The notes under the pieces: model-generated
Databases searched by the model: none
What the model saw: the letters and a program-made list of their open reading frames with translations, nothing else
What the model was told of the DNA's origin: nothing
Shown: one piece after another, positions 1-32,365 of the stretch
How positions within the stretch are numbered: the stretch's first letter is position 1
Layout of the letters: each line of letters opens with the position of its first letter
Source of the DNA: a virus
IMG/VR virus record: IMGVR_UViG_3300035162_001487
Location: 1-32,365 of that record
Direction: 5' to 3' (one strand)
Length of the DNA: 32,365 nt
Position numbers and translations under genes: made by a program

Positions 1-3000
1 TACAAAAAGCAAATAAAACTGCAGTAGATTTATTAGGTCCTAATCCAACTTCTATAGATATGATTGATGCTGGTATAAGAACTAGAACAACAAGAAGCGC
101 TACTAAAGCTGGAGATATTAAAATAGGTGATATAGTTTTACATAGAGGTAAATCTGCAGACGGTACAGAAAAAATGATTTATGCTAAAGTTACAAACATA
201 CATCCTAAAGGTTCTGAAGGATATAAAGGAACTTGGTCTAAAGAAGGTTGGACTGCAGAAGGCGTTGATACTATAGATAGATTTGCTAATGGAGCTATGG
301 CAATTGAATTTGAAGTTGTTGGAAATTACATGAGTAAGTCTGATGCACAATTAATAAAAGATCAAACTCAAACACCTGAACAAAAAGAAGAAGTACTTAC
401 TGCAGATGAGCTTACAAATCATTCTGGAGGTGCATATGGTGCAGATACATTCTTTGATAGTATAGGTAGGGATTTTAATGTTCTTAATCACAATCATTAT
501 AAATCTCCTAATGATGCTAAAGTTTCTGCTACTCTTAAAAATGCAGGTGTAGAAGCTAAAGTTTTAACTGATAAGCAAATGGATGAAGCTTATAGAGCTT
601 TAGATAAATTAACAGGAAAAACTAATTCTAGAAATAAAATTAACGATTTACTTGCTAGAAATTATTTCCAAGTTAAAAATGCAGATGCAGTATATGCTAT
701 AGCTCCATTAAATGAAAGAGGTACAGATGTAAAAGGTGGTACAAGCTATGCTGTAAACTATGCTAAACGTATGAAGAAACCTATTTATGTATGGGATATA
801 AATACTGAAAGTTGGTTTAAGTGGGCAGGTAAATCTTTTGTATCAACTGAAACTCCTAAGTTAACTAGAAACTTTGCTGGAATTGGTAGTAGAGACATAC
901 AAAACTACAATGTACTTAAAGATGGTAAATGGATACCTAGACCTAGTTATGTTGGTAGTGTAAAAGCTTCAGCAGCTTTTGCAGCAATCACAGAGTTGTA
1001 TGAAAATACTCTTACGTCAAGTCCTGTTCCTGTTAATTCTGTAGAAGTTGGAAGGTTTGTAGGATACAAAGGAAATGTTTATATTGCTTTAATGGAAACA
1101 AATCAAGGTTGGCAAATATATAATCCTAGATTTGAAGGACCAAATTCTAAGTTAAATGTAAAGTTAGAAAATCTTAAACCAATGAAACAAAAAGCTGATT
1201 TGGTATTAGATGATAAGACTAATAGATTATATTTAATTACGCCAGATAAAAATATCATATCTCTTACTACAGGTAAGCTTATGAAGTGGGCTAAGAATAA
1301 TGGTGACAGAATAAGAATACTTTCTTTAGTTGATAAAAAAGAATCTGAAAAACCACCTGTTGAATTAAATGCTGGTCAAACATTTACAGGTCTTACCTTT
1401 AACGAAGGTCAAGCAGATGCTATTAAAAAGATGAAAGAGTTTTTAAACTCAGATGAGCAAGAATTTGTATTAGAAGGTAAAGCTGGTACAGGTAAAACAA
1501 CTGTAATGAAAGAAGTATTACTTGCTTATCAAAACTCTAAAGAAAATAGAAAGAAAAAGATACTTATAGGAGCTTTAAGCTGGCAAGCTACTAATGTGCT
1601 TGATAGTACACTAAAAGGTAAGCCAAAATTAATATATGAAAAAAATTCTCTTGCTGGAATGCTTGATCAAAAAATGGATGAGATAACCCATAAAATGACT
1701 AAAGCTAAATATTCTACAGAAGGTGGTAAAGTTGGTTCAGCAAATTTAGTTATTATAGATGAGGCTTCTATGGTAAATGAACAACACCTGGAGATATTAC
1801 GAGATCAAGCTCTTAAAATTGGTGAGGATATAAAAATTATATATTTGGGTGATAGAGGTCAGCTGCCTCCTATTAGAGAATTTAAGTCAAATGAAAATTC
1901 ACCTGTATTTAAAGTAGAGAATAGAGCAGAATTATTAGAAAGAGTTAGACAAGGAGAGGAGTCACCTATACTTCCGTATGCAGATTTATATTGGAACAAT
2001 GCAGATAATGAAAATCCTGTAGCAGATCCTGCAAACGGTAATAGAAGCAGTGTAACTCAACAAGATGGTCAGTTATTATTTGTAGATGGTTCTTCAGCAA
2101 TTGATATAACAATTCAAGAGTATAAGAAAGCAATTGAGTCTGAAAATTATGATTTAATAAAATATGTTACTTATACTAATGTAAGAAGATTTAGAGTAAA
2201 TAAAGAAATACATCAGGCAATTTTTGGTGAGGATGCTCATTTTTACACACCAACAACTCCAGTAAGGTTTAATGCACCTTATGATGCTTTAGAGAACAAA
2301 GACGAAATTAGCTTTATAAATTCTGATCAAGCTGTGGTTAATAAAATTATAGAACAAGGAGAAGACGAATACGGGATTGCATTTGTAAAATTAGAAATCC
2401 TTACTCCTTTAAGTTCAAAACCTGTTACTATAACAACTGTAGATTACACAAAAGAAGCTCTTAAAGATAAGCTGGTAGATAATGCATATAACATGCGACT
2501 TACTAAACTAAATGCTAGATATAACAGAATAAAAAATGATCTTAAGTCTAGTAGAGCACAAGTAAAGGCTGCGTTAAATGAGTATTTAGACTATAAAAAG
2601 AGATATGCTCCTATTAGTCAGGATTATGCTGTTACATCTCATAAGTCTCAAGGCTCTACTTATAATACTGTTATTGTAGACGAGGTAGACATTTATAATG
2701 TGAAAGCTTTGACTCCAAAAGTAAGATCTAATTCTATGTATACTGGTATAACTAGAGCTAAAAATAATGTTCTGATTGTATCTAATAGAACTACACCTTA
2801 CCAAGGTAAAATTACTTTACTAGAAGATGCTGCAGTGCAGATTAATCAAAGTACTGGTGTAGATACAAAGCTTGCTAAATTTTATGAGTCTTTGACACCA
2901 AGTCAAATTGAAAAATTAGGTGTAGATTCTGCACAAGCTTTACAAGAAAAATATGATAATCTTGCTTTTGCTGATACAGAAAATAGTTATACAATAGAAG

Positions 3001-3038
3001 ACTTTATTCTAGATCAAACTGAAAAATGTAAATTATAA
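1..3038 (+). CDS. Giant multidomain protein, C-terminal part: ASCH/PUA-like, SLOG-like and PIF1/RecD2-type SF1 helicase (5'-partial)
   Basis: The frame is open to the left edge (first whole codon at 3), so the first in-frame ATG at 60 is probably internal and the gene is N-terminally cut by the window. Counting from that Met: residues about 25-105 look like an ASCH/PUA-type domain (VGDI...WSKEGW pattern). Residues about 115-285 look like a SLOG/DprA-type nucleotide-binding domain (GGAYGAD at about 122, FAGIGSR at about 271). Residues about 440-920 are an SF1B helicase of the PIF1/RecD2/Dda kind: Walker A EGKAGTGKTT at about 472, Walker B VIIDEAS at about 565, LGDRGQLPP motif III, SHKSQGSTYNTV motif V and YTGITRAKN motif VI. 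Such helicases unwind DNA 5'-3'. Fusion into a giant late-strand protein suggests it is packaged or ejected with the genome, or is a polyprotein. The helicase call is firm; the two upstream domains are moderate. Confidence 0.85.
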   Translation, partial: QKANKTAVDLLGPNPTSIDMIDAGIRTRTTRSATKAGDIKIGDIVLHRGKSADGTEKMIYAKVTNIHPKGSEGYKGTWSKEGWTAEGVDTIDRFANGAMAIEFEVVGNYMSKSDAQLIKDQTQTPEQKEEVLTADELTNHSGGAYGADTFFDSIGRDFNVLNHNHYKSPNDAKVSATLKNAGVEAKVLTDKQMDEAYRALDKLTGKTNSRNKINDLLARNYFQVKNADAVYAIAPLNERGTDVKGGTSYAVNYAKRMKKPIYVWDINTESWFKWAGKSFVSTETPKLTRNFAGIGSRDIQNYNVLKDGKWIPRPSYVGSVKASAAFAAITELYENTLTSSPVPVNSVEVGRFVGYKGNVYIALMETNQGWQIYNPRFEGPNSKLNVKLENLKPMKQKADLVLDDKTNRLYLITPDKNIISLTTGKLMKWAKNNGDRIRILSLVDKKESEKPPVELNAGQTFTGLTFNEGQADAIKKMKEFLNSDEQEFVLEGKAGTGKTTVMKEVLLAYQNSKENRKKKILIGALSWQATNVLDSTLKGKPKLIYEKNSLAGMLDQKMDEITHKMTKAKYSTEGGKVGSANLVIIDEASMVNEQHLEILRDQALKIGEDIKIIYLGDRGQLPPIREFKSNENSPVFKVENRAELLERVRQGEESPILPYADLYWNNADNENPVADPANGNRSSVTQQDGQLLFVDGSSAIDITIQEYKKAIESENYDLIKYVTYTNVRRFRVNKEIHQAIFGEDAHFYTPTTPVRFNAPYDALENKDEISFINSDQAVVNKIIEQGEDEYGIAFVKLEILTPLSSKPVTITTVDYTKEALKDKLVDNAYNMRLTKLNARYNRIKNDLKSSRAQVKAALNEYLDYKKRYAPISQDYAVTSHKSQGSTYNTVIVDEVDIYNVKALTPKVRSNSMYTGITRAKNNVLIVSNRTTPYQGKITLLEDAAVQINQSTGVDTKLAKFYESLTPSQIEKLGVDSAQALQEKYDNLAFADTENSYTIEDFILDQTEKCKL

Positions 3039-3042
3039 TAAA

Positions 3043-3936
3043 ATGGGTTGTATAAATAGATTAAGTGATAACTACATAAAGCTTGCCAATAGATATGGTG
3101 AAGATGTAACTAATGTATTAATAAGAACTAATCCAAAAAATAGAAATACATTAAGGGATGAAAACTTTTACATACCTTCTATATCTGAAGTAAATAAAAT
3201 TATTAAAAGTAAACCTGGCGAAGCTTCGCAAAAACTAGTTGATAAACTAGAGCAGAATCCTTATATGAATATAGATGGAATTGCTTCTCTTCTTAGAGGT
3301 GTTATAAACAAGAAAAAAAATACATTAGGTGAAGATGTATATCTTATAACTAAAGGAGATACTTCGGGTATATTGCAAAGAGAAATCTCTAATACAGAAG
3401 TTTATAGACCTAATCTAAAAGCAATGAGATTCTTAGAAAGAAAGTATCCTGATATATTTGAACTTCAAAGTACAAGAAATGATTTTACTTATAAAGTGAT
3501 AATCACACCAAGAATAAAAGAAACTGCAGCTCAAGAAGAGGCTACTTCTTTTTCAATACAAAATAGTTTAGATACATATAGATCTCTTACTGAAAGACTA
3601 GGATATTCTCCTATATCATTTGAAGTAGGAAACCATAGATGGGTACAAACAAATGGATCTTTATATAACTTAATTAATAAATTTAACTATACTGTATTAG
3701 AAAGAAATGTAAATTTACAATCAGGTGCAGTTCAAGAAAGACGTGTTCCAGTTAATGAAAAAGAACGCAACATGATGATAGGTGAAGTTCAAGAACTTAA
3801 AAATGTAGAATCTATAAATATAGCACTAGGTTTAAAAGGTTACTTTATAGAAGATATATTAGATCAAATGAGAAATGCAGAAACTCAACAAGAGCTTATG
3901 CTAGCATATAAAAAAATATTAAAAACACTTTGTTAA
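3043..3936 (+). CDS. Hypothetical protein, 297 aa, late/virion block
   Basis: I do not recognise a domain. The protein is soluble-looking, basic and mixed helix/strand, with no signal peptide or membrane segment. It begins 4 nt after the helicase polyprotein's stop and ends 1 nt before the next ATG, so the three late genes are almost certainly co-transcribed and translationally coupled. Position between two giant proteins suggests a virion-associated or internal protein, but that is inference from context only. It lacks the motifs of an RNA polymerase, protease or peptidoglycan hydrolase. Confidence 0.75.
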   Translation: MGCINRLSDNYIKLANRYGEDVTNVLIRTNPKNRNTLRDENFYIPSISEVNKIIKSKPGEASQKLVDKLEQNPYMNIDGIASLLRGVINKKKNTLGEDVYLITKGDTSGILQREISNTEVYRPNLKAMRFLERKYPDIFELQSTRNDFTYKVIITPRIKETAAQEEATSFSIQNSLDTYRSLTERLGYSPISFEVGNHRWVQTNGSLYNLINKFNYTVLERNVNLQSGAVQERRVPVNEKERNMMIGEVQELKNVESINIALGLKGYFIEDILDQMRNAETQQELMLAYKKILKTLC

Positions 3937-3937
3937 A

Positions 3938-6900
3938 ATGGCAGCAACATGTCCCAATAAAAAAACAGTTCAGTGGAAGCAAGTAATGCGAAAAGCTAAT
4001 GGCAATGAAGACATGGCTTTAGAAATATGGATTGAAGAAGGTTATGCAGAAAACCCAGACTTAAATATTGAAGAAGTATCTGAGGATGTTGAAGATCTTC
4101 AAGAAGCTGAAGAAGTTAGTGCTGAAGAAAAAGCTGATGATATAGAATCTTTAGCAGATAGGACCGTATTGTATTTAAGAAAAAGAATTGATACTATACA
4201 AAAGACTAAAACTAAAAGTCAAAAGGAACAAAGACGACAAACAAATAGACTTAGAAGATTAATAAAAAATATTGAAGCTGCAGAAGGTGTAAAATCAATA
4301 ACTATGTTTGTTGATGAAGCTTATAAACAATCTCTCCAGAGTAAAAAGTTGATGAAAGAATTTACAGCTAAAGCTACTGATCCTGATTCAAATAGAAAAG
4401 ATCTTTTAAATGAGCTCATGGCCTTGAATGATTATGCTCATAGTTATAATTTCTTAGATGAGATTAATAAAAAAGATGTCTTTGATTATTTTAATAGTAC
4501 AGAGCAAGAGTCTCAAGCTATATTTGAAACAGATGAAGAAGGTAAATCAGAATTATCTTCACAGCAAAAGCTTAAAGAAGCTTTATCTATAAGAGATACT
4601 ATTAAACAAAGAGTTCTTACTGAATCCATTCCTTTGATGGCTGACTTTTTATTAGATGCAAGATCTACATATTCTGCTGAAGGTATGAAAAGAGAGATTG
4701 AAGTTATCAATCAGCAGATTAAAGATATTCAAGAATCTAGCAGATCTGATAAAAGTAAAGAGTCAATGATAAAGGCTAAGAAAGTACAACTTACAATGTT
4801 GAGTACTAAGGCTGCTGATAAAGCTGGAATGATTAAAATACTTCAGCAAGCTGCTGTAGATGAAGGAGTCTTTGATTACTTGATAGGTCCCCTTATTAGT
4901 TCTCAGGATAGTGCAATTGCTCTATTTGCAAAGGCTGTAAAAGATCAATTTGAATTGGCTAGACTAGATGATATAGAAGCTAAAAGAATGGTGGCAGATG
5001 CCTTCAAAGCTTATCTAGGTCAAGCTAAAGGTAATAGAGATAATCCAAAACAATTTAATGAGGGTTTATTTGAAATACAGCAGAAACCTATATATGAGCG
5101 TGTAGCATCAGAAAAAAATCCAAACTTTTTTTATACTCGAAAAAAAAGAGATGAAGAAGGTAACATTATATATGAAGACGAAGTTCATTTTGTATCTAAA
5201 TATGACTATAAAAAATATGGTGAGGTAACTTCCGCTTGGCATAAAGCTAATCCAGAACCTTATGCTAACATAAATAAGAATAAACTCACACCTATTCAAA
5301 GAAATGAGGTAAAAAACTGGAAAGAGTTTAGAAAAAAAGATTTATATGCTAAGATACTAAAGAAAAAATCTCAAGATGAGATTGATAAAATTGACAAAGA
5401 AAAAGATAGAGAAAGAAATTCAGGCATCATGGATGCTGAACAATATAATGAGTGGTATAGCTTTCATAGAGATCGGGAAATAAGTGAACCAGCAGATGAA
5501 TTTATAAGTGAAAAGTGGCTAACCATGTATAATATGGATGGTACTGCTAAAAATGAAATGGGTAAATATCATAAAACTCTTACAGACATGTATTATGCTG
5601 CACAAGAGAAAATACCTGAATCACAAAGACCTGGTTCAAAAATACCTTCTGTTGCTAAAAAAGATTTAGAAAGATTATTAGATGAAGGTATTACTAACTT
5701 GGCTAGAACTAAAGTCAAAGAAGGACTGTACATGCAGTCTTATGATATTGAAACAGAAATACAAAGTATTGACGGTACAGCAGTTAGTTTTCTACCTGTG
5801 TATTTTACACAACCTATTGACACAAAAGATGTAAGTTATGATTTAGCTAGTTCTGTATTATTGTTTAATCAGATGGCTAATAAATATGATGCAATGAATG
5901 AAATCAATGGGGAAATAAATTTAATGAAGCGTATTATAGGTGAAAGAGAAGTACCTAAATTTAATAAAACTACTGGAGAAAAGGTATATGATTCTTTTGC
6001 TGCAAAATTTGGGTATGAAAATTATGTGAGAGCAAATGGAGAATCATGGAGTAAACTGCATTTAGATGCATTTATTGATATGGTTGTCTATGGTGAGATG
6101 CAAAAGAAGGAAGAAATTTTTGGAACTAATATCTCTTGGCAAAAACTTAGTAATACTATAACAGGTTTCTCTGCTATAACAACTATAGCTGCTGATTTAC
6201 TTAAAGGTGTGGCTAACGGATTACAAGGTAATATACAGTTAATTATTGAGTCTGCTGGATCAGAATTCTTTTCTATTAAAGATTATGCAAAAGGAACGGC
6301 TCAGTATGCTAAACATTTAACAGGAGTACTTGGTGACTTTGGTCAACCTACACCAACTAGTTTTATGGGAAGACTTGGTGAGTTATATGATCCATTACAA
6401 GGAGATTTCAGAGATCAGTATGGTAAAAAAGTTACTATGAGTACATTAAATAAACTTATGAGAACTGATACTTTATTCTTTAACCAGTATTTTGGTGAAC
6501 ATGAGATTCAATTTGTAGGAATGATTTCATTATTAAATGCTACAAAGGTTAGAGATAAAAATACTCAAGAGGAAATAAGTTTGTATGATGCTTACGAAAA
6601 ATATGATATAGAAAAAACTCATGAGAATATTGAGTTTATTATAGAAGAAGGTGGTATTAAAAAGTATAGACCTTTTACTGAAAAAGATAGACGTAGTGTT
6701 CAAGATAGATTACATGGTCTGAATAAAAAAATGCATGGTATATATAATAACTTTGACAAAGGTACTATACAAAGATTTGGTCTTGGTAGATTAGCCATGA
6801 TGTATAGAAAACACATGTATCCTGGGTTTAAACGAAGATGGAAAACATATTCTTGGGATGAAGAAATAGGCGCTGCATCAGAAGGTCATTATAATACTTT

Positions 6901-7399
6901 CTTTAAAGCATTTACGAGAGACTTAAGAACTTATCAAGGTAATATTACTAAACAATGGGGTTCATACAGTCCTTCTCAAAAAGCTAATATTAAAAGATCA
7001 TTGGCCGAATTCTCAATTATAGCATTGCTTATTGGTATGATTTCTATTCTTAAAATGAGTGCAGATGATGATGAAGATTTAAAAGAAAATTATGCTTTTA
7101 ACTTTTTATTATATGAAGCAATTAGAATGAAATCTGAATCATTTCAATACTTAAATCCTATAGATGTTTATAGAACTGTAAGGTCTCCATCTGCTGCTCT
7201 TACAACTATAGAAAAAATGATTAGGTTTATAAATCAAATAATATTTGCACCTACTGAAGAATATAAAAGAAAAACAGGAAAGTTTGAAAAGGGTGATAAT
7301 AAAGCTTGGGCATACTTTTTAAAAATGATTGGATTGCCTGGATACAATAAAAATCCAAGAGAAGCTGTTAAAATTTACGAAAGTTTAACTAATATATAA
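3938..7399 (+). CDS. Large (1153 aa) probable internal/ejected virion protein
   Basis: Very long, charged, mostly helical protein. The N-terminal ~60 residues (MAATCPNKKTVQWKQVM then an acidic stretch with EEVSEDVEDLQEAEE) look like a small globular cap plus an acidic linker. Residues ~70-330 are Lys/Glu-rich and coiled-coil-like. The C-terminal half has a more hydrophobic, conserved-looking segment with one likely membrane-inserting stretch around residues 1025-1040 (IIALLIGMISILKM), followed by acidic ADDDEDL. Large late-strand proteins with a single late hydrophobic segment are commonly internal proteins ejected with phage DNA; no enzymatic motif is visible. The stop TAA overlaps the ATG of the next small gene (TAATG). 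The coding call is certain; the role is inferred from size, composition and context. Confidence 0.85.
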   Translation: MAATCPNKKTVQWKQVMRKANGNEDMALEIWIEEGYAENPDLNIEEVSEDVEDLQEAEEVSAEEKADDIESLADRTVLYLRKRIDTIQKTKTKSQKEQRRQTNRLRRLIKNIEAAEGVKSITMFVDEAYKQSLQSKKLMKEFTAKATDPDSNRKDLLNELMALNDYAHSYNFLDEINKKDVFDYFNSTEQESQAIFETDEEGKSELSSQQKLKEALSIRDTIKQRVLTESIPLMADFLLDARSTYSAEGMKREIEVINQQIKDIQESSRSDKSKESMIKAKKVQLTMLSTKAADKAGMIKILQQAAVDEGVFDYLIGPLISSQDSAIALFAKAVKDQFELARLDDIEAKRMVADAFKAYLGQAKGNRDNPKQFNEGLFEIQQKPIYERVASEKNPNFFYTRKKRDEEGNIIYEDEVHFVSKYDYKKYGEVTSAWHKANPEPYANINKNKLTPIQRNEVKNWKEFRKKDLYAKILKKKSQDEIDKIDKEKDRERNSGIMDAEQYNEWYSFHRDREISEPADEFISEKWLTMYNMDGTAKNEMGKYHKTLTDMYYAAQEKIPESQRPGSKIPSVAKKDLERLLDEGITNLARTKVKEGLYMQSYDIETEIQSIDGTAVSFLPVYFTQPIDTKDVSYDLASSVLLFNQMANKYDAMNEINGEINLMKRIIGEREVPKFNKTTGEKVYDSFAAKFGYENYVRANGESWSKLHLDAFIDMVVYGEMQKKEEIFGTNISWQKLSNTITGFSAITTIAADLLKGVANGLQGNIQLIIESAGSEFFSIKDYAKGTAQYAKHLTGVLGDFGQPTPTSFMGRLGELYDPLQGDFRDQYGKKVTMSTLNKLMRTDTLFFNQYFGEHEIQFVGMISLLNATKVRDKNTQEEISLYDAYEKYDIEKTHENIEFIIEEGGIKKYRPFTEKDRRSVQDRLHGLNKKMHGIYNNFDKGTIQRFGLGRLAMMYRKHMYPGFKRRWKTYSWDEEIGAASEGHYNTFFKAFTRDLRTYQGNITKQWGSYSPSQKANIKRSLAEFSIIALLIGMISILKMSADDDEDLKENYAFNFLLYEAIRMKSESFQYLNPIDVYRTVRSPSAALTTIEKMIRFINQIIFAPTEEYKRKTGKFEKGDNKAWAYFLKMIGLPGYNKNPREAVKIYESLTNI

Positions 7400-7548
7400 T
7401 GGGGTGGCAATTAGACATAGCTTTTCATTGGCCTCATGATAGATGTGCATTAGGATGGGAATATATAGGATCCTCAGAAGAAGACCCTATGGATACATTT
7501 ACACTGTATCTTTTGATATGTACAATATCATTGCATCTATATAGGTAA
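7399..7548 (+). CDS. 49-aa microprotein at the end of the late operon
   Basis: ATG at 7399 overlaps the TAA of the 1153-aa gene in the arrangement TAATG, a coupling used repeatedly in this genome. The product starts MGWQLDIAFHWPHDRCALGW and ends with a hydrophobic stretch (TLYLLICTISLHLY) that could be a short membrane anchor. The N-terminal half is rich in Trp/His/Asp and looks like a constrained folded motif rather than random translation. It is the last gene before the convergent terminator. No family assignment; a conserved small virion or membrane protein is plausible. Confidence 0.6.
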   Translation: MGWQLDIAFHWPHDRCALGWEYIGSSEEDPMDTFTLYLLICTISLHLYR

Positions 7549-7581
7549 AAAAAAAGGGAGACAGCCTAAGCCATCTCCCTT
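7547..7581 (-). terminator. Rho-independent terminator of the right-hand (-) transcript
   Basis: AAGGGAGA (7554-7561) pairs with TCTCCCTT (7574-7581): 8 bp with a 12-nt loop. On the minus strand the stem is followed by a run of about nine T. It lies 20 nt past the stop of the DUF932-like gene. On the plus strand nothing T-rich follows, so it serves the minus transcript and blocks read-through into the convergent late operon. Confidence 0.85.
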
Positions 7582-7600
7582 GTAGTTATTCATATTGGTT

Positions 7601-8902
7601 TTATGCAAAATCAAAATCAACATCTCCTGATTGAACATCTTCCTCATCATCATTTGCAACTGGTGCAAAATCTAAATCAAAATCTGGTTCTCCTTTAACA
7701 GTGTTGTCTATATCTTCATCACTGACTGAATTATTAGCTGCTGCTTCTTGAGCCATTTGCTGATCAACAGCTTCTTGGCCTTTGATTAACTCTGTAGCTT
7801 CTTCATCTGTGACTTCATCACATACTTCAGCTACTGCAGCTTCATCTTCTTTGATACGTTCAGCAATTTGATCTTTATCATATACATGTTCATTATCTTC
7901 TTCAATATGAACATTAAGAGTCTCTTCAGTCTTCATCTCTTGCATCTCAGCATCAGCTTCAAAATCATCATCAGTGTCAGATAACTTATCACCATCAGGT
8001 ATTCCTGTAATTTCAGGACTATCATCTACAGGTTCTTCATCATCTTCTTCAGATTCAACTTCCGCAATCATATCTTCTAGATCTACCTGAGCAGGGTCCT
8101 TGGTCTCTTCTGGTGAATTCTCAGGTATTGTATCTACAGTGGCTTTATCATCTACTGTAGCTTCATTACCCTCTCCGTCTTCTACTTTATTAAACTTAAA
8201 GGTTTCAGAAACAAACCAATGAAGAACTCTTTGATCTTCCATCCAAGTCTTTGGATGTGATTGCTGTAGAGCTATAGTAACAAAGTTGTAGAACTCCCAC
8301 AGTGTACCTGGTGCAGTACATTTATAAGTTGGTCTACTCATTTGTTGCTTAATCATACTAGCTTGTTCAGTAGTCAAGATATCATGTTCAGCAAACAGCA
8401 TGCCTAATAGCTGTGCTTGCTTTCTAACATCTAGATTGATCTTTTTCATGACTTCTTTATCAGAAACCAATTGATCATAATACATCTTAGCAAGTTTTAC
8501 TTGCTCTTCTATGGTTTCTTTAGTTTCTGTATCTGCAGAACCTGTGTGCTTTCTGGCCCATGATCCCATGTCCCCACAAACTAAACTTGTATTGTTTACA
8601 CTATGAATTGCACCAACTCCACATTTAAACCTCATTTGTTTATTATAACTGTTTGACCATGCAAACATCATTGATAACTCTGGATCTTCTCCAAAGTTTA
8701 AAGTATATATAGCTGAAGCTATGTTACCATCATGTGTGGCTCTATAGTTTTCATTTGTTATACTAAATCCAGCATCTTCTAATGCTTCAGTTGACAAGTC
8801 CATTACAGACTTGTGGCTTATTACGGTATATGAATCAGCATGATTTGGAAGTGTAACATCTATTAGATCTTGTCTTCCGTAACTTTTGATTTTTCTAGGC
8901 AT
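7601..8902 (-). CDS. DUF932-like protein with long acidic disordered tail (433 aa)
   Basis: Residues ~1-250 resemble the DUF932 family of phage/plasmid proteins: a strand-rich first part, then a Cys/Asn-containing segment (SLVCGDMGSWARKHTGS) and a helical region. Molecular function of that family is unknown. From ~residue 255 the protein is extremely Asp/Glu-rich and surely disordered, ending DVDFDFA. I chose ATG 8902, 1 nt after the polymerase stop, over an upstream in-frame ATG at 8938 inside the polymerase gene, because stop-adjacent starts are the rule here. It is the last gene of the minus transcript, directly behind the polymerase and followed by a terminator. The acidic tail ending in Phe-Ala suggests a DNA-mimic or protein-docking role near the replisome (inference). 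Confidence 0.7.
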   Translation of the reverse strand: MPRKIKSYGRQDLIDVTLPNHADSYTVISHKSVMDLSTEALEDAGFSITNENYRATHDGNIASAIYTLNFGEDPELSMMFAWSNSYNKQMRFKCGVGAIHSVNNTSLVCGDMGSWARKHTGSADTETKETIEEQVKLAKMYYDQLVSDKEVMKKINLDVRKQAQLLGMLFAEHDILTTEQASMIKQQMSRPTYKCTAPGTLWEFYNFVTIALQQSHPKTWMEDQRVLHWFVSETFKFNKVEDGEGNEATVDDKATVDTIPENSPEETKDPAQVDLEDMIAEVESEEDDEEPVDDSPEITGIPDGDKLSDTDDDFEADAEMQEMKTEETLNVHIEEDNEHVYDKDQIAERIKEDEAAVAEVCDEVTDEEATELIKGQEAVDQQMAQEAAANNSVSDEDIDNTVKGEPDFDLDFAPVANDDEEDVQSGDVDFDFA

Positions 8903-8903
8903 A

Positions 8904-10811
8904 TTAAAATAATTGTAATTGATTAGTTTTTGGCTCAAGAGCTTCTATTTCTTTCTTGGCCTTCTTTATATAGAAATCATAATTGATATCATATTCTTCA
9001 AATGGCTTTTCTATGTAATCAATAAACATAGTTTGCAACCATTTACCTGCTTCTACTTGCGCAATTCTTCCATCTATACTGTGCACTTTGACAGTCTTGG
9101 AACCTCCATTACTTATGTAGTATCTAACAGTTTTCTGTAATGGATCTCTTTTGTGTTCTCCATCAACAATATGTTCTTCAAAGAACTTCCAGTCTCCTTT
9201 AGCTTTAACACCACCACAGAAATCAAAGATGCTTTTATTCTCTTTGATAGACTGCTCAGGGTCTTTACCATAGATAAAATAATCATACATAGCTTTTCTG
9301 ATACATAGAAAACTTTTATTCTTATGTAGTGGTAGATCTTCAAATACGAATCTACCTTTACATTTAGTTTTAAAGTCTTCTCCTTCTGTAACTGCTATAT
9401 AGTTATTTACATCTGCTAGTATAACCTTCTGATAGGTATCATGCTCCAGCTGCAGGTTTGTTATATCTTCCCACTCTTTACATATCTCCATATACTCATC
9501 TACATACTTTCTTGGGATTCTTGTCTCAAGGCCATCTGTATTTTGCATTAGAGGAACTGCATTAGGAATCCTTTCACATATCATCTCATATAACATCATA
9601 AGACTCAATTGGCCATTAAGAGTTATACGCATGGTAAGCTCAGGATCATATAGGAAGCTATTCTCATCATTGCTAAGACCATAGGTACTATTTAGTACAA
9701 TCTTATAAACATAGTTTCTAGGGTCAGATTTAGGTATCTTCTTTCTCTCATCAAAGAACCATTCATACTGATCACAAAACTCTTCTCTAGGAAGATGTGC
9801 TGGTGACCATTTATTTCTGATGGCTAGATTAGGATAGAAACTTGTAACATCACTTGACATTATGACAAACTCATCATTAGATGTGTATATGTCTTTACGT
9901 GCACCATGCACGCCACCAAGGCCAAAGTGTGTAGTTATTCCTTTATATCTGACACTGTATTTAAAACTACCTTTTAAATCATACGGATCTAGTTCTAGAT
10001 CTCTAAATTTACTTACCAGTCTTTGAAATGTTGCTGTCTCAAATTTAATATAAGGCAACAAAAGATCATTAACTATAAGCTTAGACCTATGGGTCCTCAT
10101 TTTCTTTAAATCATACTTTTTTATTCCTGTCTTTTTACTCAGGAACATAGCAAATAGTTCTTTTGCAATTCTTGGTTCAGATGCACTAAATAGATCTATA
10201 TTGTACTCTTTAGTAAGCTCTTGTCTCAAAGCAATTTCTTTCTTGCTGCGATACATAATTGCTTTAGTAGAAGCTACGTCATTGATACAATATTCTATTA
10301 TATTATCTATCTGCTTTAGGGTTTTAATTTCAGTACTGTGATGTATTGGCATATCTTGAATATTTTGCCAATCCATACTAAACTGAGCCCACTTTAAACT
10401 AGTTCTCTTAGCTGCATTATCCCAATGATTGAGTTTAAATACATCAACTTGTTTAATCTGCAGAGTCCACGGGGCAAAGACTGCCCACTCTCCTTCATTC
10501 TGTCTTTGAATAGTATCTTGGGCCTTTGCATATATGAACAGAGCAACTTCTTCACCAGACATTTCTAGCAACTGCTCTTTATTTTCCAATATGTGTTCTG
10601 TTATTTGAGCATCAAATCCTATACCATTAAAAGACACATGCCATTCTTCAAGAAGAATATTCCTTTCTAGAAATGTAATAAATTCTAGACATTCATTTCT
10701 TTCTTTATGAATAACAAATATCTCACGGTCTTCAGACTTAATGTCCTCAAATACGGCTATGAAACAATTTAACAAAGTCTCATAGTCCATTACCCAATGA
10801 GTCCTAGTCAT
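8904..10811 (-). CDS. Family B DNA polymerase with 3'-5' exonuclease and C-terminal beta-clamp motif
   Basis: Replicative polymerase, 635 aa (short for PolB). Exonuclease motifs: Exo I MDYET (D9, E11), Exo II FNGIGFD (N62, D67), Exo III YCIND (Y174, D178). Polymerase motif A is DVTSFYPN (321-328), motif B is K370...NSTYG (374-378), motif C is NTDG (424-427), keeping the catalytic Asp but with Asn and Gly flanking it instead of the canonical DTD. A basic KCKGRF element lies downstream. The last five residues are QLQLF (631-635), matching the bacterial sliding-clamp binding consensus QLxLF; E. coli Pol II also ends in such a motif. No TPR1/TPR2 insertions of protein-primed polymerases are obvious. 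The start ATG overlaps the upstream gene's TAA (TAATG). Very sure of family. Confidence 0.95.
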   Translation of the reverse strand: MTRTHWVMDYETLLNCFIAVFEDIKSEDREIFVIHKERNECLEFITFLERNILLEEWHVSFNGIGFDAQITEHILENKEQLLEMSGEEVALFIYAKAQDTIQRQNEGEWAVFAPWTLQIKQVDVFKLNHWDNAAKRTSLKWAQFSMDWQNIQDMPIHHSTEIKTLKQIDNIIEYCINDVASTKAIMYRSKKEIALRQELTKEYNIDLFSASEPRIAKELFAMFLSKKTGIKKYDLKKMRTHRSKLIVNDLLLPYIKFETATFQRLVSKFRDLELDPYDLKGSFKYSVRYKGITTHFGLGGVHGARKDIYTSNDEFVIMSSDVTSFYPNLAIRNKWSPAHLPREEFCDQYEWFFDERKKIPKSDPRNYVYKIVLNSTYGLSNDENSFLYDPELTMRITLNGQLSLMMLYEMICERIPNAVPLMQNTDGLETRIPRKYVDEYMEICKEWEDITNLQLEHDTYQKVILADVNNYIAVTEGEDFKTKCKGRFVFEDLPLHKNKSFLCIRKAMYDYFIYGKDPEQSIKENKSIFDFCGGVKAKGDWKFFEEHIVDGEHKRDPLQKTVRYYISNGGSKTVKVHSIDGRIAQVEAGKWLQTMFIDYIEKPFEEYDINYDFYIKKAKKEIEALEPKTNQLQLF

Positions 10812-11194
10812 TAGTCTGCCACTGCAGCGATTGAAGGTTTGCTTGCTACTTCTTTAGTAAATTTATCAGTATCAAACTTTTTAGCATTAATTGCAAAATG
10901 ATCTGTGATTTCTGTAATAGTTTTCACATCTTCAATATAATACTCTTGAAAAGTATCAATTGATCTTCTTTCCTGCTTTGCTCCTTTGTTTCCACTGATA
11001 GCTTTACCATATTCATCAAGCTTAGGTAACATATGTAAGGATGTTTTAGTCACCTTACTGATAATCACAAATACTTTAGATGACGGATCAAATATACACT
11101 CCACATATGGGCAGTCATTACTGATAGGAATCATCTTAAAAGTTTTGGTATCTTGCCAGGTTGATTCAACCAGCATCATTGTTTTTTCACTCAT
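10811..11194 (-). CDS. Hypothetical protein (127 aa), upstream partner of PolB
   Basis: No recognised domain. A predicted beta-rich first half (motifs such as KVFVIISKVTKTSL) is followed by a charged helical C-terminus. Its stop codon overlaps the polymerase start, so the two are translationally coupled. This suggests a small replication accessory protein, possibly a processivity or DNA-contact subunit, but that is context only. Confidence 0.7.
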   Translation of the reverse strand: MSEKTMMLVESTWQDTKTFKMIPISNDCPYVECIFDPSSKVFVIISKVTKTSLHMLPKLDEYGKAISGNKGAKQERRSIDTFQEYYIEDVKTITEITDHFAINAKKFDTDKFTKEVASKPSIAAVAD

Positions 11195-11212
11195 GTTAGT
11201 TTTTATTACAAA

Positions 11213-11776
11213 TTAATTAATTATTTCTGTATTTTGCAAGTGTTCCATCAAAGTAAAAGTTTCTTTTTCAATATCAGGTTTATTACACAATTCTCCTACT
11301 GATTTTAACATATCAGTGTCTACATTAAGTATATCTGCATAATCCTCAAAATACTTATCAGGATATAGATAACTCTTCATATAAAAATAGTTTGCGCTAT
11401 TATGATCAAAGAAACTGCATATACTACCTTTAGTTGACTGTTCCATCATACTAAACTTTCCAGATATAAAATAATCCCAGTCAGTTTTCATATCGGAAAA
11501 ATCAAAAACAAATATTTTATCTGTTTTATTTACATTATGTATTTCATACAACCTCGTGTGTTTTAATAGAACTTTTTCTTCATAACTTTTAAAATCATTT
11601 TTTTTATCAGGATGATATAAACATATCAGTTTCATATCCTCTGGTTTGTAAGTTGAGTTCCAAGCAAGATAAGTCTCACTTGGAACTATTCTAGAACCAC
11701 GTTTAATTCCAAGAAGCGGATATAAAAACATCTTGGATTTTTGAAAATACTTAGTGTAAATTGATTTTATTGGCAT
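11213..11776 (-). CDS. Hypothetical protein (187 aa) in the replication cluster
   Basis: Unrecognised. It begins with a basic, aromatic segment (YTKYFQKSKMFLYPLLGIKRG) and then alternates strand and helix, with FVFDFSDMKTDWDYF near the middle. No nuclease, helicase or binding motif is evident. It lies 6 nt from the exonuclease gene and 18 nt from the 127-aa gene, in the same operon as PolB. The fold looks complete and globular. Function unknown. Confidence 0.7.
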   Translation of the reverse strand: MPIKSIYTKYFQKSKMFLYPLLGIKRGSRIVPSETYLAWNSTYKPEDMKLICLYHPDKKNDFKSYEEKVLLKHTRLYEIHNVNKTDKIFVFDFSDMKTDWDYFISGKFSMMEQSTKGSICSFFDHNSANYFYMKSYLYPDKYFEDYADILNVDTDMLKSVGELCNKPDIEKETFTLMEHLQNTEIIN

Positions 11777-11782
11777 ATATTT

Positions 11783-12814
11783 TTAAAGTTTTAAGTTACC
11801 TACTGCTAATTCATACGGTAGTGTGAAATCTTTATTATCATAATGGTATGTAATCATAGGTATGATATCATCTCTAAGTTGTTTTAACCAATCATGCATC
11901 GTATCATCTGAAACCTGAAATGGATACACTTGATTATATTTATCAATAACAATGAATGTAAAGTTAATCTTCCACTCTCTACCATCTTCTTTATCTCTAA
12001 TCCACTTATAAAAAGCCAATTGATAATAAATAGCAGCCTGCATCCAATATCTATAATATTCAACAGACTCAGCAAAATCTATTAGTGGTTTTCCTGTAGT
12101 CTTAACATCATTGATAAATAAAACTTTAGCATCATTATCTATAATCACATTATCAAGTATACCTTTAAAGCCAAATGATTTGTCATCTGTGTAGATTTTA
12201 TTTTCAATCTTTACTTTAACCTCATTATAAACTTCTAGATGGGTATCCTCTTCTTTTCTATCAAGCTGTAACAACTGTACTATAGACTCATTCTGCTTTA
12301 CAGAATCAACACATTCTTTACAATAACTAAGTGTTTTATTATCTAATAAGGTCTTACCTTGACTTGATTTCAGAAACTCAAAATAACTGATATTATCAGG
12401 TATTAAGATTTTCTTGACTCTTGCTTCATCAGTCTTAAGCTTTTGATGCAAGTTTATTTTCTCCAAGAGATCTACTATTGTAGTCTCATATTTTTCCAAA
12501 GTTAGTGAATCATCTGAACTTTCCAAATGTATTTTGAAAACTTCATCTACAATTGTTCTATTACTAGTACCTGGCATCTTACCAGGTACTACAATAAACT
12601 CATCATCAAAATCTTCAGGATTAAGAAGTAGGCAGTGAATGACCCTCCCCTGTACTAGGTGAGAGTCAACACTATCTTCTTGTTCCTTTAGAATGTAATG
12701 ATTGTAGAACCAACTTGGTGAAAACAATAACTTATTTATTCCGCTATAGCTGAAATAAAATTTGCTACTGTAAAATTGTTGTAGTTCATCAGAACCAATC
12801 AAACTCTTCTTCAT
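11783..12814 (-). CDS. PD-(D/E)XK nuclease, exodeoxyribonuclease VIII / RecB-like
   Basis: 343 aa. Hallmarks of the Exo VIII/RecB/Cas4-type PD-(D/E)XK superfamily: N-terminal YSGINKLLFSP...GRVIHCLLL with H60; D221 in the strand FKGILDNVI; D236-V-K238 in FINDVKT (the D-xK pair); and a C-terminal helix with Y256xxxxQ259/AAIYYQLAFY (Q-x-x-x-Y motif). The family degrades double-stranded ends to expose 3' single strands for recombination. The gene start overlaps the upstream gene by 26 nt. Together with the Sak4-like ATPase and SSB-like protein it would form a phage recombination module. Confidence 0.87.
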   Translation of the reverse strand: MKKSLIGSDELQQFYSSKFYFSYSGINKLLFSPSWFYNHYILKEQEDSVDSHLVQGRVIHCLLLNPEDFDDEFIVVPGKMPGTSNRTIVDEVFKIHLESSDDSLTLEKYETTIVDLLEKINLHQKLKTDEARVKKILIPDNISYFEFLKSSQGKTLLDNKTLSYCKECVDSVKQNESIVQLLQLDRKEEDTHLEVYNEVKVKIENKIYTDDKSFGFKGILDNVIIDNDAKVLFINDVKTTGKPLIDFAESVEYYRYWMQAAIYYQLAFYKWIRDKEDGREWKINFTFIVIDKYNQVYPFQVSDDTMHDWLKQLRDDIIPMITYHYDNKDFTLPYELAVGNLKL

Positions 12815-14171
12815 TCTTTTCTTCTGTTTTTTGTGCTATTAATACTTCTTCTGTAACTTCTTCTTCTGTTTCTACTTCTGCCTCTTCAGTTTCAGGATCC
12901 GCCAGGGACCCTGTTTCTGCCGTGACAGACTCAGAAACTGTAACTTCTTCTACAGTATCTTCAACAACTTCTTCTTCTTCAACTTGAGGTACTGTAGTTT
13001 TATCTACAAAAGATTCAGTTTTATGGATCCAGTTGTAATTTAACTGTGGCTGATACTCTGGATTTATACCATAAGCACTTGGTTTTATATAATTAGAATA
13101 ACCATTGTTAACAAAGTAACTTTTTTGATCTTCCATAATAAAGTCAAGCGCAGCTTGATCTAATTTACCAAAAGATAATAAACTTGCAAAAACACCATCA
13201 ATATGAGTATTGCTATAAGAACCTCTACCAAGATAATTCTTCAATGATTTGAAGTTAACATGATTTCTAGTTCTAGAATTATCAATTTGAACAGCGTGAT
13301 GAAAAAATAGCATCTCAAGGTGTAAAAGACTATCTAAATAATTAGCATTAGCCATAATCTCCATGGCCATGACATGGTTATCAGTATCAGAACTATTAAA
13401 CATGTTTCTTAAGTTTTGATAAGTATCTAAATCAATCAAAACAGAATCATCACCATTAACAACTTCAAGCAATGCATTTTGCTCAATGATATTTTTAGTT
13501 TTTACCTGATCATAAATTTCTAGATTATCATCACTAATAGTCCATAGATTATCATTACTATTACTACGAATTGAAGAAGCTTTAAATTGATCTTTAGTAA
13601 GACCTAACTTTTTAAGAATCATTGGTCCTAAAGGACCATTATTAGAATTAGTAGGTTGACACCATCTAGCTGTAGGCCAATCAACAGCAATATTAGTTAA
13701 TTCATCTCTATCAAAGCCTTCTAATATATCATCTATCTTATTAACATAGTACTGATCAAAGTCAGGAGACAACTCTTTTAGAGCTTCTATTGTAGCAAAG
13801 AATGTCTTTGCAGGAACTGTATGCGTCCATGTATTTTTAAACAGCTTTTCTCCAGCTCTATCACTACCAACAACAACAGTTGCTGTTTCCAAGTCAGTAG
13901 TAGTTCTAATTTTATATTTTACAGATAAATCTTTAAGCTTTATTCTTGGGACTGTACATCCTTTCATAAAGTAAATTTTATCTTTCATTTGTGGTGTCCA
14001 TTTAGCTGTGTTAAAATTTAAACCATGTATTTTTTCATTATAGCTTTTTTTTGAAACTACATTTAGCATCTCAGGGTCAGACACTGTTACATCTCCTACA
14101 GTTAATTTATTATACTCATCCTTTTCTATATCTACATTTAAAGCAATAAAAGGTAATTTTGTTATACTCAT
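12789..14171 (-). CDS. Hypothetical 460-aa protein with SSB-like acidic C-terminal tail
   Basis: No known domain recognised. The N-terminal ~250 residues are mixed alpha/beta. Residues ~254-300 hold a helical segment with the SSDTDNHVMAM motif, which recurs in two other proteins of this window. From ~390 the chain is Glu/Val/Thr-rich and disordered, ending EEEFDWF: an acidic run closed by aromatic residues, like the protein-docking tip of bacterial SSB (DDDIPF-type). It heads the polymerase transcript after the terminator at 14183-14207. A scaffold or DNA-binding protein of the replisome is a reasonable guess, unproven. Confidence 0.75.
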   Translation of the reverse strand: MSITKLPFIALNVDIEKDEYNKLTVGDVTVSDPEMLNVVSKKSYNEKIHGLNFNTAKWTPQMKDKIYFMKGCTVPRIKLKDLSVKYKIRTTTDLETATVVVGSDRAGEKLFKNTWTHTVPAKTFFATIEALKELSPDFDQYYVNKIDDILEGFDRDELTNIAVDWPTARWCQPTNSNNGPLGPMILKKLGLTKDQFKASSIRSNSNDNLWTISDDNLEIYDQVKTKNIIEQNALLEVVNGDDSVLIDLDTYQNLRNMFNSSDTDNHVMAMEIMANANYLDSLLHLEMLFFHHAVQIDNSRTRNHVNFKSLKNYLGRGSYSNTHIDGVFASLLSFGKLDQAALDFIMEDQKSYFVNNGYSNYIKPSAYGINPEYQPQLNYNWIHKTESFVDKTTVPQVEEEEVVEDTVEEVTVSESVTAETGSLADPETEEAEVETEEEVTEEVLIAQKTEEKNEEEFDWF

Positions 14172-14182
14172 TTTTTTAGTTT

Positions 14183-14207
14183 AAAAAAGCGGCTTTTACA
14201 CCGCTTT
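14183..14207 (-). terminator. Rho-independent terminator after the AAA+ ATPase gene
   Basis: AAAGCGG (14186-14192) pairs with CCGCTTT (14201-14207), 7 bp with an 8-nt loop. On the minus strand the stem runs into six T. It lies between the stop of the MoxR-like gene and the start of the 460-aa gene, and so separates two transcription units. The plus side is also somewhat T-rich, but nothing is transcribed that way. Confidence 0.8.
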
Positions 14208-14263
14208 AGTTTTGAATTAATTTGTTAAAGGTTTTGCAAAACAGGAAACTGCTTTACCTGTGA

Positions 14264-15439
14264 TTACTTTACAGTCATCTTCACCACCTTTTGATTCAAC
14301 ATCAGTTTTGAGAATTTGGCTTTGTGACCATTAAGGATCTCTTTAACCATGTAATATCTCAAATCATCAGTAAATGAATCACAGTCAGTAACCAAGGAGA
14401 TAATTCTATCAATCATCTTTTGAGGTACTGAACCTTTGTCAGCTGTTATTGATGCAAAGTTGATAATTCTAGTACTAATTATACTAGAGATATCTGCTCT
14501 GAAATCATCATCTTTACCAATACAACCAGTCAAAGAACCTTTAACATAGTTCCAATCATCATTAGTAAGAATCTGCTCAGGGCTGATAAGCTTATCTAAC
14601 TTGTTATTAATAAACATAGCAAACAATGCAGAAGGCTCTTCTCCAATTGACCCATCACCAATCATATTGATCAGCGGCAACTCATCTTCAAACTTTTGAA
14701 TAGAGCTAATAGAGTTAAAGAAAGTAGTAATACTTCTAGGATTAACCTTCTGTGTTACAATCTCTGGATTCATCAACAAGAAGTTAATACATCTACCATC
14801 AATATTAACTTTCTCTGCCCAACGAGCCCATACATTAGCATCAAACTTTACCTCTGTAGAGATAAATCTAGTTTTCTGAGCATCATCAAGAGAAGTTACT
14901 TGATACTCACCATTATCTGGATTAGTAGTCAAAATAACATGCCAGTTCTTTGGAAGAGACCAAGAAATATATTCTTGTCTGTCCAAGATCTCCATAGTTG
15001 CTTGCATAAATCTGTGATCAGCACGAGTGTAATCATCAAGAACCAAGAAACCACCTTCAGTTCTACCTTGAATCCATTCAGGTGCAGCATGAGCCATACG
15101 CTTTTCTACAACCTTGTAACCTTTCTTCATGGCAGCATCAACTTGAGCTTCCATAATCCAAGTACTTTTACCTTCTTTATTTTGAATCTTAAATTCTTTA
15201 ACAGGAAAACCAACAAGGTCACCTAATTCTTCTATCTGAGATAGATTAATCTTTACAACGTCCATTTCCATCTCTTTACCAAGCTGGACAATAGCGGAAG
15301 TCTTACCAAGGCCCGCATCACCTTCAATATTTATTGCAACAGGTATTTTACCTTCATTTTGAATGTACTGGTTATTAGTAACCATGTGCTTTAAAAAGCC
15401 TTTTAACTCATCAACGTTTAACTGTGTAATTTTACTCAT
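14264..15439 (-). CDS. MoxR-type AAA+ ATPase
   Basis: 391 aa. Walker A GDAGLGKTS (40-48), Walker B FLVLDD (131-136) and a sensor-1-like TTNPDN after a conserved HVIL strand; ELGDLVGFP (71-79) is the segment typical of MoxR/midasin-type ATPases. MoxR ATPases act as chaperones that remodel a partner carrying a von Willebrand A domain. Exactly such a partner is encoded 13 nt upstream (15453-16670), so the two should work together. The target is unknown. The gene is followed by its own terminator. Confidence 0.88.
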   Translation of the reverse strand: MSKITQLNVDELKGFLKHMVTNNQYIQNEGKIPVAINIEGDAGLGKTSAIVQLGKEMEMDVVKINLSQIEELGDLVGFPVKEFKIQNKEGKSTWIMEAQVDAAMKKGYKVVEKRMAHAAPEWIQGRTEGGFLVLDDYTRADHRFMQATMEILDRQEYISWSLPKNWHVILTTNPDNGEYQVTSLDDAQKTRFISTEVKFDANVWARWAEKVNIDGRCINFLLMNPEIVTQKVNPRSITTFFNSISSIQKFEDELPLINMIGDGSIGEEPSALFAMFINNKLDKLISPEQILTNDDWNYVKGSLTGCIGKDDDFRADISSIISTRIINFASITADKGSVPQKMIDRIISLVTDCDSFTDDLRYYMVKEILNGHKAKFSKLMLNQKVVKMTVK

Positions 15440-15452
15440 TTCTTTTTTTAAT

Positions 15453-16670
15453 TTAAAGTTCTAATCTAATTTGTCTTCCTGGTAATTCATCATTAAAGTC
15501 AGATCTCTCCGATAATACCCATAGAACTGGCTTCCTAGGTTTTACATCTGTCCAAGCTTCTCCATCTGTAAAATAGATTAAGCTTGTAAACTCTTTTCTC
15601 TCATTAAATAATTCTAGAACAGGTTCAAATCTTGTACCTCCTCTACCTGCAACTGCTAGTTCAAACTTTCCATCATATTTCTCGACAGATTGCATCCTAG
15701 AATCACACTGTGCAATTGTGATATCAACACCTGCTTTATACAAGTGGTGTATCTCATTAATAAACTCTTTTAATTCATCATCACAAACAGAACCTGAAGT
15801 ATCAATACCTACAAGCATGTTTTGTCTCATCTTTATCTTAAGGCCAGGATTATCAGAGTACCTTTTGTTCTCTTTTCTCCTAACCTTTCTAGTAAAGATC
15901 TTAGTAGATATACCAGTAAATCTTCTGATATATGCTTTCCAATTAAATTTAGGTGGTATAACTTCATCAAGCTTAATAAGACCTGATATCTCACCTGGTA
16001 CAAATCCTCTCTTCTTAAGAGTCTGCTCTTTAGCTTCAGACATAACTCTTTGAATCTGCTTTTCAATAAGCTTCTTCTCAGCTTCAGGCATGTTTTCAAA
16101 CTCTTCCCATTCATGATCAGGAATGTCAATTTCTTTATCTCCACCTTCTCCTCCAATCTTAACACTACATTGGCCTTTTTCCATACCATCAAGAAGTTTA
16201 TCCATATTCTTGTCTCCACAAGAACCATTTTGTTTTTTATCTTCTTGAGCTTGTTTAAGCTTATCATAGTAATATCTACTACCAGCTCTTTTATCTAGAT
16301 TAAGATCTTCATAATCATTTATATCTATACCACCTTTAGGTAACCAATCTTTATCTATATACTGATTGATTTCCATATCCATTGCAATATTAGCCATCTG
16401 ATGATCACTAAACATAGTGAAGGTTGTAAGATGCTGAAAAGCTATGTGCAATAACTCATGCTTCAGTAAACCTAGTCTGTGTTCTTCTGACAAATCTGTC
16501 CAGAACTTCTCATTGATCATCAATTGAAAGTTGATGCCATTTTTACATACACCTGCAGTTGGAAGTTGATCACTCCAACTCTTGTGTAACATTAATAAAA
16601 AGAAACCATAATAGGGTTCCTGTAACATCAAATCTTTTGATGTTTTACTTAGCGAATCTTGTCTATTCAT
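15453..16670 (-). CDS. VWA-domain protein with putative metallopeptidase domain (DUF2201-like)
   Basis: 405 aa. The N-terminal part carries HELLHIAFQH (71-80), an HExxH zinc-metallopeptidase signature. A Lys/Glu-rich linker covers ~130-240. The C-terminal part is a VWA-like domain with MIDAS motif DTSGS (290-294) and a downstream AGRGGTRF segment supplying further metal contacts. This two-domain layout is that of DUF2201 proteins, which sit beside MoxR ATPases in bacteria and some phages. Its start overlaps the upstream gene by 4 nt and the ATPase follows 13 nt later. Whether the HExxH is proteolytically active cannot be told here. Confidence 0.87.
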   Translation of the reverse strand: MNRQDSLSKTSKDLMLQEPYYGFFLLMLHKSWSDQLPTAGVCKNGINFQLMINEKFWTDLSEEHRLGLLKHELLHIAFQHLTTFTMFSDHQMANIAMDMEINQYIDKDWLPKGGIDINDYEDLNLDKRAGSRYYYDKLKQAQEDKKQNGSCGDKNMDKLLDGMEKGQCSVKIGGEGGDKEIDIPDHEWEEFENMPEAEKKLIEKQIQRVMSEAKEQTLKKRGFVPGEISGLIKLDEVIPPKFNWKAYIRRFTGISTKIFTRKVRRKENKRYSDNPGLKIKMRQNMLVGIDTSGSVCDDELKEFINEIHHLYKAGVDITIAQCDSRMQSVEKYDGKFELAVAGRGGTRFEPVLELFNERKEFTSLIYFTDGEAWTDVKPRKPVLWVLSERSDFNDELPGRQIRLEL

Positions 16671-17101
16671 TGTATTATATTTACTTGGATTTCTTTGTAT
16701 TTAAAATCAAGAGCATTAAATATTCTCTTTTTCTCATTGATAATCTCTTCAATCATCAGCTCTGCAACCCATGGCTTTTTAATGCGAGCATTTGGTCCTA
16801 TCATATGACCTAACCATCTTTCTTTAAACTTTAAATCTTGCTTATATATAATAGCTACTCCCTTGGGTCTATGTTTGTTTACTAAGTCACGAAATAGTCT
16901 TGTAACTCTTACATCTACAGGAGCCCAATCCTCAAGATGAGGGTTACCGTATAACCATAAGAATAATAACTCTTCTTTGTAATCTTCTATTACAGTAGCT
17001 GGATCTCCCAGATTTACAATTGCTTGCATTGCCATATAGTGATTGTCTTTATCACTTGACCGCATCATAGTCAGTAAGTTTTTTAAAACTTCTTTATTCA
17101 T
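16667..17101 (-). CDS. Hypothetical protein (144 aa) with recurrent SSDKDNHYMAM motif
   Basis: Helical protein of unknown function. Residues ~6-33 (LKNLLTMMRSSDKDNHYMAM...) align by eye with a segment of the 460-aa protein and, more weakly, with the 137-aa protein at 24125-24538. The C-terminal ~70 residues are basic and could bind nucleic acid. It overlaps both neighbours by 4 nt (ATGA), so it is firmly part of the primase-to-VWA operon. Confidence 0.7.
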   Translation of the reverse strand: MNKEVLKNLLTMMRSSDKDNHYMAMQAIVNLGDPATVIEDYKEELLFLWLYGNPHLEDWAPVDVRVTRLFRDLVNKHRPKGVAIIYKQDLKFKERWLGHMIGPNARIKKPWVAELMIEEIINEKKRIFNALDFKYKEIQVNIIQ

Positions 17102-17199
17102 AAATTATCTATCTTTTCTATAATATCATCCTTTAATTCATCAGTCAGTGTCTGCAGTGGTAAATTTTCTATCCACTCTATTAATTCTTCTTTACTCAT
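17098..17199 (-). CDS. 33-aa microprotein
   Basis: Short acidic, amphipathic helical peptide starting MSKEELIEWIENLPLQTL. The stop overlaps the next gene's ATG (ATGA) and its own ATG overlaps the stop of the gene before it, so it fits the unbroken chain of overlapping starts and stops from 17821 to 16667. That spacing is the main evidence that it is translated. Function unknown. Confidence 0.55.
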   Translation of the reverse strand: MSKEELIEWIENLPLQTLTDELKDDIIEKIDNL

Positions 17200-17336
17200 T
17201 CTATGCACATATCATCCCACACTTCTAACAGATTCTCAAGAACTTTAATGTGTTCTTTCCAATTATCTCCATACTGTTCATTCTCAGTTAAGAAATTTAT
17301 TACTTCTTCAATTTTAACTTTATCTTGTTTACTCAT
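17196..17336 (-). CDS. 46-aa acidic microprotein
   Basis: Starts MSKQDKVKIEEVINFLTENE and is highly charged and helical, without cysteine pairs or membrane segments. The ATG overlaps the TGA of the GIY-YIG gene (ATGA) and its TGA overlaps the next ATG in the same way. The tight coupling supports real translation. It could be a small regulatory or docking peptide; no function can be assigned. Confidence 0.55.
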   Translation of the reverse strand: MSKQDKVKIEEVINFLTENEQYGDNWKEHIKVLENLLEVWDDMCIE

Positions 17337-17821
17337 ATTTTTCCTTTATAAAATCTTCCTAATATATTTCCATTCAGATACCAATCTCTCTCAAGAACCT
17401 CATACTTAAATTGGTATTTTGTTTCTTGATAAGTTAGTTCTGCTTTTGTAAAGCATATCTTAAGAATAGTTCTGTGTATCATTTTACCATCTTTGTATGC
17501 TTGTTTCAGTTGTTTATTACTACTGAAGTAATTTTCATAGTCTAGTTTAGTGACCATCTCATACTTCTTAGTACGTTTATCTGTTACAGCAGCTAAAGCT
17601 TTCTTTCCAAATTTCTTTTTTCTTCTGCTATAAAAGTTTTTCTTTCCTATGTAAGAATAATATTGACCATCATCATCTTTATAATTCATTTTGTATACAA
17701 AACCTACAGCACCTTCAGGTATCATAGATTTTTTAAATGGCTCGCTCATTTGCTCCTCATGTGGCAATATAAACCAAGGATACATTTCATCTTTTATTTT
17801 ACTTTTTAATGTTCTTTTCAT
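17333..17821 (-). CDS. GIY-YIG-type nuclease (SegE-like)
   Basis: 162 aa. GFVYKMN followed by YSYIGKKNFYSRR is the GIY...YIG signature as it appears in phage SegE-like proteins, with the conserved Arg after the second motif. The body is Lys-rich, as expected for DNA binding; the C-terminal helix with YQFKYEVLERDWYL could supply the metal-binding Glu. Such enzymes are free-standing homing nucleases or degrade/repair DNA. It overlaps both neighbours by 4 nt inside the replication operon rather than sitting alone, which argues that it has been domesticated. Confidence 0.7.
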   Translation of the reverse strand: MKRTLKSKIKDEMYPWFILPHEEQMSEPFKKSMIPEGAVGFVYKMNYKDDDGQYYSYIGKKNFYSRRKKKFGKKALAAVTDKRTKKYEMVTKLDYENYFSSNKQLKQAYKDGKMIHRTILKICFTKAELTYQETKYQFKYEVLERDWYLNGNILGRFYKGKI

Positions 17822-18801
17822 ATTAATTTTTTTAATAGAGGTAATAAAACCTCTCTAGTTTTAGTAAGACCATGTTCTTTAATAGAATCAGATAAATCTT
17901 TTTCCATATCTAAAATCACATAATCAAAATCATATTTCTCTTTGTATCTTTTCATAGATCTAATACCTGCTTCATCATTATCAAACAAAACAACTATCTT
18001 TTTATACTTTGGTATTATACTATTAAGCATGTTTTCTGGTATCAAAGTATTTTCACTGTCAGGTGCAATTGATTCTGCATCATTTAACTTAAGTCTGTTA
18101 AAGGCCATTAAGTCTTTTAGTGAGGATGTTATTATAAGATACTTTTTATCATATTTCAATTGATCAGATCCTTGGATGTAGTTTTTAACCTTAATAAATT
18201 TCTTATCAGAAACTTTAGGTTGATAAACTTTATACAGTGTACCATCATCTTTAAAATAACCATATAGACTAAGACCTTTAATAGTAATAGAACTTTCCTT
18301 ACCATCATTATCTTCTTTAGTCATCACATAGTACTGCAGCGGGGCCACATTATACTTTTCTAAGAGTCTAGAGCCAATATTAAACTTCGTCCAATACTTT
18401 TGATCAATTGTTGTCCAATGCCTGATTTCATAATCAGTTACTTTATATCTACTATAAATCTTATATTCTTGTATAGGATTACAGTCATTGTTTAAAATGT
18501 ATTGATTGTAATCTTCTATAATTTTCATAGCAGCTTGTCCTCGTGTTAGATTAAATAAAACTTTAACTAACTCAACAGAGTCACCACCATTACCAGAAGA
18601 GAAATCTTTGAAACAATATCTTCCTGTAGTAGCATTAAGGTAAATACACATTGAAGGAGTACGCTCTCTTGTATTAACTATAGATCTTATCTTTACATCT
18701 TGACCATCAAGGTGTTCAGATAATCCTAAGTAATGTTCAAAAGGCCATCCTGTAGGTATATCTTGTAAATCAGAAATTAAATTTTTTGTTGTTGAAATCA
18801 T
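17818..18801 (-). CDS. DnaG-type primase with degenerate zinc-binding domain
   Basis: 327 aa. The N-terminal segment keeps the DnaG zinc-domain layout (RTPSMCIY...FKDFSSGNGGDSVELV, residues 47-79) but lacks the Cys/His zinc ligands. The catalytic core carries a TOPRIM domain: LIITSSLKD (222-230), where the usual Glu is replaced, SIAPDSE (244-250), LFDNDEAG (272-279, the D-x-D metal motif) and a KDLSD stretch at 301-305. It would make RNA primers with the DnaB-like helicase. It starts the transcript after the terminator at 18815-18844 and overlaps the GIY-YIG gene by 4 nt. The Glu250 of APDSE may stand in for the missing TOPRIM Glu (inference). Confidence 0.85.
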   Translation of the reverse strand: MISTTKNLISDLQDIPTGWPFEHYLGLSEHLDGQDVKIRSIVNTRERTPSMCIYLNATTGRYCFKDFSSGNGGDSVELVKVLFNLTRGQAAMKIIEDYNQYILNNDCNPIQEYKIYSRYKVTDYEIRHWTTIDQKYWTKFNIGSRLLEKYNVAPLQYYVMTKEDNDGKESSITIKGLSLYGYFKDDGTLYKVYQPKVSDKKFIKVKNYIQGSDQLKYDKKYLIITSSLKDLMAFNRLKLNDAESIAPDSENTLIPENMLNSIIPKYKKIVVLFDNDEAGIRSMKRYKEKYDFDYVILDMEKDLSDSIKEHGLTKTREVLLPLLKKLI

Positions 18802-18814
18802 AATACTAATTTAA

Positions 18815-18844
18815 AAAATAAAAGGGAGCCATTTCTGACTCCCT
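18815..18844 (-). terminator. Rho-independent terminator after the SSB-like gene
   Basis: AGGGAG (18823-18828) pairs with CTCCCT (18839-18844), 6 bp with a 10-nt loop. On the minus strand it continues into TTTATTTTTT. It lies 25 nt after the TAG stop of the SSB-like gene and just before the primase start, giving the highly expressed SSB-like protein its own transcript end. Confidence 0.8.
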
Positions 18845-18868
18845 CTTGAGTTAGTAGTTTAGCAGCTA

Positions 18869-19555
18869 CTAGTCTAGGTCAAAGTCAGAACTTGTCTTCA
18901 TTGGTATAGTTAAGTCATCGTCATTACCAAAAGATTCAACAGGCTTGTTCTCAATCTTTTTTAAATGTTTAGCCTCATCATATTGTAATACATTATCTTT
19001 CTTTAAAGAATATCCATACTTTCTATTTTGAGCTTTTGCAAACCAACAATCATAAGCAATGTAACCAGATCTGTTTTCATACTCTTTACCTGCTAAACAA
19101 GTATTTAAGTATTTGTCTTGATATGGAGCATGTTCATTAAAATAAGCTACAAAATCTTCAATAGTTTCATGCTTTTCATCTTGTGAAACAAACCATTCAT
19201 TAATGCCTAAAGAATTAGATAAGTTTTTTAAGAATATCATAATAGAGTTGTCTCTCTGAATTTTAATACCTGATTTAGTTTCTCCATCAGCAAATGCATA
19301 TTGACTTGCTTTGACTCTACCAATCTGGCCTTCATAACGACCTTTACTTTCATCATTTCTATCTTTCATAAAACCTTCAAAACCTTCTATAGGCTTGGTT
19401 TCCATTTCTAATAATAAATGATATGCACCTTCAATAAATTTGAATGAATCTAATCTTATACTATTAATTTTTAGCTCATAGTTTCCTGGAGTAATTGTCT
19501 TTGACATTCCTCCTCCTGTGTTTTCTGTACCTAAATCTGTTGTACTTAATCCCAT
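18869..19555 (-). CDS. Single-stranded DNA-binding-like protein with acidic C-terminus
   Basis: 228 aa. The beta-rich body (TPGNYELKINSIRLDSFKF... then LLLEMETKPIEGFEGF, and aromatic-rich SGYIAYDCWFAKAQNRKYGY) matches the type of phage SSB-like/DUF669 protein that accompanies Sak4 ATPases. The tail has acidic patches (GNDDDL, SSDFDLD), as in SSB proteins that recruit partners. It follows the Sak4-like ATPase by 30 nt and has a strong terminator behind it, consistent with high expression. It ends with tandem TAG codons, one of the few TAG-terminated genes here. Confidence 0.72.
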   Translation of the reverse strand: MGLSTTDLGTENTGGGMSKTITPGNYELKINSIRLDSFKFIEGAYHLLLEMETKPIEGFEGFMKDRNDESKGRYEGQIGRVKASQYAFADGETKSGIKIQRDNSIMIFLKNLSNSLGINEWFVSQDEKHETIEDFVAYFNEHAPYQDKYLNTCLAGKEYENRSGYIAYDCWFAKAQNRKYGYSLKKDNVLQYDEAKHLKKIENKPVESFGNDDDLTIPMKTSSDFDLD

Positions 19556-19585
19556 TTTGATTTTTTGTTTTAATTATTAATTAAT

Positions 19586-20308
19586 TTACTTGTATATTTT
19601 ATTCCAGTGAGTTTTTATCTCACCTTTTTCATTCATATCAGAGATGACTATTTCTTCATTTCTTAAGTGGTCTGGTCTAGCACCACATGTTACACCATCA
19701 TTATTCTTAAAATTTATAATTGTTTGGTTTCCTTTTCTATACATATAACCAATAGCATCAGCATTTGCACAGATTAAAGATTTTATTTTACCTGTTAAAT
19801 CAATATTAGCAGACATAACCATTTCACCTTTATCATCTACAACTTTATCTTTGATGTGACCTGATAAAATAATATGGGGAGCTAATGTATCAATAAAATC
19901 TAAAACTTGAAAGAAAGCTTGACGAATATATAAATATCCTGCACCATTTGGTAAGGTAGTTACATCAGTCCCATCATAGTTTCTACCCATAGGAGTCTTT
20001 TTATATTGTTTTATTGCTAAAGGCATTACCATACCTTCTAATGCAGTTACTGTATCTACTGTAACGTAATCATAAGGTTTGTCAGCATCTTTTATGGCCT
20101 TACCTGCATCAAGCAGTTCTTGAAGATTATCAATCTTAACCTTTAATGCTTCAACATACTCACTGCCATTCTCTAGATCCAATATAAGATTGTTCTTTAA
20201 GCCTGCAAATGCAGTAGTTTTACCTGTTTTTGGTTTACTATAAATTATCAATCTTTTTGGATTAACTCTTTCTACTTTTACTTTTTTTGTTGGAAGTACT
20301 ATACTCAT
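19586..20308 (-). CDS. Sak4-like RecA-core ATPase (AAA_24), probable single-strand annealing recombinase
   Basis: 240 aa. Walker A SKPKTGKTT (24-32), Walker B region DYVTVDTVTALE (~80-91) and a Ser/Gly-rich ILSGHIKDK switch segment are those of the small RecA-core phage ATPases grouped as Sak4/AAA_24. They pair homologous strands with help from a phage SSB. The SSB-like gene is directly downstream, and an Exo VIII-like nuclease is in the next-but-one transcript. The start is overlapped by the upstream stop (4 nt). Confidence 0.85.
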   Translation of the reverse strand: MSIVLPTKKVKVERVNPKRLIIYSKPKTGKTTAFAGLKNNLILDLENGSEYVEALKVKIDNLQELLDAGKAIKDADKPYDYVTVDTVTALEGMVMPLAIKQYKKTPMGRNYDGTDVTTLPNGAGYLYIRQAFFQVLDFIDTLAPHIILSGHIKDKVVDDKGEMVMSANIDLTGKIKSLICANADAIGYMYRKGNQTIINFKNNDGVTCGARPDHLRNEEIVISDMNEKGEIKTHWNKIYK

Positions 20309-20922
20309 TTTTTATTTAATTTAGTTTCTATTTTTTCTAATGAAGTTGCTATTCTATCTAATACGTTTAACCATTCAGGAAAGTTCTTTGCTTCTTTTTC
20401 ATCTTCTTTCCAAGGAACATACTTAGGATCATCTTCCTCCTTCTTCTTCAACCCTACATCGGGATATTCCTTAGCAAAATTTGGAAAATCAGCTTCTTGA
20501 GTCTCTACTTCTTCTTTAGGAGGATTCTTTAAATAATCTTGATAAGAAGTATAGGGTATTTCTTTACCTGTTTTCTTATCAATAGCAACTAATTCTTCAA
20601 TTGGAACTACATATACTTCATAATCATTACCTGACTTACTAGTCTTTTGTTCTAAAGGATACTCTTCTGCATAAAAAGGATTATGCTTTAGTTTATACAA
20701 TGTGTGTGTTGAATCTTCTGATACTGCATTAAAATCACTAAGTTCTGTATAGATGTCTCTTCCTTGCTTTAATTCATTAGGAAAGAATTGCATCTTAAGC
20801 GCTTCCCCTGGAGGAGCCCACGCAGACTTAGCAATAAAATAAGGGTCAGCAATCTTCAACCTCTTAAATGTAGGCAAGTGTGTTGCCATAAGAATCTTTT
20901 GATTCTCTTGTCTTGTACTCAT
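20305..20922 (-). CDS. Hypothetical protein (205 aa) between helicase and Sak4-like ATPase
   Basis: No domain recognised. The first ~125 residues look globular (KIADPYFIAKSAWAPPGEAL...). Residues ~130-180 are a Lys/Glu-rich linker, and the last ~25 (LDRIATSLEKIETKLNKK) form a likely coiled coil. Overlaps of 4 nt with both neighbours tie it to the DnaB-like helicase and the recombinase; a helicase- or recombinase-loading function is possible but unproven. Confidence 0.7.
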   Translation of the reverse strand: MSTRQENQKILMATHLPTFKRLKIADPYFIAKSAWAPPGEALKMQFFPNELKQGRDIYTELSDFNAVSEDSTHTLYKLKHNPFYAEEYPLEQKTSKSGNDYEVYVVPIEELVAIDKKTGKEIPYTSYQDYLKNPPKEEVETQEADFPNFAKEYPDVGLKKKEEDDPKYVPWKEDEKEAKNFPEWLNVLDRIATSLEKIETKLNKK

Positions 20923-21920
20923 ATTTGTATTTTGTTATTTTGTGTTGGTGTATTCATCTCTACTATTCTTATAGTATCTCTATCTAACTTAAAGAAACTC
21001 ATTCTAGTATCACCATTTCTACATTTTAAGAAATGAAATACAAGAGTTTCTGGATCAGTTATTTGTATTCTTTCTGGGCCATAGTATCTGATCTTTCTAG
21101 CAGCAGGTTTATTAATACCAACTACTACATCAGCATGTTGCAATAATGCATCAGCGCCAAATAAGTCAGAGTCTAGAACATAATTACCATATGTACCTTC
21201 TATAGCACGTTTAGGGTCATCAATATTTCTATTTAATTGACTTAAGATTACAAATGTTAAAGGATAACTTCTTTTCATAAGTGTTAGCGCTTCACCAAGA
21301 TTATATAGCATTTCAAATCTATCTTTCTCATGTTTATCTTTTTTAAATAAAGCTGAGTGATCTACTGTTACTAATAACTTTGGGTATATCTTTTTACCAT
21401 CTTTTTCAACAACATGTTGTTTAAAGTGATAATCTATACTTGCGCAAAATTCATTAACAGTACACGGTCTATAAATAGAGAAAACTCTATTGTTTTTATT
21501 CAGTGTACTTGTATACTGTCTACATTTATCATAAATCTCTTCTTGTAAAGGTTCATACTTACTATGTAAAATACCATAGTCTTTTTGAGTTATAGCAGAG
21601 AATGCTCTCATACCAAGAGTTTTCTCAGGCATCTCAAACTGAAATTGTAGAACATGAAAGTTCTGATCTTGATTAAGAGCAATAACTTCTGTAACAAGCT
21701 GCTCCATAAACAAAGTCTTACCGACACCAGGTCTAGCACCAACTACAGTTAGTGTATTCCATTCTAAACCATTTAAGGTAGCATCATTGAACTTTGGCCA
21801 TGCAGTTGCAAGACTTTTAATTCTACCGTCCATTCTTCCTCTCATTTCTAAGAGAGCTTTCTCATAAGCACGTACTTTACTAATAGCCTTTAGAGGCTTT
21901 GCACCATTAAACTGTTCCAA
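20919..21920 (-). CDS. DnaB-like replicative helicase (RecA-core only)
   Basis: 333 aa against ~450 for bacterial DnaB. Walker A GARPGVGKT (61-69), the FEMPEKTLGMRAFS segment (95-109, DnaB motif 1a), Walker B LLVTVDH (182-188), SQLNR (227-231) and later GADALLQHADVVVG (DnaB motif 4 region) identify the C-terminal ring ATPase domain. The large N-terminal primase-interaction domain of DnaB is missing; only ~50 residues precede the ATPase core. It should unwind the fork ahead of PolB and work with the primase at 17818-18801. Confidence 0.9.
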   Translation of the reverse strand: MEQFNGAKPLKAISKVRAYEKALLEMRGRMDGRIKSLATAWPKFNDATLNGLEWNTLTVVGARPGVGKTLFMEQLVTEVIALNQDQNFHVLQFQFEMPEKTLGMRAFSAITQKDYGILHSKYEPLQEEIYDKCRQYTSTLNKNNRVFSIYRPCTVNEFCASIDYHFKQHVVEKDGKKIYPKLLVTVDHSALFKKDKHEKDRFEMLYNLGEALTLMKRSYPLTFVILSQLNRNIDDPKRAIEGTYGNYVLDSDLFGADALLQHADVVVGINKPAARKIRYYGPERIQITDPETLVFHFLKCRNGDTRMSFFKLDRDTIRIVEMNTPTQNNKIQI

Positions 21921-21921
21921 A

Positions 21922-22515
21922 TTATACTATTTTTTCTTTGAATATGTCTAAATCTTCATTAGGGCCTTCATAGTTTAACATGTCGCAGTAAGTAGCCAGA
22001 TCAGACTCAAATGATTTATCCGAGCCTTGTTTTCTAATAAAGTATTGGGATGTTCTCATATATTCATAATTTTTCATTTTATACTCTTGTATATACTTTT
22101 TTGTTGCCTGTAGAATTGTTTTCCAATCATATTCATAAGTACTAAAAAACCATCTAAAACCTGCTTCCAAGTTTTTTACATTAGTTCTTGCATACTTACC
22201 ACTTCCTAATTTTTTAGCTGGAAATAGCTCATTGTATTTTTTAATACATATATCAAAGCTATCACCCATTAAAACTTTAGAAGTTTTCTTTTTACTCTTT
22301 CTAAAATAAGAGTCTAATTCTTCCATAAAGATAAGGCTTTTACTACTTAATTGCAAGTTATCTGTCAGCCAATCATCTGCTAATAATCTATGTACTTCTA
22401 GATCAGAATTAGCCAAAGATTTAGATACAGACACCTTATTCTTTATACAGTGTAATACATACAAGGAGTTAGGTGTCAACTTCTCTTTTATTAATTTATT
22501 AAATATTTCATCCAT
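21922..22515 (-). CDS. Hypothetical protein (197 aa), possible helicase-associated factor
   Basis: Unrecognised, helical and basic. The C-terminal region WKTILQATKKYIQEYK...YMRTSQYFIRKQ resembles the helical tail of DnaD/replication-initiation-like phage proteins, which load or guide the helicase. The gene lies 1 nt upstream of the DnaB-like helicase and 1 nt downstream of UDG. The order (unknown, then helicase) is what a loader gene would show, but no AAA+ motif is present. Confidence in coding is high, in role low. Confidence 0.72.
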   Translation of the reverse strand: MDEIFNKLIKEKLTPNSLYVLHCIKNKVSVSKSLANSDLEVHRLLADDWLTDNLQLSSKSLIFMEELDSYFRKSKKKTSKVLMGDSFDICIKKYNELFPAKKLGSGKYARTNVKNLEAGFRWFFSTYEYDWKTILQATKKYIQEYKMKNYEYMRTSQYFIRKQGSDKSFESDLATYCDMLNYEGPNEDLDIFKEKIV

Positions 22516-22516
22516 A

Positions 22517-23230
22517 TTACCAAGTTAAGGAAAAATTATTATTGTCTTTTAAAATCTTTTGAACATCTGTAAAAACATTTTTACAATCCCAATTCTGTCC
22601 TTTATTATATACAGCACTTGCTGGATGACTAATCAGAAATTTATAATTCATATCATGTACAGCATCTTTCCACTCATGAGCTTGTTTACCCATGTAAATA
22701 TACACTAGTCCTGTATGGCCAAAGGTAAGATGATCAAAAAAATAGGCCAGGAATGGCTTCCATATAGGGTAATGTTGTCCTACTTTACCTACAGTAGTTG
22801 TAAGTGCAGTATTTAGCATCAAGATGCCTTGGTTGGCCCATCTTGTAAGGTCTGGATTATGTGACTGACCTACTCCATCATATACAGTTCTGTTTACTTC
22901 ATCTAAAATAAACTTTAAACTTGGTTGTTGTTCCATAGTATTACTACAACTAAATGCAATACCATCAGCTACTCCTAATTTAGGATAAGGATCTTGTCCT
23001 ACTATAACTACTTTAAGTTCATCATAAGGACATTCTTCAAATGCTCTAAATAGCTGACTTAATTTAGGAGTAAATCTTTTACCGTCTTTAGACAGTGTTA
23101 CTAATTGTTTAATTATATCTTCAAAATCAGAACTAAATATAAAAGATTTAAGAGGTCTCCCCCAACCTGATGGTTCTAATCTTTTAAATATTTTTTGTTT
23201 AATGTCTTCTATGTCTACTTTATGTGTCAT
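22517..23230 (-). CDS. ung: Uracil-DNA glycosylase, family 1
   Basis: 237 aa, normal length. Family-1 UDG motifs are present in order: GQDPYP (78-83, catalytic D80; the usual His is Pro here), GIAFS (90-94, the Phe that stacks on uracil), LMLNTALTT (137-145, N140) and SHPAS (201-205, catalytic H202). The enzyme removes uracil from DNA. It is transcribed with the helicase. UDG is a frequent member of crAss-like replication modules. The His-to-Pro change in the water-activating loop is unusual but is outside the strictly catalytic pair. Confidence 0.94.
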   Translation of the reverse strand: MTHKVDIEDIKQKIFKRLEPSGWGRPLKSFIFSSDFEDIIKQLVTLSKDGKRFTPKLSQLFRAFEECPYDELKVVIVGQDPYPKLGVADGIAFSCSNTMEQQPSLKFILDEVNRTVYDGVGQSHNPDLTRWANQGILMLNTALTTTVGKVGQHYPIWKPFLAYFFDHLTFGHTGLVYIYMGKQAHEWKDAVHDMNYKFLISHPASAVYNKGQNWDCKNVFTDVQKILKDNNNFSLTW

Positions 23231-23260
23231 ATTTTTTGTATATTTAATTAAATTTTATAA

Positions 23261-23557
23261 ATGGAATCAGTCAAAGTTCAAGAAATAAAAGATGGTGCAA
23301 TTATAGACATCAAAGTAAATAAAACTTTTTACATGATGTGTAAAGCCTCTCTTTATACTCTTTTTAAAGAAAACTATGACATTAAAAATGGTAATCCTGA
23401 AACATTTATAAAAAACATTGTTTCTCAACCATACGATAAACTTAATGAAAAAGAAAGACTTTTTCACACGTTTACATTACTCATAGGTGAAATTGAAACT
23501 CAAGCTAAAGCTCAAGATTTACTTTTAGATAAAGATAATTTAGAAGATGCTGTTTAA
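23261..23557 (+). CDS. Small (98 aa) gene on the opposite strand of the early block
   Basis: This gene runs against all of its neighbours. Starts MESVKVQEIKDGAIIDIKVN and is a plausible small globular protein (beta hairpin then helices). The ORF on the other strand here is short and low-complexity, so the plus reading is favoured. It diverges from UDG with only 30 nt between the two ATGs and ends 1 nt from the stop of the next minus gene. Function unknown; independent expression from a short divergent promoter would be required. Confidence 0.68.
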   Translation: MESVKVQEIKDGAIIDIKVNKTFYMMCKASLYTLFKENYDIKNGNPETFIKNIVSQPYDKLNEKERLFHTFTLLIGEIETQAKAQDLLLDKDNLEDAV

Positions 23558-23558
23558 T

Positions 23559-23921
23559 CTAGTGAAGATTAACATTATAAAATTCACCTATCTCTATACA
23601 GGCTTGAATAGCCAAACTTAACTCATCTTTATCACACTCTCCAAAGGATTTATAATCATTAACTATAAGTAATCCTGCTTTATCTTTTACTAGCTTTTTC
23701 ATATCATCAAAGCTATAGCCACTTTCCTTGGCCAGTTCACGTATACATTTATGCACTTTTGATATTTGTGCACCACTTCCATTAGAATCAGAGATAGACA
23801 AAAATATGTCTACCTCTTGTCCTTCAGAAAGTTTTTCAGTAAATAACTTGAAAGCTACCTTATCCATTTTCTTTGGATAGACTAGCTTCCCGTTCTGCAT
23901 TTTTAATTTTGCTGAAAACAT
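23559..23921 (-). CDS. Small protein (120 aa), NinB/recombination-accessory-like fold suspected
   Basis: N-terminal strands (FSAKLKMQNGKLVYPKKM) are followed by IFLSISDSNGSGAQISKVHKCIRELAKESGY and an acidic C-terminal helix (DKDELSLAIQACIEIGEFY). The layout of a beta N-terminus, a Gln-containing turn, then a helix that reads 'KVHKCIRELA' recalls NinB/ORF-type phage proteins, but the similarity is weak. I kept the long start at 23921 (62-nt overlap) because it supplies the N-terminal strands; ATG 23867 is the alternative. Confidence 0.62.
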   Translation of the reverse strand: MFSAKLKMQNGKLVYPKKMDKVAFKLFTEKLSEGQEVDIFLSISDSNGSGAQISKVHKCIRELAKESGYSFDDMKKLVKDKAGLLIVNDYKSFGECDKDELSLAIQACIEIGEFYNVNLH

Positions 23922-24132
23922 CTATTAATTCTTTTAAAGTTTGTAAATCCAATACTACAAAATTAGGATCACCTGAAAAAGCAGTTAATGTGCCTTCAAT
24001 ATAATCTGCCTCTATAGTAAAATCTTCTATAAGCTCTTTACGAAAGTAATAATAATCATAACCATTATCACTTTTTTCATCATATACCATAATTACCTCA
24101 AAGTCTAGATCCATTAGTTCTTGTTCAGTCAT
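23860..24132 (-). CDS. Hypothetical protein (90 aa)
   Basis: Acidic small protein, MTEQELMDLDFEVIMVYDEK... with a strand-rich core (YDYYYFRKELIEDFTIEADY) and a short charged tail. Its 3' end overlaps the next gene by 62 nt in another frame. No known motif; an early host-takeover protein is possible. Confidence 0.6.
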   Translation of the reverse strand: MTEQELMDLDFEVIMVYDEKSDNGYDYYYFRKELIEDFTIEADYIEGTLTAFSGDPNFVVLDLQTLKELIDVFSKIKNAEREASLSKENG

Positions 24133-24538
24133 TCTTTTCTAGTTTTTTCTTATTACTCCAAACTTCTTTGTTTAAAATTTTAGATTCATATTCTTTTCTA
24201 ACCATCATATACTTACCATGGGTAGGATCAAACTCACCATGTTCTTTAATTCTTTCTTTTCTAAAGAATTTAATTACTTGAGAAGCTATATACCAATTCT
24301 CTTTATCAGGAGATTCTAGTAATTTTACAGCATTTTTAACACTGTCTGGATCCATATAACCAAGGTATTCTAACAATTTTAACTCAGCAAGAAACACAAA
24401 AGGTTTATAAGTACCTGCTTTTGTTCCTTCAACATACATATACCATAATAGGTGTAAATTTTTACATTCTGGAGAATCTGTTATTTTAAAATGCTCCAAG
24501 CATATTTTTTTACTTAAATTTCTTATACTTCGTTCCAT
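24125..24538 (-). CDS. Hypothetical helical protein (137 aa) with SPDKEN motif
   Basis: Helical, with VKLLESPDKENWYIASQVI around residues 70-90, resembling the SSDxDNxxMAM segment of the 460-aa and 144-aa proteins. The C-terminus is Lys-rich. It overlaps the upstream gene by 16 nt and the downstream one by 8 nt. Function unknown. Confidence 0.65.
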   Translation of the reverse strand: MERSIRNLSKKICLEHFKITDSPECKNLHLLWYMYVEGTKAGTYKPFVFLAELKLLEYLGYMDPDSVKNAVKLLESPDKENWYIASQVIKFFRKERIKEHGEFDPTHGKYMMVRKEYESKILNKEVWSNKKKLEKND

Positions 24539-24852
24539 GATAATATTTCTTGTCTAAGATGTTTACCTAAATCAGCATCATTTGGATACTTTTTTTCTAT
24601 ATCAATTATCTCAAATATCATATCAAACCTTGATCTTAACTTTACAGGTAAAACCTTATCAGCTTTCCCTGTAACAATACTATTACTATCTACACTTTTT
24701 ACTTGTCTGTGTTTATTTAATTCTTTACTCATAAGTTTATATTTTTTTAGCTTTGACTGCAAAGACTTGCATCCTTTGTAATCCCCATAGGATCCTCCAG
24801 ATGCAACTCTTGCAAATTCAAGCATGTCCTTATCGGTCCATTGCTTAATCAT
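24523..24852 (-). CDS. Hypothetical protein (109 aa)
   Basis: Begins MIKQWTDKDMLEFARVASGG with Gly/Lys-rich and Ser-rich centre, then an acidic helix. Lies in the early gene chain, 2 nt downstream of the next upstream gene. No family recognised. Confidence 0.62.
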   Translation of the reverse strand: MIKQWTDKDMLEFARVASGGSYGDYKGCKSLQSKLKKYKLMSKELNKHRQVKSVDSNSIVTGKADKVLPVKLRSRFDMIFEIIDIEKKYPNDADLGKHLRQEILSWNEV

Positions 24853-24853
24853 A

Positions 24854-25168
24854 TTATGCGTCTATTTCTGCTTGTTCTTTTATATCTTCAATAAATTTTG
24901 CTAATGTGCTCCACACCATAAATCTATCAGGTCCATAATCAAACATATCCCAATGATATATACCCTCCTCAAACTTTGTTTCAAATTCATCATACAATTT
25001 TTCAGCAACTTTCATTATATACTCCCAACCTGGGATATCTTCCATATCATCTAATTCTTTTCCACTATATTCAGCTAATACTTTATTGTTATTAAATATA
25101 GTGTACATTTCATCATGTTCTTTAATTTGTTCTAATAGCTTTTTTACGCTTTCATCTGATCTACTCAT
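24854..25168 (-). CDS. Acidic hypothetical protein (104 aa)
   Basis: Strongly acidic, with Glu/Asp throughout and several aromatic residues (MSRSDESVKKLLEQIKEH start, EGIYHWDMFDYGPD centre). A DNA-mimic-like inhibitor is conceivable from composition and from its place among small early genes, but there is no direct evidence. 2 nt from the next gene. Confidence 0.6.
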   Translation of the reverse strand: MSRSDESVKKLLEQIKEHDEMYTIFNNNKVLAEYSGKELDDMEDIPGWEYIMKVAEKLYDEFETKFEEGIYHWDMFDYGPDRFMVWSTLAKFIEDIKEQAEIDA

Positions 25169-25189
25169 AATTTACTTTTTTTTTGTTAA

Positions 25190-25444
25190 TTAAATCTTTT
25201 TATTTTGGAGACCACCTTGTATACATTCAGGTGATATCATTATGTCACTTTGATAAGTATCTACAATATTTAAACATTCTACACTTTTAATTTCTAAAGC
25301 ATAATTCGTAGCATGCTTAAACTTATTCATTACCATTTGCAATGCATCATTTGCTGTATAAGCAATTACAAAATACTTGTCATAATAACGTTCACCTGCT
25401 GTTACTTTAAACAGTCTAGGTTTTATTTCTCTTTTTTCACTCAT
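25190..25444 (-). CDS. Hypothetical protein (84 aa)
   Basis: MSEKREIKPRLFKVTAGERY... mixed strand/helix, containing VIAYTANDALQMVMNKF, the pattern of a small alpha/beta domain seen in phage early proteins. Starts overlapping the preceding gene's TAA by a few bases upstream. Function unknown. Confidence 0.58.
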   Translation of the reverse strand: MSEKREIKPRLFKVTAGERYYDKYFVIAYTANDALQMVMNKFKHATNYALEIKSVECLNIVDTYQSDIMISPECIQGGLQNKKI

Positions 25445-25445
25445 C

Positions 25446-25637
25446 TTATGTTAATTGTTTTATATAATGATTAAATAATTCTTCTGCCTCATCATAGTCT
25501 TCGCAAACATTTAAATATATTTCTTCTGATGATAGTTTATCATATTCCATATAACCTTCTTCCATAGAATCTTTATCTACTTCTATTTCTACAAGATGTA
25601 GTTCTACTGAATACTTTCTTACTTTTTCTTTACTCAT
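25446..25637 (-). CDS. Acidic hypothetical protein (63 aa)
   Basis: MSKEKVRKYSVELHLVEIEVD then an acidic region ending in LFNHYIKQLT. Small beta-alpha protein of unknown function, 1 nt upstream of the next gene. The leader AATAAAGAAG precedes its ATG, matching the A-rich starts used here. Confidence 0.57.
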   Translation of the reverse strand: MSKEKVRKYSVELHLVEIEVDKDSMEEGYMEYDKLSSEEIYLNVCEDYDEAEELFNHYIKQLT

Positions 25638-25658
25638 CTTCTTTATTTTATTTAAAAA

Positions 25659-25886
25659 TCAACCTTGATATGAATTGCTTTTGCTATATTTATTTTTTTC
25701 TACATTAGATAAAACTAATTTTTGCTCATCTTCACTTAAATCATTGAATTCAATATCCATAAAGTTTTTGATTACTTGAATTTTTTTTCTCCAAATGTAT
25801 ATGCCTAAGTCCATTGACTCAATAACAGCAGTTTGTTTGCCTATACTATTTTCTCTTAATAGTTTAATAATTTGCTCTTCAATCAT
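25659..25886 (-). CDS. Hypothetical protein (75 aa)
   Basis: Helical, starts MIEEQIIKLLRENS and has a central hydrophobic stretch (GIYIWRKKIQVI). Its ATG is preceded on the minus strand by the conserved leader AAACCAAAACAAAG (complement of 25887-25900), which also precedes the 38-aa membrane peptide gene. Function unknown. Confidence 0.58.
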   Translation of the reverse strand: MIEEQIIKLLRENSIGKQTAVIESMDLGIYIWRKKIQVIKNFMDIEFNDLSEDEQKLVLSNVEKNKYSKSNSYQG

Positions 25887-25899
25887 CTTTGTTTTGGTT

Positions 25900-26016
25900 T
25901 TATAATAAATGGGACATTAAAGCAAGAACATTTATTATTAACAATGTAATAAAGCTGAATCTTCTTCCTTTTTTAGTTCCTAACCATTTATCAAATTTTA
26001 AAAGTAATTTACTCAT
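25900..26016 (-). CDS. 38-aa putative membrane microprotein
   Basis: Starts MSKLLLKFDKWLGTKKGRRF, then one hydrophobic segment (FITLLIINVLALMSHLL) that would span the membrane, with a basic N-terminal flank that predicts a cytoplasmic N-terminus. Its ATG at 26016 follows the leader AAACCAAAACAAAG (complement of 26017-26030). The stop touches the leader of the next gene at 25887-25900. A small early membrane protein, for instance a superinfection or host-takeover factor, is plausible. Confidence 0.5.
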   Translation of the reverse strand: MSKLLLKFDKWLGTKKGRRFSFITLLIINVLALMSHLL

Positions 26017-26044
26017 CTTTGTTTTGGTTTAGTTTATTTCTATG

Positions 26045-26272
26045 TTAGCAAACATTACGTTTACCTTCTTGATACGCTTCTTTTAGCATAGTTTCTATTG
26101 AGTCAATGTATTCAATTAAATTTTCAATAGGGTCATACTGAAACTTTTCCCATACTATGACTTCATCGGGTATTGTATCAGAAACACTACTTGCGTTATC
26201 TAATAACTCTAATGCTTCTGTAATGTCATCATTACATAAAACAAAACTTGCTGCTTTTTCTCTAAAATTCAT
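26045..26272 (-). CDS. Hypothetical protein (75 aa)
   Basis: MNFREKAASFVLCNDDITEALELL, acidic and helical, ending in a Lys/Arg/Cys tail. ATG overlaps the TGA of the NlpC/P60-like gene (ATGA). Unknown function. Confidence 0.58.
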   Translation of the reverse strand: MNFREKAASFVLCNDDITEALELLDNASSVSDTIPDEVIVWEKFQYDPIENLIEYIDSIETMLKEAYQEGKRNVC

Positions 26273-26697
26273 AATTCATCTTCTTTGTTTTGGTTTAGTT
26301 CTAATCTTAATACAAAATCTGGGTTCTTTTGTAAGTCTGTCATTGTTCTTAATCTAAGTGTGGGATGTGGTGGCGTTACTAGTCTTGTACAATCACTAAA
26401 CATACCATCACCTTCATATATTGCAAAATGAAATCCTACTGGTATATTTTTCCATTCAATAATACCGTTGTCATTTATAGTCCAAGGTAACCATTCCCAT
26501 GTACTAGTTTTATCCCACAGAAGAATATCACCAACTTTTATTTTTTTTTGATACCTAGAAAATGTAAATTGATTAAAGTGTTCATGAAATGTTTCATAAG
26601 TACAAAAATCAGGCTTTAATCCCATTCGTCTTAAAACATAAGTTAAACAGGTTTCGGTTTTTGTTAATCTCACAGGTTTTAACTCTTCTTTATTCAT
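26269..26697 (-). CDS. NlpC/P60-like (papain-fold) protein
   Basis: 142 aa. Cys17 in a helix start (ETCLTYVL), IKVGDILLW (53-61) and GFHFAIYEGDGMFSD (88-102, H90) follow the order of the NlpC/P60/CHAP layout: nucleophile Cys, 'GD' turn, then His strand. Members cleave peptidoglycan cross-links, amides or similar; here there is no signal peptide, and it lies in the early block rather than with lysis genes, so a cytoplasmic amidase or deubiquitinase-like role is also possible. The catalytic third residue cannot be placed with certainty. Confidence 0.6.
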   Translation of the reverse strand: MNKEELKPVRLTKTETCLTYVLRRMGLKPDFCTYETFHEHFNQFTFSRYQKKIKVGDILLWDKTSTWEWLPWTINDNGIIEWKNIPVGFHFAIYEGDGMFSDCTRLVTPPHPTLRLRTMTDLQKNPDFVLRLELNQNKEDEL

Positions 26698-26801
26698 CTT
26701 CTTTGTTTTGCTATTAGATACTGGATGTATAAATCCTTATCAAAACTTCCTCTCCATTTATCTTCCCAATACTGTATATAATCTGCTATATTTGTTTTCA
26801 T
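26694..26801 (-). CDS. 35-aa microprotein
   Basis: Starts MKTNIADYIQYWEDKWRGSF and ends in a basic tail (AKQRR) whose codons also include the AAAACAAAGAAG leader of the next gene. The TGA overlaps that gene's ATG. It sits 13 nt from the tRNA gene end. Coding is supported by coupling alone. Confidence 0.45.
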   Translation of the reverse strand: MKTNIADYIQYWEDKWRGSFDKDLYIQYLIAKQRR

Positions 26802-26814
26802 AATTTAATTTTAG

Positions 26815-26888
26815 TACACCCATTAGGAGTCGAACCTAAAACCACCTCCTTAGAAGGGAGGTGCTCTATCCAATTGAGCTATGGGTGC
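26815..26888 (-). tRNA. tRNA-Arg (anticodon UCU, reads AGA/AGG)
   Basis: 74 nt. Acceptor arm GCACCCA/TGGGTGT (7 bp with one G-U at the first pair), D arm GCTC/GAGC, anticodon stem CCTCC/GGAGG with loop CTTCTAA (anticodon TCT, complement of 26852-26854), T arm TTAGG/CCTAA with loop TTCGACT, discriminator A. No encoded CCA. AGA is the main Arg codon in the neighbouring genes, so the phage supplies its own supply of a codon that may be rarer in the host. Confidence 0.95.
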
Positions 26889-26923
26889 ATATTAAAATCT
26901 AATCACCTTCTTCATTGTTGACT

Positions 26924-27142
26924 CTAGAAAGGTTCTTCCTGTGTTTTATTCTCTCTCTTGTCTGTCTCCCAGTCAAATTTTGTGAGATCTTTTTTATTAT
27001 AATCTGCCTCCGCAACTGTCTTGTTGTACTCATCCCAGTTATATATTTTTAGTTTGTACATTTTTAACACATCTCTTGATGTTAATCCTGGAGGTAATTC
27101 TCCATCATTTGCATTCATTATATCAATACATAATTCTTTCAT
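26924..27142 (-). CDS. Hypothetical protein (72 aa)
   Basis: MKELCIDIMNANDGELPPGLTS... acidic, ending KTQEEPF. ATG at 27142 overlaps the regulator's TGA (ATGA), the spacing usual here; an in-frame ATG at 27151 would lengthen it by three residues. Function unknown. Confidence 0.6.
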   Translation of the reverse strand: MKELCIDIMNANDGELPPGLTSRDVLKMYKLKIYNWDEYNKTVAEADYNKKDLTKFDWETDKRENKTQEEPF

Positions 27143-27576
27143 TCTTCCCATATAGTATAAGTTCTCATTCCGTTTCTAACAAAATATTTAATTGTACGTA
27201 TTAAAGTAGGATACCCTAATTTTTGTTGAAGTTTCCTGAGTTTTTTTAAATCATAATCATTAAATTGTATAAGAACTGCATCATTTTTTGACTTTGTGGC
27301 TAGTTTTACATCTTCTGCAGTATACTCAAACTTTTTTCTTAATTTTTCTGTATTATACTGATAAACTATATCTTCTTTAAATCTTATTGAGCATACTTTA
27401 GCATGATGAACATTATCTCTACTTATATTAAGGTGTTCTGCAACTAATTGTTCTGTCATACCACAAGCAAAATACAAAGCTCCAATGATATAAGCTCTTT
27501 GATCTACATTTGCTCTTTGTCTTGTTTTGGGAATAGAATCAAAAGCTTTTTTAAGTTCTTTTTTGTCTAATTTCAT
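27139..27576 (-). CDS. Putative DNA-binding regulator (HTH plus RHH-like C-terminus)
   Basis: 145 aa, basic. Residues ~40-70 contain a helix-turn-helix-like segment (CGMTEQLVAEHLNISRDNVHHAK) of the sigma-70 region 4/LuxR type. The C-terminal part (LIQFNDYDLKKLRKLQQKLGYPTLIRTIKYFVRNG) has strand-helix-helix composition as in ribbon-helix-helix proteins. A transcriptional regulator of the early region is the simplest reading; an anti-sigma or sigma-like factor is an alternative. The N-terminal 35 residues are Lys-rich. Confidence 0.65.
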   Translation of the reverse strand: MKLDKKELKKAFDSIPKTRQRANVDQRAYIIGALYFACGMTEQLVAEHLNISRDNVHHAKVCSIRFKEDIVYQYNTEKLRKKFEYTAEDVKLATKSKNDAVLIQFNDYDLKKLRKLQQKLGYPTLIRTIKYFVRNGMRTYTIWEE

Positions 27577-27579
27577 ATT

Positions 27580-27759
27580 TTATATAAAAAATGGCCATAA
27601 GAGACCTTTAAATTCTCCTACAAATGGCCCGATAAACATTGCTACTAAAAAATCATGATTTTGTGCCCATAAATACCAAAAATATACCATCATAATTTGG
27701 GATATAAAAAAATATAAGACAAGCGAAATCATAGCTATTGTAAAGCTTTTTTCTTTCAT
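27580..27759 (-). CDS. 59-aa putative membrane protein
   Basis: Too short for many gene finders, but strongly hydrophobic: MKEKSFTIAMISLVLYFFIS then QIMMVYFWYLW, a polar turn (AQNHDF) and VAMFIGPFVGE..., i.e. probably two membrane segments. Ends 3 nt before the regulator's ATG, inside an otherwise unexplained 208-nt gap. Early phage membrane protein of unknown role. Confidence 0.55.
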   Translation of the reverse strand: MKEKSFTIAMISLVLYFFISQIMMVYFWYLWAQNHDFLVAMFIGPFVGEFKGLLWPFFI

Positions 27760-27784
27760 AAATAATAATTTTAAATTGTTTTTG

Positions 27785-28117
27785 TTAAATTGAGTGTGTT
27801 AGATCTGCATCTTCTGCATAAACATCTATTTCTTTTTTCTTTTTAAATGCTTCTTTTAATCCAATTTTAGCGTCCATAACTCTTTCTACAGTCATAGTCA
27901 TGTCATCTGGAATTAAAAGAAATCTTTCTAAAGAGTAATACTCATATGGAGCTGAAGCTGCAGTAAGTTCTATTTCTTCAAAAGCAACACCAAGCTTACC
28001 TTTTTGTAAACTCATTTCTACTACTTCAGTAATAGTATATACTACACCTTCTTCTATCCATTCATAATCAGAGATATGCTCTGGCTTATTACTACTATCA
28101 ATGCAAATTGCTTTCAT
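27785..28117 (-). CDS. Hypothetical protein (110 aa) of a family common in Bacteroidota phages
   Basis: Starts MKAICIDSSNKPEHISDYEW and contains WIEEGVVYTITEVVEMSLQ and PYEYYSLERFLL, a beta-rich core I have the impression of seeing often in Bacteroidota phages and prophages (established by recall, not searched). It overlaps the ClpS-like gene by 20 nt. Biochemical role unknown. Confidence 0.68.
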   Translation of the reverse strand: MKAICIDSSNKPEHISDYEWIEEGVVYTITEVVEMSLQKGKLGVAFEEIELTAASAPYEYYSLERFLLIPDDMTMTVERVMDAKIGLKEAFKKKKEIDVYAEDADLTHSI

Positions 28118-28352
28118 ATGCTTCTAAACTTACTCCCACCTTTACGTGATCCAAGGTTTCTAATATTTCATACATTTCCTTAAAAGGCCCTGATGCAATA
28201 TCTATCTGACCTCTATTGTGTGCTAAAAGAGCACATTGTTCTGCTTGAATAGGTGTGTGACCACATATTTTAATTAAGCATGCTGTGACATACTCAAAAC
28301 TGAGCTTGTCATCATTATACAAAGTAATCTTATGTGTTTTAGATTCACCCAT
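28098..28352 (-). CDS. ClpS-like N-degron adaptor
   Basis: 84 aa, about the length of the ClpS core domain. ITLYNDDKLSFEYV (9-22) aligns with the ClpS strand 'YNDDYTPMEFV': N13, D14, D15 match E. coli N34, D35, D36. H45 in LLAHNRGQ matches H66, at exactly the same spacing (30 residues from the second Asp). These residues bind the alpha-amino group of N-degron substrates. The gate position Met40 is Phe19 here, and Thr38 is Leu17, so substrate preference may differ. ClpS hands proteins to ClpAP for degradation; a phage copy could redirect the host protease. The N-terminal extension that E. coli ClpS uses to block or engage ClpA is nearly absent. Confidence 0.85.
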   Translation of the reverse strand: MGESKTHKITLYNDDKLSFEYVTACLIKICGHTPIQAEQCALLAHNRGQIDIASGPFKEMYEILETLDHVKVGVSLEAYESNLH

Positions 28353-28389
28353 ACAATAATATACTAATTTTTGGGCAGATAATGGCTAT

Positions 28390-29484
28390 CTAACCCAGGT
28401 TAACATTATAATCCTTCCATTCTATTTTGGAAGCATCTAGACCTTCTAAGGCAGTCTTTACCCATTTTTCATCTATAGTATGCTTATAGCATAATATATG
28501 TATTATAGCTTTTTCATCTGGATTAAGCCTCAGTAATCTTCCTATTCTCTGAGCAGACTTTCTTTCATTGCCATATGCATGCATAATAATTCCTTGTTTT
28601 AACTCTGGAATATTTACACCTTCATTTAATTGCATTACAGAAGATAGTTTATTTATCTTACCTTCTTTAAACAGTTCAAGATTTGCTTCTGAGTCTATAT
28701 TATTACTATGATAACTATACTCGCACAATCTATCAGCCTGTTCTTGAGTATTAGCAAACATTATGCATTTATCTTTAATACTAGTAAATAGTAATCTAGC
28801 ATACTGCTCTTTGCTTGGATACTCTTTCATTGCTTTCATTCTCATTATGCGTAATATATGCATACTACCTGCGCCACTGTCAATTCTATTGCACCAGTAA
28901 CCATAATTCTTCTGCTCTGAAGTCTTAAAACTTTTATTCTTCATTTCTACTAAATAATTATTCTTTGTGCTTAACTCAAGCTCATGTACAATTATCTGAT
29001 AATCATTTAGAATATTATTGTCTACAGCACTATCAGTAACAAATTCATATATTATTGGACAGAATTCATCTACCAACCTACCTTTCTCAGACTTGTGATA
29101 CTTAGGTGGTGTACCCGTAAGACCTAGAATCTTGCCATTATACTCATTTAGAAATTCTCTATGAGAATCTAACAAGCTATGACATTCATCTAGATACACT
29201 ATATCAAAGTCTTTTGGATTTTGCTTATTTAAGCTTAAGTATGTTGTAAACGTAACTCTTGCTAACAGCTTTTCCTTATCAAATTTTCTTGCTTCTGCTC
29301 TCCAACTATCAAAAATTGATAGTTTTGGTGCAACTACAAGTATCTCTAACATAGGAGAATAATTACTCTCTAAATGATTTAGTGCTACAAGTGTCTTACC
29401 GACACCTGTAGCTAATCCTAAACCACATCTGTTAATACCTATAGTTCTTTTGAGAGCTTCAGCTTGTACTGTATCTCTATCCAT
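28390..29484 (-). CDS. SF2 DNA helicase/translocase (DEAD/SNF2-like)
   Basis: 364 aa. Q-motif-like start (MDRDTVQAEAL), Walker A TGVGKT (26-31), VAPKLSIFDSWRAE (motif Ia), DECH (99-102), LTGTPP (122-127, motif III), and a C-terminal RecA domain with VMQLNEGVNIP and QRIGRLLR (motif VI). Compact, with little outside the two RecA lobes. Such enzymes remodel DNA or DNA-bound complexes; many crAss-like phages have an SF2/SNF2 helicase in this module. Ends with TAG, 38 nt before ClpS-like. Confidence 0.9.
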   Translation of the reverse strand: MDRDTVQAEALKRTIGINRCGLGLATGVGKTLVALNHLESNYSPMLEILVVAPKLSIFDSWRAEARKFDKEKLLARVTFTTYLSLNKQNPKDFDIVYLDECHSLLDSHREFLNEYNGKILGLTGTPPKYHKSEKGRLVDEFCPIIYEFVTDSAVDNNILNDYQIIVHELELSTKNNYLVEMKNKSFKTSEQKNYGYWCNRIDSGAGSMHILRIMRMKAMKEYPSKEQYARLLFTSIKDKCIMFANTQEQADRLCEYSYHSNNIDSEANLELFKEGKINKLSSVMQLNEGVNIPELKQGIIMHAYGNERKSAQRIGRLLRLNPDEKAIIHILCYKHTIDEKWVKTALEGLDASKIEWKDYNVNLG

Positions 29485-29487
29485 AAA

Positions 29488-30204
29488 TTATTTCTTTAAA
29501 TTAAATACTTTAGCTTTAATGTAATTAGATGCTTCTGTATTATCTGAAATTAATTTAATCTGTTTCAGATACTTTCTTAAGTTGCTTACAACAGTCTTTT
29601 GATTTATTTTACCATATGACTGCATAAATGCATTTAGAAAAGAAAACTTTACAGGTCTACCTACATTGTTAATCATTAAAAATATCTCACTGAATTCTTT
29701 GCACATTTGTGCTGCTTTACTATTTGTAATAATAAAATCACCTGTTTTAATAGTTTGACTATTTTTTATAATACTATAATTATTTGTACATAATGCAGCT
29801 ACCATGTTTAATTCAAGATTATATAAATTTTTAAACTTTAAAAGTTTCATATAATCCATAAAACAAAACTTATATGCATTAACATAATCAATAAGAGCCC
29901 AAGATTTAGAAGAGTTGTTTAACATACCCATCTTTTCTACTATATCTATCTCATCTTTACACGCAATATTAACATACGGTATAGGAAGACTTTCTCTTTC
30001 ACAAGCTGTAGCTAAATGTTGACCATCAACAATATAGTTCTTCATTTCTCCTTCAAGCACATCTGTCTTACAGATTATTACAGGTCTAATAATACCCATA
30101 GTTCTGATACTTTTAACAAGTTTCTCAACGTGTTCTGATCTAATTTCTCTATTCATTGGTAGTATAGAGAACATTTTGTAATTAGTTGTTTTTTTAGTAT
30201 TCAT
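29488..30204 (-). CDS. ParB/Srx-fold domain protein
   Basis: 238 aa. N-terminal residues ~10-75 carry the ParB N-terminal fold: SILPMNREIRSEHVEKLVKSI...GIIRPVIIC...YIVDGQHLATACE, including the GQH(L) variant of the GxxR/GEHR nucleotide motif. The rest is helical, lacking an obvious HTH partner domain. ParB-N proteins act as CTPase switches, nucleases or DNA methylase partners; this is a free-standing phage copy between a helicase and an HNH protein. Nuclease, CTPase or partition roles cannot be separated from sequence alone. Confidence 0.8.
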   Translation of the reverse strand: MNTKKTTNYKMFSILPMNREIRSEHVEKLVKSIRTMGIIRPVIICKTDVLEGEMKNYIVDGQHLATACERESLPIPYVNIACKDEIDIVEKMGMLNNSSKSWALIDYVNAYKFCFMDYMKLLKFKNLYNLELNMVAALCTNNYSIIKNSQTIKTGDFIITNSKAAQMCKEFSEIFLMINNVGRPVKFSFLNAFMQSYGKINQKTVVSNLRKYLKQIKLISDNTEASNYIKAKVFNLKK

Positions 30205-30211
30205 AATAAAA

Positions 30212-30616
30212 TCATTTTAAATAATTCATAATTCTTGCTTCTTTTGGATTACCGTGAATCCAATTATGACAATTCCTACAAACAGGGATCCATGTACTTT
30301 GTATTAAATAATACACATCACGATCACTACCTGCATAGGTGTGATGAATATCAGTAGCACTATTGCTACAACCATCTACTTTAACCTTACATAGGGAATT
30401 GTCAGTAAGATATCTTTCTCTTAATTTAAGATACTCAGCATCTTTCTTCTTTCTTTTAGAAGATACACGAGGGATAGACACGTTTGGTTTCTGTGGCTTG
30501 TTAGTACTGCTTTTGTGGCAACTCCAGCAATATTTACAATATCTATTACCCTCATGATTCTTCCATATAACAGTTATCTTTTGACAACCATCACATTCTT
30601 TTAGTTTTGCTTTCAT
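30212..30616 (-). CDS. HNH endonuclease with N-terminal zinc ribbon
   Basis: 134 aa. C8-x2-C11 and C27-x2-C30 (with C33) form a likely zinc ribbon; a Lys-rich linker follows. C76...C83, ATDIHH (87-92) and PVCRNCHNWIH (111-121, C113, C116, H117, H121) make the zinc-structured HNH motif. A homing, packaging or defence nuclease is possible; proximity to the SF2 helicase and ParB-like gene suggests a functional set. Confidence 0.88.
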   Translation of the reverse strand: MKAKLKECDGCQKITVIWKNHEGNRYCKYCWSCHKSSTNKPQKPNVSIPRVSSKRKKKDAEYLKLRERYLTDNSLCKVKVDGCSNSATDIHHTYAGSDRDVYYLIQSTWIPVCRNCHNWIHGNPKEARIMNYLK

Positions 30617-30813
30617 TTTGGAACACCTTTATTGACATAGTGTCTGATTAAATCAAGCTTTTCATAAGTAGACCTGGGTCTTTTTAACCCAGGCATATCT
30701 TCTTTCCACCAATAATTTTCATTTCTCATAGTTCTCCAATCTTCTAAATCAAAATGTTTAGTAAGGTCATTGAATTCTTGATCAATTTCTGATAATGGTG
30801 GTCTTTTATACAT
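30613..30813 (-). CDS. Hypothetical protein (66 aa)
   Basis: MYKRPPLSEIDQEFNDLTKH, charged helical protein with Trp-rich centre (DLEDWRTMRNENYWWKED). Overlaps the upstream gene by 8 nt and the HNH gene by 4 nt. Unknown. Confidence 0.6.
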   Translation of the reverse strand: MYKRPPLSEIDQEFNDLTKHFDLEDWRTMRNENYWWKEDMPGLKRPRSTYEKLDLIRHYVNKGVPK

Positions 30814-31327
30814 TCTTAAGTCTTGGTAAACTATTAGGATCTCTAGTTAAACTTAAAAAGTTTGAACTTAAGATTCCTTCATCAATAAATATACGAATTA
30901 TTTCATTTTTATCAATATTTAAATCTTTGAAATTTAAAGTGTTTCTAACCTTTTCATCAGTTTCAGTATTACCAAGCATAAACTTAGTAAAACTTGTATC
31001 TGGAAACCATTTACTAAAGATACTATTAGTAATAGTAATTACTTTTCTTTGTTTAGCTTCATTAAGAACACGTTGTGCTCTTCTGTTAACTTTACTAATT
31101 CTGATTTTCTTTTGCTTGCTCATCTTTTCTACTTCTTCAGCAGGTAAAGACTTAAGACCATATAATGCTCTTTTATACAGAAAATTCTGATATTGAGAAT
31201 ATTGATCTGTTTCATATTTAGTATAAGTATTTTTCTTATACAACTGATACTCTTCTAATTTGCCAGAGTATTCAAATTTTTGTTTTTTAGTCGAACTCAT
31301 ATACAACTTGTTTTTTGGTAAATTCAT
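30806..31327 (-). CDS. Basic hypothetical protein (173 aa)
   Basis: Lys/Tyr-rich first half with repeated helical heptad features (KLEEYQLYKKNTYTKYETDQYS), then a compact C-terminal domain (TNSIFSKWFPDTSFTKFML ... IFIDEGILSSNF). Composition fits a DNA- or RNA-binding protein. It heads the long early operon, 50 nt after a terminator-bearing gap. No family recognised. Confidence 0.65.
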   Translation of the reverse strand: MNLPKNKLYMSSTKKQKFEYSGKLEEYQLYKKNTYTKYETDQYSQYQNFLYKRALYGLKSLPAEEVEKMSKQKKIRISKVNRRAQRVLNEAKQRKVITITNSIFSKWFPDTSFTKFMLGNTETDEKVRNTLNFKDLNIDKNEIIRIFIDEGILSSNFLSLTRDPNSLPRLKNV

Positions 31328-31330
31328 AAA

Positions 31331-31359
31331 TAAAAAGGGGAATATTGCTACTCCCCTTT
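31331..31359 (-). terminator. Rho-independent terminator after the 158-aa gene
   Basis: AAAGGGGA (31334-31341) pairs with TCCCCTTT (31352-31359): 8 bp, 10-nt loop, followed on the minus strand by TTTTTA. It lies 18 nt past the stop of the 158-aa gene, so that gene has a short transcript of its own, as expected of a very abundant product. Confidence 0.82.
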
Positions 31360-31376
31360 ACTACTGTTTTATCTTA

Positions 31377-31853
31377 TTATCCTCCTATAGAGAAATCTGC
31401 ATTAGGCTTTACTGCACCTGATGTCTTTTGACTTTCATATGCTGCACGTAATTCAGCAATATTATCATGCTGTACATAAGATTCTTCTTTAGTTCCTGTT
31501 GGATCATAAGTAGTCTTACGATAAATTGCAGAACCTTCTTTTGAACAAACAATACCTGTTTCTCCAGCTACTTTTAAATCTCTATCTGGATTCTTAGTAT
31601 TAAATGGCTCCAATGACTCTACAATACGAATTCTACCTTCAAGGTCTTGACCTGCAAAGAAACTTAATGCTTTAAGATCTTCAGTTTCACCTTGTAATAA
31701 AGTAGAAATAGCTTTGTTTTTTAAGAAACCGTTATCATCAATGACTGATCTAACTTGTTCTAATCTAATAAAACCATACTCTGGATTGTTCTCTGATACA
31801 TTAACAACCGCTCCTGTTGTAGCATTAGCTACTACTTTAACTTTTTGATTCAT
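31377..31853 (-). CDS. Hypothetical protein (158 aa), probably highly expressed
   Basis: Beta-rich and free of membrane segments: MNQKVKVVANATTGAVVNVS, NNPEYGFIRLEQVRSVI, FAGQDLEGRIRIVESLEPFN, then GIVCSKEGSAIYRKTTYDP. The core looks like a small OB- or jelly-type sheet. It is insulated from neighbours by its own leader (with TAAA repeats and hairpins) and by a terminator, the layout of a strong, independent early transcript. It could be a ssDNA- or RNA-binding auxiliary protein; I do not know its function. Confidence 0.72.
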   Translation of the reverse strand: MNQKVKVVANATTGAVVNVSENNPEYGFIRLEQVRSVIDDNGFLKNKAISTLLQGETEDLKALSFFAGQDLEGRIRIVESLEPFNTKNPDRDLKVAGETGIVCSKEGSAIYRKTTYDPTGTKEESYVQHDNIAELRAAYESQKTSGAVKPNADFSIGG

Positions 31854-31865
31854 AGTTAAATTTTT

Positions 31866-31892
31866 AATAAATAAATAAATAAATAAATAATT
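31866..31892. repeat. (TAAA)n microsatellite in a leader
   Basis: Perfect AAAT/TAAA tetranucleotide run upstream of the 158-aa gene. It would be part of the 5' UTR, lying about 15 nt before the ATG, and would supply an unstructured A/U-rich ribosome entry region. Confidence 0.8.
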
Positions 31893-31910
31893 GATGGCAA
31901 CTGAATACTA

Positions 31911-31957
31911 TACTTGCACATTGCCAAATGCAAGTAAGTAGGCTTAAATAAATAAGC
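31911..31957. promoter_or_regulatory. Twin inverted repeats between 85-aa and 158-aa genes
   Basis: TACTTGCA (31911-31918) pairs with TGCAAGTA (31929-31936), 8 bp with a 10-nt loop; next to it GCTTA (31942-31946) pairs with TAAGC (31953-31957). No T-run follows on either side, so these are not standard terminators. They could be operator sites or a 5' UTR structure for the 158-aa gene. Confidence 0.5.
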
Positions 31958-31964
31958 TATTACA

Positions 31965-32222
31965 TTAAGATGATATATTCTTTATATCAAAATCTGTAGG
32001 AAAATCTTCTCCATCATCACTAAAGCCTGTAAAATCTCTAAGATCTTCTTCAGGTTCTGCTGACGGTTTCTTTTTTGTGTCTACTGCTGATCCACTAAAT
32101 GGATTAATAATAGTATCACCATAGTCTGATGCTATGAAGTATTGAATGTCTTCATCAGTCATAGCCAAGTATTCATCTATAGAGATGTAGATTACTTTGC
32201 CATTAGGTAACTGATAATTCAT
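31965..32222 (-). CDS. Conserved-looking small acidic protein (85 aa)
   Basis: Compact start MNYQLPNGKVIYISIDEYLA then MTDEDIQYFIASDYGD and NPFSGSAVD; the last 35 residues are acidic and disordered. The first half looks like a small protein that I have the impression occurs widely in crAss-like and marine phages (recall only). Short leader with paired TAAATATTTA sites upstream. Function unknown. Confidence 0.68.
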   Translation of the reverse strand: MNYQLPNGKVIYISIDEYLAMTDEDIQYFIASDYGDTIINPFSGSAVDTKKKPSAEPEEDLRDFTGFSDDGEDFPTDFDIKNISS

Positions 32223-32234
32223 ATACTAAGTACG

Positions 32235-32276
32235 CAATAAATATTTAAAGGTTAACAAGTAAACAATAAATATTTA
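32235..32276. repeat. Paired 13-bp direct repeats upstream of the 85-aa gene
   Basis: CAATAAATATTTA occurs at 32235-32247 and 32264-32276, 29 bp apart, each holding the palindrome TAAATATTTA. They lie 13-54 nt before the gene's ATG, the place for operators of a phage regulator or promoter elements. Confidence 0.6.
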
Positions 32277-32290
32277 GCATTATATAGCTA

Positions 32291-32324
32291 ACAAGGGAAA
32301 AATATTTTCTGATTCTCCCCTTGT
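32291..32324 (-). promoter_or_regulatory. Long RNA hairpin in the minus-strand leader
   Basis: On the minus strand ACAAGGGGAGAA pairs with TTTTTCCCTTGT: 12 bp including two G-U wobbles, closing the A-rich loop TCAGAAAATA. The wobbles make it a better hairpin in minus RNA than in plus RNA. No U-run follows the 3' arm, so it is more likely a leader or RNA-processing structure than a terminator. Confidence 0.5.
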
Positions 32325-32365
32325 CATCTGCTACAAGCATATATTCGACTAAAATATAAAGTCTT

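Follow-up and report, generated by a model that had tools for sequence, protein, structure and literature searches.

ClpS is the adaptor that delivers N-degrons to the ClpA/ClpC-ClpP proteases. In E. coli ClpS, residues 2-26 constitute the N-terminal extension (NTE). During delivery, this extension threads into the pore of ClpA, and blocking its entry is inhibitory (PMC9663308). The folded core contributes Val65 to the specificity pocket and the helix-3 residues E79, E82 and K84 to the contact with ClpA (PMC12493166). Leptospira interrogans ClpS1, which has a Val at the position of K84, nevertheless binds ClpA at 0.44 uM; it keeps a 22-residue N-domain and inhibits the ClpA ATPase in vitro (PMC12493166). 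A ClpS domain is also encoded by jumbo phages of other lineages than the one analyzed here (AMM43882.1), and these proteins were proposed to be delivering adaptors that recruit host ClpAP (Iyer et al. 2021, PMC7824862); phage ClpS as such is, therefore, not new. The phage ClpS proteins in databases (A0A8D9CC24, Agrobacterium phage Atu_ph07, Klebsiella phage RaK2) likewise belong to other lineages, and the whole proteins have at least 96 aa compared to 84 aa in the protein described here. For the role of ClpS in phages, recruitment of host ClpAP is the only published proposal that we found. In the literature searched, in which subscription journals are thinly covered, we found neither an NTE-less ClpS clade in crAss-like phages nor any work joining ClpS with these phages.

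Here, we analyzed a virus record of 32,365 bases (the window), in which an 84-aa ClpS protein is encoded on the minus strand between its ATG at position 28352 and the end of its stop codon at position 28098. The locus comprises the following features:

28390-29484, minus strand: helicase (ResIII/Helicase_C), the upstream neighbour, conserved beside ClpS (Pfam, synteny)
28355-28367, minus strand: AT-rich element TTAGTATATTATT shortly before the start codon of ClpS (upstream comparison)
28098-28352, minus strand: ClpS-domain protein of 84 aa (PF02617, AlphaFold2 model, PDB fold matches, 16 orthologues)
28098-28117, minus strand: 20-base overlap between the 3' end of ClpS and the start of the next gene (ORF coordinates, sequence)
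27785-28117, minus strand: 110-aa protein, the downstream neighbour, conserved beside ClpS in the clade described below (synteny)

The first-pass annotation of this DNA had proposed a phage-encoded ClpS-like protein and had suggested a profile search and a structure prediction as checks. Both support the assignment. The protein matches PF02617 with 45.9 bits (E=5e-12), i.e. twice the Pfam cut-off of 23, while it misses the NCBIfam equivalog cut-off for ClpS (best score 20.8 bits versus 117). An AlphaFold2 model with 12 phage sequences as input has a mean pLDDT of 86.8, and all 38 matches to this model in the PDB at E<=1e-3 are ClpS. Among them, M. smegmatis ClpS (9b1p_A) superposes with a TM score of 0.85 and an rmsd of 0.9 A over 75 columns, and E. 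coli ClpS is matched with a Foldseek E-value of about 1e-6 at 19% identity. The protein is thus a genuine ClpS-domain protein with the ClpS core fold. The phage origin of the gene was also borne out. It lies in a virus record and has 16 orthologues in viral contigs, found by protein search at 40-86% identity.

ClpS is common in viral contigs: a profile search identified at least 523 ClpS-encoding stretches, some of which could be misclassified host sequence. Only three uncultured phages of 634-642 kb gave good matches in an annotated phage collection. Among the matches listed, which were chosen by similarity to the phage proteins, the closest cellular relatives are all from Bacteroidota and mostly from Flavobacteriia, and 195 of 198 sampled Bacteroidota genomes encode ClpS. 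Descent from a Bacteroidota-type ClpS is the best explanation for the origin of the window protein. The ClpS proteins of Flavobacterium and Cellulophaga share with it the fold, the N34/D35/D36/H66 set (E. coli numbering), a Phe at the gate and the CxHTxxQAEQC helix; they differ in having approximately 19 NTE residues, Asn at T38, Val/Ile at V65 and an invariant Pro83, for which the window protein has 5 residues, Leu, Ala and Glu, respectively.

The gene order helicase, ClpS, 110-aa gene and then, at a distance, UDG and DnaB is kept in the clade loci examined, and the same helicase-ClpS neighbourhood is found in several related phages with a long NTE (long-form phages). This marks ClpS as an inherited, syntenic core gene of the phage lineage. 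The 110-aa gene has no Pfam match over the cut-off and is not supported as an obligate partner of ClpS, because some long-form phages carry the two genes apart from each other. In two loci (L158 and L165), the helicase match upstream of ClpS falls into two pieces approximately 2 kb apart, resembling an insertion near the 3' end. TTAGTATATTATT occurs once in the window and is conserved among near relatives, in which the sequence farther upstream is variable; it could possibly function as a promoter or translation signal.

The order of the helicase, DnaB and Sak4-like genes in the window matches that in crAss001, and a 1153-aa ORF resembles crAss proteins annotated as an RNA-polymerase subunit. 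Based on the replication module and this RNA-polymerase-region protein, the carrying lineage probably belongs to the crAss-like phages of Bacteroidota; among the genes identified in the 32-kb window, there is no Crassvirales capsid, portal or terminase gene. The cultured Crassvirales crAss001 and phi14:2 share this replication module and differ in having no ClpS in the records searched. In total, ClpS was absent from all five isolate or crAss records searched, i.e. the whole records of phi14:2, crAss001, cr126_1 and cr106_1 (Crassvirales) and of Flavobacterium phage FpV4. In BFVD, small proteins of the gut crAss phages cr10_1, cr1_1, cr50_1 and cr126_1 are weakly similar in fold to the window model; some are named bL12 C-terminal-domain-like, and they may be either divergent ClpS or L7/L12-fold proteins. 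Each of 20 related viral records, which are possibly incomplete, contains exactly one ClpS. Among 20-21 such records, also possibly incomplete, none encodes a ClpP, Clp_N (ClpA/C N-domain) or Leu_Phe_trans domain, which argues against a phage-encoded Clp protease or Leu/Phe-transferase as a partner; therefore, ClpS presumably acts on the host machinery.

Numbering the window protein from N13, which corresponds to E. coli N34, places the functionally relevant residues as follows:

28338-28352, minus strand: residues 1-5, all that is left of the NTE (numbering from N13 = E. coli N34)
28308-28316, minus strand: N13-D14-D15 (E. coli N34-D35-D36), amino-group binding (sequence)
28296-28304, minus strand: L17-S18-F19 (E. 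coli T38-P39-M40), pocket gate (sequence comparison)
28218-28223, minus strand: A44-H45 (E. coli V65-H66), amino-group-binding His preceded by an enlarged pocket position (sequence comparison)
28164-28181, minus strand: helix-3 stretch K58-I63, with K, Y and I as the equivalents of the ClpA-contacting E79, E82 and K84 (ungapped mapping from N34)

Judged from its sequence, the main anomaly of the window ClpS is the short NTE rather than the gate. The NTE has 5 residues compared to a host median of 19, with which a phylum-wide sample agrees (L190, L192, L197, L200 and L202 were left out because of a wrong anchor motif), and about 18-25 residues in most long-form sister phages. There is no in-frame ATG, GTG or TTG upstream of the ClpS start, the open frame would allow at most 16 NTE residues with any start codon, and the conserved TTAGTATATTATT occupies the place of a longer extension. 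A misannotated start is thus rejected for the window, and the short N-terminal extension described in the first-pass annotation stands. The 5-residue NTE is common to a clade of 37 distinct proteins from uncultured phages, from which the long-form loci L109-L111, L144 and L145 were kept out and to which all clade counts refer. In a tree of NTE-trimmed cores, these short-NTE proteins are monophyletic with a support of 99/92. Given the shared, inherited helicase-ClpS locus, the NTE would most simply have been lost in a single event in the sublineage of the window.

N13, D14, D15 and H45, noted at the outset as the amino-group-binding set, have the spacing of N34, D35, D36 and H66 in E. coli ClpS, and the triad N34, D36 and H66 is intact. 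In the clade, N34 is retained in 37/37, D36 in 33/37 and H66 in 36/37 of the proteins; D36 is replaced by Ser or Asn in some members, and N-degron binding would be weakened in those without D36 or H66. At two loci, L011:1505-1762 and L012:7565-7822, the amino-group-binding His66 of ClpS is replaced by Asp, which is also the case in Leptospira ClpS1. The claim of altered gate residues was correct only relative to E. coli, i.e. Phe for Met40 and Leu for Thr38, because Phe is the Bacteroidota norm and only the Leu is unusual. Specifically, the Met40 position is Phe and the Thr38 position Asn in all 76 distinct host and all 33 distinct long-form phage proteins. This invariance rules out the gate Phe as a phage innovation and indicates that it is ancestral and inherited in the window. 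In the clade, the gate is Tyr in 24 and Phe in 13 proteins, and Asn, His (9/37) or Leu (8/37) occupies the Thr38 position; the Leu, present in the window ClpS, is a derived state. The Val65 position is Ala or Thr in 36 of the 37 clade proteins, whereas all hosts and, with a single exception, all long-form phages have Val or Ile there. Parts of the clade resemble Leptospira ClpS1 (PMC12493166) in having a gate Tyr, His at T38 and an aliphatic residue at K84, and L011 shares its Asp for H66.

Compared to E. coli ClpS, the N-recognin adaptor of ClpAP, the window protein thus shares the fold and the amino-group triad and differs by lacking the 25-residue NTE, by having Phe for Met40, Leu for Thr38 and Ala for both Met62 and Val65, and by having K58, Y61 and I63 at the contact positions 79, 82 and 84. 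In the E. coli reference sequence used here, K17, R19 and P24-S26 were confirmed against PMC9663308; the helix-3 numbering is the ungapped one, and an alignment with M. smegmatis ClpS gives the same assignment. In the clade, position 79 is mostly Leu, Met or Asp, position 82 Phe, Tyr, Leu or Ile, and position 84 Ile, Leu or Met, making the ClpA-binding face on helix 3 more hydrophobic. Hosts also depart from E. coli at positions 82 and 84; Lys is the commonest residue at position 82 in both hosts and long-form phages, and position 84 is aliphatic already in the NTE-bearing long-form phages, so that this change is not clade-specific. For this reason, and because Leptospira ClpS1 binds ClpA, the helix-3 changes need not mean a loss of docking.

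How might such a ClpS function? Because the triad is kept, the delivery tail is lost and no phage protease was found, our preferred, albeit tentative, interpretation is that the window ClpS would be a non-delivering N-degron binder that competes with host ClpS and shields proteins from degradation. In this scenario, the ability to bind proteins that begin with a bulky hydrophobic residue would be preserved. With 5 residues compared to 25 in E. coli, its NTE is not long enough for the unfoldase pore, and bound proteins would not be handed over. By occupying N-degrons, and perhaps also the unfoldase N-domain, the phage ClpS would, in the course of infection, shield the proteins that bear them from host ClpS-ClpA(C)P. 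The more far-reaching proposal that the crAss-like clade evolved a dedicated N-degron decoy, which is tail-less, has an altered unfoldase face and blocks the host N-degron pathway, is one that we advance with greater reserve. Alternatively, the window ClpS could be a working adaptor with a different substrate range, which would hand certain proteins of the host or the phage over to host ClpA(C)P, its core docking on the unfoldase and its short N-terminus sufficing. This possibility is one that we take seriously without preferring it; delivery with changed specificity is nearly as likely as non-delivery, because the dependence on the NTE is known from E. coli ClpA only and the Bacteroidota ClpA/C may differ. 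The retained triad and the changes at T38, M40 and V65 fit such an adaptor, which is also the published inference for jumbo-phage ClpS (Iyer et al. 2021, PMC7824862). Moreover, the ClpS that sister phages encode at this locus has a complete NTE and, therefore, the ancestral role was probably delivery. On the other hand, the remaining NTE does not have the length that allows the E. coli NTE to span the pore, and the contact positions 79 and 82 on helix 3 are changed. Overall, the anatomy of this ClpS would suit blocking or competition somewhat better than steering of the host protease.

We consider it unlikely that the fold has been repurposed, such that helix 3 and the conserved C-terminal tail bind some other protein of the phage or the host and the binding of N-degrons is incidental or lost. 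The clade does have its own features, i.e. a conserved helix-3 pattern, E83 for the host P83, a THK start motif and an extra C-terminal tail, and the Asp for H66 in L011/L012 and the Ser or Asn for D36 in some members point in the same direction. However, the near-complete conservation of N34 and H66 would be unexpected for an unused pocket and, because the sequence encoding the tail in the window also belongs to the next gene, its conservation may partly reflect constraint on that gene. That the gene was captured from a host and is now a decaying or neutral remnant is very improbable. The median pairwise dN/dS of ClpS is 0.37 in the clade and 0.40 in long-form phages, compared to 0.11 in hosts and, relative to the window, ClpS has a value of 0.42, which exceeds those of the helicase, DnaB and UDG (0.12-0.19) as decay would predict. 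Nevertheless, these values are below 1 and similar to those of two other, adjacent small genes (0.32-0.46), and all clade loci examined retain an open frame in conserved synteny. Clade ClpS is thus under purifying selection, constrained yet fast-evolving. The pattern in the clade suggests that the bacterial N-degron pathway matters during infection and, with the delivery element lost in one clade and kept by its sisters at the same locus, provides a natural experiment in which the functions of adaptor and decoy can be tested against each other.

The window contains several other features. A 992-aa protein encoded on the plus strand (60-3038) has a DprA-like region joined to a Dda/RecD-like helicase. 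On the minus strand, adjacent genes for an AAA ATPase and a metallopeptidase-VWA protein (DUF2201) form a MoxR/VWA-like pair (14264-16670), and a SegE-type GIY-YIG endonuclease (17333-17821), an HNH-endonuclease-like protein (30212-30616) and a tRNA-Arg (TCT) gene (26814-26888) are also encoded on this strand.
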